Made by a program: the position numbers and the translations under genes. 64,000 nt of DNA from Pseudolactococcus piscium (GTDB lineage Bacteria > Bacillota > Bacilli > Lactobacillales > Streptococcaceae), in the NCBI RefSeq assembly GCF_002441695.1, contig NZ_JXJW01000016.1, positions 1-64,000 of the forward strand. The letters are read 5' to 3'. Position 1 is the stretch's first letter. The number at the start of each line of letters is the position of its first letter. The notes under the pieces were generated by a model that saw only the letters and a list, made by a program, of their open reading frames with translations, did no database searches and was not told the origin of the DNA. Positions 1-64,000 of this stretch are shown here, piece by piece.

Positions 1-1955
1 TTTGACATACTGATTGCTTCATTTTGACCATTAGAGAAACAAAGAGATAGAGTAGAATTGCTAATTTTTTCAAGTAGTAACTCAGCAGTAATTCTCACTC
101 TGTCAGTATCACTCTTAGTGAGGGCTTCCATGATATTTTTAGTACCGACTTTTTCGCCATTTTCACGCAAGACTAGATATTTTTCAATCATTTGTAACAA
201 TTCTTTTTCAAATTGTTCATTTTGTTTCAAGTCGTAAAACTCGCCAATCATAGAAATAATCAAGTTTTTAGCTTCTTGTCCTGTCAAGAATACTAATGGG
301 TCAAGGACACCATGATTTTCAGAATTTCTAGCGTCAATGGTCACAAAATTAATCTGTTTGATATAGTCACAAATTTCAGGATAAATACCTTGACTTTCAT
401 AATCATGTAAAACTTTCATGAATTGTTTTCTAACTTCTGCTTTGGGGTCAAAGTAAAGCAATTTTGTTTTCAAAATACTATTCATGACAAACATTTGCTT
501 AACAAAGAATGATTTTCCCATGCCCATTTGACCTGTTACTTTTACAAGACCGTCAAAGCTAATTTTACCCTCGACATCTAACTTATTAGCTTGTAACAGA
601 TTATAATAGACAAGATTTCTTGAATTCTGGAGTGCTTCTTTATAACCACCAGACCAACGGTCATATCTTGAATCCACTCTACCCATATACAAGCCAACAT
701 CAGAACCTACTTTTTGACCAGTAAAAAACAGACTTTCTGCGAAGCCTGCCATTGTGGTTGTCTGTAAGTATCTGCGTTCATTCTCAAATAAAGGCTCAGT
801 CAATCTATGTTTATAAAAGAGATAAATTTGGTCATCTTTAGCACGTGCTAACTCAATGTTAGCTTTTTTGAAATTCCGCATGACAATTTTTATTTTTTCT
901 TGTAAGCGGTCATAATCATCATCATAGACAAAAATTGATTGAAGATAAGAGATAATTGTTTCGCCACGGTTTGATTTTTTTACTAAATCTTCTGAAAGGG
1001 CTTCTGCTTGTCCGATTTCATCACGAACAATACCATTTCTCATAGCAATATCTTCATTTGTTTTTTTATGTTTTTGCTTAGCACGATTGGCACGTTGTTG
1101 CATTGAATTAAAGCCATTCTTCTTAGCAAAGATAACCTTTGTTTGTACCTCTGTATCAAAACCTAGTAATCTCCGTCTTTCGATAAAGTGATTATAAGAT
1201 AAGTTTGACGGTGGTATGGCAATCGGCAATATAGCTAAGTAAGTTGTTTGCGCACCGTCACTTAAAGTTAAAATACCATAATTTTCAAAACTAACACCAG
1301 CACTGCCAAAATTATCAATGTTATTTTCAATTTGAATAATTTCAAGTTCTTTATCAACCGACATACCACGTAAATAGTGATTATTATTGACGAAAATTGT
1401 CTGGTCTTGTTTTGGCATATAACCGTTGAGTGGCAACAGTGTTTGATAAATTTCATGATTGAGTTCTTCAAATCGTTCATACCAATCTTCATCAAAAGTA
1501 ACATCAGAACCAATTGTTGCCATTACTCTATTTGAAAAATCAGTAATAGCTGTTTTAAGACCGTCTTTAAAATCAAGTGATACATGATTATTTCTAAGCG
1601 GTATAGTTAAAAAGAATCTATCCTGAGAAGTTTCGCCAATTTGTTTTTTAAGCTCCTCAGCTTGCCTTTTCATAAGATACAAGCCAACTGGTTTAGTATC
1701 TTCTGCTAAGTCCTGCTCCAAAAACTTATAATTATGTGTTGCTTCTGTAGAAAATGGAATCGTTGAGACTTCAAAGCCACCGAAAATTTCTAAATCAGAT
1801 AAAGTATCAGCTACCAATTCCTTAAATTCATTTTTCAGTGTAATATCTACTGTATTAACAATCGTTTCAGGAATTTCGTACATTGCATAGACATCAAGAT
1901 TTGACCGTAACATCAAATTACCGTGAAAAGCAACAATCCCATTTCTTTTATTCAA
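1..1955 (-). CDS. VirB4-like conjugation ATPase (3' part outside window)
   Basis: ATPase that powers the mating channel of a Tn916-type ICE (Orf16 / TcpF-ConE class), peripheral to the membrane. The Walker A motif GQMGMGKSFF is visible about three quarters through the 651 codons present; the C-terminus runs off the left edge. The start is a TTG at 1955 (LNKRNGIVAFHG...), preceded by AAGGAG at suitable spacing; no ATG lies near it. It follows tcpE by 4 bp and ends the visible minus-strand transfer operon. The family assignment is firm from the Walker region and gene order. Direct comparison with Tn916 Orf16 would settle orthology. Confidence 0.85.
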   Translation of the reverse strand, partial: MNKRNGIVAFHGNLMLRSNLDVYAMYEIPETIVNTVDITLKNEFKELVADTLSDLEIFGGFEVSTIPFSTEATHNYKFLEQDLAEDTKPVGLYLMKRQAEELKKQIGETSQDRFFLTIPLRNNHVSLDFKDGLKTAITDFSNRVMATIGSDVTFDEDWYERFEELNHEIYQTLLPLNGYMPKQDQTIFVNNNHYLRGMSVDKELEIIQIENNIDNFGSAGVSFENYGILTLSDGAQTTYLAILPIAIPPSNLSYNHFIERRRLLGFDTEVQTKVIFAKKNGFNSMQQRANRAKQKHKKTNEDIAMRNGIVRDEIGQAEALSEDLVKKSNRGETIISYLQSIFVYDDDYDRLQEKIKIVMRNFKKANIELARAKDDQIYLFYKHRLTEPLFENERRYLQTTTMAGFAESLFFTGQKVGSDVGLYMGRVDSRYDRWSGGYKEALQNSRNLVYYNLLQANKLDVEGKISFDGLVKVTGQMGMGKSFFVKQMFVMNSILKTKLLYFDPKAEVRKQFMKVLHDYESQGIYPEICDYIKQINFVTIDARNSENHGVLDPLVFLTGQEAKNLIISMIGEFYDLKQNEQFEKELLQMIEKYLVLRENGEKVGTKNIMEALTKSDTDRVRITAELLLEKISNSTLSLCFSNGQNEAISMS

Positions 1956-1959
1956 ATTT

Positions 1960-2334
1960 CTAACTCCTTATTTTCTTTATAAGATTACCTTGTGATAGGT
2001 AATGTGTGTTTTTTCTTCTACCGTAAATCAACCAATACATGATTTTATCAAACAAATATCTATGAAAGAATTTACCGTCAATCTTTAAATCAGCCACAGG
2101 GTCAGCAAAGTTCCAAGCAATTAAAGCCGAAAATATAAATGCCCAATATACTGAAAAGAAAAACAATACTTTCCAAAAGAATAGCATTGACAAAGTAAAC
2201 TCTAAAATCAAATAGAAAGCCCATGATAATTTCTTTTCGCCAACCAAAGGTATTGGCGGTAGATATGAGGGCGCTTCTAATGATAATTGGTATGAAAATG
2301 TATCTCTATCAGGGTATCTCTCTTTATCTTCCAT
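1960..2334 (-). CDS. TcpE-family conjugation membrane protein
   Basis: Small protein (124 aa) with two adjacent hydrophobic segments near residues 38-75, followed by a basic tail with RYLFDKIMYWLIYGRR. This is the layout of the TcpE/Orf17 (PrgI- or VirB3-like) component that sits in the membrane beside the VirB4 ATPase. It lies 1 bp from tcpD and 4 bp from the ATPase, the same order as in Tn916 relatives. Called from topology, size and position; no catalytic motif is expected. Confidence 0.75.
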   Translation of the reverse strand: MEDKERYPDRDTFSYQLSLEAPSYLPPIPLVGEKKLSWAFYLILEFTLSMLFFWKVLFFFSVYWAFIFSALIAWNFADPVADLKIDGKFFHRYLFDKIMYWLIYGRRKNTHYLSQGNLIKKIRS

Positions 2335-2335
2335 A

Positions 2336-2566
2336 TTACAAAGAACCAGAAATACTGTTAATTACTTTACCGATTCCAGAAATTACAGAACTAATCACTA
2401 CTTTCCATGCTTCAAATGTTGTTGGACTTAGAATACTAGATACCGTAAGTCCTATTAAGCCAGTCATTAATGCGTTTGTCTTATCGCCTTTCGCAAAGGC
2501 TTTCAAAGCACCGATACCAGCACCGATTAGAATAAGTAATGCGACAGCGTTTAAAATATTTGTCAT
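2336..2566 (-). CDS. TcpD-family small membrane protein
   Basis: 76-aa protein starting MTNILNAVALLILIGAG. Two hydrophobic helices are separated by a short polar turn (KAFAKGDKTNA), typical of the TcpD channel component of Gram-positive conjugation systems. An upstream in-frame start would add 15 basic residues, but the AAAAGG-like ribosome site fits the internal ATG at 2566. It lies between tcpC and tcpE in the transfer operon. Confidence 0.7.
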   Translation of the reverse strand: MTNILNAVALLILIGAGIGALKAFAKGDKTNALMTGLIGLTVSSILSPTTFEAWKVVISSVISGIGKVINSISGSL

Positions 2567-2567
2567 T

Positions 2568-3794
2568 TTATTTTTCCTTTTCTTCTTTAAAATAATCTTG
2601 TGAGACACCATGATTTAATGTTTTGACAAACCAAGTATCCCCATTTTTCTTAATTGACAACTCAAAATTTTCTTTATGAATTGAATTGAGACTGTCTTTG
2701 AAAGAGACTGTTACAACAGCAGTTGTTGTACCAGAAGCACCTTTAGTATAATAAGTGTAAAGTAACTTATCAAACTTATAGCCTTTAATACCGACAATAT
2801 CAGCACTCATAGTGGCAAGTGTTTTATCATCAGTTGTATAAGCTGTGAAAAAGGCTTCTAAGAACGTGCCAAACTCTTTAACTTCACTTTCTGTATAGTC
2901 TTGTGTTTGTTTTGTCAGACCTTGTTTTTTAACATTATTACCTTGTAACTCGCTTAGGGCAGTCACGAAAGGTGTATCTGACACATAAAATCTGTCAGCT
3001 TTACTAGCAAACGGAATGTTAAATTCTACAGACCTATCAAGAAATTTACTGTTTTTATCTTCTGAATTTTCTTTTACTTGGTAATTGACAACATATGTAG
3101 CTAAATTGTTTTCAATTTTAAGTAAAGTACTTGATACTAATTTCATATCACTTTTATTTTCAGGTAGATAAGTCATATTGACATTATCGCCAAAATACTC
3201 AGTTAATTTTTTTGAATAATCGCCAGTATTTTGTGACGAGTAGTTAAAATAACTATTAATAAAGCTAGTCATATAAACATTGACTTTATTGTCTGTTTCA
3301 CTCAATATACGCTTATCAGATACAACTGAGACAGTTGGTTTAGATAAGGCTTTTGACCGTGACATAATGGATAAAGTTGTTGCACCAACTGATAAGCTCA
3401 ATAATAAGCCAATTGTGCCATAGACAATGACTTTACTTTTGAAAGTACCAGAACCTTTAAGTGTGAATTTTTTCTTGGGCTTATTGATGAAAGTAACAGT
3501 TTTCTTGTTTTTCTTATCATCTTTAGGCGCAAACAATTCATCTTTCTTAGTTCTGAGTTTTTTCAGTAAACCTTTGTCTTTTTTCTCAGGCACTTTTTCA
3601 GGCTTGTTTTGTTTTTCATCATACCGTGCAATGAGTTGTTTAGCTTCTGATAAAGTAAATAAATCATCAGGTTTGACCTCGCCAAACTCTAACTCTTTAG
3701 CAACTATAATTAAATCACTTACTCTGATTTTCATTTCATGCGCAATATCACTTAATTCATAGTAGAGTTCTTCTTGTTCACTCAAATTTTTCAC
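2568..3794 (-). CDS. TcpC/Orf13-like conjugation protein (VirB8-type)
   Basis: 408 aa. Residues 1-60 are acidic and helical and resemble a DNA-binding or coiled segment. Residues 60-115 are lysine-rich and cytoplasmic. One transmembrane helix lies near 120-145 (VIVYGTIGLLLSLSVGATTL). The rest is an extracytoplasmic region with two NTF2-like halves, as in TcpC of pCW3 and Orf13 of Tn916, where it forms the ring on the outer face of the channel. It overlaps the preceding HTH gene by 17 bp, suggesting coupled translation. The extended N-terminal region before the membrane helix is longer than in classical Orf13. Confidence 0.75.
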   Translation of the reverse strand: MKNLSEQEELYYELSDIAHEMKIRVSDLIIVAKELEFGEVKPDDLFTLSEAKQLIARYDEKQNKPEKVPEKKDKGLLKKLRTKKDELFAPKDDKKNKKTVTFINKPKKKFTLKGSGTFKSKVIVYGTIGLLLSLSVGATTLSIMSRSKALSKPTVSVVSDKRILSETDNKVNVYMTSFINSYFNYSSQNTGDYSKKLTEYFGDNVNMTYLPENKSDMKLVSSTLLKIENNLATYVVNYQVKENSEDKNSKFLDRSVEFNIPFASKADRFYVSDTPFVTALSELQGNNVKKQGLTKQTQDYTESEVKEFGTFLEAFFTAYTTDDKTLATMSADIVGIKGYKFDKLLYTYYTKGASGTTTAVVTVSFKDSLNSIHKENFELSIKKNGDTWFVKTLNHGVSQDYFKEEKEK

Positions 3795-4128
3795 TCCTTA
3801 CCATATTATTTATTTTTTCTTGAAATGATAAAATTTCAGGTATTGCATTTCTAGCTTCTAAAATTACAGTCGCTTTCTTGACATACTCATCAATAGTATC
3901 ATGACCTATTTCTAGTTGAATTTCTAACTCAGTACCAAATAATTGAGTAGCAGTAGCATTAAAATAGCGAGCTATCTTATCCAAGTTTGAAAAAGTTGGA
4001 TAAACTTTTTGATTTTCATAATCTGAGATAGATTGTTTACCTATATCCAAATCATTTGCCAGTTCCAATTGACTAATATTTTTCATTTGTCGTAATCGAG
4101 TTAAATTTCTACTGAAATTTTCTATCAT
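3778..4128 (-). CDS. XRE-family HTH regulator
   Basis: 116 aa. Residues 8-62 form a clear Cro/CI helix-turn-helix (LTRLRQMKNISQLELANDL, then IGKQSISDYENQK), followed by a short helical tail that probably dimerises. It sits between the adhesin gene and tcpC and overlaps tcpC, so it may tune expression of the distal transfer genes. Target sites are not known. Confidence 0.8.
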   Translation of the reverse strand: MIENFSRNLTRLRQMKNISQLELANDLDIGKQSISDYENQKVYPTFSNLDKIARYFNATATQLFGTELEIQLEIGHDTIDEYVKKATVILEARNAIPEILSFQEKINNMVRSEKFE

Positions 4129-4197
4129 GCTTTACCTTTTCTATTGGGCTTCGCACCCCATTTGCACACTCAGCTAGTTGTGGTTTAGTCTTGATTT

Positions 4198-7149
4198 TTA
4201 TTTTTTGATTTTGGACTTGATAGCACCTAGTGCTTTTGCGATTTCTTTATGTTTCAAGAAAGCAATGACCGCAACAATCACAGCACCAATAAGACCTACA
4301 AGTGTTGCTTTAGCTTCCCCAGTCATAGGCAGACTAGGTTTAGCAGGTGTAGGAGTTTCTGGAATTTTAGGTTTAGCAGGTGTCTTAGGTTTTTCGCCAT
4401 ACCATTTATCCTTATCGCCAACATCTTTACCAGAAATAGCACCCTTAGCTGAGACAGTCGCTTCATCAGCGTGTGTTTCGCTATCAGCTAGTTTATCAAG
4501 CGTACCAGTGGCTTCAATATAATCATCTACAGGCAATTCAAGTAGTTTACCGTCAAGTTCAAACTCGCCGTCTTGATTGATAATAAGCGCCTTGCCTTGA
4601 TAAGTCCACTTAATATCTTTCACATCTTGTTTGCCCTCAATGGTTTTATCCGTCAATTTGATATGCGTGAGTGTTTCAGAGCCATTGTTTGTGACACGGA
4701 AGTTGATAGCTTGGGCTTTATCAGTCAATTTAACAGCAGTATCTTTCGTATCAGCGTCTCCCTTGCCCAAGTTATTATCTTTATCCGAATTGTTACCTTG
4801 ACCTGCTTGTGGAATTTTTTCATTTGATTTTTCAATATCAATAGACGGTGTTTCAGGTGGTGTTGGTACATCTTTGTCTGTCAAATTGATTTTTGATAGA
4901 CTAATGAACGGTACATCACTAGACACACTACCTGCCACAGTACCTTTGATATTTTCATTCTTACCGTCCGTATTATCACTTTGTGAGAATGTTCGTGTAG
5001 AGAATGGTTTTGAGAAGTCCTCATGATAACTTGCGGAAATTGTGATAATATCCGTTTCAGGGTCAGTCGTCATATGGATATAGATAGGCTTGATTAAGTC
5101 ATAACCTTTAGGCGCAGTTGCTTCATCTTCTGTTAGCTTCCAATCGCCATAGACGAGTTCAACATTTGCGTAACCGTCCTCATCATCTTTAATACCAGTT
5201 GTGATTGTTTGTGTATCAGCTTTGGTGTCATTGATAGGTGTGAGGTTAAACTTAATATCATTGAAGCCACTTTCAGCACTTTCGCCTGAAATTTCAACTT
5301 TCTTTTGAATTGAAATTTTTGCTTTAATCACTTGTTCAAGTGACTTAGATTGAGGTGTGATGATATTTTGGGTTTTATCATCCTTTTTCTTAATCTCAAA
5401 TTTATGTGCTTCTTTATCAGAAGCATAGCCAATAGGTGCGTTGATTTCTTCCCAAGCATATTCTCCACTTGCTAAGTTACCAACATAAGCATTGAACTTA
5501 GTACCGTCAATACGAACAACGATATTATCGCCATGAGAAACTTTCTTACCACCAATGACTGATTCAGTTACTTTTTCGCCTGAAATGAGTTTTGCTTTTG
5601 GATTGTCAGACCATTTGACAGTATCGCCTTTCTTGTGAGGGCTAGAGCCAGTGCTATCATCTAAATAGACAAGTTTATACTCAGCACCTTTTAGTTCGGC
5701 TTTACCTTGGCTTTCTGCCTTTCCAGTATCTTTATCAAGTTTCAAGAGTTCATTTTCGCCCTTAATTTCTTGGTTGTCGCCAGAGACTTCATTATAGCCC
5801 TTGGCAGTTTTAGCATTTTGTTTAACTTCAATCGTTTGTTCCTTGAATGAGTTAATAAAGCCATTAGATGAAATAGTCTCTTTTACACCATACATACCGA
5901 TAGGCAAGCCTTTGAAAAATGCTTTCCCTTTTTCGTCAGAAACAGCAGTATAGACCTTACCAGTCTTTTTGTTTGTAGCAGTAAAGGTATTGCCTTTAAG
6001 CGTGTAATTACCATTCCACATGTTAGCGCCAGATTCAACACCAGTTTTGTTGACCTGTAAATCGCCTGTCACGTTCAGTTTGAAAGGCAAATATCCAAAC
6101 AACGCCCAGACAATATCCATGTGGTCGCCCTTACCGTCTAAGTAGGTAAAGTCAACTAATGAACTATTAAAGTGCTTTAAGACCACATATGAGTTAGAGG
6201 TCAAGAGTGGAGAATCTGTAATAACAGCGCCATTATTATTAGAGCGTAGACCATTGCCTGAGACTGAAAGAGCAGTATCAGGGCTGACAATGTAGCCCAA
6301 AGCACCGTTAGCGCCTACCTCAGCTAGTTGGTTAGCGTCTACATCAGAAACTTTCATAGCAACTAACAACTCATTGTTAGGAATTTCTTGACCGTTGTCA
6401 GAACGAACTAACGAGACAGTCGTACGGACTTTATTAATAAAGCCAACCATTGAACCGTCACCAATTGCACCACCAGCGCCACCGCCATTTTCAGATTGAC
6501 CGCCACCAGTATTAGTACCAGAAACAGGTGTGACAGCACCAAAGGTTAAAGTGCCTCCCTCGTTACGAACACCAAAGATTAAATCTTGGTTAGTTTGTCC
6601 GTCATTGCCATGTTCAAAGCCATTGTTTACTACATTTAAGTTAACTTTAATTTTTTCGCCAGTTGTAGTGTCTGTAATTGTACCAACATTTTTAATCAAA
6701 AAACCTTGGTTTAAGTCAACATGAATAGCTAAATCTGATTTTTGAAAACCGTCTTGACCTAATGGAAACGTTGCACCAGTCCCAAAGGTTGAAAGAGCTT
6801 GACCGTTGTAGAGCATTGTATCAGCTTGCCAACCGATATTATCAGCTACATACTTAGCACCGTCTAAATTTGCACTAGCAAGTAGACCGTCTACCGTACC
6901 TTGGAAACTAGCAGATGTCATATCATTGGACTGTGCCTTGACAATAGGTTGTCCGTTGACTGTACCAATTTGTGTGGCATTTACAACATCAGCTAAGACA
7001 AAAGTTTGTGGAAATTCAACATGAGAAACTTGGCTTAATGCAAAACCACCACCTACCAATAAGGCTAGAGCAGTAGCACTGTATAACCATTTCTTTCCTG
7101 ACTTCCATTGACGAAAACGTGACTGCTTTACTTTTTTATCTTTATTCAA
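4198..7149 (-). CDS. LPXTG-anchored surface adhesin with Cna_B-type repeats
   Basis: Cell-wall protein of 983 aa, likely promoting cell contact during mating or surface attachment. The N-terminus has a KxYKxGKxW-like signal (RFRQWKSGKKWLYSA) and a hydrophobic stretch. A ligand-binding head of about 350 residues includes a Gly/Asn-rich loop. Several prealbumin-like Cna_B repeats follow (for example KGLPIGMYGVKE, GEYAWEEINAPIGYA, YGDWKLTEDEATAPKGYDL), then a Pro-rich spacer, LPMTGE, a hydrophobic segment and a basic tail for sortase anchoring. The TTG at 7149 is preferred because AGAAGG lies 7-8 nt upstream; a TTG at 7200 would add 17 residues and lacks a ribosome site. Confidence 0.85.
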   Translation of the reverse strand: MNKDKKVKQSRFRQWKSGKKWLYSATALALLVGGGFALSQVSHVEFPQTFVLADVVNATQIGTVNGQPIVKAQSNDMTSASFQGTVDGLLASANLDGAKYVADNIGWQADTMLYNGQALSTFGTGATFPLGQDGFQKSDLAIHVDLNQGFLIKNVGTITDTTTGEKIKVNLNVVNNGFEHGNDGQTNQDLIFGVRNEGGTLTFGAVTPVSGTNTGGGQSENGGGAGGAIGDGSMVGFINKVRTTVSLVRSDNGQEIPNNELLVAMKVSDVDANQLAEVGANGALGYIVSPDTALSVSGNGLRSNNNGAVITDSPLLTSNSYVVLKHFNSSLVDFTYLDGKGDHMDIVWALFGYLPFKLNVTGDLQVNKTGVESGANMWNGNYTLKGNTFTATNKKTGKVYTAVSDEKGKAFFKGLPIGMYGVKETISSNGFINSFKEQTIEVKQNAKTAKGYNEVSGDNQEIKGENELLKLDKDTGKAESQGKAELKGAEYKLVYLDDSTGSSPHKKGDTVKWSDNPKAKLISGEKVTESVIGGKKVSHGDNIVVRIDGTKFNAYVGNLASGEYAWEEINAPIGYASDKEAHKFEIKKKDDKTQNIITPQSKSLEQVIKAKISIQKKVEISGESAESGFNDIKFNLTPINDTKADTQTITTGIKDDEDGYANVELVYGDWKLTEDEATAPKGYDLIKPIYIHMTTDPETDIITISASYHEDFSKPFSTRTFSQSDNTDGKNENIKGTVAGSVSSDVPFISLSKINLTDKDVPTPPETPSIDIEKSNEKIPQAGQGNNSDKDNNLGKGDADTKDTAVKLTDKAQAINFRVTNNGSETLTHIKLTDKTIEGKQDVKDIKWTYQGKALIINQDGEFELDGKLLELPVDDYIEATGTLDKLADSETHADEATVSAKGAISGKDVGDKDKWYGEKPKTPAKPKIPETPTPAKPSLPMTGEAKATLVGLIGAVIVAVIAFLKHKEIAKALGAIKSKIKK

Positions 7150-7183
7150 AAAAAGTACCTTCTTTCTAAAAATTTTTTTCAAT

Positions 7184-7210
7184 AAAAAAAAGAAAGCCAA
7201 AAGACTTTCT
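7184..7210 (-). terminator. Leader hairpin with T-run ahead of the adhesin gene
   Basis: AGAAAG / CTTTCT stem, followed on the minus strand by eight T. It lies between the promoter-like element at 7219-7240 and the adhesin start, so it could act as an attenuator rather than as the end of an upstream transcript. Confidence 0.55.
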
Positions 7211-7218
7211 GATAACTT

Positions 7219-7240
7219 AGTTTTCGGACTTTTCGGTCAA
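7219..7240 (-). promoter_or_regulatory. ICE promoter-like element, copy 1
   Basis: Minus strand: TTGACC (7240-7235), then GAAAAGTCCGAAAACT. This is one of five related copies in the element (others at 15058, 15559, 15656 and 15845), all on the minus strand. The copy precedes the adhesin gene. The -10 is weak (AGTTAT with 17-nt spacing), which suits an activated promoter. Confidence 0.45.
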
Positions 7241-7280
7241 GGTTTTATAAAAGAAAAAGAACCTTTAAAAGTTCTTGGTT
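7241..7280 (-). terminator. Rho-independent terminator of the 7281 gene
   Basis: Minus strand: AAGAACTTTTAAAGGTTCTT stem-loop followed by TTTCTTTT, directly after the stop codon at 7281. Confidence 0.75.
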
Positions 7281-7904
7281 TTAATCATAAGCACCAGCCA
7301 TTAATGACTTATCATAATTTCCTTGGCTTGCATTGTATTCGTCACGGTCACGACCTGCTTGTGACCAATCCACTTGATAAGAGGGTTGGCTAGGTGCAGA
7401 CTGTGCAGGTGCTGTGTATGACGGTGTAGCGGGTGTTTGTTGGGCAGGTGCAGTATAAGTGGCTTGGGCTTGTTCAGTAGCCTGTACTTGCGCCTGAGAC
7501 TGTTCAGCAACCGCTTGGGCTTGTGCCTGTTCAGCTTGTTGTGTTGCGACCGCTTGCGCTTGTTCAGCTTGTGCCTTTGCTTGAACTTGGGCTTGTTTAT
7601 CAGCTTCTGCTTTAGCCTTGGCTTCACTTTCAGCTTTTAGTTTAGCTTGTTTGTCAGCTTCTGTCTTGGCTTTAGCTTCTTTATCAGCTTTAATTTTGGC
7701 TTCCTTGTCAGCTTTTAAATGCTTTTCAAGGTTTGCTTTTTTATTAGCCTTGACGATTTTATCGTTGCTATCAGCTAAAACTTTTTCATTATGACGATTG
7801 ACCGCAAGACCAGTACCACCGCCTAGCAATAACAAAATAATTGCACCAGTTGCAACTCTTTGTTTTAAAGTCGTTTTTTTGATTTTTTCTACTAAATTTT
7901 TCAT
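7281..7904 (-). CDS. Secreted or membrane-tethered coiled-coil protein, Ala/Lys/Gln-rich
   Basis: 207 aa. An N-terminal basic patch and one hydrophobic helix (residues 17-36, ATGAIILLLLGGGTGLAV) act as a signal or membrane anchor. A long repetitive coiled coil built from KAEADKQAK/QAEQAQA units follows (residues 55-155), then a Pro/Thr-rich region and a conserved-looking tail, QAGRDRDEYNASQGNYDKS. The start at 7904 (MKNLVEK) is chosen over 7928 because the extra residues look untranslated. It may be an extracellular accessory of the transfer apparatus or a cell-wall-associated cargo protein. No enzymatic motif is seen. Confidence 0.65.
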   Translation of the reverse strand: MKNLVEKIKKTTLKQRVATGAIILLLLGGGTGLAVNRHNEKVLADSNDKIVKANKKANLEKHLKADKEAKIKADKEAKAKTEADKQAKLKAESEAKAKAEADKQAQVQAKAQAEQAQAVATQQAEQAQAQAVAEQSQAQVQATEQAQATYTAPAQQTPATPSYTAPAQSAPSQPSYQVDWSQAGRDRDEYNASQGNYDKSLMAGAYD

Positions 7905-8119
7905 AATTTTTATCCGTATTCTAAGCAATAATTGCTATTTACCTATGCCTTATTATACCATATATACCAAGGGTTTACAAGGTTTTTGGCGGTTCTGTTT
8001 TTACAATTTTTCACTCCCTCACTCCATATCTAAATACCAACTAAATATTCAAGTGTTTTTAACTCAGAATTTGTAAAATCGTAACTTTCATGATTATCAA
8101 TTTCAATATTTGGTAAAGT

Positions 8120-8383
8120 CTAAACTTCTTTTTCTTTGTCTCTTTTAAAAAAACTAAACATTATACTTCTCTCTCCTTTAATATTAGTCACTCCTAATAA
8201 ATAATCAGTTGAGACTTCTAAGTATTTTGCAAGCAATATTAATTTCTTAAAATTAGGCTCACGCGTTCCTGTTTCCCAATGTGTATAGCTCCCTTGTCTA
8301 ACACCAAGCATTTCAGCTAATTCTCTTTGTAAAAAGCCTTTTTCTTTGCGTGCTTTTTTCAATCTTTCAGAAAATAAAGTCAT
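8120..8383 (-). CDS. Small XRE-family repressor
   Basis: 87 aa starting MTLFSERLKKARKEKG. The HTH spans residues 5-60, with QGSYTHWETGTREPN in the recognition helix and YLEVSTDYLLG after it, as in ICE and phage repressors. The ATG at 8383 has AAAGG upstream. The 5' leader contains a 17-bp sequence that recurs upstream of the TIR gene. A short polar tail ends the protein. Confidence 0.8.
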   Translation of the reverse strand: MTLFSERLKKARKEKGFLQRELAEMLGVRQGSYTHWETGTREPNFKKLILLAKYLEVSTDYLLGVTNIKGERSIMFSFFKRDKEKEV

Positions 8384-8415
8384 AACAAACCTTTCTTTTT
8401 GGGCTAAAAAAAACA

Positions 8416-8432
8416 CAAACTTCAACATTTGC
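8416..8432. repeat. 17-bp direct repeat, copy A (flanks the TIR gene)
   Basis: CAAACTTCAACATTTGC; the second copy at 9518-9534 differs by one base. The two copies bracket the TIR gene exactly. Confidence 0.75.
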
Positions 8433-8435
8433 ATT

Positions 8436-9491
8436 CTATTTTGCTATTTTATTCCGAACTATTTGAACCAACTCCTCAATAGTTTGAACTTGATTATTGA
8501 AATATTTATAATCAGATAAACCAACAAACAAATCTTCTAAGTCGACACTGTCCAATTTTATAATCAACCAAGGTTTCGAATTGTTTTGAGCATAAATAAT
8601 TTTTCTCAAAAAAGTTTTCAATTCATGTTTTGCAAATAATGATGTTTTAGTATTTTCACTCAAAAAGATAATCGGGATATCACATTCTCTTATTCCCGAA
8701 TCCACTTTTTCAGTGATACTATCGCCATAATCTATTTCTTTATAGTCAACCCAAAAATTCAAACCTTTATCTTCTAATTTTTTGATAGTTTCGTATACAA
8801 CATCACTATCTTTATGAGAATATGAAACGAAAACTTTTGATTTTCTATAATTCTGAAAATCATAATTTTGATTCGTCAAATCTGCTTCACTAGCATGTTT
8901 AAATATAGTAGAAAAATACCTCCTAATATCTTCCAAAGTCGCCCTTGGGGGCAGAGAAAAACTATTATGTTGTTTCCCGAATATACCCTTGATATATTCT
9001 TCTAAGCCATAACTTGTATCATTTTCCATACCATTCATACTTGCAATCTCTTTAATTAGCTCTGTATTTTTAGTCGTCCTTATTAAAATACCTGATTTTA
9101 ATCGCCACGGAGTATTATCTGCATAGACTACAATCATGCCATCACTAGAGACAAGATTATTCAAATCATAAACAACTTCAATCATATTGTCGTATTTCTC
9201 ATACGGAAAAACAAAGTTAAATTCATACATATCTTCTCGAAGCTCCATAACTAAAATTGATTTATTTTCATAATCCAATTTTAGCATAACCTTGCTTCTT
9301 TTTACATATTCAAAATACAGTTCTATTTCCGTTTTTAACAGACCTAGCATTCTTGTGATAATATATTTTTCGACTACTTGTTCAAACAACTCCGAGAATG
9401 AGATGACGTAACGTAACTTAGTGAAATTATGACTATATTTATTTAAACAGTTGTTTAAATATTCATCTGTAAATATATCGTCTATGCCCAT
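8436..9491 (-). CDS. TIR-domain protein, candidate anti-phage effector
   Basis: 351 aa. Residues about 1-210 form an unrecognised domain. Residues about 218-330 form a TIR domain: KVFVSYSHKDSD (strand A/box 1), LNFWVDYKEIDYGDSITEKVDSGIRECDIPIIFLSEN, and the conserved glutamate in AKHELKTFLRK. Bacterial TIR domains commonly hydrolyse NAD+ or make cADPR isomers in abortive-infection defence, so defence is the leading inference. It could instead be an ICE regulator. The start at 9491 follows AAGGAG at 9-nt spacing; 9530 has no ribosome site. It lies between ardA and an XRE gene and is bracketed by a 17-bp duplication, which suggests it is a cargo insertion. Confidence 0.75.
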   Translation of the reverse strand: MGIDDIFTDEYLNNCLNKYSHNFTKLRYVISFSELFEQVVEKYIITRMLGLLKTEIELYFEYVKRSKVMLKLDYENKSILVMELREDMYEFNFVFPYEKYDNMIEVVYDLNNLVSSDGMIVVYADNTPWRLKSGILIRTTKNTELIKEIASMNGMENDTSYGLEEYIKGIFGKQHNSFSLPPRATLEDIRRYFSTIFKHASEADLTNQNYDFQNYRKSKVFVSYSHKDSDVVYETIKKLEDKGLNFWVDYKEIDYGDSITEKVDSGIRECDIPIIFLSENTKTSLFAKHELKTFLRKIIYAQNNSKPWLIIKLDSVDLEDLFVGLSDYKYFNNQVQTIEELVQIVRNKIAK

Positions 9492-9517
9492 TTGTAACAT
9501 CTCCTTATATAAGAACG

Positions 9518-9534
9518 CAAACTTCGACATTTGC
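9518..9534. repeat. 17-bp direct repeat, copy B (flanks the TIR gene)
   Basis: CAAACTTCGACATTTGC, matching 8416-8432 with one substitution, in the same orientation 1.1 kb apart. Confidence 0.75.
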
Positions 9535-9545
9535 GCCCCTGAAAT

Positions 9546-10043
9546 TTAAAAAAGACCTAAGTCTTTTACATACATATCAATTTGTGACTGGTAATCTGTT
9601 TCAGAATAAGTCTCAAAGTTACCGTAACCATTGAAACCGATATAATCATCATTCCAGCCTTTGATATTACCAAAATAAACTGCACGTGCGACATCATAAA
9701 CTGACATACCTGTTTCTTCAAAAAATTCTTCTGTAAATTCGTAAATTTCTAAGTCAATTTCATAATATTCAGTTGACTCAATTTCACGTAATTTATCAAT
9801 TAAAGATGAAACATCATATTCTCCACTCCACAGTCCAGAAACATTGTCTATATCAAACACACCAAGTTCTAATTCAGGCTGTTCGATAGGATTGTATTTC
9901 TCTAAATACTCAGCTTCAATTTTTTCATAACTAGAATAAATAAGCTCCTCAACAGTAAACCACCGACCTTTTGAAAAATTGTCAGGATAACTACCGATAA
10001 AGAATTTATCATCTTCAATCATTTCATAAACATTAATTTGCAT
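9546..10043 (-). CDS. ardA: ArdA antirestriction protein
   Basis: 165 aa, strongly acidic. It mimics B-form DNA to block type I restriction enzymes when the element enters a new host. Recognisable parts are GRWFTVEEL near the N-terminus, the DIDN..GLWSGEY region, and the C-terminal FGNIKGWNDDYIGFNGYGNFETYSE segment typical of Tn916 Orf18. The gene follows the relaxase genes in the expected ICE order and has an ATG start. Confidence 0.9.
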   Translation of the reverse strand: MQINVYEMIEDDKFFIGSYPDNFSKGRWFTVEELIYSSYEKIEAEYLEKYNPIEQPELELGVFDIDNVSGLWSGEYDVSSLIDKLREIESTEYYEIDLEIYEFTEEFFEETGMSVYDVARAVYFGNIKGWNDDYIGFNGYGNFETYSETDYQSQIDMYVKDLGLF

Positions 10044-10088
10044 TTTGTCCTCTTTCTATTGATTAAAATAATACCACCCACATTCAGA

Positions 10089-10373
10089 TTAACTCGCTAC
10101 ATCATTTGCCTTACGTGCAAAAGCATAGGTACGTTGACTGAATTTTTTGTGTTGTTCATTAAGAGAATAATAGGACTTGATAACACCCTCCAAAGCGCTG
10201 TATTCAGCCCCATTTAAATTTTCAGCTTGTTCTTTCAAAATACTATTTAGCTGTCCTGCAATCGTCCACGCTTCATCAAAATTGTGTTTTTCTACCAGCT
10301 CCCCTAAAGTACTAATCAACTGTTTAGTTTTTTTAGGGTCAATTTTTGGATATTCTTGTGTTGCATTTGCCAT
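10089..10373 (-). CDS. Conserved ICE protein of unknown function (Orf19 position)
   Basis: 94 aa, helical, no membrane segment. It starts MANATQEYPKIDPKKTKQLIS and ends FARKANDVAS; the middle is amphipathic helices (GELVEKHNFDEAWTIAGQL). Located between ardA and the relaxase block, where Tn916-like elements carry Orf19-type proteins. I do not recognise a function; small cytosolic helical proteins here are often relaxation accessory factors, which is inference only. Confidence 0.6.
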   Translation of the reverse strand: MANATQEYPKIDPKKTKQLISTLGELVEKHNFDEAWTIAGQLNSILKEQAENLNGAEYSALEGVIKSYYSLNEQHKKFSQRTYAFARKANDVAS

Positions 10374-10455
10374 AGGTTATACCTCTTTTCTTTTATTAAA
10401 AGTTAGTTTATTTAAAAGTTCAATACCCGCCCAATCATTATTTTAATCACTCTTT

Positions 10456-10770
10456 TTAAAGTAATTTATCATATTCAATATTTAATCTTTTAAGTTCCTG
10501 TAATTTCTCCTCTCTAGTCCAACCAAAATACATCATTTCAAAACCATGCCAGCGCCAATCTTTCATTAGGTAATGATGATGAGACAGAACATCAATTTTT
10601 ATACGCATAATTTGACACGCTTCACTATTGATATTTTTCATCATGATTTTTCTTTTTGCTTCATAAGTGCCACGAAATCTTTGAGTACTCACTTTTAAGG
10701 ACGCTTCAATCAATCGTCTTTCACGTGCTTCATTGATTTTTTCAATTTCAGAAAATGTTAAATCAGTCAT
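10456..10770 (-). CDS. Hypothetical ICE protein overlapping mobT
   Basis: 104 aa starting MTDLTFSEIEKINEARERR. Basic and helical; it contains HHHYLMKDWRWHGFEMMYFGW, with clustered His and aromatic residues, then a coiled C-terminus. The ATG at 10770 overlaps the mobT stop by 8 bp, implying translational coupling; a GTG at 10782 is an alternative start. Not recognised; possibly an accessory of the relaxase. Confidence 0.55.
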   Translation of the reverse strand: MTDLTFSEIEKINEARERRLIEASLKVSTQRFRGTYEAKRKIMMKNINSEACQIMRIKIDVLSHHHYLMKDWRWHGFEMMYFGWTREEKLQELKRLNIEYDKLL

Positions 10771-12025
10771 ATTCAAGTTCACTCATTTCATGAAAGTTGT
10801 CATAAAATGCCCTTTCCTTTTTCTGTTTAACAATAGAATCTACTAAATTCTGATTTTTTTCATCAAGTTCTTTTTCGTGAAATAAGTCCATTGTCTTTTG
10901 AGAACCAGTCAATCTATCAATCTCCAAGTTTCTTTTCAAAGAAGCAAAAACAGATGAATCAAGCCATTTTAATGTTCGGTCATAACTGACTTCCCTAGGT
11001 TTATTGACAAAGCCATAACTTTTATCTGAACCAAAAACATCTAACCATTCAATATCCCAATTACCTTTATCGTCCTTAATATCCAAGTAATGAGAGATAA
11101 TTTGACCTGCTAAATTTTGTAGTGGAATATCGTTATACCAGAAATCAAAAATGACTTGTGTCGCTTTATCGCCAAATAACCTAATTTCATAACGATTTTT
11201 ATAACCGTACAGCTCATGAATTTCATCAAGATATAAGTTTCGAGCCATAGACTGCTCTTTATCTTTTTCATAGAAATTGATATAGATTGATTTACTTTTA
11301 CGTGAACCAAAATACAACGATAAGCCAGTAGAGATAAACTCTCCGTCTCGATATAAGAAACTTTCATTTGAAGAAAACTGCCTGAAAGGTGTTTGAATTT
11401 GACCTGCCAACATTTTGTCATAAAGTTTACGTAAGTCATAGTTACCTTTTTTTGAGTACATTTCATCAGTCGCTAAATCAAGACGAGTAAATTTTAAGTA
11501 ATCATCTAAATCTTCAAAATCAGTTACCTGTTTTTTCTTCATAGAAAAATGGAAACAATCTTGAAAAAACTGTTTCCATGTTCTATTTTGGTCTTTGAGT
11601 TCCTGTTCAAACTCACGACAACCACCACCATTAAACTCAACAAGTGTACCCATATCAATATTTTCACTATGTCGTAAAATACGTATACTACCATAAGACA
11701 TACTCATGTTGTAGTTGTGCATACTTGATACATCAATATTGAATAAGTTACTATCCATGAGGAGTAAATCTTCAATCACTTCAAACCACTTCAAAGTTTT
11801 AAGTCTAATTCTTAGATAGTCAACACTTGTTTCAAGTTCATATTTTGAGTTATAACTCAGATAGTCAAGTAGAACTTGCTTCTTTTTAGAGCTTAATGTT
11901 TTTTTACCAGAAAGCACATTAGAAATAAATACTTGTGAAACACCAACGATTTTACCAACGTCTTTTTGAGATAAAAGGTAGTTTTTCATGATACCTTTTA
12001 AATCAAAATTTTCGTCTATCGTCAT
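10763..12025 (-). CDS. mobT: MobT-type relaxase (Rep_trans family, Tn916 Orf20-like)
   Basis: 420 aa. It nicks oriT and pilots the transferred strand; the same family initiates rolling-circle replication. An N-terminal HTH (residues 14-55, LLSQKDVGKIVGVSQVFISNVLSGKKTLS) precedes the Rep_trans catalytic domain, with LDYLRIRLKT-like strands, FTRLDLATDEM and the YINFYEKDKEQ region. These are hallmarks of MobT/Orf20 and ICEBs1 NicK relatives. It lies 0.3 kb from a hairpin-rich oriT and next to the coupling protein gene. Length and domain order are normal. Confidence 0.9.
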   Translation of the reverse strand: MTIDENFDLKGIMKNYLLSQKDVGKIVGVSQVFISNVLSGKKTLSSKKKQVLLDYLSYNSKYELETSVDYLRIRLKTLKWFEVIEDLLLMDSNLFNIDVSSMHNYNMSMSYGSIRILRHSENIDMGTLVEFNGGGCREFEQELKDQNRTWKQFFQDCFHFSMKKKQVTDFEDLDDYLKFTRLDLATDEMYSKKGNYDLRKLYDKMLAGQIQTPFRQFSSNESFLYRDGEFISTGLSLYFGSRKSKSIYINFYEKDKEQSMARNLYLDEIHELYGYKNRYEIRLFGDKATQVIFDFWYNDIPLQNLAGQIISHYLDIKDDKGNWDIEWLDVFGSDKSYGFVNKPREVSYDRTLKWLDSSVFASLKRNLEIDRLTGSQKTMDLFHEKELDEKNQNLVDSIVKQKKERAFYDNFHEMSELEYD

Positions 12026-12203
12026 GTTTCAAATATTCCTGTTCTGTAATTTCTTTTATCTGATAGCGTGCTAAAGAAAAATTATTACCACAATAGTGTG
12101 TACTAATATCACTTTCGACTTCCATTAAGCTATTAGCGCTAATCACGTATGCTTCATCAAAAACACTCATCTCGCCTTTTACAACAACCGCATAATATTT
12201 CAT
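12003..12203 (-). CDS. Small hypothetical ICE protein between oriT and mobT
   Basis: 66 aa starting MKYYAVVVKGEMSVFDEAYV. A compact alpha/beta pattern with VISANSLMEVESDIS. Its 3' end overlaps mobT by 23 bp. The start at 12203 is preferred to 12251, which adds a basic stretch. Function unknown; a role in relaxosome assembly is possible from position only. Confidence 0.55.
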   Translation of the reverse strand: MKYYAVVVKGEMSVFDEAYVISANSLMEVESDISTHYCGNNFSLARYQIKEITEQEYLKHDDRRKF

Positions 12204-12295
12204 TTTAAATCTCTTTTCTAATTTTTTCTTGATTTCAATATAACCAATCAAGCTTACCTAGAGGCCTTTAAATAAAGAGTTTGTTAAGTTGGTTA

Positions 12296-12460
12296 TATTG
12301 TTACACCCCGTATTACAATTCGGGGTGTAAGCTGTTTTGCCTATGCCCTTGCGGGCATAGGCAAAGGTCTTGTAACTGCGTAACAAGACCGTAAAAACCG
12401 CACTCAATACGCTTCCGCCTTTCGGCTCCGCTTTTCGCCACGTCTTTTACGGTCTCGTTC
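12296..12460. other. Origin of transfer (oriT) with nested hairpins
   Basis: Four inverted repeats in 160 bp between the coupling protein and relaxase genes: TTACACCCCG/CGGGGTGTAA (12301-12330), GCCTATGCCC/GGGCATAGGC (12339-12362), GGTCTTGT/ACAAGACC (12366-12390), and GACCGTAAAA/TTTTACGGTC (12387-12454). Tn916, ICEBs1 and ICESt3 carry oriT at this relative position with GC-rich hairpins and a CCCCG-type motif. The exact nick cannot be read from sequence alone. Confidence 0.7.
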
Positions 12461-12506
12461 CACAGACAAGTCCACCGCTCAAAGGTTTTTCTTTTTGATT
12501 GTTTCA

Positions 12507-14096
12507 TCATAATATCGCTTCACTAATAGCTTCTTGGTAAGTTTTACCAGACTTTCTATAGTCAACCGCCCTTTCAAACATAATCAAATCAGTAGTACTA
12601 TAAGTTTTATCAAATTCTTGACCAGCAGTCTCAAACTCGGACTTATATTTTTTAAACACACGATAATCAATCGCTAACTCCTCAGACAGTTCTTGACCTG
12701 TATAAGTTTTAGCTACTGTTACTTGTTTATCAAATTCAAGTTCAAGTCTTTCTAAAGTTTCAAACTCATCATAATATTCCCATTCCTCAGGTTTAGGCAT
12801 TAAGGGAGAGAAGAACTCTCTAGCAGGATTGCCAAATACACCATAATAACCACGACCATAAACACGTTCCCCATTAATTTGTTCAATATACTTAAAGTAT
12901 TTATTTTTGTTTTCCTCGCCATAAATCACTTCATAAGAATATTGAGATAAACGACCAACTGAAACACGTGTCATGATATTATCTTTGAGAGTAGAAGGCA
13001 AATCATCAGCTTTTACATTCTGAGTTGCGATAATCGCAAAAAAGCCAGCTTGACGACCTTTTAAGATAACTTGCTTTAAAGCACCCATAACAATTTCAGC
13101 TTCTGGTACTAACTCTCTTTGTTCAAGCATACTTGCACGAAATGAAGGAAACTCATCAATTATCAAGAACGCAGGTTTCAAATCATACGACTGAAAATTG
13201 CCCAATTCTTTTTCGTTTCTATCTTTCTTGAACTGACGCATTGTGGCATATCTGATTTCCATGTTTTCTTTGAATTGCTTGATTTTATTCATCATTTGAA
13301 CTAAATCAATTTCAACTCTATCTTTTAAAACATCTAATTGACTATAAGATTCAAAGTCAGATTGCTTAGGGTCTAGTATTTCAACAACACCTACTCTAAG
13401 TAGTCCATTTAAGATAGAACGTAAAAATACGGTTTTACCACCACCTATACCACCTGCAACTAATAAATGCGGGTCATGCACATAATCCCAAAAAACATCT
13501 TCCATAAGCATGAGACCCTTGTCAACAACACGTACATCTTTAGCTGAGATACGTCCTAGGATAGTATCAGCAGAATAAACATAAGAGACAAAGCCCTTTT
13601 CATCTATCCTACCCATTAAGTCCGCTGAATAAGTTACCTCTAAAGCACCACCAATATTCAAAAACTTATCTTGAAATTGCCCACCACGTAATTCTAAAGT
13701 AACAATTATCGTGTACTTGTTTTGTTTAAGATAAACAGCAGGATACTTAATCTTATCTTTCTTATCCTTTCTCTTAATTGGATAAAATATCCGATTTTCT
13801 GTCAAGTGTCTCAGTAACAATCTTCGATTTTCTAACTTTTTGAAAAACCAAAATTTGATATGGAGTAGACGATAAAAAAAGAAAGTAGCTAAAGCACTTA
13901 CTGCAATAAACAAAATAGTATAAACTATCAAAAGAATATAATTTGAAAGCAATTGTGGCAACAAAAGATAAGTCAAAAAACCAAATAGTAACAAAAAAGG
14001 TAAGAGCAAAACAATCACAATTATTTTTTGTAATGTTTTATCTTTCTTACCAATTTTTATACCCTTAAAATGGAAAATTTGTTTAATTAACTTCAT
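12507..14096 (-). CDS. FtsK/SpoIIIE-type coupling ATPase (TcpA, Orf21-like)
   Basis: 529 aa, membrane-anchored. It links the relaxase-DNA complex to the mating channel. Two transmembrane helices lie at about residues 28-75. The FtsK domain has Walker A GGIGGGKTVFL near 215, Walker B PAFLIIDEFPSF near 312, and a QNVKADDLPSTLKDNIMTRV sensor region. The C-terminus has a possible DNA-binding winged segment. Gene order (DUF961-DUF961-coupling protein-oriT-relaxase) is that of Tn916. Confidence 0.92.
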   Translation of the reverse strand: MKLIKQIFHFKGIKIGKKDKTLQKIIVIVLLLPFLLLFGFLTYLLLPQLLSNYILLIVYTILFIAVSALATFFFYRLLHIKFWFFKKLENRRLLLRHLTENRIFYPIKRKDKKDKIKYPAVYLKQNKYTIIVTLELRGGQFQDKFLNIGGALEVTYSADLMGRIDEKGFVSYVYSADTILGRISAKDVRVVDKGLMLMEDVFWDYVHDPHLLVAGGIGGGKTVFLRSILNGLLRVGVVEILDPKQSDFESYSQLDVLKDRVEIDLVQMMNKIKQFKENMEIRYATMRQFKKDRNEKELGNFQSYDLKPAFLIIDEFPSFRASMLEQRELVPEAEIVMGALKQVILKGRQAGFFAIIATQNVKADDLPSTLKDNIMTRVSVGRLSQYSYEVIYGEENKNKYFKYIEQINGERVYGRGYYGVFGNPAREFFSPLMPKPEEWEYYDEFETLERLELEFDKQVTVAKTYTGQELSEELAIDYRVFKKYKSEFETAGQEFDKTYSTTDLIMFERAVDYRKSGKTYQEAISEAIL

Positions 14097-14124
14097 TTAG
14101 CACCAACTTTCTAAAAATCAAAGA

Positions 14125-14655
14125 TTATTTCTTTTGATTTTCTTCTTTTGGTTGTGGTGGTTGTGGTGCAGGAGTAGCAGACTGATTAGTTAATTTTTCT
14201 AACCCCTCAGCTGAAACCGTGAAAAAGTAGTCAGCTACTGTTTCTTGGCGAGTTCGACCATTTGCGGTAGTTACATCAACACGTTTTGTGCCAGTTTGTA
14301 ATCGAGCAACAACTTTACCAGTCAGACGTACACGGTCATTAATATTGAATTTAGTGTCGTCAAAGTCTACTGGTACACGAATATCCATATTGTCTTTTTG
14401 GACTTCTGAATAAACCTGCACATACAAATGTTCAATTTCATGTGTATTTTCAACCTTTTGCAAGTTTTTATCAGGTTGTTCTTTATCCAGTTCGGCTTGA
14501 CTGTTATAGATAGCACCAGTTTCAGTATCTTCATAATTAAACCGTTCAGAAGCAATCGTATCAAGATAAATCAAATCGCCATAGGTTTCTTTAACATCAA
14601 CAGAATACCCTTTATTAAAGGTATCAAGACCGTATTTTTTCTTTGCTTTTGCCAT
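14125..14655 (-). CDS. DUF961-family ICE protein (Orf22/YdcP-like)
   Basis: 176 aa. The core resembles DUF961 (YGDLIYLDTI..., VDFDDTKFNINDRVRLTGKVVARLQ), with an added Pro/Gln-rich tail. In ICEBs1 the related HelP protein is a helicase processivity factor used in element replication, so a DNA-processing role is plausible. It abuts the next DUF961 gene with a 1-bp overlap, a common operon arrangement. Confidence 0.75.
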   Translation of the reverse strand: MAKAKKKYGLDTFNKGYSVDVKETYGDLIYLDTIASERFNYEDTETGAIYNSQAELDKEQPDKNLQKVENTHEIEHLYVQVYSEVQKDNMDIRVPVDFDDTKFNINDRVRLTGKVVARLQTGTKRVDVTTANGRTRQETVADYFFTVSAEGLEKLTNQSATPAPQPPQPKEENQKK

Positions 14656-14966
14656 TATTTCATCTCCTCTACACTATCCGCAAAAATCACTGCGGAATCT
14701 TTCAAACCAGCAATACCCTCATCAAACATAAAGCCACCAAGTTTAGGCTTAATGATTTTTACCTGTACTCGACTGTTAGGTACAAAACCTTTATTAGCAG
14801 GTACAACCACACGGAAATTAGGCTCATTTAAACCACTAGCACTGTAAACTAACAAGTCAGGTTGTGTCATAGTTTTTTTGACTTTAGTCGGGTTAGGATT
14901 GACCCAAATTTTCTTATCCTCGATAATTTCTTCCAGTTTTACTGAAAGTGTTTTTAATGCAGACAT
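14655..14966 (-). CDS. DUF961-family ICE protein (Orf23/HelP-like)
   Basis: 103 aa beginning MSALKTLSVKLEEIIEDKK. DUF961 core with VVVPANKGFVPNSRVQVKIIKPKLGGFMFD. It is the first gene of the main transfer operon and lies 90 bp downstream of a promoter-like element (15058-15081). AGGAG precedes the start. Relatives act with PcrA helicase in element replication (ICEBs1 HelP). Confidence 0.8.
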   Translation of the reverse strand: MSALKTLSVKLEEIIEDKKIWVNPNPTKVKKTMTQPDLLVYSASGLNEPNFRVVVPANKGFVPNSRVQVKIIKPKLGGFMFDEGIAGLKDSAVIFADSVEEMK

Positions 14967-15057
14967 ATGTTATCTCCTAAAAATAATCATTGTAATCAAA
15001 ATTAAAAAAAACTGGAAGTACAGCATTTTGATTATAGTGACTTCACAACATAAACAC

Positions 15058-15081
15058 AGTTTAAAGACTTGTTAGGGTCAA
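15058..15081 (-). promoter_or_regulatory. ICE promoter-like element, copy 2 (transfer operon)
   Basis: Minus strand: TTGACCCTAACAAGTCTTTA then AACT, followed by TGTGTTTATG. Member of the five-copy family. It faces the DUF961/coupling-protein operon. Confidence 0.5.
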
Positions 15082-15096
15082 GTTTAGTCAACCTTA

Positions 15097-15294
15097 TTAA
15101 AAAGGACCGAACAAATCAGTACAAATAAAATGACTTATCCAATCAATTTGTTCTTCCTCTAAAGTAACTCTTGACTTTAATTCATAATTATTCTCAACCT
15201 CTCTAAGAAAAAAAGGACGCAACCTATCCGTCAACTCCGCAACACTCATTTTTTCAATCTCTTTTTTATAGGCGCTATCACTCTTATTTCTCAT
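15097..15294 (-). CDS. Small hypothetical ICE protein
   Basis: 65 aa starting MRNKSDSAYKKEIEKMS. Helical and charged; the C-terminus is EEQIDWISHFICTDLFGPF. Located upstream of the transfer operon promoter and downstream of a tRNA-like sequence. Not recognised. Confidence is modest because only a weak ribosome site is visible. Confidence 0.45.
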   Translation of the reverse strand: MRNKSDSAYKKEIEKMSVAELTDRLRPFFLREVENNYELKSRVTLEEEQIDWISHFICTDLFGPF

Positions 15295-15343
15295 AACCAA
15301 TAACCATTTTCTATACCACTATTCCTTATATTTTTTATTTTAT

Positions 15344-15432
15344 GTAGCTTTCAGGGATTGAACCTGTTACACGTTGAACCAAAAACACACTAGATATTTT
15401 AAACGCATAATCTTACCATTAAGAAAGCCACT
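15344..15432 (-). other. tRNA-like sequence A
   Basis: Minus strand: a 5' GTGGCTT can pair with 3' AAGCTAC (one G-T wobble). A D-arm-like TAAT-GGTAAG-ATTA and a T-arm-like ACAGG-TTCAATC-CCTGA lie in the right order. The central 40 nt do not give a clean anticodon stem, so this may be a decayed or class-II-like tRNA or a tRNA mimic carried by the ICE. Confidence 0.35.
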
Positions 15433-15558
15433 AAAAAACAAGATACTCAATACCTTGTTTTCAATCTCAGTTAATTCAATTATCAGACAGTAGATAAGAC
15501 CCTGTCCTAGTCTCGACTGATATATTCAGTCATTAATCTCGTTTATATATGGCTAAAC

Positions 15559-15581
15559 AGTTTATGACATGTTCAGGTCAA
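15559..15581 (-). promoter_or_regulatory. ICE promoter-like element, copy 3
   Basis: Minus strand: TTGACCTGAACATGTCATAA then ACT. It reads toward tRNA-like sequence A and overlaps the end of a 22-codon ORF. Confidence 0.4.
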
Positions 15582-15630
15582 AATCGAAAAAATAATCTTT
15601 TGTAATCGGACAACTAAAACAGTTTGACAT
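15562..15630 (-). CDS. Candidate 22-aa peptide with CxxC
   Basis: ATG at 15630 preceded by GGAGG at good spacing (GTGGAGGTATAGAAAATG). The peptide begins MSNCFSCPITKDYF. It lies just downstream of promoter-like element copy 4 (15656-15679), and its last codons overlap copy 3. It could be a leader peptide. Only the ribosome site and promoter placement support it. Confidence 0.35.
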   Translation of the reverse strand: MSNCFSCPITKDYFFDFDLNMS

Positions 15631-15655
15631 TTTCTATACCTCCACAAGTTAATAC

Positions 15656-15679
15656 AGTTTTAAGACTTGCTCAGGTCAA
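15656..15679 (-). promoter_or_regulatory. ICE promoter-like element, copy 4
   Basis: Minus strand: TTGACCTGAGCAAGTCTTAA then AACT, followed by TGTATT at 17-nt spacing. Precedes the 22-codon ORF. Confidence 0.45.
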
Positions 15680-15744
15680 ACAAAAAAGACTAGATTTCTC
15701 TAGTCCAAGCACAAACAAAAGACACAAACAGTAAGTTTGATTAG

Positions 15745-15828
15745 TCTTTCGGACAAGTAAGAGGTCGAGTTCTTACTTGAATAATCGCTAACCAAGCGAC
15801 AAAATATCCACTATACCAAGAGGAAAGG
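15745..15828 (-). other. tRNA-like sequence B (Thr-GGU-like anticodon arm)
   Basis: Minus strand: a perfect five-pair anticodon-like stem with a 7-nt loop (GTCGC-TTGGTTA-GCGAT, 15784-15800) placing GGT as anticodon. A D-arm-like TAT-AGTGG-ATA lies before it. A GTAAGA/TCTTAC arm with CTCGACC in its loop comes after, and CTTTC/GAAAG termini can pair. The T-loop is atypical. It lies downstream of promoter-like element copy 5. Could be a diverged tRNA or a structured regulatory RNA. Confidence 0.35.
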
Positions 15829-15844
15829 TTAGAAAGTATTAAAT

Positions 15845-15866
15845 AGTTTTATGACTTTTCGGTCAA
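15845..15866 (-). promoter_or_regulatory. ICE promoter-like element, copy 5
   Basis: Minus strand: TTGACCGAAAAGTCATAAAA then CT, followed by TTTAAT at 17-nt spacing, the best -10 of the family. Reads into tRNA-like sequence B. Confidence 0.5.
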
Positions 15867-15886
15867 GCGTTCATTTTTATCTGCTC

Positions 15887-15933
15887 TAAACTGCTTATAA
15901 GGAAAGTTGGGATAAATACTTATAAGCAGTTTA
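15887..15933. repeat. 15-bp perfect inverted repeat
   Basis: TAAACTGCTTATAAG (15887-15901) and CTTATAAGCAGTTTA (15919-15933) with a 17-nt loop, immediately upstream of promoter-like copy 5 in its reading direction. Could be an operator or RNA stem. Confidence 0.7.
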
Positions 15934-15967
15934 CAACAGACAAATATTGTCTATTGTCATTTCACAG

Positions 15968-16105
15968 GAAACAAGCATATCTAAGTTGATACTCATTGAC
16001 AATTATTTTCTTTATTACTAAAGAAACAAACATACCGAAGTTGGCACTCATTGATAATTGTTTTCCTGATTTAATAGAAACAAGCACATTCATGTTGTAT
16101 GATGT
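15968..16105. repeat. Imperfect tandem repeats, about 55 bp
   Basis: Units start at about 15968, 16022 and 16077 with GAAACAAGCATA / GAAACAAACATA / GAAACAAGCACA. The first two continue through AAGTTGNNACTCATTGAYAA. The minus strand gives a 43-codon ORF across them without a ribosome site, so the repeats are listed as non-coding. Confidence 0.55.
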
Positions 16106-16133
16106 TCAGCAAATGCTTTCTATCGGAAAATTA

Positions 16134-16718
16134 AAAAATATCAGAATGAACTGATACTGTATTTTTTTGTTACATTAATATTCAATATAATCTCTAGTCT
16201 TTCATTTTCAAGACATGGTAAAATCGAACCTACCACCGTTTGTACTTGTTTCAAACAAGGCTGAAATACTTTCATAAGTCAGCTAACATATTACCTATAC
16301 GAAAAACTTTTAGTCATTTTTCAAGCGCCATGCGTTCCTTTGTTAGACAGGTTCACTACATAGACCGAGATTTGATTGTGGCTCACTTATTAAAAGGTCT
16401 TGGCTCACTAAGTCTATGCAGTGGTTTGTAAGTCACTACTCCTTACTTGGGCTTGTACAGTTCCACTGCCATTATCATTTTGACAACGGCTATACAATCA
16501 GTTATAATAAAAGTACCACCTTATATTACAACTGGATTGTAAGTCATTATCTTAACGATTATGATTTATTTTTCAAAGTTCAATTATTCAAAATTTACTT
16601 TTTTTGTATGACTTGATTTTTGTTTGATTTCTTTTAGAAAAATTAATCAAGACAAACAAGATAATTTTTGAATAGTGTTCTTGAACCAATCGGCTATTTA
16701 TTATATAATGAATAGCCT
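16134..16718. other. Non-coding ICE region with long hairpins
   Basis: No convincing gene. Visible structures: ATATCAG/CTGATA near 16140; GCAGTGG...CCACTGC (16420-16472); a long imperfect ACAATCAGTT...AACTGGATTGT stem (16493-16541); and a GGCTATT/AATAGCC terminator (16692-16718). GTAAGTCA follows a stem arm in both large hairpins. A single-strand origin for the rolling-circle cycle is one possibility. Confidence 0.5.
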
Positions 16719-16736
16719 TTTGTTTCAAAAACTTGT

Positions 16737-16779
16737 AGAACATTTTGTTCTATAGTTACATTTTAGAACAAAATGTTCT
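16737..16779. promoter_or_regulatory. Twin operators of the ImmR-like repressor
   Basis: Two 15-bp palindromes of identical arms, AGAACATTTTGTTCT (16737-16751) and AGAACAAAATGTTCT (16765-16779), centres 28 bp apart, directly upstream of the HTH gene at 16835. They probably bind that protein to autoregulate and to control the element. Confidence 0.7.
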
Positions 16780-16834
16780 TTTTGTCAAGACTTATTTTAA
16801 ATAAATTTAAATTTATTTTTTTGGAGGTATAAAA

Positions 16835-17170
16835 ATGTTACCAGAACGATTAAAAACACTGCGTTCAGAAGCCAAACTAACCCAAAAAGAAATCGCTAAT
16901 AAATTAAATATTTCTCAAAAAGGTTACTCCTACTGGGAAAGAGGAGAAAGAGAACCAAACAATGACTCACTTCAAAAATTAGCAAATATATTCAATGTAT
17001 CTACTGACTATCTACTCGGAAAAACAGACCAAGTAAAAAAATCTACCTTTGATGAAGATTTAGAAAAATCATTAGAATCATTTCATGCCTTTAGTGGAAA
17101 AACTATGTCAGAAAATGACCGTGAAGCAATTAAACAGTGGTTAATAGATAACTTTAAAGACAAATATTAA
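16835..17170 (+). CDS. ImmR-like XRE repressor of the ICE
   Basis: 111 aa. HTH at residues 4-60 (LKTLRSEAKLTQKEIANKL, SQKGYSYWERGEREPN), STDYLLGKTDQ linker and a helical C-terminus. It is followed by a metalloprotease gene whose ATG immediately abuts its stop codon, as in the ICEBs1 immR-immA pair, where the repressor is inactivated by its protease. TTGGAGG precedes the start. Twin AGAACA/TGTTCT operators lie just upstream. It is the only plus-strand operon in the element's control region. Confidence 0.8.
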   Translation: MLPERLKTLRSEAKLTQKEIANKLNISQKGYSYWERGEREPNNDSLQKLANIFNVSTDYLLGKTDQVKKSTFDEDLEKSLESFHAFSGKTMSENDREAIKQWLIDNFKDKY

Positions 17171-17611
17171 ATGTTGCCAAAAATATGTAGAAAAGTAAAA
17201 GAACTAGGAATAAAAATTGATTATATAGAAATGGAAGATAACGGTCATTTTGGTATTTTCAATGATTTACCTGTCATTTTAATTAATCAAAATCTGGATA
17301 AACTAGACATATCACTCACAATATTACATGAGACAGCACACTTTCTAAATGGAGATTGTAACAAGTACATCACTAATCATTTTCAAAACGATAACTTGGA
17401 ATATGAAGCTAACAAATATATGATACAAGAAGTCATGAAAATGTTAGATGATAAGTATGATTTTACACCAGACACAAATTATCAACAAATCATAGATAAT
17501 TTAAATCTTCCCTATCATTTAGACGGTATTATAATTGATGAATTTAATAACATTATTTCTGATAAATTTGGTTTAACTCCTTATCATGAGTCAGATTATT
17601 TCTATGAGTAA
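17171..17611 (+). CDS. ImmA-like metalloprotease (anti-repressor)
   Basis: 146 aa. Zinc motif HETAH in ILHETAHFLNGD (residues 57-68) and a conserved acidic YEANKYMIQE downstream, the layout of the ImmA/IrrE (COG2856) peptidases. Starts directly after the repressor stop. Expected to cleave the repressor on DNA damage or quorum signals and release ICE transcription. A bidirectional terminator follows at 17619-17651. Confidence 0.85.
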   Translation: MLPKICRKVKELGIKIDYIEMEDNGHFGIFNDLPVILINQNLDKLDISLTILHETAHFLNGDCNKYITNHFQNDNLEYEANKYMIQEVMKMLDDKYDFTPDTNYQQIIDNLNLPYHLDGIIIDEFNNIISDKFGLTPYHESDYFYE

Positions 17612-17618
17612 ACAAAAA

Positions 17619-17651
17619 ACGATTAGATTTTTCTATCTATCGTTTTTTTAA
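17619..17651. terminator. Bidirectional terminator
   Basis: AAAAAACGAT...ATCGTTTTTTT stem between the convergent immA-like and zinc-ribbon genes. Confidence 0.75.
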
Positions 17652-18098
17652 TCATTTACTAGATTGTTCATTTTCATCATGTATCAACGACTGAAATTTC
17701 ATCTCTTTTATCTCAGCAACATTTAAAAAATGTTTAACACCCATTTCAACAGCCATGTATAGAAATAAAGTATATACTAAACTCAAAACAAGAATCGTCA
17801 ATCTCATAGATAAAGGAAATTCTATATATCCACCGAAAAGTTCCCCAGTTATAAAGAAAAATGAAATTACACCAATAACATTAATGACAATCAATATTAT
17901 GTTAAAAATACTAAAAAATTCAACTATATTTTTAGATTTTGTGTCTAAAAATTCAGTATTTTTTTGTTCAATTTCAACTATATCTTTTTTTCTTTCCTCA
18001 TATTTTTCAATCGCTTCCTGAGTAATTTTCTCATGACAATATTCACAATAATCCTCATTTGGACTTGTAAATCTTCCACAGTTACTACATTCAATCAT
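17652..18098 (-). CDS. Zinc-ribbon membrane protein
   Basis: 148 aa. An N-terminal zinc ribbon (CSNCGRFTSPNEDYCEYCHE, residues 4-22, two CxxC) is followed by an acidic-basic linker and two transmembrane helices (about 66-90 and 100-125). Function unknown. Similar zinc-ribbon membrane proteins often accompany mobile-element cargo. It is transcribed convergently to the immR/immA pair. Confidence 0.65.
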   Translation of the reverse strand: MIECSNCGRFTSPNEDYCEYCHEKITQEAIEKYEERKKDIVEIEQKNTEFLDTKSKNIVEFFSIFNIILIVINVIGVISFFFITGELFGGYIEFPLSMRLTILVLSLVYTLFLYMAVEMGVKHFLNVAEIKEMKFQSLIHDENEQSSK

Positions 18099-18172
18099 GT
18101 TTTTTCCCCCTAATAAACTATACCATGTTTAATTCAAATTATCAATTTTACAAAAACGAGTAAATATTCAAG

Positions 18173-18226
18173 TTAAATACAAAATAAAGTCCACCAGTTT
18201 TTTTCTTGCTGATGGACTTTATTTTT
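18173..18226. repeat. Terminator repeat, copy 1, flanking the R-M cassette
   Basis: 54-bp sequence, TTAAATACAAAATAAAGTCC onward, containing the stem AAAGTCCA/TGGACTTT. The second copy at 20228-20281 differs at two positions only, and these form one compensated base pair in the stem. Confidence 0.85.
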
Positions 18227-18259
18227 AAAATTTAATAAATTACAAGAAAATATAAACAA

Positions 18260-19045
18260 TTAAACTATCCTTGTAACTTTATAGGAAATTGGGTCAAATT
18301 TATAATTTGAAAATAAATTTAATGCTGGAATTTTTTCAATTTCTCCTTTTCTTTCAATCTCATCAAAATTATAAATCCGATAAATAAACAAATTTTCTTG
18401 ATTTTTATGTAGTTCAAAAAATAAACGCTCATTTTCCGTCATATAAAATGGAGTATCGAGACTTCCTTTTGTAGTCTTAACTTCAATGTAACGATTAGCT
18501 CCGTTTTCTTCCAAAGAAATAATATCAAAACCTGCACCATCTCCTTGCTCTTCGCTTAAATGTATTAATCTGTCTGTATCTTGTGGAGCAAATGTCAATA
18601 TTCTTTTCGTTTCATATCTAATAACAAATTCTTCTCCCAAACGTCCTAACTCAGTTCGGGTATCATTCAATCCTTGCCAGTCTATTTTTTTGGGTAAAAA
18701 TTGTGACCTTAAATTTTTCAATTCGACAATTTTATCCTCAGATATTCTTTTTAATGTGTCATCTGATTTTAAACCTATCAACAACGACCAAACAGCAGGC
18801 TTATTATTTTTATCAATTAAATATGTATCTTGATATTCTTTAATATCTTCTTTCTGATGAGATACAACATTACCAATTCTTTGAATTATTAACGGTTCAT
18901 TTCTTGTTGCACTGGGTTCATTATCATCTTCATCAAAAGGTATTACCGTATTTAATAATTGTTTTACCTCTGTTGTATTTAAAGTTCCATACTGATTTAA
19001 CAAGACGGAAACACCTTTTCTAATATCACTTTCCGAAGTCGCCAT
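18260..19045 (-). CDS. DUF3883-type restriction endonuclease (predicted)
   Basis: 261 aa. The C-terminal half has a PD-(D/E)xK-like core: GRLGEEFVIRYE, then GAGFDIISLEENGANRYIEVKTTKG, with D and ExK in place, as in DUF3883 nucleases. The N-terminal 100 residues may bind DNA. The gene overlaps the upstream methyltransferase gene by 20 bp and follows TTGGAGG. The pair is therefore a type II restriction-modification unit, with this subunit as the nuclease. Recognition site not deducible. Confidence 0.7.
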   Translation of the reverse strand: MATSESDIRKGVSVLLNQYGTLNTTEVKQLLNTVIPFDEDDNEPSATRNEPLIIQRIGNVVSHQKEDIKEYQDTYLIDKNNKPAVWSLLIGLKSDDTLKRISEDKIVELKNLRSQFLPKKIDWQGLNDTRTELGRLGEEFVIRYETKRILTFAPQDTDRLIHLSEEQGDGAGFDIISLEENGANRYIEVKTTKGSLDTPFYMTENERLFFELHKNQENLFIYRIYNFDEIERKGEIEKIPALNLFSNYKFDPISYKVTRIV

Positions 19046-20123
19046 AAATACTATCCTCCAATTTATAATTTGTAATAATCAAATGCTTCACATCTCTTGA
19101 ATTTCTATTTTTGAAATTTACCGAATAAGATTTATCAAATCTAAATTTATACCACCCCTCTCTCTCATACAAATCTTCAACAAACTCGGTAGACTTAACA
19201 ACCATTAACCATTTAGTTTTCTTTATATTTAATAATACATCACGTAACCTTATTTGCTCTTTAGCATCAAATACATGTAAGTTGTAAGTACTAAACTCAG
19301 AATCATAAGGAGGGTCTAAAAACATAAATGTATTTTCTTTATCTATAATTGCCTTAGAAAAATCTCCTTGAGTTATAGTTGTATTTTTCAATTTTGTTAT
19401 AACATCTATATCCGTTATTTGATTTAATCTATGTGAAAAATTTTTCTTTGCATAGGTGTTTCCTCCAAAAGGAACATTAAACAAACCGTCAGCATTAAAC
19501 CTAAACATTGATGAATACGCATATTCTCTAATAAATAAATACAAAGCTGTTTTTAGTTCAGGAAACAATTCAAATGAAGTATGATTATATAAACTCCTTA
19601 AATACGTATACAGAGCTGAACCCAATACACCTAAAGCATTTTCATCTTTGTTTTTTATTGTCTCTTTCTTAGAGATTTTTGCTAAAGATTTTCTTTTCCT
19701 TGAAATACTATCATACAGGTATGTAGATAAAGACAGATGTTTTTTAGGAAGTTTATCAACGAGTTCTAACAGGTCATTAGATATACTTAATAACAATTTA
19801 TCATCAGGAACTACCTGCTCAAACACTGCATCTTCAATTTCAGACACATAGTCAGCTTTTTTACTCCACATTATACTAATATCTCTTAGATAATTTAAAA
19901 ATAATTCATCTTGTGATTCAGTATATTTATATAATGAAATTAGTTCCTCCGAAAAATCATTTATAAACCATTTATCTGCATTGCTAGCCCAATAGACAGC
20001 ACCTCCACCAATAAAAGGCTCTACATAAGTATCAAATTTCGGAAAAAACTTTTTTAAATGTTTATACTCTGAACTTTTCCCCCCTGGATATTTGAGTAGG
20101 GGTTTTAATAAAATATTACTCAT
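19026..20123 (-). CDS. N6-adenine DNA methyltransferase (Dam/DpnM family, D12 class)
   Basis: 365 aa. The SAM-binding motif region LLKYPGGKSSEYKHLKKFFP and VEPFIGGGAVYW lie at the N-terminus, the catalytic DPPY in FMFLDPPYDSEF at about residue 275, and FNVPFGGN before it: the order of alpha-class D12 methyltransferases. It is larger than DpnM (about 284 aa) because of an insertion around residues 90-170. It protects DNA against the neighbouring nuclease. ATG at 20123 with AAGGGG upstream. Confidence 0.88.
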   Translation of the reverse strand: MSNILLKPLLKYPGGKSSEYKHLKKFFPKFDTYVEPFIGGGAVYWASNADKWFINDFSEELISLYKYTESQDELFLNYLRDISIMWSKKADYVSEIEDAVFEQVVPDDKLLLSISNDLLELVDKLPKKHLSLSTYLYDSISRKRKSLAKISKKETIKNKDENALGVLGSALYTYLRSLYNHTSFELFPELKTALYLFIREYAYSSMFRFNADGLFNVPFGGNTYAKKNFSHRLNQITDIDVITKLKNTTITQGDFSKAIIDKENTFMFLDPPYDSEFSTYNLHVFDAKEQIRLRDVLLNIKKTKWLMVVKSTEFVEDLYEREGWYKFRFDKSYSVNFKNRNSRDVKHLIITNYKLEDSIYGDFGK

Positions 20124-20227
20124 CAAATCCCCTTTTTATTTTAGTAAAGTAAATAATTAACGTTATCATAAAATCCTCTTCCTCTATATTATATCAGAAT
20201 TAATGAAATTTATTAGTAGATATAATT

Positions 20228-20281
20228 TTAAATACAAAATAAAGTCTACCAGTTTTTTTCTTGCTGATAGACTTTATTTTT
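20228..20281. repeat. Terminator repeat, copy 2, flanking the R-M cassette
   Basis: Same orientation as 18173-18226, 52/54 identical. The stem is AAAGTCTA/TAGACTTT, so both arms changed together. Confidence 0.85.
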
Positions 20282-20590
20282 TATTCAACTAATGATTTTT
20301 GATTGCTTGGTTAGTTTTTTGGTTAGTTTTGAAATTTCAATTAAATTTCATAGCTACAAACCCACTGTTTATAAGTATTCATAACAATAAAATTTCCATA
20401 TTGCTATTTTACCATGTCTTATGCATCATGTGCCTATTTAAAATAATTTGCTTTTAGTCACTGGCATAAGCTGACAAGATCCATACTATTTACTCATCTA
20501 TAGGACATTAAATTAAAATAATACCTATTGAATATTCATTTCAGTGTTAGATAATTGACATTATTCTATTGAATGTTATAGAATGAAAGA
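20282..20590. other. Probable right end of the ICE and promoter of the next gene
   Basis: No gene. GGTTAGTTTT occurs twice (20310-20335). The ICE boundary probably lies here or just beyond, but the other end is outside the window so the att site cannot be fixed. A TTGACA (about 20556) with TATAGA and an ATTCTAT...ATAGAAT palindrome precede the gene at 20636. Confidence 0.4.
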
Positions 20591-20635
20591 GTAAGGACGT
20601 TAAATATGACGTTAATTATATGAGGAGGTATGACT

Positions 20636-20881
20636 ATGGGTTGGATTTGGTCTCTTATTGTTGGTGCAATTATTGGTGCAATTGCTGGTAGTATTACTAA
20701 AAAAGGTAATTCTATGGGCTGGATAGCGAATATCGTAGCCGGTTTAGTTGGGTCTATGATTGGTCAAGCTATATTTGGTAATTGGGGTCCTAGCTTAGCT
20801 GGGATGGCTTTGATTCCATCTATTCTTGGTGCTGTGATTTTAGTTGCAGTTGTCTCATTTTTCACAGGAAAGAAAAATTAA
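20636..20881 (+). CDS. GlsB/YeaQ/YmgE-family membrane protein
   Basis: 81 aa with three hydrophobic, glycine-rich segments (WSLIVGAIIGAIAGSI, GWIANIVAGLVGSMIGQAIFG, ILGAVILVAVVSFF), the signature of the transglycosylase-associated/GlsB stress family of small membrane proteins. GGAGG sits 7 nt before the ATG at 20636; an ATG 6 nt earlier is too close. A strong palindromic terminator follows. First chromosomal-type gene after the ICE. Confidence 0.85.
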   Translation: MGWIWSLIVGAIIGAIAGSITKKGNSMGWIANIVAGLVGSMIGQAIFGNWGPSLAGMALIPSILGAVILVAVVSFFTGKKN

Positions 20882-20923
20882 GGTCGTAAAGCTGAAATAG
20901 ATTAGCTATCAGCATGAATATAA

Positions 20924-20963
20924 AAAAGTCATCAGATCAAGCTTGATCTGATGACTTTTTTTA
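20924..20963. terminator. Palindromic bidirectional terminator
   Basis: Perfect AGTCATCAGATCAAG/CTTGATCTGATGACT palindrome followed by T7. Confidence 0.85.
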
Positions 20964-21000
20964 TTTGATCCTCTCTATAGGTAAAAGGTCAAACTTATTT

Positions 21001-21960
21001 TTACTGCGTGACAACTTCACCTATAGCCATTAAGCGTGATAGGATATCATCTTGTGTTAGTTGATGACTGATGACATAGCGATTATTAGGGTGAACACGA
21101 CAGTCATGTTCACAGCCACCAAGGTATTTCGCTTCATTTGCTTCAGAAGCAAAAATTTGCCGGTTACACTCAGGATTACCACAATTAATGTAACGTTCAC
21201 AAGGTGTGCCATCGAACCAATCTTTACCGACGATAACTGTTTCATTTTGGTTAATTGGGACAGCAATTCTGCTGTCAAAGACATACATTTTTCCGTCCCA
21301 TAGATCGCCGCGAACTTCGGGGTCTTTACCATATGTTGCAATGCCACCATGAAGTTGTCCAACGTCTTTAAAGCCTTCACGGACTAACCAGCCAGAGAAT
21401 TTTTCACAACGAATCCCACCAGTACAGTAGGTAAGGACACGTTTTTCTAAAAATTCTTCTTTGTGATCACGCATCCATTGGGGTAACTCTCTGAAATTTC
21501 TGATATCAGGTCGAACTGCCCCTCTAAAATGACCTAAATCAAATTCATAGTCATTACGAGCATCGATCACGACGGTATTGTCATCCAACATCGCTTCTTT
21601 AAATTCTTTTGGACTTAAGTAAGCACCAGTTAATTCTAAAGGATTGATGTCATCTTCTAGGTTCAGATTGACGAGCTCTTTTTTGTAGCGAACATGCATC
21701 TTTTTAAAGCTATTTGTATCAGATAAATCGATTTTAAAGATGGTTGTTGCAAATCTAGGATCTTCATGCATCATGTTGATGTATGCTTCAGTTTGTTCAA
21801 ATGTACCACAGACGGTACCATTGATCCCTTCATCGGCCACTAAAATTCTGCCAGTAATGCCAATCGCTTTACAAGCTGCTAGATGTGTTTGCGCAAATAA
21901 GTCACCATTCTCAATTGGGACATATTGATAGTACAATAGTACACGATAATCTTGGGTCAT
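21001..21960 (-). CDS. trhO: Rhodanese-family tRNA uridine hydroxylase TrhO
   Basis: 319 aa (UPF0176/YbfQ-YceA family). Makes 5-hydroxyuridine at position 34 of certain tRNAs. N-terminal acylphosphatase-like domain, central rhodanese domain ([16 protein letters not shown]... [18 protein letters not shown], active Cys in CTGGIRC), and a C-terminal Cys-rich tail ([28 protein letters not shown]). Normal length. Single gene with its own terminator region. Confidence 0.92.
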
Positions 21961-22105
21961 GTTACTCTCCTTGTCTTTTATGTATAAAATACAACATTAC
22001 CATTTACCCATCTTTAATGCTGAAACGCAACAATCTTGCTTGTGTTCTTTTACACAAAAAAAATATGTTACAATCTAGGTAGTCTCAAATAAGAAAGGTG
22101 ACCAA

Positions 22106-22651
22106 ATGATAAGATGTGAGTGGGTAAATTCAGCATTAGAAGAGCCTTACCATGATCAAGAATGGGGAAAACCTAAATATGATGATGAAATCCTCTTTGA
22201 AATGCTGATACTTGAAGGCATGCAAGCTGGACTAAGTTGGACAACTATTTTGAATAAAAGAGAGAACTACCGTCAGGCATTAGATGGCTTTTCAGTAGAA
22301 AAAATTAGCAGATATGATCAAACAAAGATAGATGCCTTGTTACAAAATGCTGGGTTGATTCGCAATAAATTAAAGATGAATGCGATTGTCAAAAATGCAA
22401 TTTCTTTTATCAAGGTCCAAGCAGAATTTGGTAGTTTTTCAAGCTATCTTTGGCAATATGTTGCTGGTGAGCCAATCGATCATCATTATCAAAAGATGTC
22501 AGATGTCCCTGCAGTAGATAGCATATCTGAAAAAATGAGTAAAGATATGAAAAAAAGAGGGTTCTCCTTTGTTGGACCGACCATCTGTTACGCCTATATG
22601 CAGGCTGTTGGGTTGGTGAATGATCATGTTGAAGCCTGTGAGTTTAGATAA
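22106..22651 (+). CDS. tag: DNA-3-methyladenine glycosylase I
   Basis: 181 aa. Excises 3-methyladenine from alkylated DNA. Zinc ligands and signature: RCEWVNSALEEPYHDQEWG at the start and NDHVEACEF at the end (Cys, His, His, Cys). The central GLSWTTILNKRENYRQALDGF carries the helix-hairpin-helix glycosylase fold. AGAAAGGTGACC ribosome site. Tandem terminators follow. Confidence 0.95.
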   Translation: MIRCEWVNSALEEPYHDQEWGKPKYDDEILFEMLILEGMQAGLSWTTILNKRENYRQALDGFSVEKISRYDQTKIDALLQNAGLIRNKLKMNAIVKNAISFIKVQAEFGSFSSYLWQYVAGEPIDHHYQKMSDVPAVDSISEKMSKDMKKRGFSFVGPTICYAYMQAVGLVNDHVEACEFR

Positions 22652-22663
22652 GTAACAAAAAAA

Positions 22664-22745
22664 ACGCTTGCGCGTTTTCTTTTAGCATAAGCCACTTGAC
22701 GCATGTCAAGACAGACCTATTGAAACAGCTTCGGCTGTTTTTTTA
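22664..22745 (+). terminator. Two terminators after tag
   Basis: AAACGC-TTGC-GCGTTT and AACAGC-TTCG-GCTGTT stems, the second followed by T7. Confidence 0.75.
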
Positions 22746-23492
22746 TTATAAACGATCCTGAATACGTGCTTCATAGAAGGCAACCATAGACATGGTTGTA
22801 TAGGGCATTGTCCAAATTTGTGCCCAACCCAAAGAGATAGCATTTAAGATGTACCAACCAATAAATGTTAAATTAAATACGAAATACTTAAATTTATAGC
22901 CTGTCATGATCATTTTTGAGGTATTTAAGACATCCCAAACACCTTGATATTCATTATGCTTGAGCTTATCATATAAGACGTAAGTTGCTTGTGACCAACA
23001 CAGTCCAAAATAAATCATCAATCCCCATCCAATGATTGGAATAAACATGAGAATAAACATAATAACTGAAATCACAAAGGTTAAGTTGAATATTTTCCAA
23101 AAATATCCATCTTTAAAGGCTCTAAAAATATCAGTTGATAAATTAATTTCCTCTTTTTCACCACGAAAAATTTCCATGTAGTTGAACAAGGCTGCTGTTT
23201 GAAAAACAGTAAGAATAATGCCCATTATTAAACTAATCAGTAAAATGATCAAAAAAATTGGGATGATGATTGCGAGTAGTGGACCAAAGTCAATAGATGA
23301 AGCAGCATCTGGATTACCAGCAATCTTATCTGCAGTATCTTTAAACGTTGAGCTGATATCATTTGAATATGAGTTAGTGATGCGATCATTAGCAACGGAA
23401 AGGACCAATGGGACAATTAATAAGAGTAATTTTTGGAAAAAATTGTCTTTTAAGGCATGGCGTGCGGCTGCTTTTAGTTCTGAACTTGTCAT
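22746..23492 (-). CDS. DUF975-family integral membrane protein
   Basis: 248 aa starting MTSSELKAAARHALKDNFFQ, the conserved N-terminus of DUF975 proteins, with about six membrane segments and the GVWDVLNTSKMIMTGYK loop. Function unknown in the family. AAGGAGATACATCG precedes the ATG at 23492; the 26 upstream codons are not supported. Confidence 0.85.
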   Translation of the reverse strand: MTSSELKAAARHALKDNFFQKLLLLIVPLVLSVANDRITNSYSNDISSTFKDTADKIAGNPDAASSIDFGPLLAIIIPIFLIILLISLIMGIILTVFQTAALFNYMEIFRGEKEEINLSTDIFRAFKDGYFWKIFNLTFVISVIMFILMFIPIIGWGLMIYFGLCWSQATYVLYDKLKHNEYQGVWDVLNTSKMIMTGYKFKYFVFNLTFIGWYILNAISLGWAQIWTMPYTTMSMVAFYEARIQDRL

Positions 23493-23747
23493 GTCGATGT
23501 ATCTCCTTATACAGATTAAATAGGTTAGAAGTGTTATATGTATCCCTTTAATAATAACATTTATTATCATTTTTTTCTAGAATGATAACAAAGTGAATAT
23601 AAATAAGTGTTGTTTTAAAAATTAATAATCGAAAAATAGCCAATAGATTAAATTTCGGGTTCTTTTCTAAAAATTAAATTACCCTATCCTTTTTTTATTG
23701 TTGATAATCTGCTATAATTATAGATATAAAAAAAATGAGGTAAAAAG

Positions 23748-24104
23748 ATGAATTTTATAATTTTGATCATTCTATTTGGTGGTATGATGTGGTTTATGCA
23801 ACGTAACCAAAAGAAAGCAGCTAACAAACGTCAAGAACAGCTTAATAGCATGACACCAGGTTCTGAAATCGTAACAATCGGTGGCTTACATGGTATTCTA
23901 TCAAGTGTTGATAGCGAAAAAGGAACGATCGAATTAGATGCTGAAGGTGTGATTTTAACGTTTGATCGCTCAGCAGTTAAATCAGTTAAACCAGTTGAAT
24001 CAGTTGCAACATCTGATGCTTTAGATGGCGTTATCTCAGAAGCAAAATCTGATGTGACAGAGGTAACTGAAAAATCAGCTACACCAGATTCACCATTTGA
24101 ATAA
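23748..24104 (+). CDS. yajC: Preprotein translocase subunit YajC
   Basis: 118 aa. One N-terminal membrane helix (FIILIILFGGMMWFM), then QRNQKKAANKRQEQLNSMTPGSEIVTIGGLHGILSSVD, the YajC signature. It helps the SecDF-YajC complex in protein export. TATAAT promoter at about 23714 and an AAATGAGGT ribosome site. A weak terminator-like stretch separates it from uppS. Confidence 0.92.
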   Translation: MNFIILIILFGGMMWFMQRNQKKAANKRQEQLNSMTPGSEIVTIGGLHGILSSVDSEKGTIELDAEGVILTFDRSAVKSVKPVESVATSDALDGVISEAKSDVTEVTEKSATPDSPFE

Positions 24105-24260
24105 ATAAGAAGAAGTAAGCTCTAGGGCTTATTTTTTTAGAATTATTTTTAAAAATATGGTAAAATTAATGGAAGCTTTTATAGCTTGCATACTGATCAC
24201 AGGTTGCTGTTAGGTATGGATAAGAACTTAATGGCTTACGAATTAGAGGTACAAACTAAG

Positions 24261-25010
24261 ATGACAATAATAGCTGATAAAGATAAAACAGATAAAAAAG
24301 TACCAAACCATCTGGCGATTATCATGGATGGTAATGGTCGATGGGCCCAGCATCAAGGAAAGCCCCGTGTATTTGGACACAAAGCTGGTATGGATGCCTT
24401 ACAAAAAATTGCTATCCATGCCCAACACGAGGGCGTTAAAGTTTTGACAGTTTATGCTTTTTCAACAGAAAATTGGACGAGACCTGCTGCTGAAGTGAAA
24501 TTCATCATGAGTTTACCGATTGATTTTTATGGTAAATTTGTCCCAACATTAAACAAAGAAAATATTCGTATTGCCATGATTGGGACAAGAGAGGGTGTGC
24601 CCAAAGCAACACTTAAATCGATTGATCAAGCAATGGCTGATACTGCTGCTAATACGGGGATGATTTTAACGATTGCCCTAAATTACGGTGGCCAAAATGA
24701 GATTTTAGATGCGGTTAGATCTTTGGCAACAGATGTCAAATCTGGGGATATATCCGCTGAGTCAATTTCGATAGAAAGTTTTGAAGAGAGACTAACAACA
24801 TCAGTTTTACCAGCAGCTTATCGAAATCCTGATTTGGTGATTCGGACGTCGGGAGAAAATAGATTAAGCAATTTTCTGATGTGGCAAACGGCCTATAGTG
24901 AATTATATTTTACAGAAACTTTGTGGCCAGATTTTGATGAAGCATCACTTGATTTAGCATTTGATGCCTTTTCAAAACGTGATCGCAGATATGGAGGAGT
25001 TAAAAAATGA
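24261..25010 (+). CDS. uppS: Undecaprenyl diphosphate synthase
   Basis: 249 aa. Adds eight IPP units to farnesyl-PP to make the lipid carrier of cell-wall synthesis. Motifs: HLAIIMDGNGRWAQ (catalytic Asp), HKAGMDAL, YAFSTENWTRP, and DLVIRTSGENRLSNFLMWQTAYSELYFTETLWPDF. The start at 24261 gives the family length; the 25 codons upstream are not family-like. Its stop overlaps cdsA by 4 bp. Confidence 0.95.
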   Translation: MTIIADKDKTDKKVPNHLAIIMDGNGRWAQHQGKPRVFGHKAGMDALQKIAIHAQHEGVKVLTVYAFSTENWTRPAAEVKFIMSLPIDFYGKFVPTLNKENIRIAMIGTREGVPKATLKSIDQAMADTAANTGMILTIALNYGGQNEILDAVRSLATDVKSGDISAESISIESFEERLTTSVLPAAYRNPDLVIRTSGENRLSNFLMWQTAYSELYFTETLWPDFDEASLDLAFDAFSKRDRRYGGVKK

Positions 25011-25801
25011 CGCAAAGAATTATTACAGGTGTCGTGGCGGGCGCTGTATTTTTAGGCCTAGCGATTATGGGTGGTACCCCATTTCATATTTTAGTTGGTT
25101 TGCTCACGATTATTGCCATGAGTGAACTGTTTAAAATGCGTAAATTAGAGATTTTATCATTTGAAGGTATTTTAGCTACAGTTGCAGCATTAGCATTGGC
25201 ATTACCAACAACACAGTATTTTCCAAAACTAGGTACAGATAGCCATTTTACCTTGTTTACCCTATGTTTATTCATCATGATGGGTATCATGGTATTCACC
25301 AAAGGCAACTATTCTTTTGAGGACTTAGGCTTTCCTTTCCTATCAGCTTTTTATATTGGTATTGGCTTTCAGAATTTATTAGCAGCTCAACAAAGTAGCC
25401 TATTTATTTTATTTTTAGCGCTATTCATTGTCTGGTCAACGGATTCAGGTGCTTATTTTATCGGCAGAAAATTCGGTAAAACGAAACTTATTCCCAGTGT
25501 ATCGCCGAATAAAACGGTCGAAGGCTCTCTAGGTGGTATTGCATGTGCAATTGTTGTTGCTGTCTTGATGGTCTTTCTTTACCCAAATAAAGCACCGGAT
25601 ATCAATCTCTTTAAACTGATTATTTTGGTTGCTATATTTTCTATCGTCGGTCAGCTGGGCGATTTGGTGGAATCAAGTTTAAAACGCCATTTTGGTGTCA
25701 AGGATTCTGGAAAAATTTTACCAGGTCACGGTGGGATATTAGATCGATTTGATAGTTTAATCTTTGTCTTCCCCATCATGCATTTGCTAGGGTTGTTTTA
25801 A
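25007..25801 (+). CDS. cdsA: Phosphatidate cytidylyltransferase
   Basis: 264 aa polytopic membrane enzyme making CDP-diacylglycerol for phospholipids. Signature near the C-terminus: SVSPNKTVEGSLGG and GQLGDLVESSLKRHFGVKDSGKILPGHGGILDRFDS. Translationally coupled to uppS, normal length. Confidence 0.95.
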   Translation: MTQRIITGVVAGAVFLGLAIMGGTPFHILVGLLTIIAMSELFKMRKLEILSFEGILATVAALALALPTTQYFPKLGTDSHFTLFTLCLFIMMGIMVFTKGNYSFEDLGFPFLSAFYIGIGFQNLLAAQQSSLFILFLALFIVWSTDSGAYFIGRKFGKTKLIPSVSPNKTVEGSLGGIACAIVVAVLMVFLYPNKAPDINLFKLIILVAIFSIVGQLGDLVESSLKRHFGVKDSGKILPGHGGILDRFDSLIFVFPIMHLLGLF

Positions 25802-25859
25802 ATTGCGTTAAATTGGTTAAGTTTAACTGTGTACTATTTGGATGGAGAAGAGTAAGGTA

Positions 25860-27035
25860 ATGAACAAGAAAAAAGTGATACTATTAGGCGCGACGGGAAG
25901 TGTTGGCGTTCAAGCTTTAGATGTTATCGCAGCACATCCAGACTTATTTGAACTTGTCGGCTTTGCTTTTGGTAACAATATAGACAAGGCACGTGAGATT
26001 ATCCAGCAATTTTCTCCGAAGGTAGTTGTGTCGTCACAATCAAATATCATCGATCAATTTAAAGCGGAATTTCCGGAATTGCTCTGTTACTCAGGTGATG
26101 CTGGCTTAAGTCAACTTGCACAAACAGCAGACTACGATGTATTACTGAATGCCATCGTTGGGTCTATTGGCGTTATACCAACACTTGAGGCAATCAAACT
26201 TGGTCGTGATATCGCTCTGGCAAACAAAGAAACGTTAGTCGTTGCTGGGGATACAATCATGCTTGAAGCAGCTAGAACAGGTAGTCAAATTTTACCAGTT
26301 GATAGTGAGCATGCTGCTATCTTCCAAGTCTTACAAGGGGTTCAAGCGCGTGATGTTCGTAGTCTAACGATTACAGCATCAGGTGGGTCCTTTAGAGATA
26401 AAACAAGAGCTGAGTTGGTCGATGTAACTCTAGCGGATGCCTTAACACATCCTAACTGGACTATGGGTGCAAAAATTACCTTGGACTCTGCTACGATGGT
26501 CAATAAAGGCTTGGAAGTCATCGAAGCGCATCACTTGTTTGGTCTCGCTTATGAGGATATTCATGTTGTCTTACATCGTGAATCTGTCGTCCATTCTATG
26601 ATTACCCTGAATGATGGTGCTGTGTTGGCCCAATTAGGACCATCAGATATGCGTGAACCTATCCAGTATGCCTTATCTTATCCGAGACATATTCCCATAC
26701 ATAATGAAAAAACGTTTGATCTGACCGAAATCGGTCGCTTGCATTTTGAAAAAATGGATTTAGTGCGGTTCCCCATGCTAGATTTGGCCTACCGGGTTGG
26801 TAAACTTGGTGGTGGGTATCCAGCTGTCTATAATGCGGCAAATGAAGTTGCCAATCTTGCCTTTCAAGAAGGAAAAATCACTTTTCTAGCCATCGAACAA
26901 CTGGTGACACGTGCTGTATTTGAACATATGGAGTTTGATGGTCAAACCTTACATCAAATACTAGCATCAGATCGACAAACGCGTCAAATGCTCAGCCATT
27001 GGATTGCTGAATTAGCCGAAGAAAGGGAGAAATGA
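25860..27035 (+). CDS. dxr: 1-deoxy-D-xylulose 5-phosphate reductoisomerase
   Basis: 391 aa. Second step of the MEP isoprenoid pathway. NADPH-binding [49 protein letters not shown] and [29 protein letters not shown] match catalytic and metal-binding motifs (D, E, H). Located between cdsA and rseP as in bacilli. Lactococci and streptococci are best known for the mevalonate pathway, so an intact dxr is notable. Start 25860 preferred to 25842. Confidence 0.95.
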
Positions 27036-27036
27036 T

Positions 27037-28278
27037 ATGATTCAAAGTATTATTACATTTATCATCATATTTGGTATCATCGTCTGTGTACATGAGTACG
27101 GTCACTTATACTTCGCCAAAAAATCGGGTATCCTAGTTCGCGAGTTCTCTATTGGGATGGGACCAAAAATCTATGCACACCAAGCCAAAGATGGCACCGT
27201 CTATACGATCCGTATCTTACCATTAGGTGGCTATGTACGTATGGCTGGCTGGGGTGAGGATACAACTGAGATTAAAACGGGTGCGCCTGTCAGCTTAACA
27301 CTTGATTCTGACAGTATGTTCGTGACACGCATTAATCTGAGTGATAAAGTTCAATTTGAACAGTCTCTTCCTATGTTAGTGACTGCCTATGATTTTGAGC
27401 ATGCCTTAACGATTACAGGTGAAGTTAATGGTCAAGTCAAGACATACTCAGTTGACCATGATGCAACAGTTGTCGAAGAGGATGGGACTGAGCTTCGCAT
27501 CGCACCGATAGATGTCCAATACCAAAGTGCTAGTCTACCTGGTCGAATGATGACCAACTTTGCTGGACCGCTTAATAATTTTATTTTGGGGATCGTGGCC
27601 TGTATTTTAGTAGCCTTCATGCAAGGTAGTGTTCAGGATCTATCTAGTAACAAAATTACGGTGAATGATAAAAATCTGCCTGCCTATCAAGCAGGATTGC
27701 GTACTGGCGATACGGTTAAAGCTATCAATGGTACTGAGGTATCTGATTGGCAAAGTCTATCTGATCAAATCATCAAATCAGATGGTAAGGCGATTAAAGT
27801 CAAGACGCTTAAAGATAGTTTAGTCATTACGCCTAAAAAACAAGATAAAGCCTATATTATCGGTATTTCGCCTAATCTTAAGACAGGGTTCTTTGATAAG
27901 GTGAGTGGTGGTGTTCAAAAAGCTGCTACTTATGCCTTTACAATCATTAATGCCTTGAAAAACTTAATCCTGCATCCAAGTCTCAATAAACTGGGTGGTC
28001 CTGTTGCCATGTATCAGATGACTGGTCAAGCGGCGCGTGAAGGTCTAACAACAGTTATTGGCTTTATGGCACTCCTATCTATCAATCTAGGGATTTTTAA
28101 CCTGATGCCAATTCCTGCGCTTGATGGTGGCAAAATTGTTATGAATATCATCGAAGCAATCCGTCGTAAACCAATGAAACAAGAGCATGAGACGATCATT
28201 ACCCTTGTCGGTGTTGGCTTCATGGTCTTACTGATGATCGCTGTTACTTGGAATGATATTTTGCGCTTATTTAGGTAA
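27037..28278 (+). CDS. rseP: RIP zinc metalloprotease (RseP/Eep)
   Basis: 413 aa. Site-2-type intramembrane protease. HEYGH in the first helix (residues 18-22), PDZ domain around residues 195-260, LDGG motif ([11 protein letters not shown]) near 360, and four membrane segments. In streptococci and enterococci, Eep trims signal-peptide-derived pheromones and anti-sigma factors, so it could process short peptides encoded elsewhere in this window (inference). The ATG follows the dxr stop by 1 bp. Confidence 0.95.
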
Positions 28279-28336
28279 TATCGCAATCAAACTCATGCGT
28301 AAATTCAGTCATATCAGGGCTAACTTACTGTCTATC

Positions 28337-28369
28337 TCACCAAAAGTGCTGATTTTCCGCACTTTTTTT
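28337..28369 (+). terminator. Terminator of the uppS-rseP operon
   Basis: AAAAGTGC...GCACTTTTTTT stem, immediately followed by a TATAAT for proS. Confidence 0.75.
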
Positions 28370-30303
<1,934 letters not shown>

Positions 30304-30435
30304 GCAAGTCGTTCGGACAACTTGATAAAATAGAAAACAGAAATCTGAATCTTGGATTTCTGTTTTTTTTTACATTAAATAAATCTGATTTTATTATGTT
30401 ACACTAGACATCAGCAGATGGAATACTTGTGAGGT

Positions 30436-30621
30436 GTGGTTTACTACATACTAGGTTATCTTATGTCACCTGTCATCTCCTTGATATTACCTTTTAAGGT
30501 CTCACCTGATCTGTTTACCATTAGCTTGACCTTGGTCATAACGATCTTAATTGGGCTAGTTTTTTCTATCATACCAGCTAATCTAGCGGCCAGAAAAGAG
30601 CTTGTTGAGATATTGAGATAA
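30436..30621 (+). pseudogene. Remnant of an FtsX/MacB-type ABC permease
   Basis: 61 codons only, with a C-terminal permease signature FSIIPANLAARKELVEILR and one membrane helix. The rest of the roughly 400-aa permease is absent. No ribosome site at the GTG. Fragment left between proS and the RNA gene. Confidence 0.6.
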
Positions 30622-30662
30622 AGAACTTTTTAAAAAAAAGAAAGCGTTTTCTGGTCTTATCG

Positions 30663-30691
30663 TTGCAAAAAATGGGGAATCATGATATGAT
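30663..30691 (+). promoter_or_regulatory. Promoter of the 6S-like RNA
   Basis: TTGCAA (30663-30668), 17-nt spacer, TATGAT (30686-30691), placing the start near 30699-30701. Confidence 0.8.
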
Positions 30692-30699
30692 GTATTTAT

Positions 30700-30897
30700 A
30701 AAGAAGCACTGGAATGTGCGAACTTACTCACATTTTTGACCGACTAAATCGTATTACCTAGGGAGTCTTTGAGACATCTTACCGCGTGCAAGCCATTTTA
30801 GATGGAAGCTGCTAAGTAAGAGCGAGACGCCCACCTGTTTAACATTTACAGCGGGTTCAATACAAGAGTGAGTAACGGCATTCAATCAGTGCTTTTT
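30700..30897 (+). ncRNA. ssrS: 6S RNA (SsrS-like)
   Basis: About 195 nt following a good promoter, no ORF. The ends pair (AAGCACTG 30704-30711 with CAGTGCTT 30887-30894). A second stem pairs TTACTCAC with GTGAGTAA, and a third TTGACC with GGGTTCAA, giving one long irregular hairpin with internal bubbles. Size and architecture fit 6S RNA, which mimics an open promoter to sequester sigma-70 RNA polymerase. The 3' arm plus T-run doubles as attL of the island. Called from structure and size; an Rfam covariance search (RF00013) would decide. Confidence 0.7.
30875..30897. other. attL of the satellite-like island
   Basis: 23-bp core beginning ACGGCATTCAATCAGTGC, identical to 42582-42604. It forms the 3' stem and T-run of the 6S-like RNA. 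Confidence 0.88.
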
Positions 30898-30903
30898 GTG
30901 TAC

Positions 30904-30982
30904 CCACCAGGTCCCACCAGACCCCATGAAACGCGGTATTAAGCGATTTACAAAAAAACGAACCCCACCAGACCCCATCAGA
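30904..30982. repeat. CCACCAGACCCCAT repeats
   Basis: CCCACCAGGTCCCACCAGAC onward, then CCCCACCAGACCCCATCAGA about 50 bp later: an unusually GC-rich repeated motif just inside attL. Function unknown. Confidence 0.55.
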
Positions 30983-30992
30983 TATGAAGCAA

Positions 30993-31081
30993 CTCGTAAT
31001 AAATCTCGTAATAAATTTATATCAAAAAAGCCTTAACAACGGGCTTTAGCAAGAACTACAAATTTTAAACTCGTAATAAAT
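30993..31081. repeat. Integrase arm-type sites near attL
   Basis: CTCGTAATAAAT at 30993-31004, 31005-31016 and 31070-31081. Two more copies lie inside attR (42485-42507). Placement matches arm-binding sites of Tn916/lambda-type integrases. Confidence 0.65.
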
Positions 31082-31199
31082 TTTTGTCAGGCAAGGGACT
31101 GTGTATCTGTGATGCACGGTTTTTTATATCTCATCATGAGAAAATATGTGCAGTGACTGCTGAATGTCGCTGTCTAGTGCGCGTGGGGTTAGTATACCC

Positions 31200-31511
31200 C
31201 TATTGCTTATCATATATCTGTAGGAAATAATAAGCACCATTCTTGGCCAGCTTTCTGATATAGCCCTCAGATACTCCCTGTTCTCTTGCTATCGTTGTGT
31301 AATAGACTTTGTGGATATAATGGCGGACAATAATATTATGCTCACGGTGTCGTGTCTGTTTGAGTTCTTCTAATGTATTAGTCACGCGCTTTAAGTCTTG
31401 GCTCGTTAGCTTGACGTGTTTATCATGACCGAACGTGTGATAATGCCATACTCTATAAAATATCTCCTCAAAACGCCTATACTCTTTATCAGTGATCTTT
31501 GCTTTACTCAT
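31200..31511 (-). CDS. Small HTH protein of the island (late-regulator-like)
   Basis: 103 aa starting MSKAKITDKEYRRFEEIF. The C-terminal HTH (YYTTIAREQGVSEGYIRKLAKNGAYYFLQ) follows a basic helical region, a layout resembling phage ArpU/RinA-like transcription activators. GAGGGAG precedes the ATG at 31511. It is the gene nearest attL. A GGGGT/TACCCC stem follows the stop. Activation of helper-phage or island genes is inference. Confidence 0.55.
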   Translation of the reverse strand: MSKAKITDKEYRRFEEIFYRVWHYHTFGHDKHVKLTSQDLKRVTNTLEELKQTRHREHNIIVRHYIHKVYYTTIAREQGVSEGYIRKLAKNGAYYFLQIYDKQ

Positions 31512-31533
31512 ATACTCCCTCTTAATTATGACA

Positions 31534-31715
31534 AGTTTTATCAAGTTATCGTACCATTCTTATATAGTAATGATGTAGTATTTTGCAGTACTGTTATGCC
31601 ATTCCTATATATAAAAATAAAGTTAAGTTTTGTCAGGTTTTCGTACCCTTTTTAAGGACGGTAGAAATAGCAATATCGTCCCTTTTAGGGTGTAACTTTT
31701 GTCACTTATCGTACC
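31534..31715. repeat. Three 22-bp direct repeats
   Basis: AGTTTTATCAAGTTATCGTA then CC (31534-31555), AGTTTTGTCAGGTTTTCGTA then CC (31626-31647), and AACTTTTGTCACTTATCGTA then CC (31694-31715). Same orientation, no gene. The first overlaps the promoter region of the 31511 gene. Confidence 0.65.
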
Positions 31716-31862
31716 TTTTCAAATTCCAACATCTTCCAACAAATTATAGATTAAATACCTAGTCAATTGACCAGGTATCTTTTTACTACTATGGATGTTA
31801 ATATGCTCTTATAGTCTGATTTCTATTTCTCTGATAAATGCGTAGCGGTATAGTACTTTTGC

Positions 31863-31955
31863 GGTAACAGAGTAACAAGTCATGTAAACGTGACAACCAT
31901 AGTATTTAGGACGTTACTGACTACAGTAACAAGTGGTAACGGTAACAGTAACAAG
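31863..31955. repeat. GTAAC iterons directly downstream of the primase-helicase gene
   Basis: Seven GTAAC units in 93 bp (six direct, one inverted), three as AGTAACAAG, ending 2 bp before the primase stop. SaPI-type islands carry replication origins with iterons at this position, so this is a candidate origin. Confidence 0.55.
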
Positions 31956-31956
31956 C

Positions 31957-33588
31957 CTATGTTTTTCTACGTAAATACCCTTTTGTTGTGGTTTTGTGCT
32001 TGTCATCATTCCAATAAAAGTAATGCCAAAACTTTTCTATCTCCTCGGCCCTATGCAGATCCAATGCTCTATTAAAGCCTGCAGTATTTGGTCTTTGGGT
32101 AGATTTCTCCCACTCTTCTTTTATATGATCAGGTAGTCTATGTTCAAATTCTCGCTTAGTAAATGGCTTTACGCCCTCAAATTCACACCAAGCACGATAG
32201 TAGGCACTAATAAAAGATGATGGGAGGAAGTCGCTAACTAATTCTGAAAAAGGTTCAGTAACAAAGGCTAATATGGTATCATTAGTGATTTTAAAATCAT
32301 CTAGTAGTGCCTTAGTTGCCTTGGGTTCAATGAAACGATCAAAGTTTAAGGATAATGCTACTTTTAACACATACTCTAATATCTCAGGGCGCTTGATATA
32401 ATCATCTTTTATCTTCCAATTGTCATTATCTGCTGTAAATGACTTCTCAAAAGGAACGATAAGCAACCGTCTATAAGTACCATTTGACTTGTTCCTAAAC
32501 TTAGGTAGAAAGTTGGTAGACTGTATAACCAATTTGTTGAACACGGCCAGTGTAGGTTGTTTACCTTTAGCTTCAACTGGTACTGGGTCGCCTGTCACAA
32601 CACTAAAGTAATTGCCAGCATTATCTAGGTAGCTGACTTGGCTATCATCTCCAATAATACAAGTCTTACCCACTACTTGAGATAACGCAAACCTTTCCGA
32701 AAATTGTTCTACTTTGACACTAGCCACATTCTCACGGCCAATTAAGTTCATGATCAGGCTTTGAAATGTTCCTTTACCGTCATTACCTTTACCAACTAAC
32801 CACGCGCCTTTACGGTAAGAGTAATTACCATTGGTACTTGCTGATATGATTTGCCATAGTAATTGTACGAGTTCCTTATCTCCACTCATTAGATCCAATA
32901 GCCAACTGTCAACGTCCCACCCCTTAATATTAGGTACCTTAGCTTGTACATTGTATTTAGTCGCAATAGTTGATGTAAAGATATATTTAGAGTTAAACGG
33001 CTCTAATTTCTGAGTTTTCTTGTTAAAGATACCGTTTTTAACTGTTATTAAGTGAGGCTCAGTTGTCTGTTGCTTAACACTAGATAATGTTTCCAACTTA
33101 AATAAGACTTCTTTTGATCTTGCTAAATTATAAGTAGGTTCTAGCCAATAAATCAACCGATGAAAAAAAGGTTCATTAGTTTCATATATGCCATGCTCAG
33201 GATTATAGATACCTAGTAATCCGTTTTGATTGTCTAGTTTGATTACTTTTAGCACACTATAAACTATCTTAGCCGTTTCAAGTGGCGGTAAATTCTTAGG
33301 TTTTGATCCGTCCTCCCTTGCACCACTCATATAAACATCTCGATACTCCAAAAATAAAGCACGTACACCGTTTAAAGTCTGTGTCTGCTCTTTTATATAA
33401 TCGGGATCTGTTATCAATTCCTTTTCTTGGTCAGCCCAATCGGCCAGGGCTTGTTTAAATTCGTCTGTATGAACAGTCTTTGCCCCATCTTCCAAGTAAT
33501 CGGTAAAATCATCTAGCTTGGGTTTCTTTGCCCTCATTGGTTCTTGTGGTGTCTGTGCTACCAACTCTCTTAAATCTTCTGATGTCAT
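31957..33588 (-). CDS. Phage/plasmid primase-helicase (D5/P4-like)
   Basis: 543 aa. D5_N-like region followed by an SF3 helicase: Walker A GKGNDGKGTFQSL near residue 268, ACIIGDDSQVSYLDN-type Walker B, and the C motif LVIQSTNFLPKF. The primase half is encoded separately by the next gene upstream. Expected to unwind the island's origin, possibly the GTAAC iterons just downstream. CTAGAAAGGACAAC ribosome site, ATG at 33588. Confidence 0.85.
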   Translation of the reverse strand: MTSEDLRELVAQTPQEPMRAKKPKLDDFTDYLEDGAKTVHTDEFKQALADWADQEKELITDPDYIKEQTQTLNGVRALFLEYRDVYMSGAREDGSKPKNLPPLETAKIVYSVLKVIKLDNQNGLLGIYNPEHGIYETNEPFFHRLIYWLEPTYNLARSKEVLFKLETLSSVKQQTTEPHLITVKNGIFNKKTQKLEPFNSKYIFTSTIATKYNVQAKVPNIKGWDVDSWLLDLMSGDKELVQLLWQIISASTNGNYSYRKGAWLVGKGNDGKGTFQSLIMNLIGRENVASVKVEQFSERFALSQVVGKTCIIGDDSQVSYLDNAGNYFSVVTGDPVPVEAKGKQPTLAVFNKLVIQSTNFLPKFRNKSNGTYRRLLIVPFEKSFTADNDNWKIKDDYIKRPEILEYVLKVALSLNFDRFIEPKATKALLDDFKITNDTILAFVTEPFSELVSDFLPSSFISAYYRAWCEFEGVKPFTKREFEHRLPDHIKEEWEKSTQRPNTAGFNRALDLHRAEEIEKFWHYFYWNDDKHKTTTKGYLRRKT

Positions 33589-33598
33589 GTTGTCCTTT

Positions 33599-34417
33599 CT
33601 AGTTCATCTTAAATACACTTTTCCATATTGTAGAGAGTTCACTATCATCTAATGGCGGACTTGTTCGATTATTGAAAATCTGTAATAAGTCCATACATGT
33701 ATTTGGCTCTATACCAATCTTGCGCCAATAGTGTAATACTTTATTAGTGTCAATATTTCTATTGCCCTCATTTGCCCCTTGATTGAACAGCTCCCATATC
33801 TCAGCACCATAAGTGCGACTAACTCCGCCAGATCTTGAGAAAGATGATGGATAGGATACGCGTGATGTCGGTGCCTGGTTTAACAGATTAAGCAACCACT
33901 CTGGACAATCTCGAACATCATCAAGTGTTAACATTTGATTGCTAACTTTATCAGTGAAAGGCATGTAATCGCCATCGGTCCGTCTACTTGGATAGATGGG
34001 TACAAAGTGTGTTTTAATCTCTACACCATCTACCAGCTCATTTACAATTGGTTTATCAAAAGTTTCTATAGGGACTTTAAAAAATATATGAACGCCTGCG
34101 CCTGTTGGTGTTTTTTCAACATAGGTGTTTAATGCTTCAGCTTCTGCATGATCGCTCCATATCCTGTCAAAAGCCTTGACACCGTTCTGTCCATTTTGGT
34201 GTTGGTCCAGGTCAATACAAATCAGCCCACTATTTTTAAGGTTAATCATAATATTACGGTTGGGTATTGAGTTAAACCATTGTTCTATTAATCCATGATC
34301 AAGTGTTCCGCTTGCTGTTCCTTTAATAATAGCCCGCTCACTTTTACCAGGAGGGTAGCCTGCTACAACATGGATATTACGATCAATACAAAATAAGGCT
34401 TGTTCTTTTGGTGTCAT
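33599..34417 (-). CDS. Bifunctional primase/polymerase (Prim-Pol, AEP family)
   Basis: 272 aa. N-terminal Prim-Pol core: PGKSERAIIKGTASGTLDHGLIEQWF, LICIDLDQHQNGQNG (catalytic DxD), and TGAGVHIFFKVP (metal/primer pocket). The C-terminal 80 residues have the PriCT-like segment NRNIDTNKVLHYWRKIGI. It starts after TTAAGGAGTGAGCCG and lies 10 bp upstream of the helicase gene. Together they form the island's replication module. Confidence 0.85.
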   Translation of the reverse strand: MTPKEQALFCIDRNIHVVAGYPPGKSERAIIKGTASGTLDHGLIEQWFNSIPNRNIMINLKNSGLICIDLDQHQNGQNGVKAFDRIWSDHAEAEALNTYVEKTPTGAGVHIFFKVPIETFDKPIVNELVDGVEIKTHFVPIYPSRRTDGDYMPFTDKVSNQMLTLDDVRDCPEWLLNLLNQAPTSRVSYPSSFSRSGGVSRTYGAEIWELFNQGANEGNRNIDTNKVLHYWRKIGIEPNTCMDLLQIFNNRTSPPLDDSELSTIWKSVFKMN

Positions 34418-34421
34418 CGGC

Positions 34422-34751
34422 TCACTCCTTAATTAGCTGGTCTATCCAGTCAAGTTCAGCCAAGGTATACCCATTCACTGCATTATTAATGGTAATACCA
34501 GATCGTTGCTTTTTGATTATACCTGCTCTGCGTTCTTCCTCGTCTAAGGGGATAAAATACCCTAGATTATCAAGTGAGCCAATGGCACACCGTTTCTTTT
34601 GTAGGTATTCTATCCTACTCTGTAATGTCCGTAAGTCAATATTAAGAGACTTGGCCAAGACTTTACCATGTATGGCCCTATCTATCCCCTTATGATTAGA
34701 GAGTATTTTTACAATGTTTTGATCTAATATCTGTAAATCTTTAAGTTTCAT
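34422..34751 (-). CDS. Small winged-helix-like protein of the replication module
   Basis: 109 aa. The N-terminus SNHKGIDRAIHGKVLAKSLNIDLRTLQSRIEYLQKKRCAIGS reads as a winged helix (DNA binding). The C-terminus is charged and has EEERRAGIIKKQRSG. Such proteins sit beside phage primases as replication-initiation adaptors. Its 5' leader is a 35-bp sequence repeated upstream of the integrase gene. GAGG ribosome site. Confidence 0.6.
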   Translation of the reverse strand: MKLKDLQILDQNIVKILSNHKGIDRAIHGKVLAKSLNIDLRTLQSRIEYLQKKRCAIGSLDNLGYFIPLDEEERRAGIIKKQRSGITINNAVNGYTLAELDWIDQLIKE

Positions 34752-34781
34752 TTCTCATACCTCAATTACCTTGCCTGGCAA
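34747..34781. repeat. 35-bp repeat with TTGCCTGGCAA palindrome, copy 1
   Basis: Identical to 41232-41266. Contains the palindrome TTGCCTGGCAA (34771-34781) and, on the minus strand, a ribosome site and ATG for the 34751 gene. Confidence 0.88.
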
Positions 34782-34811
34782 ATTTTATTTATAAATTTTA
34801 ACTGTTTTTAC

Positions 34812-35231
34812 TTATTGATACTCATGTTCTCCTAGTATCTTAATCACTCGCTCTAGTTCTGCTAAACAAACCAGTTCTTTTATGTAATCATTGAATGTTT
34901 CAAATCTTTCGGGATATGATAGCAACTTGATTAGTTTTGGATCTAGTTTTTTAGCATTGCCCCAGTAGGTGTAAAGGATAAGCGCACCATTTCTAAAGAT
35001 AGTGATTTCCTCTATAGGAGTATTAGTCATTAGATCACTATATTCTTGGTCAAGTTGAGTTTCAACCAATTTCTGAGCATGCCATAAGCTTTTAGTGTAT
35101 ATTAACTTTTTGTTACCCATACAATGCTTTACAGATCGTTCTCTGGCTATCATGTCCATAACGTCAGCAAATACCTCTGCCCGTTCATTCTCTGCTTTTT
35201 GGTCTATCTTAGCTTTTCTAAACTTATCCAT
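34812..35231 (-). CDS. Hypothetical island protein
   Basis: 139 aa, helical and charged, beginning MDKFRKAKIDQKAENERAEV and ending AELERVIKILGEHEYQ. No membrane segment or known motif. It follows GGAG and lies in the replication operon, 12 bp after the excisionase-like gene. Not recognised. Confidence 0.55.
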   Translation of the reverse strand: MDKFRKAKIDQKAENERAEVFADVMDMIARERSVKHCMGNKKLIYTKSLWHAQKLVETQLDQEYSDLMTNTPIEEITIFRNGALILYTYWGNAKKLDPKLIKLLSYPERFETFNDYIKELVCLAELERVIKILGEHEYQ

Positions 35232-35242
35232 TTAGCTCCTAT

Positions 35243-35530
35243 CTAGTTATCCAGTACAACAAATTGGCATATATCATCAATCAAGTAATAGATTAATGAT
35301 GTCTTATACCTAGGCTTGTACCGCTTTAAGCCATGTTTTTCAAAATTCGATAAAGTACTATCTGAAATGTCCAACTCGTCCATGACTTGCTGTTTAGATA
35401 TATAAGGTAGCACGCGCGTGCTAGCCTTTAACTTAGCTTGTGTGGCTTCATATTCATTCACACGCCGAATAATATTCTCAGTAAGTAAACGACTGGTAAG
35501 CGTGGTTAATGGGTCAAATTGGTCCATCAT
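35243..35530 (-). CDS. Excisionase-like DNA-binding protein
   Basis: 95 aa. The HTH region YISKQQVMDELDISDSTLSNFEKHGLKRYKP (about residues 44-74) is the MerR/AlpA-like fold of phage excisionases. The rest is helical. It overlaps the gene upstream by 17 bp. In satellites such a gene often encodes the excision or AlpA-type control protein; assignment is from the HTH only. Confidence 0.6.
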   Translation of the reverse strand: MMDQFDPLTTLTSRLLTENIIRRVNEYEATQAKLKASTRVLPYISKQQVMDELDISDSTLSNFEKHGLKRYKPRYKTSLIYYLIDDICQFVVLDN

Positions 35531-35768
35531 CTACCCCTTTATTCATATTTTGGTCCAAGAAGTCTGTAGCTAGTTTATCTATTTCTTGTAATTTTTTATC
35601 AATCATGTAAAAGGTAGGGGTAAATACATTTTTCAAGCGTTCCAATTCATAGACCTGTTCTGTTTCTCTCAAGCTACTAATGTGTGTAACAGCATCAAAA
35701 ATGAGAGTATTTAGGGCTGAAATGTCGGCTCTTAACGATAAAATATCTTCAATAACATTATCAATCAT
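35514..35768 (-). CDS. Hypothetical coiled-coil island protein
   Basis: 84 aa, helical throughout (DILSLRADISALNTLIFDAV, LRETEQVYELERLKNVF), acidic, no recognised motif. Overlaps the excisionase-like gene. May be a small structural or regulatory partner; no function claimed. Confidence 0.5.
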   Translation of the reverse strand: MIDNVIEDILSLRADISALNTLIFDAVTHISSLRETEQVYELERLKNVFTPTFYMIDKKLQEIDKLATDFLDQNMNKGVDDGPI

Positions 35769-35773
35769 CTCTA

Positions 35774-35938
35774 TTACCCCTTCGTCATAAATATTACATA
35801 ACTTGTTAGGTTGCTAAACGTGCGTTCTAAGCCGTGTTTAGTCCATACGGTCCACTTATGAGTAACTGGGTTAAACTGCGCCTGTGATCCAGCCTGTATG
35901 CCGTGAGTGGGAAGTAATACGTCTATTGTATTGTTCAT
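35774..35938 (-). CDS. Small hypothetical island protein
   Basis: 54 aa starting MNNTIDVLLPTHGIQAGSQ. Short beta-rich sequence with VTHKWTVWTKHGLERTF. AGGAG precedes the ATG at 35938; the longer reading from 35980 lacks a ribosome site. Resembles small phage proteins of unknown role. Confidence 0.5.
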   Translation of the reverse strand: MNNTIDVLLPTHGIQAGSQAQFNPVTHKWTVWTKHGLERTFSNLTSYVIFMTKG

Positions 35939-36032
35939 TTGTGTAATTCTCCTATTTCTGTTAAAATAAGAGTAAAGCAAAGCCCTGTAAGGCTTGCTCT
36001 ACTAAGTTAAAAGTCGTTTTGTTGGGGAACAG

Positions 36033-36695
36033 TTACGGCTTTTTTGTTGCAATCGTATTCTTTATAGCCTGCTTGATAGGATTATAATCTGACCCTGCCA
36101 TAATCATAGCTATAGCAATATTTTCAAGTGACTTATAACGTTCCATTTCTTCCAATGTGAGGAGATCAAGGAGCGTTTTTTCTTTTCGCCAATTGTCATC
36201 ACGCGCCTTAATCCCTTTTGCGGTTAAACCAGTGACTGTACTAGCTAGTAATGTTCTAATGATAGTATGCCACCTATTACCGTGTCTTGGAAAATGTGCC
36301 CATTCTGATATGGATTGGTGCAATGTTTTACCCTGTGGCTTTTCAACTGCTCGAGCAATCTGTCGGGCTTGTAAGTCCTTTTCAAGTTCATCAAATCTCT
36401 TAACTAGTGCCAGCTTGAAAGCTTTAACTGGTTCTGTATTATCTAACCAAGTAATGACTAACATTGCTTGATTCCGGTTAAGCTGGTAAACCTTTACTTT
36501 TTGACCTCGACTATCATCTAAGGCTGTCATTTCAAATGACACCTTACCTAGCTGTTCAAGGTCAGCGATATTATTATCGATCAGCTTACGTACTGAAATT
36601 TTGTCTAGTCCTGCATACTCAGCAATAACAACATGGTTAGTTGCTACCTCTGCTTTACTCATGTCAGGACTGGTTAGAAATGCTAAGTCTTTCAT
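36033..36695 (-). CDS. Rha-family phage antirepressor
   Basis: 220 aa. N-terminal Rha domain (SPDMSKAEVATNHVVIAEYAGLDKISVRKLI, then KVYQLNRNQAMLVITWLDNTEPVKAFKLALVKRFDELE) and a C-terminal domain with HQSISEWAHFPRHGNRWHT. Rha/antirepressor proteins switch temperate phages and satellites by binding repressors. AGAGGATAA ribosome site. First gene after the control region except for the small HTH gene. Confidence 0.75.
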   Translation of the reverse strand: MKDLAFLTSPDMSKAEVATNHVVIAEYAGLDKISVRKLIDNNIADLEQLGKVSFEMTALDDSRGQKVKVYQLNRNQAMLVITWLDNTEPVKAFKLALVKRFDELEKDLQARQIARAVEKPQGKTLHQSISEWAHFPRHGNRWHTIIRTLLASTVTGLTAKGIKARDDNWRKEKTLLDLLTLEEMERYKSLENIAIAMIMAGSDYNPIKQAIKNTIATKKP

Positions 36696-36715
36696 TTATC
36701 CTCTTTCTACCTAAA

Positions 36716-36943
36716 TTAATTAGTTGTATAAATTTGTTTTTCCGGATTATACTCAATCAGTTCAGATAAAGAACAATTTAAATAATCGCAAATCTTAGTT
36801 AGTGTACTTAATTTTACATTTTCAGCCTCTTCGTAATAAATAGCTCTAATTGTTGTACGAGATATTTTTGTAGCTTTTGCAATAGAGACTGCCGTTAATC
36901 GACGCTCACCCATTATTTTAGATAAATTATTATTCATGTTCAA
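36716..36943 (-). CDS. Cro-like HTH regulator
   Basis: 75 aa with an XRE-type HTH (LTAVSIAKATKISRTTIRAIYYEEAENVKLSTLTKICDYLN). TTG at 36943 is favoured by AAAGG 7 nt upstream; the ATG at 36937 is an alternative. Divergent from the repressor at 37094, with ATTGTACAAT operators between them: the genetic switch of the island. Confidence 0.75.
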   Translation of the reverse strand: MNMNNNLSKIMGERRLTAVSIAKATKISRTTIRAIYYEEAENVKLSTLTKICDYLNCSLSELIEYNPEKQIYTTN

Positions 36944-36975
36944 AATAAACCTTTCTTTCTATTTTTGTATGACTA

Positions 36976-37069
36976 GTTGAACATTCAACAAGGTTATTGT
37001 ACAATAAAAAAAGGACCTTGTAAACAACTAAATGAACAACTTGACTAAAAGGATAGCGTATTGTACAAT
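36976..37069. promoter_or_regulatory. Divergent switch region with paired operators
   Basis: TTATTGTACAATAA (36994-37007) and ATTGTACAAT (37060-37069) share a 10-bp palindrome; GTTGAACATTCAAC (36976-36989) is a second palindrome type. Likely bound by the two flanking HTH proteins. Confidence 0.65.
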
Positions 37070-37093
37070 TAAGTGAACAAAAGGAGACTATCA

Positions 37094-37696
37094 ATGTTGT
37101 TAAATAAATTAGCTGTTATACTCACTCAAAAAAATATAAAAATATCGCGATTATCTTTCGATACAGGTATCTCTAGAACAACTCTTACTGCATTATCTCA
37201 AAATGATAGTAAACGAATTGATAACGATACTTTAAATACTATTTGTACATATTTAAGAATTACCCCAACAGAATTTTTTGAATATTCACCATTAGATTTT
37301 TCCATGAGTGCAATAATAGAAGATGTTGACTCTAATATTTTAGAAGCTAGATTAATTCTTTTTTTAAAAATATTTAGTTATAGAAAAGAGGTGGAAACTC
37401 TTGAATATACTGGAAAATTAACTTGGAAAGCTACCGAAGAAGGACTGCATGAATGTAATCTAGATTTTGATAATCAAGATACTTGGAAAAATAATCAAAC
37501 CACCTATTTACATATGACTAGTGATACGGCCAAAAGCACAATTCTTCTACGACAAGCGAAATATGAAATAGAGACAGCTATTGACGCTTATCTAGAAAAT
37601 CCAATTCTAATGGCTACAGGTAATCCCGAATATTTTTTCAAAATTGATGATTTTGGAGAAATGAACTTATCATTTTCAGAAGGTCTAGTATTTTAA
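37094..37696 (+). CDS. Island repressor with HTH and C-terminal domain
   Basis: 200 aa. HTH at residues 1-65 (KLAVILTQKNIKISRLSFDTG, SRTTLTALSQNDSKRIDNDTLNTICTYL) plus an unrecognised C-terminal domain that may sense a helper-phage protein. AAAAGGAGA precedes the ATG at 37094. Divergent from the Cro-like gene. CI/Stl-like role is inferred from position. Confidence 0.7.
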   Translation: MLLNKLAVILTQKNIKISRLSFDTGISRTTLTALSQNDSKRIDNDTLNTICTYLRITPTEFFEYSPLDFSMSAIIEDVDSNILEARLILFLKIFSYRKEVETLEYTGKLTWKATEEGLHECNLDFDNQDTWKNNQTTYLHMTSDTAKSTILLRQAKYEIETAIDAYLENPILMATGNPEYFFKIDDFGEMNLSFSEGLVF

Positions 37697-38635
37697 TTAT
37701 AGTAAGCTTAGGATTTTGAAAATTTACATTATAATACTACCAAAAGATATACAGTTGATTATATAAGCTACTTTGATGTAATTATGGAAGATACACTAAA
37801 CGTATGTAACTTCCTAGACAGCTACAACATACCTCACACAGACTACTACAAAATATTAGGTACGTTACATGAGGTATGTGGGTTTTATTGGGTTTGTTAT
37901 CATTACTACCAGCCATAACGGTTTCAAACCTTAACATTTCTTAACACTCGCATTTTAAGTTATAGGTATGAACATGTTGGACTATATAGTTTCAAATGTT
38001 AGCATTTGTTAGCATTCGGTATGGTTGATATTGTCTAATTTTTACAAAACAAACACAGATTATCGAGTGCTACAATACTGTAATTTACGAAACAAAACAC
38101 AAATTTATAGTATTGTAGAAACACTGAGGAACCAATAGTCTAGAGGGATATAACCCAGTAAGAACAAGTATTTAACAGGTTTATATGATCGGCCATATCA
38201 GCAAAAAAGCCAATTAAATCTAAACGGAGCGTTCCGATTGAAACAGAGCGTTACGATTAAATTTGAGATAAATATAAATTGAAAAAGATTTATTGATAGT
38301 GTTGATATTATTGATTTTCTAAGTGGGTCTGATCCACTTAGAAAAATATCAACTTAAAACAAGTCGTTCAGAATGACCTGTTTTATGAGTATTGATTTTA
38401 AAGTAGCCGTTAAGAACGACCACGAGTCAGTTGTAATATACTCACAGCCCATAAAATCAACCTAGTTAGACTTTAAAGTACTAAGAGTGTGATTATGTCT
38501 AACCTCTGAGACGTGCTTAATAGGGTTTTTATCACGTTTAACATATAGCAGATTCTTTAGAATTGTTAAGAGGCAGCATGCGCGTGACATAGTAACAAAA
38601 AGTAATACTAAACATGAAATTAAACTGGAGTAAAA
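37697..38635. other. Non-coding island segment with inverted repeats
   Basis: No supported gene in 0.9 kb; one 44-codon ORF (ATG 37785) lacks a ribosome site. Structures: ACATACCTCA...TGAGGTATGT (about 37825-37880), TTCTAAGTGG/CCACTTAGAA (38317-38343), AAACAAGTC/GACCTGTTT (about 38357-38385), and a repeated AGCGTTCCGATTGAAAC / AGCGTTACGATTAAAT (38227-38263). Confidence 0.5.
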
Positions 38636-39691
38636 ATGATTAATAAAAAAGCATGGGAAAAATCTTTTAGAAAAGTAAATGGTAGAGAGCCAAATGAAAA
38701 GGAGTATCAAAAAGCTGTATTAAATGGTTTAGTAAAAGGACCTGATGAGAAAAATAATAGTCCTAAAAAAACTTATGTCATTATTGGCATTATTATTGGT
38801 GCTTTTTTGTTAATCATCATAACATTTGTATCGACTTTACTACTCTTTCCAGCGCCTAAAAGCAATCATACCGAAAGTTTTAATACTGGTTCTACTGAAA
38901 GTGTAGCCAGTTCTAGCAGTTCGTCTCAATCTAGTTCCTCGGACACTTCTCAGCAAGACTTAACAACATGGCAAAATTTAACTTTAAACGAACAAATTGC
39001 TTTACTAGCACAATCTTATACGGCAATAAACCTACAAATTAGTCTTTTAAATGCTGATAAGATTGCAATGACAGCTAATGGAGATAAAGGCGTTAATGAT
39101 GGGTTTATCCAATGGTATGATGCGACAAATAACTTACATAGGCTAGATGTACTCATAAATGACGAGACAATCTCTTTCAGTTATATTGGTAATACAGGAC
39201 AATCCGAACGAAAAAAAGATAAGATAAGTTCTATTTTATCTACTTATTTCCAAACAAATACCGCTAAACAAACTACTGAAACATTGGCATTAAAAATGGT
39301 AACACCAGTAGAGTTGTATCAGTCAAATATTAGTGAGAAAGACTTAGATATCACCGCTATCAGCAATGGCGATATTAGTTCTTTAGTGGGTAGTTGGGAA
39401 AATGGCCACGGTGATGTAATTACCATCAACTCTGATCACTCTGTGAGTTCAGCTCAATCAGGACAACAAGCATCAACTAATTTTAAAATTGCACCAAAAG
39501 GTAGTGAATCAAGAATTCCTCATATAGGTGCCGGTCCTGATGCTCCTGCAATTGGAGGTTTTGTATTTGCATTGTTCAAAATAGGTTTTAAAAACCCTTA
39601 CGGCGATCGGTCTGATATTAAAAGACCACGTATTATTGGTACACAAAGTGAAGGGAATTATGCGCCTGAAGCTTACTATTATAGGAAGTAA
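38636..39691 (+). CDS. Membrane-anchored extracellular protein, island cargo
   Basis: 351 aa. The N-terminal 40 residues resemble the short MINKKAWEKSFRKVNGREPN cytoplasmic motif of lactococcal/streptococcal surface proteins. One membrane helix (about 48-72) follows, then a Ser-rich linker (residues 85-108), and an extracellular domain with QIALLAQSYTAINLQISLLNA and GSWENGHGDVITINSDHSV. This pattern recalls DUF6287-type proteins, which is not certain. TGGAG ribosome site. Possibly phage exclusion or surface modification; no evidence for an enzyme. Confidence 0.6.
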   Translation: MINKKAWEKSFRKVNGREPNEKEYQKAVLNGLVKGPDEKNNSPKKTYVIIGIIIGAFLLIIITFVSTLLLFPAPKSNHTESFNTGSTESVASSSSSSQSSSSDTSQQDLTTWQNLTLNEQIALLAQSYTAINLQISLLNADKIAMTANGDKGVNDGFIQWYDATNNLHRLDVLINDETISFSYIGNTGQSERKKDKISSILSTYFQTNTAKQTTETLALKMVTPVELYQSNISEKDLDITAISNGDISSLVGSWENGHGDVITINSDHSVSSAQSGQQASTNFKIAPKGSESRIPHIGAGPDAPAIGGFVFALFKIGFKNPYGDRSDIKRPRIIGTQSEGNYAPEAYYYRK

Positions 39692-39741
39692 ATTTGGAAG
39701 CACAAATAAAATATAAAGGCTTACTAAGTCAATTTACTAGA

Positions 39742-39775
39742 ATGTAGTATTTTGTAGTACTATCACGCGCGTGAT
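39742..39775. promoter_or_regulatory. ATGTAGTATTTTG repeat and CACGCGCGTG palindrome
   Basis: ATGTAGTATTTTGTAGTACT (39742-39761) matches 31573-31592 with one mismatch. It is followed by ATCACGCGCGTGAT; the same CACGCGCGTG core recurs at about 35411. Just upstream of the 34-aa gene. Confidence 0.5.
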
Positions 39776-39803
39776 TACGTCCTGAAGAATAAGGAGAAAC
39801 CCT

Positions 39804-39908
39804 ATGACAACTAAAAATAAAAAAGCAATGGCTAAAGTTATAATAGTGACTATTTTAGGTGTAATAGCTGTTTTGCTTGTACCTATACTGTTTAGTTACT
39901 TGAATTAA
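39804..39908 (+). CDS. 34-aa single-pass membrane peptide
   Basis: Begins MTTKNKKAMAKVIIVTILG; one hydrophobic helix (about residues 12-31), basic N-terminus, ends FSYLN. A strong ribosome site AAGGAGAAACCCT precedes the ATG at 39804. Lies between the 351-aa protein and the RhuM gene. Could be a small toxin-like or regulatory membrane peptide. Confidence 0.6.
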   Translation: MTTKNKKAMAKVIIVTILGVIAVLLVPILFSYLN

Positions 39909-39957
39909 TAATATTTACAAAATAAAAAAGCGCATAAGCGCGTGAAAGGAAGTTGAC

Positions 39958-40959
39958 ATGGATAGTAATTTAATAATATACAATGATGATACTGAAAATA
40001 TTCATATTGAAGCTATGTTTGAAGATGAAACGGTTTGGCTTAATCAAAAACAGATTTCAGAATTATTTAATACTTCCCGAGAAAATATTACCGCTCATAT
40101 AAAGAACATTTATTTAGAGGGAGAACTTAACGAGGAGGCAACTAGTAAGAAATTCTTACAAGTTCGAGAAGAGGGTAACCGCGCAGTTAAACGAGAAATT
40201 ACATCATATAATCTTGATCTCATTTTATCAGTTGGTTATCGTGTAAAATCAAAAACAGCTACTCAATTTCGTATTTGGGCTACTGAGCTTATTAAAGAGT
40301 ACCTTAAAAAAGGGTTTGTTATGAACGATGACAGACTTAAAAATTTAGGTGGTGGGAATTATTGGAAAGAACTTCTCACAAGAATACGTGATATCAGATC
40401 AAGTGAAAAAGTGATGTACCGACAAGTGTTAGATTTGTATGCTACCGCTATTGACTACGATCCCAAAGCTGATGCTAGTGTTTTATTCTTTAAAATTGTT
40501 CAAAATAAACTACATTTTGGGGCTCATGGTCATACAGCTTCAGAAGTTATCTATTATCGGGTAGACAGTGACAAACCATTTGCCGGTCTCACAAGTTTTA
40601 AAGGTAAACAACCTACTCAAGCTGAAGCAATGATTGCTAAGAATTATTTAACAGAACAGGAACTTAGGGTATTGAATAATTTGGTTTCTGCTTATTTTGA
40701 TTTGGCTGAGTTGAATGCTATTGAAGAAAAAGAAATGCGAATGACTGATTATTTGACTGAACTTGACAATATCTTAAAGTCAACCGGTCGTAATGTTCTT
40801 GAGGGAGCTGGTAAAGTTACTACAAAATCAGCTCAAGAAAAAGCTAAACTAGAATTGAAAAGATATAAAGCCAAAACACTAGATCCTGTAGAGGAAGATT
40901 ATTTAGAACTTATCAACAGACTTGAAAAACAAGCTAAAAAAGAAAGTCGCAAAAAATAG
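39958..40959 (+). CDS. RhuM-family protein
   Basis: 333 aa. Signature regions TVWLNQKQISELFNTSRENITAHIKNIYLEGEL, GYRVKSKTATQFRIWATELIKEYLKKGFVMNDDRL and GGNYWKELLTRIRDIRSSEKVMYRQVLDLYATAIDYDPK are characteristic of RhuM (COG3943). The N-terminus contains an HTH. RhuM genes are frequent in defence and pathogenicity islands, but the activity is not established. AAAGGAAG ribosome site; intact. Confidence 0.88.
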   Translation: MDSNLIIYNDDTENIHIEAMFEDETVWLNQKQISELFNTSRENITAHIKNIYLEGELNEEATSKKFLQVREEGNRAVKREITSYNLDLILSVGYRVKSKTATQFRIWATELIKEYLKKGFVMNDDRLKNLGGGNYWKELLTRIRDIRSSEKVMYRQVLDLYATAIDYDPKADASVLFFKIVQNKLHFGAHGHTASEVIYYRVDSDKPFAGLTSFKGKQPTQAEAMIAKNYLTEQELRVLNNLVSAYFDLAELNAIEEKEMRMTDYLTELDNILKSTGRNVLEGAGKVTTKSAQEKAKLELKRYKAKTLDPVEEDYLELINRLEKQAKKESRKK

Positions 40960-41054
40960 TTTATCTTTAAGTCAGAATTTACCAACTTTGTTATCGTTTG
41001 TACCATTTTTGATTGACCGCAACTAATTAGCCAAAAAGAAAAAGGAGGGTTGCA

Positions 41055-41170
41055 TATACTGTTACCGTGTTACCCTTGCGTTACTCTACTTTTTTAGAAC
41101 GGTAACACTCTAGACCATTGATATATATAGCTTTATAATACTTTGTTACCTTGTTACCTTAAATAATACT
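41055..41170. repeat. GTTAC-type repeats upstream of the integrase gene
   Basis: Five GTTAC and one GTAAC in about 110 bp surrounding an AT-rich core (ATTGATATATATAGCTTTAT). The same pentamer clusters at 31863-31955, so both ends of the island carry it. Confidence 0.5.
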
Positions 41171-41231
41171 AAGTTAGATATAATTTTACCTATACTTCTG
41201 ACAGATAGACTGATTAACTTCTGTTCGCGTA

Positions 41232-41266
41232 TTCATTTCTCATACCTCAATTACCTTGCCTGGCAA
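41232..41266. repeat. 35-bp repeat with TTGCCTGGCAA palindrome, copy 2
   Basis: Exact copy of 34747-34781, same orientation, 20 bp before the integrase start. On the minus strand it again supplies a ribosome site and ATG, for a 16-codon ORF (MNTRTEVNQSICQKYR). Confidence 0.88.
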
Positions 41267-41285
41267 TAGAACAGGAGCAAAAGAA

Positions 41286-42470
41286 ATGAATATAAAGAAA
41301 GTCACAAAAAAAGACGGCACTATTGTGTACCGTACTAATATATATCTTGGTATTGATAGTTTAACGGGTAAGCAAGCTAGAAAAGTTGTCACTGCTAAAT
41401 CTGAAAAGATGTGTAATATAAAAGCCAACCAAGCGATCAATGATTTTGAAAAACAAGGTAATACTGTTAGAAAAGTTAGCATAGATAACTTTAAAGAGAT
41501 GGCCATGATGTGGTTTGAAAGTTATAAGCTAAGTGTAAAACCTAGAACAGTGCAGATTATGCAAACAAGGCTAAATAATTATGTGTTGCCAGCTTTAGGA
41601 GCTTATAGAATTGACAAAGTAAACTCTATTCTACTTCAGCAAATAGTCAATCAGTGGGCTTTAAACGCTAGTCAGCCTCTAAATGGGGCTTATCATAGGC
41701 CAAGGGGGAAAGGTAAAGACTTTAAAATATACTTTAATATCGTTGAGCGTATATTTAAGCATGCGCTGTCTCTTGGGCTGGTAAAGGACAATCCTTGTCT
41801 TAATGTCATTGTACCAAAAGTACGACTTGAAAGCACTGAGAAGAAGATAAAGCACCTTACTGTGGATCAACTAAAAGTATTCTTTGGTTATGCGGAATCA
41901 TTGCCAAAAGAAAGATATACAACGGAATTGATGTTGGCCCTCAGTAGGTTACTTGTCGCTTCAGGGCTACGTATTGGGGAAGCAGTCTCATTGTCTTGGT
42001 CTGATATTGATCTTGATAATGGCGCAGTTTCTGTTAGTAAGACAACCCATAGGGCCATCATACAGCCAACACCTAAGACTAATAAGAGTAATAGGGTAGT
42101 GTTGATCGATAGCAAAGTATTAGCAGTTTTAAAGCACTGGAGGATATTTCAAGCTAAACACTTTCTTAGTATAGGTAAAGGTAAGCATGAGTTGGTATTC
42201 CCTGGTATAACTGGTAAGGTACTCGACTACCAAATCATACGGCCAGTCTTATTAAAATGGTTTAAAGCCTGTGACTTACCACAAGTTGGCTTTCATGGTT
42301 TTAGGCACTCACACGCTAGCCTACTGCTTAATGCTGGTGTACCTTATAAAGAGATACAAGAACGTTTAGGTCATGCTAGTATAAAGATGACTATGGATAT
42401 ATACAGCCACCTTGAAACTGACAATCAAATAAAGGCAGTAGAACGCTTTGAATCAATCGCAAATTTCTAA
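41286..42470 (+). CDS. int: Tyrosine recombinase (integrase) of the island
   Basis: 394 aa. N-terminal arm-binding domain (KKDGTIVYRTNIYLGIDSLTGK), SAM-like core-binding domain (about 65-160), and catalytic domain with Arg in SGLRIGEAVSL, HGFRHSHAS, LGHASIKMTMDIYSH (R-H-x-x-R-H-Y set). AGGAG precedes ATG 41286. It lies 110 bp from attR, with CGTAATAAAT arm-type repeats in between, so it is the integrase acting on the 23-bp core. Confidence 0.95.
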   Translation: MNIKKVTKKDGTIVYRTNIYLGIDSLTGKQARKVVTAKSEKMCNIKANQAINDFEKQGNTVRKVSIDNFKEMAMMWFESYKLSVKPRTVQIMQTRLNNYVLPALGAYRIDKVNSILLQQIVNQWALNASQPLNGAYHRPRGKGKDFKIYFNIVERIFKHALSLGLVKDNPCLNVIVPKVRLESTEKKIKHLTVDQLKVFFGYAESLPKERYTTELMLALSRLLVASGLRIGEAVSLSWSDIDLDNGAVSVSKTTHRAIIQPTPKTNKSNRVVLIDSKVLAVLKHWRIFQAKHFLSIGKGKHELVFPGITGKVLDYQIIRPVLLKWFKACDLPQVGFHGFRHSHASLLLNAGVPYKEIQERLGHASIKMTMDIYSHLETDNQIKAVERFESIANF

Positions 42471-42484
42471 CAAAAAAACACTAG

Positions 42485-42507
42485 TCGTAATAAATCTCGT
42501 AATAAAT
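42485..42507. repeat. Integrase arm-type sites near attR
   Basis: TCGTAATAAAT (42485-42495) and CTCGTAATAAAT (42496-42507), matching the three copies by attL. Confidence 0.65.
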
Positions 42508-42581
42508 TCAGGATTTCGAAAAATAGAAAACCTGTAGAGGTAGATATACCAACACTCCTAGAGTTTCTACTTAGTACGTAT

Positions 42582-42604
42582 ACGGCATTCAATCAGTGCT
42601 TTTT
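42582..42604. other. attR of the island
   Basis: Second copy of the 23-bp core starting ACGGCATTCAATCAGTGC, followed by T-run and chromosomal sequence. Confidence 0.88.
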
Positions 42605-42667
42605 TTGTTTACAAAAAAATGCTTGCCTTTCATAAATGTTCGGTACTATCTATGGTACAATTACCCT

Positions 42668-43222
42668 ATGAATAAAAGCAGAGTAGAAGCACTTACCGAT
42701 GGGATATTTGCTGTTGTCATGACGCTAACTGTCTTAGAGTTTAAAGTGCCAGAAGATGGCAACTTATTTTCACATCATATGTTGTTATTATTGTTAATCT
42801 ATGTCACAACGTTTGTAGCCCTAGCCTCGATTTGGAATGCGCATCATCAAATTATGAGTTTTCTCAAGCAAACTAAAGTGGATGAGTTAATCCTGTGGGC
42901 CAATCACTTGGTTTTACTAGTTGTCTGTCTGTTTCCTTTTGTTACAGTAGCTCACGCTGAGCATCCTGAATCGACAAGTGCCAGCATCTCCTATGTGGTA
43001 ATTTATCTACTCACTTGGCTAGTGCTGATTTGTTTTAGCGAGTTAATCTATAGAGTATGTAACAAAAGCGAGACACTTCGCCTACGTAATAAGCAAAGAC
43101 TGCGTATCTTCTTTATCTTTCTGCTACCAGGGGCTTTAATTTCCCTATTTTGGTTATATGCCTTGCCGATCGTTACCCTACTGATGGCTATATCTTGGGG
43201 AAGGCACATTGAGTTCGACTAA
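42668..43222 (+). CDS. TMEM175-family potassium channel
   Basis: 184 aa with about six hydrophobic segments and the family signature SRVEALTDGIFAVVMTLTVLEF in the first helix (R..FTDGIFAI-like filter helix). Bacterial TMEM175 proteins form K+-selective tetramers. The ATG at 42668 has no ribosome site; a TACAAT at 42656-42661 would place the transcript start at the ATG, suggesting possible leaderless translation. The longer ORF upstream crosses attR and is not expected. Confidence 0.85.
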   Translation: MNKSRVEALTDGIFAVVMTLTVLEFKVPEDGNLFSHHMLLLLLIYVTTFVALASIWNAHHQIMSFLKQTKVDELILWANHLVLLVVCLFPFVTVAHAEHPESTSASISYVVIYLLTWLVLICFSELIYRVCNKSETLRLRNKQRLRIFFIFLLPGALISLFWLYALPIVTLLMAISWGRHIEFD

Positions 43223-43338
43223 GCTGATATCGTTGCTAAATATGTTTCCCTATTTAGTAAACCTGACTTTATTCTTGCATTTCTGAGCGCATTTGGTTAT
43301 AATAAATTGTTGAGAAAAGCATCTCTCATGATCATATT

Positions 43339-43411
43339 GCCTCCTTAGCTCAGTTGGTAGAGCAGTGGACTCTTAATCCATGGGTCGCAGGTTCAAGCCC
43401 TGCAGGGGGCA
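43339..43411 (+). tRNA. tRNA-Lys (anticodon CTT)
   Basis: Full cloverleaf: acceptor GCCTCCT/AGGGGGC, D-arm GCTCAGTTGGTAGAGC, anticodon stem GTGGA/TCCAT with loop CTCTTAA, T-arm GCAGGTTCAAGCCCTGC. CCA is not encoded. A TATACAG/CTGTATA terminator follows (43418-43453). Confidence 0.97.
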
Positions 43412-43417
43412 TATTAA

Positions 43418-43453
43418 AAATCCTTATACAGTCACTGTATAGGGATTTTTTCT
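43418..43453 (+). terminator. Terminator of tRNA-Lys
   Basis: AATCCTTATACAG-TCA-CTGTATAGGGATT stem followed by T5. Confidence 0.85.
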
Positions 43454-43551
43454 TGTTTTAATTAAATTTGAGATAAATAACCTGTTTTAAAGTGGTTTAG
43501 CTTTGGGGACAATAACTCTTATCATCACTAAGAATATTGACAGCATTCCTA

Positions 43552-43722
43552 TTATTTATCATCATTACGTTTATTTTTTGCAAAATCAACAAAAGCAAGA
43601 AATAACCAAAAAGAGGAAAAAATGATATATATCCTATTATGGAATAAAAGATAATTTACTAATAATAATATTGATACTAAAAAATAGGGTAGATACCCAT
43701 GTTTTTTTAAAAATTTTTTCAT
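43552..43722 (-). CDS. 56-aa two-helix membrane protein
   Basis: Begins MKKFLKKHGYLPYFLVSILL; hydrophobic helices about residues 12-27 and 31-48; basic end KNKRNDDK. A strong GGAGGG ribosome site lies 5 nt before the ATG at 43722. Size and topology resemble small bacteriocin-immunity or PlnP-like proteins, consistent with the neighbourhood, but no family match is claimed. Confidence 0.6.
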   Translation of the reverse strand: MKKFLKKHGYLPYFLVSILLLVNYLLFHNRIYIIFSSFWLFLAFVDFAKNKRNDDK

Positions 43723-44119
43723 ATATCCCTCCTCATGAATAATAGCTATACTTATTAAACCATAAATGAAATGTTAAAAAATCATACAAAAGTCGTATTT
43801 TCGAAACTGACTTATAAAGGAAATGAAAAAAATTTAGTATCAATTTTACTAGAGTTTTATTACTTTTAAAAATTACCTATTAATTAATATCTTTTAGCTA
43901 ATTGATTTTTTTATGCTTTGATACGACAGTTTTTTAGTATTGATTTCATAATTATGTATATTTTCAAATACTATATAAATAAACAGAAATGTTGCTTTAT
44001 TCAAGTTTCGTTTTTTGGGATTTAATGAAATTATAGATATCATTTTGTAAAAAATTGTGTGTTTAAGTTCAAAGTATTATAATATCTATATATAATGTTC
44101 AACACTTGATGGAGATATT
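43723..44119. other. AT-rich intergenic region before the LytTR gene
   Basis: No gene. Contains the promoter area of the LytTR regulator (ATTATAATATC near 44077) and a GATGGAGATATT ribosome site. No clear direct-repeat LytTR box found by eye. Confidence 0.4.
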
Positions 44120-44797
44120 ATGAAAAAGTTCGTAGCACTTGTTGATGATGAGATTTTGAATGAAATTTGTAAAGTTTTAAGAAATGAAGAGAGGGAGTTT
44201 ATAAGTTTTACATCTTATGATTCTGTTGCTGAAATTGCTAAATTACAAATAGATTTTCCGTGTCAACACTTTATTTTATTACAGGCGGAAAGTATAGCCG
44301 ATTTCCTTGAATTTGAAACAATATTGACGCATAATAGGGGAAATGTAATTGGTATACTGTCTCATAATGTCAAATTGAATGAGCTGATTATAGAAAATGG
44401 AGATCAGTTCTTATTATCTGTAGGGGTAGACAATTTAGCTTCTATTAGAGATGTCATCCAAAGAACAATTAATCTAGTATTTTTTTCAAAATCTTGCTAT
44501 GTTGAGGTATATGGCGTAAGGTTCAATCCAGATGAAGTGCTTTTTATTGAGTCTAGTCGAGAATATCGAAATTGTATCGTGTTATATGAACATGAAGAAA
44601 GATTAATCCGACAACCCTTAAAAAACTTTTCAAAATTAAGACATAATCTGATACGCATCGATAGATCTCTTATTGTCAATATTAATAAAATAAAAAGTAT
44701 TGATATAGGTACGGGAAACATTCAGTTTTATGGGAGCTCGAGAACAACTTATGTTTCTGAAAAGCATATTCACAATTTGGTTACCTTACTTAATTGA
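44120..44797 (+). CDS. LytTR-domain regulator with degenerate receiver
   Basis: 225 aa. The N-terminal half has the fold pattern of a response-regulator receiver (VALVDDEI acid pair) but where the phospho-acceptor Asp is expected the sequence reads HFILLQAES, so phosphorylation is doubtful. C-terminal LytTR DNA-binding domain (VLFIESSREYRNCIVLYE, LIRIDRSLIVNINKIKSID). ComE/BlpR/PlnC-type proteins of this kind control bacteriocin genes. No histidine kinase gene adjoins it. Bacteriocin-transport remnants lie downstream. Confidence 0.8.
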   Translation: MKKFVALVDDEILNEICKVLRNEEREFISFTSYDSVAEIAKLQIDFPCQHFILLQAESIADFLEFETILTHNRGNVIGILSHNVKLNELIIENGDQFLLSVGVDNLASIRDVIQRTINLVFFSKSCYVEVYGVRFNPDEVLFIESSREYRNCIVLYEHEERLIRQPLKNFSKLRHNLIRIDRSLIVNINKIKSIDIGTGNIQFYGSSRTTYVSEKHIHNLVTLLN

Positions 44798-45135
44798 GGT
44801 GGACAACAAACTATAAAAACATCCCAAATTCAGTATATTATCCCAATTACTTTACAAAATATTGTAGTTGGCATTTACGAGTGATAAACTATATCTTGTA
44901 AGCGCTTTATTTTAATACTTTAAATAAAAATGCTTATTTGTATTAGGCTGGTTGACTACAGCATCGTATAAAATTGGAGGAGTTAGTTCCTCATGTAGAT
45001 TCTATGCACACATTACCTGGACTAACTGCAGGATGTGCGGCCAGTTCGCTATTTTAGGGAACAAGCAACTAGCCGTCATATTTAGATGGTATCTTTAGTG
45101 AGCTTCATCACATTATAAATAATAAGGAGTTTAGC
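44798..45135. other. Intergenic region with a possible bacteriocin-precursor relic
   Basis: No intact gene. A short frame around 44973-45057 reads KLEELVPHVDSMHTLPGLTA then GCAASSLF and stop; it has no proper start (an internal ATG at 45003, otherwise TTG). It might be a decayed peptide-precursor gene. Evidence is weak. Confidence 0.25.
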
Positions 45136-45429
45136 ATGCAAAAATACTATGTCAAGAATGTAGGGAACTATGGTTTCACAGGTGCATATAATATTGATAA
45201 GGAGACTCAGAATCTACAGATTGTATATTTAGATGATTTGTATAAAGCGTTGGGAAATAGGGATGGAGAAGATGTAACAATTTACCTCTCAAAATTTATG
45301 GCGCCATACGAAAGAGCTATTAAAGATAAGTATCCGAAGGCAACCATTGAAAATAATGAGAAATTTGATGCGCATACAAAACTTCATGATTGGTTTCCTG
45401 GAGCACAACCACTTAAAGATATTTTATAG
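45136..45429 (+). CDS. Hypothetical 97-aa protein beside the bacteriocin transporter relic
   Basis: Begins MQKYYVKNVGNYGFTGAYN; central VTIYLSKFMAPYERAIKDKYPKA, end WFPGAQPLKDIL. Soluble alpha/beta protein, no membrane helix. AAGGAG precedes the ATG. Directly followed, 11 bp later, by a C39 peptidase relic, so it probably belonged to the same bacteriocin operon; role unknown. Confidence 0.6.
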   Translation: MQKYYVKNVGNYGFTGAYNIDKETQNLQIVYLDDLYKALGNRDGEDVTIYLSKFMAPYERAIKDKYPKATIENNEKFDAHTKLHDWFPGAQPLKDIL

Positions 45430-45440
45430 GATGAAGCAAA

Positions 45441-45788
45441 ATGAAGTATAAGACAATTCCACAGATTGGAAAGGAAGATTGTGGCGCTGCTTGTGTTGCT
45501 AGATTATGGATAATTACTTCTCAAAAAAATCTCTATCTGTGAAATAAGACCGCTTATCAAAAACACGCCTTTGGGAACCTCTTTTTATGATTTAAAAGAG
45601 GTATTTGATGAAATTGCTTATCCTTGTATGACACAACTATAAAATGACTCAGGGCTTTATTTATAGTGATTTTTGAAGATTCTACTGGTACATCATCTTC
45701 AAAAATATCAATAAGAAGATTTATGAAAAAATGGATTGCCTATGTAAATGTAGTAGAATTAGTTAAAGTAAAAGAACCTAAATGCTTT
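45441..45788 (+). pseudogene. Frameshifted C39 peptidase (bacteriocin ABC transporter) relic
   Basis: Starts MKYKTIPQIGKEDCGAACVA, the catalytic-Cys motif of double-glycine-leader peptidases. A frameshift at about 45530 then gives ICEIRPLIKNTPLGTSFYDL and KEVFDEIAYPC, and a third frame gives IFEDSTGTSSSKISIRRFMK. It is cut at 45789 by an IS element; the membrane and ATPase domains are missing. The activity is therefore lost. Confidence 0.8.
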
Positions 45789-45847
45789 TGATGTGCACCC
45801 TAAAATATAAACTTTTGAAATCAAGTATTTACTGCTTGATTTTTTTG

Positions 45848-46235
45848 TTAGTTTGATAATGCCATCCGATATTGGGTTGACGACATCCAGTTTAATTTCT
45901 TCTTAACTCGTTTTGTGTTGTAATAATGAATCCAATCTATTATTGCTCGTTCAAGTGCTTCAAACGATTGAAAGACTCGACCATAATAAACTTCTTGCTT
46001 GAGGAGTCCGAAAAAGTTCTCCATAACTGAATTATCATGACAGTTCCCTTTACGACTCATGGATTGAAAAATACGATGTGCCTTTTTGTTTGAGGAGTTC
46101 TACCATGGGGCGGTAACCTGCATTGGGATGTTCTGCACGTATTTCAAGCATTTTTTTCTCAATTGCGTCATCTTTGTTAGCACGTTTGAAACGTTTGACC
46201 CAATAGTAATAAGTTGCTTTTGGTAGTCCTGTCAT
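45848..46235 (-). pseudogene. IS orfB transposase with catalytic core deleted
   Basis: The N-terminal part is MTGLPKATYYYWVKRFKRAN through NAGYRPMVELLKQKG; it is then joined out of frame near 46058 to MSRKGNCHDNSVMENFFGLL, the C-terminal DDE region with the final Glu. The middle, carrying the two Asp residues of the DDE triad, is absent, so the element cannot transpose by itself. Confidence 0.85.
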
Positions 46236-46237
46236 AC

Positions 46238-46819
46238 TTAAGATTTCTTTGAGTGGGAACTTGAATTCTCCTTGGAGGGCCTGAACAAGCCTGGATTTTC
46301 CCTCGCTTGTCGTTCCATTCGCAGCCTCCTCAGCCCTTTTAAATACTCGTTCTCAATTCTTAGTTTGAGGTTCTCATTTTGAAGCTGAGCGAGTTTTTGT
46401 TCAGTTTCACTCAAATCAGACTGTTTCTTTGAAGACTTTTGTTTTGACATGTCAGGCTCTTTTCTAGGTCTCCCACGAGAATTAGAAAAGGCAAACTCAC
46501 CCTTCTCACAGTAATCAAGCACCCAACGCGCGAGTAAGGCATTATTAGTCATGCCTAATTGATCACCTATTTCTCGATAAGATTTTTCACTTGTTAAGTA
46601 TAAGTTTACAGCATTGAGCTTAAATTGTGTATCATAAACTGTGTTTTTCCGTTTACGCTGAAGACCTGTACTTCCAAAAGCTCGGTATATATGTACCCAG
46701 TCCTTGATTCGACCTGACGTCTTAACATGGTATTTATCAGCTATAAATTGATAGCTACCTAATCCTTGTTCATAGTCTATAACTGCTTTTAGTTTCAAAT
46801 CAAATGAATATTTAGCCAT
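46238..46819 (-). CDS. IS orfA (DNA-binding transposase subunit)
   Basis: 193 aa with two HTH_28-like repeats (FDLKLKAVIDYEQGLGSYQFIADKYHV; TQFKLNAVNLYLTSEKSYREIGDQLGM) and a C-terminal leucine-zipper coiled coil (LSETEQKLAQLQNENLKLRIENEYLKGLRRL), typical of IS150-group OrfA. Intact, but without a functional orfB. Confidence 0.88.
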   Translation of the reverse strand: MAKYSFDLKLKAVIDYEQGLGSYQFIADKYHVKTSGRIKDWVHIYRAFGSTGLQRKRKNTVYDTQFKLNAVNLYLTSEKSYREIGDQLGMTNNALLARWVLDYCEKGEFAFSNSRGRPRKEPDMSKQKSSKKQSDLSETEQKLAQLQNENLKLRIENEYLKGLRRLRMERQARENPGLFRPSKENSSSHSKKS

Positions 46820-46867
46820 TAGAAAAGACCTTCCTTTTGGAAAGTCTATATTCTGGGATTCACATCA

Positions 46868-47062
46868 TTTTTATAGGTATTTTTTATATAAAGCTTAGAA
46901 TACTATGTTTTTCATCGGAGTGGTCACATCAACCTTGGTGTAGAGCCTTTTCTTTTTTAAAATTATATAGAAATTAATAGTAGCTGGTATTCATGTAGCT
47001 AAATTTCCCAGGATGTTTTAATCCGCGGAAAGGTTGCCGCGAATTGAGTAGCTAACTTCATT
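46868..47062. other. Intergenic region between the IS and the ThiF gene
   Basis: No gene. A CGCGG/CCGCG stem (47022-47044) near the ThiF stop may end the minus-strand operon. Confidence 0.4.
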
Positions 47063-48028
47063 TTATAATTTGCAATCAAAACGAATTTCATTTGTTTCAA
47101 AATTGCCATATGCTAAAACAGTCTCTTTTTCTAACATATAATCAAGCACCAGTTTTGAAACCATATATGTACCTAGAAATGCATTTAGGACTGAACCACT
47201 ATTTGCTATAATCCCATCTTTTTTACTGATAATCAGCGATTTAATTTTATCAATAAATTTTATCGCTGTCTGTTGATTTTTAATTAAATAGGCTGTTTGA
47301 GCTAAAACACCATAACCGCATACGAGAATAGGACCATTAATTTTATTATCAACTTTGGCTTGCGTTAAACTTAACATTAATTCATGATCATCAGAAGCAT
47401 TTATTATAATATCTTTATCCGTAAGTCCGCCAACTAATCTATTTAGTTCTTCGTAGTTAGCTATAAATTTTCTATGTGGTGTGATCTGATGTTTTTCGCC
47501 ATACCTATCATTTAATGTTTCAACTTTATATTTTCCTATTTCATTTACTAAATAATTTTGTGCCTCTAAATTTTTTTCTTCGATAGAGTCTCCGTCAATT
47601 AAAACAAAATGATTGAACTTCAACTTACTCAGAGCTTCAACTAAATAACTACCAGCTGTACCTAAACCGATGATAATAATTCTTTGATTTGAAACTTTTA
47701 TCTCATAGTTTTGATAGAACGTTTGAGGAAAAGTATTAATAAACATTTCAGTTCTTGTTAGTGGCTTCAATGTGTCAGATATCCAGTAACCATAACCTTT
47801 TTTTTCTAAAAATAAAAGAATATCATCTTTTTGTATTTGTGATATTGACGTGTAATTATTGATTTCTTCTCTAGATTTTGCGGTACTAATAAACTGTAAA
47901 AATGAAAAAAAAGCATCATTATCATCAGTATTAATTAACATATTTAAACGATTATTACCATGATATATCTCTATTCCTGTTTCTTTTTTCATCCAAATTA
48001 ATTCTGACTTTAGTCTAAATTGCTTCAT
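47063..48028 (-). CDS. ThiF/MccB-like adenylating enzyme (peptide-modifying E1-type)
   Basis: 321 aa. Residues about 1-100 form a compact domain without ATP motifs, resembling the N-terminal peptide clamp of MccB. Residues 110-300 form the E1/ThiF fold: IIIIGLGTAGSYLVEAL (nucleotide loop), FVLIDGDSIEEKNLEAQNYL (D-x-D and N..Q, with the usual Arg replaced), GKYKVETL (Lys), and DIIINASDDHELM (catalytic Asp region). MccB activates the C-terminus of a short peptide with ATP to make microcin C precursors. The start overlaps the MFS gene by 14 bp. No CxxC zinc site is visible. Substrate and product unknown. Confidence 0.8.
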   Translation of the reverse strand: MKQFRLKSELIWMKKETGIEIYHGNNRLNMLINTDDNDAFFSFLQFISTAKSREEINNYTSISQIQKDDILLFLEKKGYGYWISDTLKPLTRTEMFINTFPQTFYQNYEIKVSNQRIIIIGLGTAGSYLVEALSKLKFNHFVLIDGDSIEEKNLEAQNYLVNEIGKYKVETLNDRYGEKHQITPHRKFIANYEELNRLVGGLTDKDIIINASDDHELMLSLTQAKVDNKINGPILVCGYGVLAQTAYLIKNQQTAIKFIDKIKSLIISKKDGIIANSGSVLNAFLGTYMVSKLVLDYMLEKETVLAYGNFETNEIRFDCKL

Positions 48029-49271
48029 TTTTTTGCTTCCTTCTATGAGTTGTTAATATCAAGATAAGTGCCACTAGAGATAATACTGAGAAGATGAACC
48101 ATGAAATGTTTACATGCCACAAAGTAAGACTCGTAAATATAACTGTACCAACTGGAATTGATAGCATAAACAAGGTATCAAGAAAGGCACCTGTTTGTGC
48201 TAATACCTCAGGCGATAGGGCGTTCAATAATTGCGATGACAATTTAGGATTAATTTTACCTATCACATACCCGATAAAAGCGATAAATATTGTACTCATT
48301 AAAGGTGGAAACTGTGATATGTTTAAAACTGAAAGGCCTAATAAACTAGCTGATACGAATGAAATTAAGGTGGTGAGTGAGAGTTTTGAAAAAACATCAT
48401 GTGGCAATAGACTACTGACAATCACACCTAGAATATAAGCGCTTTGCATGATTAAGATAGACGTCCCAAATGGAAGATTTAAAATTGTCTTATCCAGTAA
48501 AACGATATTGAAAATTGGTAAAATCGCACTCCCTAGTACATTAACTAAAATAATACAGCTTAACATCCTAGTAAAACCAGATGCCCCTTCTTTACCAAAT
48601 ATTTGTTTGGCATTTGATAAAATTGATTTCAATCTTGCAGTTAGTGTATTTTTACTATCCTTACTATCAGAAGAGATGAAATCAAAAGACATCTCCTTTC
48701 TGATGATCATCAGTGAAAAAATTGACAATAAAAAAGTTACCGCATTTACAATAGCAACAAACGAAAAATTTTGATAACTCACACTCAATAGCCAGACACC
48801 AAAGATTTGACCTAGTAAAGAACTGATGTAAGTCACAAATTGTTTGAACGAGAATGCAGCCATCATAGTATTTTTTGGAATATTTTTTTGTAAAATGGGC
48901 ATTTTTAAACCACGCTCAAAATTACTAAATGTATCAGATATAATGTTTATAAAGCATACTGCAGAAAAAGCAAGATAGGACATGTTTCTCTGTAGTAATG
49001 CGACTATAATAAATAAAAATGCCTGAAAAAATCCAATGTTAATTGCCCACTTCACCTTACGCTCAGTCTTATCAGCCCGTATACCCACAGAAATTTGAAA
49101 AAATATAGGGATGAGCATGATAGCATTTGCAATGAATACCATGATTTTTGGATTAGGCATCGTTGAAGCAAAAATAATGAAAACTAGATTATAGATAGAT
49201 GCGCCCGAGTTGTTTAAAAAATCAGAAATGATTATCCATCTAAACACTTTATTTTTTAAAAAAAGGTTCAT
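48015..49271 (-). CDS. MFS exporter (MccC-like position)
   Basis: 418 aa with about 12 membrane helices, major-facilitator family (RADKTERKVKWAIN loop between helices 2-3; helices rich in Ile/Leu/Phe). In microcin C clusters MccC is an MFS exporter of the modified peptide and gives immunity; the same pairing with a ThiF enzyme is seen here. GGAG lies 7 nt before the ATG at 49271. Preceded by two tiny ORFs. Export of the peptide product is inference from context. Confidence 0.82.
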   Translation of the reverse strand: MNLFLKNKVFRWIIISDFLNNSGASIYNLVFIIFASTMPNPKIMVFIANAIMLIPIFFQISVGIRADKTERKVKWAINIGFFQAFLFIIVALLQRNMSYLAFSAVCFINIISDTFSNFERGLKMPILQKNIPKNTMMAAFSFKQFVTYISSLLGQIFGVWLLSVSYQNFSFVAIVNAVTFLLSIFSLMIIRKEMSFDFISSDSKDSKNTLTARLKSILSNAKQIFGKEGASGFTRMLSCIILVNVLGSAILPIFNIVLLDKTILNLPFGTSILIMQSAYILGVIVSSLLPHDVFSKLSLTTLISFVSASLLGLSVLNISQFPPLMSTIFIAFIGYVIGKINPKLSSQLLNALSPEVLAQTGAFLDTLFMLSIPVGTVIFTSLTLWHVNISWFIFSVLSLVALILILTTHRRKQKNEAI

Positions 49272-49283
49272 AAAATCTCCAGA

Positions 49284-49325
49284 TTAATTTAAAAAAACGA
49301 TAAATATAAATTGCTTCATATTCAT
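49284..49325 (-). CDS. Possible 13-aa peptide MNMKQFIFIVFLN (C-terminal Asn)
   Basis: Lies between the 20-aa ORF and the MFS gene. It ends in Asn, the residue that known MccB enzymes require at the peptide C-terminus. No good ribosome site, so it may not be translated; translation could be coupled to the preceding ORF, which ends 13 bp upstream. Listed as an alternative precursor. Confidence 0.25.
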   Translation of the reverse strand: MNMKQFIFIVFLN

Positions 49326-49338
49326 CGCCGTTTAAGTT

Positions 49339-49401
49339 TTATGAAATGATGCAAATCGTGATATCATTGCTATCCAATACATGTTTTTCTTCAAAAGTCA
49401 T
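49339..49401 (-). CDS. Candidate precursor or signal peptide MTFEEKHVLDSNDITICIIS
   Basis: 20 aa. A strong AAGGAGG lies 8 nt before the ATG, and the ORF heads the MFS-ThiF operon. An acidic, helical N-half (leader-like) is followed by the hydrophobic end DITICIIS. Two readings: a RiPP precursor whose C-terminal part is modified by the ThiF enzyme and exported by the MFS protein; or a pheromone precursor, since DITICIIS resembles the short hydrophobic Rgg-binding peptides such as SHP DILIIVGG. It does not end in Asn, unlike typical MccA. Confidence 0.6.
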   Translation of the reverse strand: MTFEEKHVLDSNDITICIIS

Positions 49402-49515
49402 ATTTGTTTCCTCCTTTTTAACAAAACCTTAGCTGTCAGTCTTGTTCAGTTCTCATAAATCGTTTAAACTAACTTACAAAACAATACTATCACTTCTAAC
49501 ACCTCCGTGCGTAAT

Positions 49516-49564
49516 GTTGCTAGCTTGCAACGGTTTGTTGCAAAAAGTGTTGCAAGTTAGCAAC
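49516..49564. promoter_or_regulatory. Operator-like 16-bp inverted repeat between divergent genes
   Basis: GTTGCTAGCTTGCAAC (49516-49531) and GTTGCAAGTTAGCAAC (49549-49564) are inverted copies with one mismatch, 17 bp apart, in the divergent promoter region of the ThiF operon and the 11-aa peptide gene. Plausible Rgg-type binding site. Confidence 0.65.
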
Positions 49565-49585
49565 ATTACATTTTTCTTTTTTTAA

Positions 49586-49608
49586 TTTGATAAGATATCG
49601 TTATCAAA
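49586..49608. promoter_or_regulatory. TTTGATAA/TTATCAAA inverted repeat
   Basis: Perfect 8-bp arms with a 7-nt centre, just before the ribosome site of the 11-aa peptide gene. Confidence 0.55.
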
Positions 49609-49624
49609 TAAGGAAGTAGTGCAT

Positions 49625-49660
49625 ATGTTCAGCTTTCTTCGCGGACTTTTAGGCGACTAG
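49625..49660 (+). CDS. Candidate 11-aa signal peptide MFSFLRGLLGD
   Basis: AAGGAAG ribosome site 8 nt before the ATG at 49625. The peptide is short and hydrophobic with one Arg and a C-terminal Asp. It is transcribed toward the Rgg gene, with a shared terminator between them, and away from the ThiF operon. Convergent short-peptide genes next to Rgg regulators encode pheromones in streptococci, usually longer (about 20 aa). Could also be a directly acting peptide. Confidence 0.55.
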   Translation: MFSFLRGLLGD

Positions 49661-49674
49661 GGAATTTAATAAGA

Positions 49675-49718
49675 AGATTGGAACAAAGGTTTTATTTATG
49701 TTCCAATCTCCTTTTATT
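49675..49718. terminator. Bidirectional terminator between the 11-aa peptide and rgg
   Basis: Perfect 11-bp stem AGATTGGAACA/TGTTCCAATCT followed by TCCTTTTATTT. Confidence 0.88.
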
Positions 49719-50553
49719 TGTAGTTAAACAAGAAAATTTCAATTCTTTCCGCCAATCCTTGTGCTCCTAAATCTTTTAAAGCATGAATATCTCTACTAAT
49801 TCCTGATAAAAGTTCTGGTTTTTTTCTTTCCGGGATATTAATATTTTTTTAAAAATCTGAATAGTTATTTTTTCATCTGTATCAGTCGGTTTTAGTAAAG
49901 TATTAAGTTGCTTTTCAAATTCCTCAGCATACACGAAACAACCACGAAATATCATGTAGACATAGACAAGTGTTCTTTTTACAATTTGTGCATTGTAAAG
50001 TAAAGGTCTATAAAATGCGTTTTTTTCAATTAATTGTAAACCCAACTGATAAACCAAGTCTGTATCTAAAGCTTCTAAACACATGCTGAAAAAAGTTGTG
50101 TCAAACATCGACCACTCTTCACAATCTGTCAGATATTTATCAATAAATTGAGTCTCCTCACCGTCAGTAAGTTTTGCCCGGATAACTCATGAATAGCGCA
50201 CTTGACCTTGATATTAAAAATCTTTTTTTCATTTGTTCGTGGTTTTCTGATAATCAGCGCTTCAAGCCCATCTATATCTTGTGCATTGATTAAATCTTGT
50301 ATTTTCTCGCCAAATATTTGCAGATTACCTACTTCAAAATTGCCAATCGTTAGAAAAAATTCACTAACGGTCATATTTAAGCCGTTAATTGCATGCATGA
50401 AACCATCTAATAATAACATTTGTGTTCCATTTTCAAATCTTGATACTTGCGATTTATTCAAATTATCACCTGTGACATCTCCCATGGAGTAGCCCCTAGC
50501 TTCCCTCACTTTCGATAGTGAGCGCCTAAATCTCTAAAATTCAACATATACAT
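49714..50553 (-). pseudogene. Rgg/GadR/MutR-family regulator with three frameshifts
   Basis: The pieces together match a full Rgg protein (about 280 aa): HTH (GAHYRKVREARGYSMGDV, NKSQVSRFENGTQ) and a TPR-like peptide-binding domain ending DLGAQGLAERIEIFLFNYK. Breaks: near 50510 (CGAAAGTG, frame change before VREARG), near 50170 (GGCAAAACTT), and near 49815 (poly-T). Each lies at a short homopolymer, so sequencing error is possible, but three together favour decay. Rgg proteins bind pheromones and control bacteriocin operons. Confidence 0.75.
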
Positions 50554-50966
50554 CTTCCCATTAACTTACTTAGCAAGTATAGACAAAGTTGCACAACAAA
50601 AAGAACAAGAGCTGTTAAAAACTGATCAGTTTTATGAGCAGAAAGAACTACCTATTACCTACTATACTCCTAGAATTATACGAATCTTTAGAATATTTGT
50701 CAATTATTTATGCAATACTTATTTATCTCTAAACGATTATTTAGTTATGATTAAATCAAAGAATTGCCCATCATTTAGGCAGTTTTTTGCATGTCAATAA
50801 GCGATAGTCTGACAAGATTCAAGCGAATATGATAAGTGTGAGTGCCAGATAGTAAGCAACGTATATAGTTATCAATTGTTTTTTAGTTGTTTTTATCATA
50901 CTATTTATTTTAGAAAAGATTTAAAACAGAAATTTGAATTTTATTTCAATTTTTAAAAGGAGAAGT
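50554..50966. other. Intergenic region with a gene remnant
   Basis: An open frame without a start (about 50560-50790) reads FPLTYLASIDKVAQQKEQEL and then LLKTDQFYEQKELPITYYTP: probably a fragment of an unidentified gene. No other feature seen apart from an AT-rich promoter area before the methyltransferase. Confidence 0.35.
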
Positions 50967-51590
50967 ATGAAATTTTTTTTTGTAGTTATTATCCTAGTAA
51001 TCATCTTGTATGTAAGTTTCAACTATTTATTAGCACAGTCAAAAAAGCCCACAGGAATTATCGGAAGTTTGATGATGAAAATATGGAACAATGCTTATTT
51101 ACCCATGACAGAATGGAGTCTATCTTTTTTAGATAAAAGAAAATATGATCACGTCTTAGATATAGGCGTGGGCAATGGTGCTACAACAAAGTACATTAGT
51201 CATCATTTTTTTTGTAATTCAATCATCGGAATAGATATATCTGACAAAGCAATTGAACAGGCTAAAACCAAAAATTTAGAAAATAATATAAGGTTTGAAA
51301 AAAGAGATATTAAAGAAACACCATATCCTTCTGAATACTTTGAATTAATTTGTGCTTTTCAAAACCATTTTCATTGGGAAGATTTACATCAAAGTTTTTT
51401 AGAAATAAAAAGAATTATGTCTAAAGACGGGATATTAGTGATAGGGTGTGAGTATACTAAAATAAACTATTTCTTACCAGACTTAAAGTCTAGAGAGGAT
51501 TTTGAAGTATACCTGGATAAGTTAAATTTGAATTTAATACAAACAAAAAAGAATAGAGGATGGATTTTCTATAAAATTATGAAAGAATAG
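50967..51590 (+). CDS. Membrane-anchored SAM-dependent methyltransferase
   Basis: 207 aa. N-terminal membrane helix (FFFVVIILVIILYVSFNYLL), then a class I methyltransferase: VLDIGVGNGATTKYIS (motif I), IIGIDISDKAIEQAK (motif II), RDIKETPYPSEYFELICAFQ (motifs III-IV). AAAAGGAGAAGT places the start at 50967. Lies between rgg and the ABC operon in the peptide-antibiotic neighbourhood; substrate unknown. Could tailor a lipid or peptide. Confidence 0.8.
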   Translation: MKFFFVVIILVIILYVSFNYLLAQSKKPTGIIGSLMMKIWNNAYLPMTEWSLSFLDKRKYDHVLDIGVGNGATTKYISHHFFCNSIIGIDISDKAIEQAKTKNLENNIRFEKRDIKETPYPSEYFELICAFQNHFHWEDLHQSFLEIKRIMSKDGILVIGCEYTKINYFLPDLKSREDFEVYLDKLNLNLIQTKKNRGWIFYKIMKE

Positions 51591-51826
51591 TTAATTTTGC
51601 AATGAACTAAAACAGATGGTCTATGATGCAGCGATTAAGTATCATATATAGATAAAGGCATCCTCTAACATTTTAAACTCATTTAAAAATGAGAGTAATT
51701 CATGAAATTGGGACATACTAAAAAGGACTTTACATCTTGGTGTAACGCTTTTTTATGAATGAAAACATAAGTGTTCCTAAATAATCGATAATCAAGTTCG
51801 AATGAAGAACATGACTTGAATAAAAA
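51591..51826. other. Intergenic region before the ABC operon promoter
   Basis: No supported gene; one 18-codon ORF (ATG about 51702, MKLGHTKKDFTSWCNAFL) has only a weak ribosome site. Confidence 0.35.
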
Positions 51827-51855
51827 TTGATTTTTATTGTGAAATATCGTACAAT
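51827..51855 (+). promoter_or_regulatory. Promoter of the ABC transporter operon
   Basis: TTGATT (51827-51832), 17-nt spacer, TACAAT (51850-51855); leader of about 105 nt. Confidence 0.7.
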
Positions 51856-51969
51856 GATTTTGTTGCTAACTATTTTGTAATAGAAAAAGAAACGAAAAAA
51901 TTCAGGTTAGGCCACAGCAAACTGATATCGATTTATATGGCTATCTTGAAGATATATTAAGGAGAAAAA

Positions 51970-52881
51970 ATGAGTCTTGAGGTTATTGATGGACAGATAA
52001 TGAAAGGGTCATTTTATTTAAATAATATCAATCTTAGTTTTGATTCGGGCTTATATCACATCATTATCGGGAAAAATGGGTCAGGGAAAACACAATTGCT
52101 AAAGGCATTGATTGGTCTCAATAAACTTAATTCGGGCCTTTTAAAAAATAATGATGCTGTGATTACTTTAAAGAACCAAAAACAGTACTTGAAATCAATT
52201 AATTATGTTTCTTCTGATACCAGACAACTTTTTCCAGAGTTGACCGGATGGGAAAATTGTCTTTTCTTTGCTAGACTTTATGGCATTAAGAAGTTGGAAG
52301 CAAGTAAAAAAATTAAAAATTTAGCGAATGATTTTGAATTATCAAAAGAAGATTTGCAAAAAACATTGTCAGCATATTCAAATGGTATGTTACAAAAACT
52401 ACATTTTATTCGGGCTTTTTTGAATGATCCTAAAATTATTTTTCTTGATGAACCGACAACTGGGTTAGATATTATACAGATTAAAAGGATGTATGGTATA
52501 TTGAAAAAAAAGCAAAAAGATGGTCTAACGATTATCAGTGTGGAACACAATTTATCTGAGGTTAGTCAGTATGCTGATACGGTGACAATGGTTTCGGATG
52601 CTTCAATTGTTTTTTCCCAGAGTAAAGAGGCATTACTGAATAGCTACCCTAAAACATTGCAGTTCATTGATTTTGATGTCAGTAATGAACAGGAGATAAA
52701 AAATCACCTTTCAAGAAATGAGCAGTTATTTTTTTCTGATACGCCTGAAAATAGTTTGATTCAAAGGCTAGTTAGTCCTAATGAGATAAGTATACCTTGT
52801 GACCAGATTATTCGATTTGGTACAAGAGCTACCAATTTATCAGATGTTTTCAGAATTGAAAGTGGAGAATGGATCAAATGA
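51970..52881 (+). CDS. ABC exporter ATPase (ABC-2 type, immunity/export)
   Basis: 303 aa. Walker A IIGKNGSGKTQLLKAL, Q-loop region SSDTRQLFPELTGWENCL, signature region LSAYSNGMLQKLHF (diverged from LSGGQ, retaining SxGM as in drug/lantibiotic ABC-2 ATPases), Walker B KIIFLDEPTTGLD, H-loop SVEHNLSE. The C-terminal 80 residues are family-specific. Overlaps the first permease gene by 13 bp. Similar in layout to LanFEG or BcrAB immunity transporters; substrate unknown. Confidence 0.85.
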   Translation: MSLEVIDGQIMKGSFYLNNINLSFDSGLYHIIIGKNGSGKTQLLKALIGLNKLNSGLLKNNDAVITLKNQKQYLKSINYVSSDTRQLFPELTGWENCLFFARLYGIKKLEASKKIKNLANDFELSKEDLQKTLSAYSNGMLQKLHFIRAFLNDPKIIFLDEPTTGLDIIQIKRMYGILKKKQKDGLTIISVEHNLSEVSQYADTVTMVSDASIVFSQSKEALLNSYPKTLQFIDFDVSNEQEIKNHLSRNEQLFFSDTPENSLIQRLVSPNEISIPCDQIIRFGTRATNLSDVFRIESGEWIK

Positions 52882-53582
52882 TTGGTGCGATTAACTTACT
52901 TTTGATGAAAAAAATTTTATTAGACAAGCAAAATATGATACAAACGTTTGTTAGAATACCATTTTCTTTGCTCTTCCCAATCCTTTTTTTAACGCGTTTT
53001 TTAAAACTAGGTCAAAATAATATCATGATATCGGTCATTATTTGGGTGTGTTGTACAACGGTTATGTTTGATAGCTACTTTATATCAGATTATGAGTTGA
53101 AAAATAATTATGTGACTTATATCAAATTGACAGGAAACTCCTATTACAAATTTAGGGTAATATCTAATGGTCTACTATTTGCAATGCATGCTATTTTATA
53201 TGCTATATTGATTGAAGTACTCATGTTTTTGAAAATAGTAACTGTCAATCAGTTATCAGTCATCTCTTTGTTGTTGATTATTTTCTCTGTATTTATCTCT
53301 GTAAATTTTATTAATTCCTTACAAATCAGATTTAAAGAGAAACAGATTTTCAACATTTTTAATAGTTTGATTGATTTATTATTTATTGTTTCAGGGGTCA
53401 TGTTTCCAATTCATTTTTTGGGGCAAAGTGCAATAATTTTTTACTTAATTCCGACAGCATTTCCTTTTTCTTTACTGAATAGAGAATCAGCGTATTCAGG
53501 GTTGGAACCAATTTTATTCATAGCATCTGTATCTTTGATAATATATATGACTAATAAAAATTTTAAGGTAGGAGAAAAATGA
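52869..53582 (+). CDS. ABC-2 permease, first subunit
   Basis: 237 aa with six hydrophobic segments (for example RIPFSLLFPILFLTRFL, ILYAILIEVLMFLKIV, FPIHFLGQSAIIFYLIPTAF). ABC-2 membrane subunit of the exporter encoded by this operon; start and stop overlap its neighbours by 13 and 4 bp, so the three genes are translated together. Confidence 0.8.
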   Translation: MDQMIGAINLLLMKKILLDKQNMIQTFVRIPFSLLFPILFLTRFLKLGQNNIMISVIIWVCCTTVMFDSYFISDYELKNNYVTYIKLTGNSYYKFRVISNGLLFAMHAILYAILIEVLMFLKIVTVNQLSVISLLLIIFSVFISVNFINSLQIRFKEKQIFNIFNSLIDLLFIVSGVMFPIHFLGQSAIIFYLIPTAFPFSLLNRESAYSGLEPILFIASVSLIIYMTNKNFKVGEK

Positions 53583-54334
53583 TATCTCTCTTATATTTAT
53601 CGCAAATTAGATTTAAGTTGTTGTTGAAAAATAGTATTGACACGTTATCTATCCAAGTTAGAACGATGACAACACTGCTACCATTTTTGATTATGACGAT
53701 AGTAGGAACATCACAAAACGACAAGACCATTTTTATTTTAACCTCATTTTTATTGACCTTATTTATAGGTAATAATGTGATCATGTGCAGCATCTATGCC
53801 TTGGAAGAGAAAAGAAAGGGACGAGGGAATTATTATCAAGTGATAGGCATTAAGCCAAATACGATTGTCCTTGGGAACATGATACCATGGATAATTATTT
53901 CCTCCTTTTCAACGATTTTAACGTTTAGTCTCTCAATTTTCATCTTTCATATCACTGTGTTATCAAGTCATTTATTAGAGACAGTATTTGTCATCGTCAT
54001 TTTGACAATTCAAAGTTATTGCATTGGGTTTGTGATTGCTTATTTTGCTGTTCAGAAAAATAACATTAAAACAACTTTTTATATTTTTAGTATCATCCAA
54101 TTTTTCTCGGGTTATATTTATCCAGTTGACTATATTCCGGTACCACTTAGATATTTAGTTTATATTAACCCATTTTTTTATGGCATCGATGGTTTTAGGC
54201 AATTACTCCAGTTGGCTTATTTTTTAGATATTTCTTTATATAGTAAGTTAGGTCTGATATCTTTTATCACCGTTATCCTGGTATTAGGTGTTAAAATTAT
54301 TTCCTCTAAGAACTGGAAGTGGGATAATGCTTAG
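53579..54334 (+). CDS. ABC-2 permease, second subunit
   Basis: 251 aa, six hydrophobic segments; ABC-2 features include the RGNYYQVIGIKPNTIVLGNMIPW loop and IQFFSGYIYPVDYIPVPLRYLVYINPFFYGIDGFRQLLQL near the C-terminus. Pairs with the preceding permease. No terminator is obvious before the IS remnant downstream. Confidence 0.82.
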   Translation: MISLLYLSQIRFKLLLKNSIDTLSIQVRTMTTLLPFLIMTIVGTSQNDKTIFILTSFLLTLFIGNNVIMCSIYALEEKRKGRGNYYQVIGIKPNTIVLGNMIPWIIISSFSTILTFSLSIFIFHITVLSSHLLETVFVIVILTIQSYCIGFVIAYFAVQKNNIKTTFYIFSIIQFFSGYIYPVDYIPVPLRYLVYINPFFYGIDGFRQLLQLAYFLDISLYSKLGLISFITVILVLGVKIISSKNWKWDNA

Positions 54335-54418
54335 GGAAATAGACTTGTCCATAGGTTTATTTAGTACATAAGAAGTCTGCTTACTGCAAAGGGTATCAAA
54401 AAAGTATAGACAGCAACA

Positions 54419-54605
54419 TGATGTGCACCCATAAAACTCGACAAATGCTCGAATAATTATTTGGAAAGTCAACGAAAAACTAGACACAGAGTTAAGAGAA
54501 TTTAATAATTATATTTTTCAAAATCTTTTGGAGACTTGTAATCAAGAACTGAATGCATCCTCTTTGTATTGTAGTAGGTTTCGATGTATCTAAAGATTTC
54601 TTTTC
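54419..54605 (-). mobile_element. IS3-family remnant (end plus transposase C-terminus)
   Basis: One end starts TGATGTGCACCC, identical in its first 12 bases to the IS at 45789. On the minus strand, EIFRYIETYYNTKRMHSVLD and YKSPKDFEKYNY then stop (54502) form the C-terminus of an IS3-type transposase. The rest is missing. Confidence 0.7.
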
Positions 54606-54617
54606 ATAGCATTTTTC

Positions 54618-54646
54618 TTGACATCATTGTATACATGCTATACAAT
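54618..54646 (+). promoter_or_regulatory. Promoter and MarR operator of the marR-like gene
   Basis: TTGACA (54618-54623), 17-nt spacer, TACAAT (54641-54646). Superimposed is the palindrome TTGTATACATGCTATACAA (54627-54645); the same 7-5-7 site recurs at 55153-55171. Confidence 0.85.
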
Positions 54647-54653
54647 AGGGATT

Positions 54654-55124
54654 ATGGTAGAAAAAAAGATTATTTATGAGGATATGTTAGCATATTTTGA
54701 AAAACTTGTCGAACAAGTAAATACGTTGGAAGATGTGGGGATTAAAACGCGCTATGGAAAAAAACTATATAGAGCAGAAATTCACTTACTTGTAAAGATT
54801 GATGAGAATCCAAATCAAAATATGAGTGAACTTGCAAGAACTTCCAATGTTACTAGAGGAATGATCTCTCAACTTGCTAATAAGTTAGAGAGAAAAGGCG
54901 TATTAGAGAAGAGAAAATCTCTTTTAAATGACCGAGATATTTTACTTCAGATTACTGAAGAAGGAAAATATATTATTGCATTACATAGCCAATTCCATGA
55001 AAATCTCAATCGTAATTTTATCAATTATTTCAGTAATTTGGAAGTAGATCAAGTTGATGTCATTTTAGATTTCCTCAAAGTTACAGAAACATTTTTAGAT
55101 AATACCGTTAAATCCCAAGCATAG
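54654..55124 (+). CDS. MarR-family repressor
   Basis: 156 aa starting MVEKKIIYEDMLAYFEKLVEQ. Winged helix at residues 40-105 (HLLVKIDENPNQNMSELARTSNVTRGMISQLANKLERKGVLEK, wing LNDRDILLQITEEG). The ATG at 54654 lies 7 nt after the -10 hexamer with no ribosome site, so the transcript is probably leaderless. Its own operator overlaps the promoter, implying autorepression. Confidence 0.88.
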   Translation: MVEKKIIYEDMLAYFEKLVEQVNTLEDVGIKTRYGKKLYRAEIHLLVKIDENPNQNMSELARTSNVTRGMISQLANKLERKGVLEKRKSLLNDRDILLQITEEGKYIIALHSQFHENLNRNFINYFSNLEVDQVDVILDFLKVTETFLDNTVKSQA

Positions 55125-55152
55125 TTGGTATGCTTGGGAAAAAAATCACATA

Positions 55153-55171
55153 TTGTATAGGTGCTATACAA
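55153..55171 (+). promoter_or_regulatory. MarR operator upstream of the 55188 gene
   Basis: TTGTATAGGTGCTATACAA, matching the arms of the site at 54627-54645 exactly; only the five central bases differ. Confidence 0.85.
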
Positions 55172-55187
55172 AAGGGAGGTAATTGAC

Positions 55188-55967
55188 ATGAAAATAGAAA
55201 ATAATTTAGAAAAAATCAAGATTTTTATCAATAATAAAGATATATCTCACGAAGAGATAGATAATTATGAACTAAAAAGATTAAAAAAGGTATATCGTTT
55301 TTTAGGAAAAAAAGGGTTTAAAGTTGATAAAAATTTATTAAGTTTAGACACGTTGGATGAAGCAAGAAGGCATTTAGCAGAGGTTAAGATGACGAAATCT
55401 CCAGATGAAGTTAGAAAAATGCTTAGTACAGGTACTAAGCTAGGAGATTTTGCAGCACATACGATGGTAAAGTTATCAAGAGGAAAAAGAAAGTTCTGTG
55501 TAGCTGACTTTTCTTTTGAAACAGATATGACGATTCAAGCTTTCTTTGATGCGATGCAAGATATACTAATGAATAATACAAAGAAACATTTCTTTATGAA
55601 TCTTGCTGTAAATCCAGACCACTACGTTTTACTGGGGGATAAAGGGAACACTTCTGAAGTATTAGAAACCCCTGCTAACTCACCAGTACCCTTCAGATTC
55701 TGGGGCAACTATGATGCCGCATCAGAGGTTCATTCAGAGTTTACCAAAGGATATACGATGCGACTAGCAGGATCTGCAGTACTTGAGGATGGACTTGTTC
55801 TGGGGGCTATGAATCATCAACTTAAGCAAGAAGATGGTGTCATTAAATTTAAAGCCGTTATCGAGTTTCCAAAAGCATTACCCAACTACAATTTTCGCAT
55901 GCATCAATATCATTTAGCTTGTGAATTTCGTCATTGGATAGGCTATATCATAAATGGTATAAAATAA
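55188..55967 (+). CDS. Hypothetical protein under MarR control
   Basis: 259 aa. N-terminal helical region (residues 1-80), then an alpha/beta domain with FCVADFSFETDMTIQAFFDAMQDI, VNPDHYVLLGDKGNTSEVLETPANSPVPFRFWGNYDAASEVHSEF and HQYHLACEFRHWIGYIING. Not recognised. No membrane segment. AGGGAGG ribosome site. Regulation by the upstream MarR suggests a response to a small molecule. Confidence 0.7.
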   Translation: MKIENNLEKIKIFINNKDISHEEIDNYELKRLKKVYRFLGKKGFKVDKNLLSLDTLDEARRHLAEVKMTKSPDEVRKMLSTGTKLGDFAAHTMVKLSRGKRKFCVADFSFETDMTIQAFFDAMQDILMNNTKKHFFMNLAVNPDHYVLLGDKGNTSEVLETPANSPVPFRFWGNYDAASEVHSEFTKGYTMRLAGSAVLEDGLVLGAMNHQLKQEDGVIKFKAVIEFPKALPNYNFRMHQYHLACEFRHWIGYIINGIK

Positions 55968-56346
55968 TCAGTAGTGAAATACAGGTATTAGCTGGATAAA
56001 GCGTATCAAATCATTATGATTGGTTCAACTAGACTTTTCATCTGATTGGTATCATAAAATCTATACACAGTTATTTTTACTTATGATTTTTTCATTAGTT
56101 ATACCGTCCAATAGACTTTGAAGAAATGCAGTTTTGGGATCATATGTCTTAGTGAGAAGGTAGCTATTTGAGGTAAAGTGTAATAGAATCATAGTGGGCC
56201 ATGTAATCTTCTAAATATGTTGCGTAGTAACACCAAATTAGCTGATTTCATGGCTTTTTTGGTGCAGTAAAAAAGATGAAGGAATCGCTTCCCCAACCGT
56301 AAATGCTACAGAACCTCAGGTATATGTCAGTTTTTAAAGATAAGCA
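55968..56346. other. Intergenic region, nothing recognised
   Basis: No ORF with a start and ribosome site, no strong repeat or terminator seen by eye. Confidence 0.4.
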
Positions 56347-57288
56347 TTATATTTTATGCTTAGTAAGCGCGTTAACCTCTAGTTTCTTTTTCTTAGCACC
56401 AAAGAAATTTGTTCCTATTGCCCCTAGTATGATTAATACGCCACCAAGTAGATGAAGGCTAGTCAACGTTTCGTTTAAAATAATGATACCTGCTAGTACA
56501 GTTACTAGGACAGACACATTACTAAATATACTCATTTGTGCAGGTGGCAATATAGATAGAGCGTAATTTGAAATAAGTGACGTAAGCAATGATGATAGGA
56601 TCCCTAAATACAAAATAGATAAGGTATAATTTTGATTCGTAAAAGGTAATAGATAGTGGTCTAAAGTGCCTTTAACTATATGATTTGATAAGGATAAAAC
56701 GCTAAACACGACAAAGGCAATGGTAGTCATGACATATGTCACTGATAATAAAGCGTATTTAGCAACATATTTTTTCGCTAGGATATTATAAAAGGCATTG
56801 GAAAGTGTCGATAGTAAAATTAACACTGCGCCTATGATACTGGTATCTTTAGAGTTGACACCATTCATAGATATGATAATCATAACCCCTGAAACTGAAA
56901 TGATGATGGATAATATTTGCTTCAAAGCAGGTTTTTCTCGTAATATGATGGTTGCTAATATTAATGTAAATATAGGAATACTCGCTTGTATCATTCCCGC
57001 CTGAGATGAAGATGTTTGACTTAAGCCAAGTACCTGGAATAAAAACATAAGTATTGGGTATAGGAGTGATAATGGCGATATGAATAGCCAATCTTGAATG
57101 TTTAAATTTAATTTTTTCTTTGAAATAAGTAGATATGCTGAAGCAACGATAAATGCAACCGTGAATCTATGAGATAATGCGTCTAGTGGGGAGACATATA
57201 AGAGCGTTGTTTTTACGAATAAAAATGATAATCCTATGATTAAAGCACTTGATAGTGCGGCCAGATATGCTTTTGTTTTGTTATGCAT
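56347..57288 (-). CDS. EamA/DMT-family transporter
   Basis: 313 aa with ten membrane helices in two EamA repeats (SSALIIGLSFLFVKTTLLYVSPLDALSHRFTVAF; SQAGMIQASIPIFTLILATIILREKP; second repeat with PPAQMSIFSNVSVLVTVLAGIIILNE). Drug/metabolite exporter superfamily; substrate not predictable. Monocistronic. Confidence 0.88.
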   Translation of the reverse strand: MHNKTKAYLAALSSALIIGLSFLFVKTTLLYVSPLDALSHRFTVAFIVASAYLLISKKKLNLNIQDWLFISPLSLLYPILMFLFQVLGLSQTSSSQAGMIQASIPIFTLILATIILREKPALKQILSIIISVSGVMIIISMNGVNSKDTSIIGAVLILLSTLSNAFYNILAKKYVAKYALLSVTYVMTTIAFVVFSVLSLSNHIVKGTLDHYLLPFTNQNYTLSILYLGILSSLLTSLISNYALSILPPAQMSIFSNVSVLVTVLAGIIILNETLTSLHLLGGVLIILGAIGTNFFGAKKKKLEVNALTKHKI

Positions 57289-57482
57289 GACAATAAAAAT
57301 TCCTAACTATTAGTTAAATTTTGTTGGTATAAATGTCTATCATATAATGACTTGGGAAACTGTTGTCATCATGTCGTTTTTTATACCTATTTCGTCTGTT
57401 AATATGTAACCGATTAGTTAATCATATAATAGGTTTTTACTTTAAGCAAGGAAATGGCTTATCAGAATTTTTGCTTAACTGC

Positions 57483-57857
57483 TTATTTTTTAGGATTGTC
57501 TAGCAGGTTTTCATAGTATGCTTTTTTATCTTGTAGAAATGTAATATGTGCTTGTAATTTATCTTGTTCAAGTTGTAAAATCGTTTCTTGTTCTACCAAA
57601 ATGTTTATCCTATCTAGCATGGTACTATCGCCTTTTTCGCGTAGTCTAGCATAATCAATTATTTTTGTTAGAGACATGCCAGTTGCCTTAGCGCGTTTAA
57701 TAAATGCAATCCAGCGTAGATCGTCATCAGTAAAGACTCGATAGTTGGTCGCATTCCTAGCAGGGTGTAGCAGGCCTATCTCTTCATAGTAGCGTAGTGT
57801 TGGAATAGATAAGCCAGTAAGTGTCGCAATGTCTGATATTTTATAAGTTTGTTTCAT
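57483..57857 (-). CDS. MerR-family regulator
   Basis: 124 aa. N-terminal MerR HTH (YKISDIATLTGLSIPTLRYYEEIGLLHPARNATNYRVFTDDDLRWIAFIKRAKATGMSL), dimerisation helix, short C-terminus without Cys, so a metal sensor is unlikely. It resembles AdhR/NmlR-type regulators. Divergent from the gene at 57952; a palindrome in a 19-nt promoter spacer lies between them. Confidence 0.88.
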   Translation of the reverse strand: MKQTYKISDIATLTGLSIPTLRYYEEIGLLHPARNATNYRVFTDDDLRWIAFIKRAKATGMSLTKIIDYARLREKGDSTMLDRINILVEQETILQLEQDKLQAHITFLQDKKAYYENLLDNPKK

Positions 57858-57891
57858 GTGAAACCTTTCTATCGTGATATGAAATTAATGC

Positions 57892-57922
57892 TTGCTATCA
57901 AGTCTACTTGATAGTTTATACT
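57892..57922 (+). promoter_or_regulatory. MerR-type promoter with operator
   Basis: TTGCTA (57892-57897), 19-nt spacer, TATACT (57917-57922). The spacer region is covered by CTATCAAGT-CT-ACTTGATAG (57895-57914). The long spacer is the hallmark of MerR-activated promoters. Confidence 0.85.
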
Positions 57923-57951
57923 GATTATATCACAGAAAAGGAGGCAGTATT

Positions 57952-58317
57952 TTGAATAAATACGAGAATGGATTAAGGATTCGTGAAGCAGTAATCGGTA
58001 AAGCGGCAAGTCAGTTGGTGTCAGAGAGTTTAGCTGATATCGCACCGATTTTAGATCAAAAGACGCTACTCGTATTCCATGAGGCTGAGACACGTGGGAT
58101 ACTAGATATGAAACAAAGGGAGATGATCACAATTACTAGCTTGCTAACGCAAGGAGATACGTCAAGTCAACTTAAAATTCATATACAAGGGGCATTAAAT
58201 GTCGGAATGCGTCATGAGGAAATCGTCGAGACATTTATTCACTGTCTGCCCTATGTTGGCTTTCCAAGAGTATTAAATGCAATTTCAGTAGCAAAAGCAG
58301 TTTTTGAAGACAAATAA
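57952..58317 (+). CDS. Carboxymuconolactone-decarboxylase-family protein
   Basis: 121 aa, TTG start with GGAGG upstream. Residues 12-115 fit the CMD/AhpD-like fold (EMITITSLLTQGDTSSQLKIHIQGALNVGMRHEEIVETFIHCLPYVGFPRVLNAI). The catalytic CxxC of AhpD is absent. Target of the divergent MerR regulator, a pairing common in thiol/aldehyde stress responses in lactic bacteria. Followed by a strong bidirectional terminator. Confidence 0.85.
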   Translation: MNKYENGLRIREAVIGKAASQLVSESLADIAPILDQKTLLVFHEAETRGILDMKQREMITITSLLTQGDTSSQLKIHIQGALNVGMRHEEIVETFIHCLPYVGFPRVLNAISVAKAVFEDK

Positions 58318-58327
58318 AAATGCGATA

Positions 58328-58366
58328 AAAAACCCGTATACAGATTTGTCCTGTATACGGGTTTTC
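58328..58366. terminator. Bidirectional terminator
   Basis: AAAACCCGTATACAG...CTGTATACGGGTTTT between convergent genes. Confidence 0.9.
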
Positions 58367-58392
58367 GAATGCTAGACTAGCTAACAAGATAC

Positions 58393-59739
58393 TTATCTTA
58401 AAATCGTTTTAAGTGTATTGATAAGACCACTGCTTGTACCTGGAAAGGCAAAAATCATTTGGTTGAGATCTTTAGCAGTTATTTTCTTGTTGATGACTAA
58501 AGTAATAAAATTAATCAAATCTCCTGCTTCATTACTTAGCAAACTTGCGCCGACTAATTCCTTATCTTGATTGACGATAAAGGTCATATGCGCGTCATCC
58601 TCAAGCTTAGTTTGGAATTGCAGTTGTTTGCCAAATGGCACTTCGAAAACGTTATAAGTAGCCTTATCTGCATTCGCTTCTTTTAAGCTAACGCCAACTT
58701 GTGCGATCCTTGGGAATGTAAAGACAATATTTGGCACCACTGGATATTGAATTGCTTCAGTAGTTGCGCCCAGAATAAATGATGCAATATAGTCTGACTC
58801 AAAACTAGCAGTCGGTGTCAAACGTGGGATGAGTTTGTCAACGACATCACCACTTGCAAAGACATGAGGGACAGTCGTTTGTAAATGATCATTTACTTCA
58901 ATACCTGAGCGATTATAGCTGATGCCGACTGTTTCTAGACCGATATTTTCAACATTTGAGATACGGCCTGTCGCATCTAAGACATACTCAGTGTCAATCG
59001 TTAGGCCAGCAGCAGTTGATACTTGATAGGTGTCATTCACAGCTAAGACTTGATTGACAGACTCACCAAAATGGAAGGTTACACCTTCTGCTGTCAACTT
59101 GTTGACAACTGTCTTGACATAGCTATCCTGGTAGGCCATTAAGGCTTTATCAGCATATTCAACAATATGAACCTCAGAACCTAATTTAGCCGCCATGGTA
59201 GCAAATTCCATAGCGATAATTCCTGCACCGATAAAGGTGATGTGCTTAGGCATTTTAGCAAGGCTTAGAAAATCACGGCTATCACGGAGATACTCACTAC
59301 CTGTGATATTAAGATGGTTTGAGCGTTGGCCAGTACCGATCACGATATAGTCTGAAGTCACTTCAGCTTCATCAATCCCAACAACGTGGGTGTCTACTAA
59401 TCGACCATGCCCTTTAAGCAAGTCAATATTCATATTATCAAATACACCTTCCATCATGGGCGCGTATGTCGGTATTTCACGTTCCTTATAGGCCATCAGT
59501 TGTTCCCAACTAATGCTACCATTTGTCGCAATTCCGGCTTGCTCATAACGTGCTAAACCATCTAGAAATTCAAAAGGCGTGTCCAGTAAATACTTAGCAT
59601 TACAGCCATAGTTTGTACATGTGCCTGCTACGACATCATGCTCCACAATCGCAACCTTTTTGCCTGCTTGTGCTAAGGTAACCGCAGCATGCCAGTTTGC
59701 ATGTCCTGAACCGATAAAAGTAACATCATATTGATACAT
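58393..59739 (-). CDS. FAD/NAD(P) disulfide reductase-family oxidoreductase
   Basis: 448 aa. FAD-binding GSGHANWHAAVTLAQAGKKVAIVE, redox-active CTNYGC (C-x4-C) at about residues 41-46, NAD(P) loop FIGAGIIAMEFATMAAKLGSEVHIVE, FAD site HVFASGDV, and a dimerisation domain. Same family as mercuric, glutathione and mycothione reductases; substrate uncertain (low-molecular-weight disulfide likely). The C-terminal His-Glu pair of glutathione reductase is replaced (FAFPGTSSGL). Confidence 0.85.
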   Translation of the reverse strand: MYQYDVTFIGSGHANWHAAVTLAQAGKKVAIVEHDVVAGTCTNYGCNAKYLLDTPFEFLDGLARYEQAGIATNGSISWEQLMAYKEREIPTYAPMMEGVFDNMNIDLLKGHGRLVDTHVVGIDEAEVTSDYIVIGTGQRSNHLNITGSEYLRDSRDFLSLAKMPKHITFIGAGIIAMEFATMAAKLGSEVHIVEYADKALMAYQDSYVKTVVNKLTAEGVTFHFGESVNQVLAVNDTYQVSTAAGLTIDTEYVLDATGRISNVENIGLETVGISYNRSGIEVNDHLQTTVPHVFASGDVVDKLIPRLTPTASFESDYIASFILGATTEAIQYPVVPNIVFTFPRIAQVGVSLKEANADKATYNVFEVPFGKQLQFQTKLEDDAHMTFIVNQDKELVGASLLSNEAGDLINFITLVINKKITAKDLNQMIFAFPGTSSGLINTLKTILR

Positions 59740-59846
59740 TTTTATTTCCTCATATTCTATAATTAATCGCGTACGACTAAATATAGAATAGCGCTTTAAA
59801 GATGGCTTGTCAATTATTTACTTTGGAAATAACTTATGCTATGATT

Positions 59847-59865
59847 AATTAAATATCATTTAATT
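59847..59865 (+). promoter_or_regulatory. Putative MarR operator at the 59878 promoter
   Basis: AATTAAATATCATTTAATT palindrome (8-bp arms) directly after a TATGAT -10 (59840-59845). Confidence 0.55.
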
Positions 59866-59877
59866 TGAAAGGTAGTT

Positions 59878-60318
59878 ATGTTTCGAGAATTTCCTAAATT
59901 AACCAATCAACTTTGTTACGCAATCTATAATACAAATCGCATGCTAAACCAATTTTATAAAAAGAAATTGCTAGCATTTGATCTGACATATACGCAATAT
60001 ATCGTGCTTTTAGTTCTATGGGAAAAAGATAATATTAAGCTTTATGAGCTAGGACAGACTTTAGATCTATCCAGTAATACCCTAACTCCGCTACTTAAAA
60101 GGTTAGAAGAAAAAGGTTATCTGAGTCGTATTCAACCTGAAAAAGATAAGAGACAATTAGTCATTCAGCTCACGCAAGCAGGTAAAGCACTTCAACCAGA
60201 AATCCAATCTGTCTTAAATACTTGCTTTTCAGAGGAAATCGATTTTTCACCTGAAGTGATGCAACAGATGATAGCAGATAATGTCAATTTAACACAGGCC
60301 ATCAAGGCTGACATGTAG
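59878..60318 (+). CDS. MarR-family regulator (OhrR-like)
   Basis: 146 aa. NQLCYAIYNTNRMLNQFYKKKL with a Cys at residue 13, in the position of the peroxide-sensing Cys of OhrR; winged helix YELGQTLDLSSNTLTPLLKRLEEKGYLSR and wing EKDKRQLVIQLT. Divergent from the disulfide reductase gene, which it may control in organic-peroxide or thiol stress. GAAAGG ribosome site. Confidence 0.85.
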   Translation: MFREFPKLTNQLCYAIYNTNRMLNQFYKKKLLAFDLTYTQYIVLLVLWEKDNIKLYELGQTLDLSSNTLTPLLKRLEEKGYLSRIQPEKDKRQLVIQLTQAGKALQPEIQSVLNTCFSEEIDFSPEVMQQMIADNVNLTQAIKADM

Positions 60319-60410
60319 ATGTCACTTTAAAAATGATCATTAAAAAACCCTAGTATAATAGGTCTTTTTTATCAGGGGAGATATAGGTTTCTCCCAAAAA
60401 GGAGAATCGT

Positions 60411-60757
60411 TTGAAATTTATCCAGTATAACAGTCAAAATAGTGATTTTTATACACAGAGTGTTGCATTAAGAAATCGTGCGCTGTATGGTGATATCGGG
60501 ATGCCACCTATCAGGCCAAAGGGATCGGTACTAGGCTAGTTAACTTTGCCTTTGAAAGCATGATCGCCTCAGTTGAAAGTGAGGTTGATGGCCAGCCTGT
60601 AACCCTGGTTGTGACGACAAATGCTAGAGAAAAAGCGCTTCATTTTTATGAACGTCTAGGCTTTAGCTCAGATGGTGCGATGACGGTTGATCCAGCACAT
60701 CATGGGATTAGACATCTACCTATGAAAAATATCTTGCTTGTAAAAAATAAGGGATGA
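60411..60757 (+). pseudogene. GNAT acetyltransferase, internally deleted
   Basis: TTG start with AAAAAGGAGA upstream; the first 42 codons (LKFIQYNSQNSDFYTQSVAL...) end at a stop at 60538. The following frame continues with YQAKGIGTRLVNFAFES (acetyl-CoA loop Q-x-x-G-I-G) and ALHFYERLGFSSDG. The central beta strands are missing at the join, so it is non-functional. Confidence 0.75.
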
Positions 60758-60846
60758 TGCCCTAAAAGTTGATATTCAGTCCAGTCTTTACTTGCACAAA
60801 TCAATAAATGCGTGTATGATAACCTTAGAATAAGGCATTGATTATA

Positions 60847-60904
60847 CCACTAGACAAGTGGTAAGTGTCCTCTTGTCAATCGGATATGACATGGGTGTCT
60901 AGTG
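60847..60904 (+). promoter_or_regulatory. Structured leader with mutually exclusive hairpins
   Basis: TAGACAAG (60851-60858) can pair with CTTGTC (60872-60877) or, as CACTAGACA, with TGTCTAGTG (60896-60904); CCACT/AGTGG (60847-60861) is a third option. The structure ends just before the ribosome site of the gene at 60918. Confidence 0.5.
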
Positions 60905-60917
60905 AAAGAGATAAGTG

Positions 60918-61211
60918 ATGCATAAAAAAGAACAACGTACAGAAGCAATTACACTTATAACACAACTGATCGATACCATGAAAAGCCAAGAAAGTGCGAC
61001 ATTATTGACGATTTTAACAGAATCTAGCCATCAGTTAGCAGAGAATAAAGAGGCGATACAATATGTTTTACCAAGGGTTTGTAACGCCATCGCTAGAGAG
61101 ATGTTAACTGATAACACGATCGTTTCGGATGAGGCTATGGCGCTATATTTTAAGTTAAAACAGTTGTCTTCTAGGTCAGCTTATAAGATAGGTAACCCTG
61201 GTTTTTTATGA
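60918..61211 (+). CDS. Small helical protein, possibly bacteriocin-immunity-like
   Basis: 97 aa starting MHKKEQRTEAITLITQLIDTM. Four predicted amphipathic helices; the length and layout resemble EntA-type immunity proteins, but no signature is decisive. A GTG one codon earlier is also possible. Preceded by a structured leader with competing stems. Function unproven. Confidence 0.5.
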   Translation: MHKKEQRTEAITLITQLIDTMKSQESATLLTILTESSHQLAENKEAIQYVLPRVCNAIAREMLTDNTIVSDEAMALYFKLKQLSSRSAYKIGNPGFL

Positions 61212-61468
61212 GATAGCTAGATTGTATTCAGGATGTGGTGTCAACTTAAGTTGCAATATAGTAAACTAGTTGTAAATTCACGTTTACAGCTAGTTTTTAG
61301 ATGGACACATCGGGTTAAGTTTGAAAACATCTCGATCTACTTGCGCCTATGTTTGCTGGTTAATTTGATTACCTGAATATTGCGAATATGAGCTAAAAAG
61401 AGTATAATTAAATCAATACAAGGCATAGGCAGTATAGTGCCTTTTTTTATATAAAGCGAGGTAAGTTA
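61212..61468 (+). promoter_or_regulatory. Promoter and leader terminator of the aminotransferase gene
   Basis: TTGCGA (61380-61385), 17-nt spacer, TATAAT (61403-61408). A hairpin AAGGCA...TGCCTT followed by T7 (about 61420-61450) lies between this promoter and the ATG at 61469, as in an attenuator. Confidence 0.65.
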
Positions 61469-62641
61469 ATGGACGTCTCTCATCTTTTTAATCCGAATCT
61501 GGATAAAATTCAAATTTCGGCAATTCGCCGGTTTGACCAAGAAGTATCAAAAATACCAGGCATCCTCAAACTGACACTAGGTGAACCTGACTTCAATACG
61601 CCACAACATGTTGAAGATGCTGTTGTTGCGGCTGTTCGTGCACATGAGAGTCACTATACTGGTATGTCTGGCTTGTTAGCTCTCCGTCAAGCAGCCAGTC
61701 AATTTGTGGCTGAAAAATATGGCCTTACCTTTGACGCTGAGTCTGAAATTTTAGTAACTGTTGGTGCAACAGAAGCAATTTCGGCTAGTCTCATGTCAAT
61801 ACTTGTCGCTGGTGATAAAGTTTTGACACCAGCACCCTTATATCCAGGCTATGAACCCTTGATCCAACTGGCAGGGGCAGAAATGGTCGAAATCGATACG
61901 ACAAAAAATGGCTTCGTTTTGACACCAGAAATGCTAGAAGCAGCTTTGATTGCACATCCTGAAACGAAAGTTGTGATCTTAAATTATCCATCTAATCCGA
62001 CAGGTGTGACTTATAATCGTACAGAAATTAAGGCATTGTCTGATGTGATCAAAAAATATCCTGTCTTTGTGATTTCAGACGAAATCTATTCTGAGTTGAC
62101 CTATACAGATGAAAAACACGTCTCGATTGCAGAATTTGCAAGAGAACAGACGATCGTTTTAAACGGGTTATCAAAGTCTCATGCCATGACAGGGTATCGA
62201 ATTGGGTTTATTTTTGCAGATGCCAGCCTGACTAGCCAAATCATCAAAACACATCAGTATTTTGTGACGGCAGCAACGACAGTGACACAGTTTGCAGCGA
62301 TCGAAGCCCTAACAAACGGGAAAGATGATGCCGCCGTTATGACCAAAGAGTATATCATCCGACGTGATTACATCATGTCGCAGATGACTCCCCTTGGTTT
62401 TGAGATCGCCAAACCAGATGGTGCATTTTATATCTTTGCTAAGATTCCAGCAGATTTGAATCAAGATGATTTTGCCTTCTTGATCGACTTTGCCAATCAA
62501 AAACAAGTTGCCTTTATCCCAGGCTCATCATTTGGTCAGTATGGCAAAGGGTATATCCGCTTGAGTTATGCAGCTAGTATGGCGGTTATCACAGAGGCGA
62601 TGACAAGATTGACAGCATTTGTCAACGAAAAACGTGCCTGA
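61469..62641 (+). CDS. PLP-dependent class I/II aminotransferase (aromatic/aspartate type)
   Basis: 390 aa. LTLGEPDFNTPQHVEDAV, YPSNPTGVTY, VISDEIYSEL, and the PLP lysine in VLNGLSKSHAMTGYRIGF; final IRLSYAAS with the substrate-binding Arg. Similar to lactococcal/streptococcal aminotransferases upstream of recO (PatA/AraT type); exact amino-acid preference uncertain. GCGAGG ribosome site. Confidence 0.9.
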   Translation: MDVSHLFNPNLDKIQISAIRRFDQEVSKIPGILKLTLGEPDFNTPQHVEDAVVAAVRAHESHYTGMSGLLALRQAASQFVAEKYGLTFDAESEILVTVGATEAISASLMSILVAGDKVLTPAPLYPGYEPLIQLAGAEMVEIDTTKNGFVLTPEMLEAALIAHPETKVVILNYPSNPTGVTYNRTEIKALSDVIKKYPVFVISDEIYSELTYTDEKHVSIAEFAREQTIVLNGLSKSHAMTGYRIGFIFADASLTSQIIKTHQYFVTAATTVTQFAAIEALTNGKDDAAVMTKEYIIRRDYIMSQMTPLGFEIAKPDGAFYIFAKIPADLNQDDFAFLIDFANQKQVAFIPGSSFGQYGKGYIRLSYAASMAVITEAMTRLTAFVNEKRA

Positions 62642-62683
62642 AGTACAACAAAAAATAACTATCTTTTTTTGAGCAATCAAGAA

Positions 62684-62714
62684 AAATCCCCTAAATGAGA
62701 GGATTTTTTTTATT
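62684..62714 (+). terminator. Terminator after the aminotransferase gene
   Basis: AAATCC...GGATTTTTTTT stem; a TATAAT for recO follows at about 62719. Confidence 0.8.
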
Positions 62715-62750
62715 TTGGTATAATGAGAAGGATAAGAGGGTTGATAGCAG

Positions 62751-63518
62751 ATGAAAAATGTTGAAACACGTGGGCTAGTCTTATTTAGCCGAAACTATCG
62801 TGAGCAAGATAAATTGGTTAAAATATTTACAGAATCATTTGGTAAACGGATGTTTTTTGTTAAAAATGCCAGTAAGTCTAAATTTTCAAGTAGTTTACAG
62901 AATTTTACCCAACTTGATTTGTTAGGCACGATGAATGATGATGGACTTAGCTTTATTTCCGATGTCAGTGATGCTAGGGTCTATAAATATATCAACTCGG
63001 ATATATTTGCTCAAGCCTATGCGAGTTACTTGATTGGGTTGTCAGATGTTGCCATTCCTGACAACCAATATGATGCACCGCTTTACGGCTTCTTGATGAA
63101 GTCACTAGACTTGATCGAAGATAAAATCGACATGGTGGTTGTGACGTTCATTTTTGAATTACAGGTCATGTCTCGTTTTGGTGCACAGTTAGATTTTAGT
63201 CAGTGTGTGTTTTGTCACAGGACTGATTTACCGATGGATTTTTCTTATCAGTATAATGGTTGCCTATGTAGACAGCATGTTGACAAGGATATGACTAGGG
63301 AACATCTAGACCCCAATGTCATCTTTCTATGCCACGCTTTCATGGCCATTGACTTGGAGAAGCTACCAAGTATTAATATTTCTGATGAGTTGAAGAAAAA
63401 GATACGTCTCTTCATAGACGGTTTGTATGATCACTACACAGGTGTTCAGATTAAGGCTAAAAAATTTATAGATGGTCTGGATGGTTGGGCAGATATCATG
63501 AAAGATGATGTCAAGTAA
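62751..63518 (+). CDS. recO: DNA repair protein RecO
   Basis: 255 aa. N-terminal OB fold (ETRGLVLFSRNYREQDKLVKIFTESFGKRMFFVKNASKSKFSS), helical middle, and a zinc-finger-like CVFCHRTDLPMDFSYQYNGCLCRQH. Loads RecA in recombinational repair with RecR. Aminotransferase-recO order is typical of streptococci and lactococci. Confidence 0.95.
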   Translation: MKNVETRGLVLFSRNYREQDKLVKIFTESFGKRMFFVKNASKSKFSSSLQNFTQLDLLGTMNDDGLSFISDVSDARVYKYINSDIFAQAYASYLIGLSDVAIPDNQYDAPLYGFLMKSLDLIEDKIDMVVVTFIFELQVMSRFGAQLDFSQCVFCHRTDLPMDFSYQYNGCLCRQHVDKDMTREHLDPNVIFLCHAFMAIDLEKLPSINISDELKKKIRLFIDGLYDHYTGVQIKAKKFIDGLDGWADIMKDDVK

Positions 63519-63523
63519 GTGTG

Positions 63524-63560
63524 TAAACTATGAAAAAAATAAGCGAACCTGCTTATTTTT
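63524..63560. terminator. Bidirectional terminator
   Basis: AAAAAATAAGC-GAACCT-GCTTATTTTTT between the convergent recO and phosphodiesterase genes; overlaps the last codons of the latter. Confidence 0.85.
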
Positions 63561-64000
63561 TTTCGTTATAGTGCTGCTTTATCTCGTTGGCTAATTCAGG
63601 GTAGTCAGTCATAAAGCCTGCTAGATGGTGGTTAAAGGCAAAATAGAGATCACAATCATCATTTATAGTCCAAGGCCGTAAAGGCTTATGGATTTTCTTA
63701 AGCTTATCGGCATTTTTTTTCACCCAATTAATATGCGGATGTAAACTTGTGATGTAGTCAGCTTTTAAGCCTTCTGCTATTTTCTTGTCAGATGTTGACA
63801 TCAAGTAGCAAAGGTCGACGTTGGGTTCAAACTCAGACAAGCGCTTGAGCGATTCCAAATTAAAGGAACAATAGATATGTGAAAATGGATAGGGGTTAGA
63901 GGTGAGTAAATCGCTGGTGAGTTTCTCTATTTCAAAATAGGGGAAATTATCAGTCTTGATTTCGATATTTAGGGTACCAGTAAAGTTAAGGTCGCATAGT
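63553..64000 (-). CDS. Glycerophosphodiester phosphodiesterase (partial, 5' end outside window)
   Basis: The C-terminal 148 codons are visible. LNIEIKTD at the open edge is the metal-binding E-x-K strand of GDPD TIM barrels; downstream FSHIYCSFNLESLKRL, CYLMSTSDKK, SLHPHINWVKK and LRPWTIND follow the family order. Hydrolyses glycerophosphodiesters to glycerol-3-phosphate. The reading frame is open to the window edge. Confidence 0.88.
   Translation of the reverse strand, partial: LCDLNFTGTLNIEIKTDNFPYFEIEKLTSDLLTSNPYPFSHIYCSFNLESLKRLSEFEPNVDLCYLMSTSDKKIAEGLKADYITSLHPHINWVKKNADKLKKIHKPLRPWTINDDCDLYFAFNHHLAGFMTDYPELANEIKQHYNEKK

Follow-up and report, generated by a model that had tools for sequence, protein, structure and literature searches.

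A probable ThiF-modified peptide cluster from a branch of adenylyltransferases lacking the Arg of the N-x-x-R-Q motif

The cluster described here is best explained as a small RiPP cluster built around a ThiF-like adenylyltransferase (TLAT), and we consider this explanation, with its ring-forming, export and Rgg steps, reasonably probable. On the minus strand of the window (the whole 64,000-nucleotide stretch of Pseudolactococcus piscium DNA that was analysed), an rgg remnant is followed by a 20-codon ORF, an MFS-type exporter gene and a ThiF-family enzyme gene, and an 11-codon ORF lies on the plus strand between rgg and this operon, divergent from the latter (Table 1). The RiPP-cluster elements seen are a conserved short ORF, a partner enzyme with RRE-like and E1 domains, and an exporter gene between them. 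The preliminary description had placed a short ORF with a strong ribosome site at the head of an operon with an MFS exporter and a ThiF/MccB-like enzyme, and this arrangement is confirmed. Its view of the short ORF as the precursor of a ThiF-modified peptide is supported by the full-length MccB/PaaA fold of the enzyme and by the conservation of the ORF in related clusters.

Broken transposase ORFs (45848-46819) adjoin the ThiF gene at its 3′ end. The location differs in L. laudensis and L. raffinolactis, where the cluster precedes a tyrosyl-tRNA synthetase-like gene. An intact copy of the cluster, 97% identical, occupies L030:1-4793, a goat MAG contig titled 'Clostridia bacterium' that is probably mis-binned.

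Table 1. Positions of the cluster features in the window.
Feature	Position	Strand	Details
RRE-ThiF adenylyltransferase	47063..48028	-	321 aa; motif NLEAQ; PF00899, E 6.8e-15
MFS-type exporter	48015..49271	-	418 aa; related to MFS proteins in L100 and L096
Precursor peptide MTFEEKHVLDSNDITICIIS	49339..49401	-	20 codons; AGGAGG ribosome site at the usual distance
Probable -10 element of the operon	49484..49489	-	TAGTAT here, TATAAT or TATGAT in relatives; inferred from alignment
Operator, two 16-nt palindromes GTTGCWARYTWGCAAC	49511..49569		Copies at 49516-49531 and 49549-49564, between the divergent genes
Candidate leaderless pheromone MFSFLRGLLGD	49625..49660	+	11 codons, divergent from the operon
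Bidirectional terminator	49671..49713		Strong; between pheromone ORF and rgg; 15-nt arms, 93% complementary; fold z -4.5
rgg remnant	49714..50547	-	Three single-base deletions vs relatives, near 50509, 50162-50180 and 49824

Fold and motif of the ThiF enzyme

The AlphaFold2 model of the enzyme, made with an alignment of 16 clade sequences, has a pLDDT of 93.9 and superseded a first model from 6 sequences (pLDDT 72). It aligns with MccB across residues 2-321 (Z 24.8, rmsd 3.8, 304 of 321 residues, 15% identity) and with PaaA over 292 residues (Z 21.9), whereas MoeB and ThiF align only from about residue 87, the E1 half. Since MccB and PaaA match the whole length and ThiF and MoeB do not, the enzyme is an RRE-E1 protein of the RiPP sort; the housekeeping MoeB/ThiF assignment, named earlier as the outcome that would speak against a peptide-modifying role, is excluded. 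The domain pair expected of a TLAT, an RRE or peptide clamp at the N-terminus followed by E1 adenylation, is present in the predicted model. The best sequence-profile match in the PDB is 9egb/9egc (AclA), for which we found no describing publication.

The enzyme carries NLEAQ where N-x-x-R-Q is usual. This loss of Arg, pointed out in the preliminary description, is real and clade-wide: in a table of 69 ThiFs, where the clade was taken as the 19 ThiFs that best match its profile, Ala or Ser stands at the Arg position in 19/19 members, and Arg in 49 of the 50 other ThiFs, the last of which, sister G785, has His. Support for the group of 19 is weak (0.36), and that for the 19 with G785 is 0.935. 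The ATP-binding residues (G-x-G-T-x-G, D145, D147, N153, Q157, K168 and D213) are invariant in the clade, and the K168-D213 spacing of 45 equals that of Lys180 and Asp225 in EnfB (PMC12250964). The clade has GxGT and is devoid of CxxC pairs. The Arg missing here occurs in MccB, EnfB and IndF, and is not clearly needed for TLAT membership. Arg167 of EnfB is reported to be essential for ATP binding (PMC12250964), and adenylation could be altered or lost where the Arg is missing.

Each of the eight longer proteins (about 590-777 aa) among the clade and sister members has an HExxH domain at its end; this domain is likely a leader protease, and Pfam and NCBIfam gave it no name when it was searched as cut. 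The Lactococcus ThiFs have no such domain. ThiFs of about 760-777 aa with the HExxH domain lie at L100:4336-6669, L101:4800-7088 and L103:4496-6823, and the precursors ahead of them end in GGCFIAC, CYCVILC and CYCFQKC. The window exporter itself has no Pfam match. It is 40% identical to the MFS protein beside the L100 ThiF and related (E 1e-16) to the L096 MFS protein, which itself matches MFS_1. Relatives of the ThiF enzyme were not found in viral contigs, and a search of plasmids returned distant relatives only.

Precursor families and the predicted ring

The precursor consists of a putative leader, MTFEEKHVLDSN-, and the core end ICIIS, which places Cys17 at position -4. Homologues were found in L022, L023, L030, L024-L026 and L095; the precursor is MKFEEKHILDSNDILICIFG in L. 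laudensis (L022/L031), MKFEEKHVLDSNGDIMISIIA in L. raffinolactis (L023/L032) and MTFEEKHILDSNDITICIIA in the near-identical contig L030. Between the window and L. laudensis (G041), there are 7.3 changes over 10 synonymous sites and 7.7 over 50 nonsynonymous sites. These counts indicate that the short ORF is preserved as a protein. The 20-codon ORF is, as judged from these sequences, a real, conserved gene. The conservation on which the earlier proposal had been made to depend was found: the C-terminus is kept in L. laudensis, L. raffinolactis, four streptococci and farther Lactobacillales, always near the same enzyme. In the four streptococci, the precursors ahead of the ThiF relative read MDIKETKLVVTVCGFIHINICVINK (S. 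sciuri), MEIHETDVVISEVEINICVVNK, MEFRESKFNVARSEKEINICIVCK and MKIYESAVIRTGRTSSKDINICVISK, which share INIC[VI][VI]xK, and an ABC transporter follows the enzyme. The ThiF relative is 37-40% identical in the first three of them and 35% identical in the fourth. At L049:6283-6456, upstream of a ThiF with a fused HExxH domain, lies a precursor in which the core is repeated four times, (NDVNISGIYK)x3 + NDVNISGIIK (consensus NDVNISGI[YI]K). The other far members end in ISNIWK, KNCLFL, WWSIFG, CFIAC and CYCVILC.

The candidate precursors (n = 16) are 20-57 residues long and terminate in Ser, Ala, Gly, Lys, Leu, Ile or Cys. Nine of the 10 divergent lineages have Cys or Ser at -4/-5, against a mean of 3.5 when the last ten residues were shuffled (P 0.0004); this count used one representative per lineage, candidates picked by place and ribosome site, and lineages that are not fully independent. 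The exception is a Lactiplantibacillus ORF ending ..FSIWILI, the only candidate with Trp at -4, which may be an IndF-kind precursor or a pheromone. The L099 candidate ..NKCECCT resembles a truncated unrelated protein and was excluded from the count. In the L096 locus, a search by ribosome site found no precursor.

Published TLATs all adenylate a carboxylate, and the nucleophile varies (PMC12150305, PMC12250964). We favour, at slightly better than even chances, the formation of a small thiolactone by attack of the Cys thiol on a C-terminal carboxylate that the enzyme has adenylated. From established E1/TLAT chemistry, the RRE would hold the acidic leader, and the precursor C-terminus would enter the active site, where ATP would convert its carboxylate to an acyl-adenylate. 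Comparison of the precursors suggests that the side chain of Cys, or of Ser in some relatives, at -4/-5 would then attack the adenylate, AMP would leave, and a thiolactone (lactone) ring of 4 or 5 residues would close, here Cys17-Ile-Ile-Ser20 with a loss of 18 Da. The MFS protein would export the product, which would serve as a competition or signalling peptide. The leader would probably be removed by the fused HExxH domain in half of the clade, and by a host protease in the window's strain.

A side-chain-to-C-terminus thiolactone, or a lactone where Ser is present, is the simplest inference because of the -4/-5 Cys/Ser excess and because IndF of Streptococcus pneumoniae forms its bond between the Trp at -4 and the C-terminal Ile (PMC12150305). 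The IndF system is alike in its RRE-ThiF, precursor and transporter, but IndA ends in NWYFI with Trp as nucleophile where Cys stands here, and that system has an M16 protease and IndF homologues with NINRQ and two CxxC; both motifs are found in the homologue identified by its NWYFI precursor. GrcB of S. pneumoniae, also ThiF-like and set in a quorum-sensing neighbourhood, makes a thiolactone (PMC12250964) in the opposite direction, from an inner Glu to the C-terminal Cys, and has radical SAM partners. Against the ring, its size would need to vary between 4 and 5. A nearby side chain is also no proof of a ring, since EnfB uses a backbone nitrogen to form an imide. In the same kind of TLAT RiPP, the activated C-terminus might react instead with a backbone nitrogen, giving an imide, or with an amine or sulfide donor, giving a C-terminal amide or a thiocarboxylate, and Cys/Ser would then be kept for recognition only. 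The product of EnfB, made at the cost of one ATP, is an imide or an amide (PMC12250964); the enterofaecin system EnfB/EnfA shares the RRE-ThiF and a precursor of about 20 residues, whose hydrophobic WIVI end the C-termini here resemble, and the absence of the Arg and of the CxxC zinc pairs means that the active site differs. EnfA ends in WWIVI and is modified to a backbone imide by an enzyme with Arg167. Against such a capture, Cys/Ser is the only polar residue at a fixed distance from the end of the divergent precursors, and the exchange of Cys for Ser is what a nucleophile would lead one to expect. We regard such a capture as rather unlikely.

A microcin C-like product, with AMP attached to the C-terminus through an N-P bond, is very improbable. 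The nearest full-length fold is that of MccB from the microcin C7 system of E. coli, with RRE and E1 over the whole chain, and the same kinds of part (precursor, MFS protein, ThiF) are combined in one cluster. MccA, however, has 7 residues and ends in Asn, and MccB has NxxRQ, the Arg of which is lost here. As the preliminary description had remarked of the short ORF, terminal Asn is absent, and this holds for 16/16 candidate precursors, all of them of 20 residues or more. Since the precursor has no terminal Asn, the cluster is not a microcin C system, and the close parallel drawn earlier, already strained by a precursor of 20 residues instead of 7, is not supported. Another reading makes the 20-residue peptide itself the Rgg pheromone, a signal that ThiF merely modifies. 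Its hydrophobic, Asp-led end DITICIIS recalls SHPs such as DIIIIVGG, an rgg remnant is nearby, and a kinase or Rgg adjoins in some loci. We judge this reading improbable: its acidic N-terminus is unlike SHP leaders, a second short ORF occupies the pheromone place in the window, L100 has an SHP ORF separate from its precursor, and four streptococci keep precursor, ThiF and transporter with no adjacent rgg.

Regulation and decay of the cluster

The rgg gene adjoins the clade ThiF in L022, L023, L030, L027, L048, L049, L096, L100 and L101, and was not found beside ThiF in the four streptococcal loci. Rgg is intact in L022, L023 and L030, and that of L. laudensis is related to the solved Rgg2 and RopB structures. 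On the evidence of its reading frame, the window rgg is a pseudogene, three sequencing errors being a less likely explanation; the working Rgg regulator earlier assigned to the cluster is accordingly not confirmed. The divergent 11-codon ORF was correctly recognised. It has 14 codons in relatives, and TAG for TGG stops it three codons early in the window. Its counterparts are L(M)FSFLRGLLGDWGI (L030), MIFKLFNLFGILDF (L022) and MIFKLLNLFGILDF (L023), and the Lactococcus ORF at this place, which reads LFSFLRGLLGDWGI, MIFKLFNLFGILDF or MIFKLLNLFGILDF, resembles a leaderless pheromone. This candidate pheromone ORF is kept in four Lactococcus loci, frameshifted in G035 and shortened in the window. 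The layout of L100 is like that of the cluster here: the SHP-like ORF (MKKVIALFLSIQAVAVIDIIIFPPFG) overlaps the rgg end and diverges from the ThiF operon, and the precursor of that locus is a separate ORF. The large inverted-repeat operator of the preliminary description stands as a repeat, in the form of two copies of a 16-nt palindrome rather than one large inverted repeat; the copies are 33 bp apart (2 found vs 0.03 expected) and largely retained in five Lactococcus loci.

In the intact relatives, Rgg bound to the pheromone peptide probably acts at the paired palindromes to switch on the two divergent promoters. Rgg/SHP and LCP quorum sensing (PMC12445099, PMC13361665, PMC10518010) likewise combines Rgg, a short hydrophobic peptide ORF and an adjacent RiPP operon, and of 21 rgg regions in S. 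thermophilus, 11 contain a gene for ThiF or radical SAM (PMC12445099). LCPs, however, mostly have 8-10 codons against 11-14 for the peptide ORF here, and the window Rgg is broken. We found no description of the Arg-less ThiF clade in these papers (PMC12445099, PMC13361665, PMC10518010). Pheromone-type control, as proposed earlier, is plausible for the family, in which rgg stands beside many members; in the window's strain the Rgg switch is probably broken. The case for the pheromone circuit is weakened by the broken window rgg and by the streptococcal members without an adjacent rgg.

Since the window rgg is broken and other breaks occur in G035 and G009, decay of the Lactococcus cluster is under way in several strains. 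An IS30 element interrupts rgg in G035, where the precursor start codon is also lost, and ThiF is frameshifted in L. raffinolactis; the cluster is intact in L. laudensis and L030. In the window's strain it may be a dead remnant that makes nothing, a doubtful but real prospect that does not conflict with the reading preferred for the family. The rgg deletions, the shortened pheromone ORF, the -10 element unlike that of relatives, and the insertion, lost start codon or ThiF frameshift in near relatives fit such a remnant, whereas the intact precursor, MFS and ThiF genes of the window, and ThiF and MFS changes vs G035 that are mostly synonymous, argue against it.

Elsewhere in the window, positions 44120-45800 hold a LytTR regulator gene without a kinase, a 97-aa ORF of no known family that is conserved in G035, and a broken ORF, starting from 45441 (QIGKEDCGAACVA), that resembles a C39 bacteriocin-exporter peptidase; together they may be another peptide locus that has decayed. 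A RhuM-family gene, a tyrosine integrase (41256-42470), a TMEM175-like channel and a tRNA gene (43339-43411) at 39958-43411 are likely the edge of an integrated element. A 6S RNA gene (Rfam RF00013) lies at 30703-30896.

Place among ThiF-modified peptides

ThiF RiPPs are already a recognised class (PMC12250964, PMC12150305), and ThiF beside rgg has also been published (PMC12445099), so that the word 'undescribed', used in the preliminary description for the whole system, holds for the Arg-less clade only. Within the literature consulted, this clade and its families of precursors appear to be new, as does the predicted Cys/Ser ring, and a survey of lactic acid bacterial ThiF RiPPs may overlap with them. 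The predicted ring-tailed peptide seems to be a variant, apparently undescribed, of a recently recognised natural-product class.

At L099:3756-5838, a clade ThiF has as direct neighbours a kinase of the AgrC type (HATPase_c_5) and a LytTR response regulator, and the product of this ThiF may be their signal. AgrB was not found in the L099 genome, and the AgrB processing protease gave no match above the cut-off in 19 genomes, a search in which the control set gave no strong positive. A tentative wider proposal, which we hold less likely than the thiolactone itself, is that the Arg-less E1-like clade makes small cyclic (thio)lactones with AIP geometry, a ring of 4-5 residues on the C-terminus; this would be an AgrB-independent route to AIP-like peptides in Lactobacillales, and the kinase and LytTR regulator of L099 (G704) would sense the product.

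The analysis sets apart a testable branch of ThiF RiPP enzymes, marked by one motif change, NxxRQ to NxxAQ, and catalogues precursor families for at least 14 loci. Food lactococci are among the hosts, and culture and genetics are therefore easy. The predicted product is simple, with one water lost and one thiol masked. If the reading is right, it raises the puzzle of an E1 enzyme that adenylates without the usual Arg, and the family would possess a one-enzyme way to AIP-like thiolactones.
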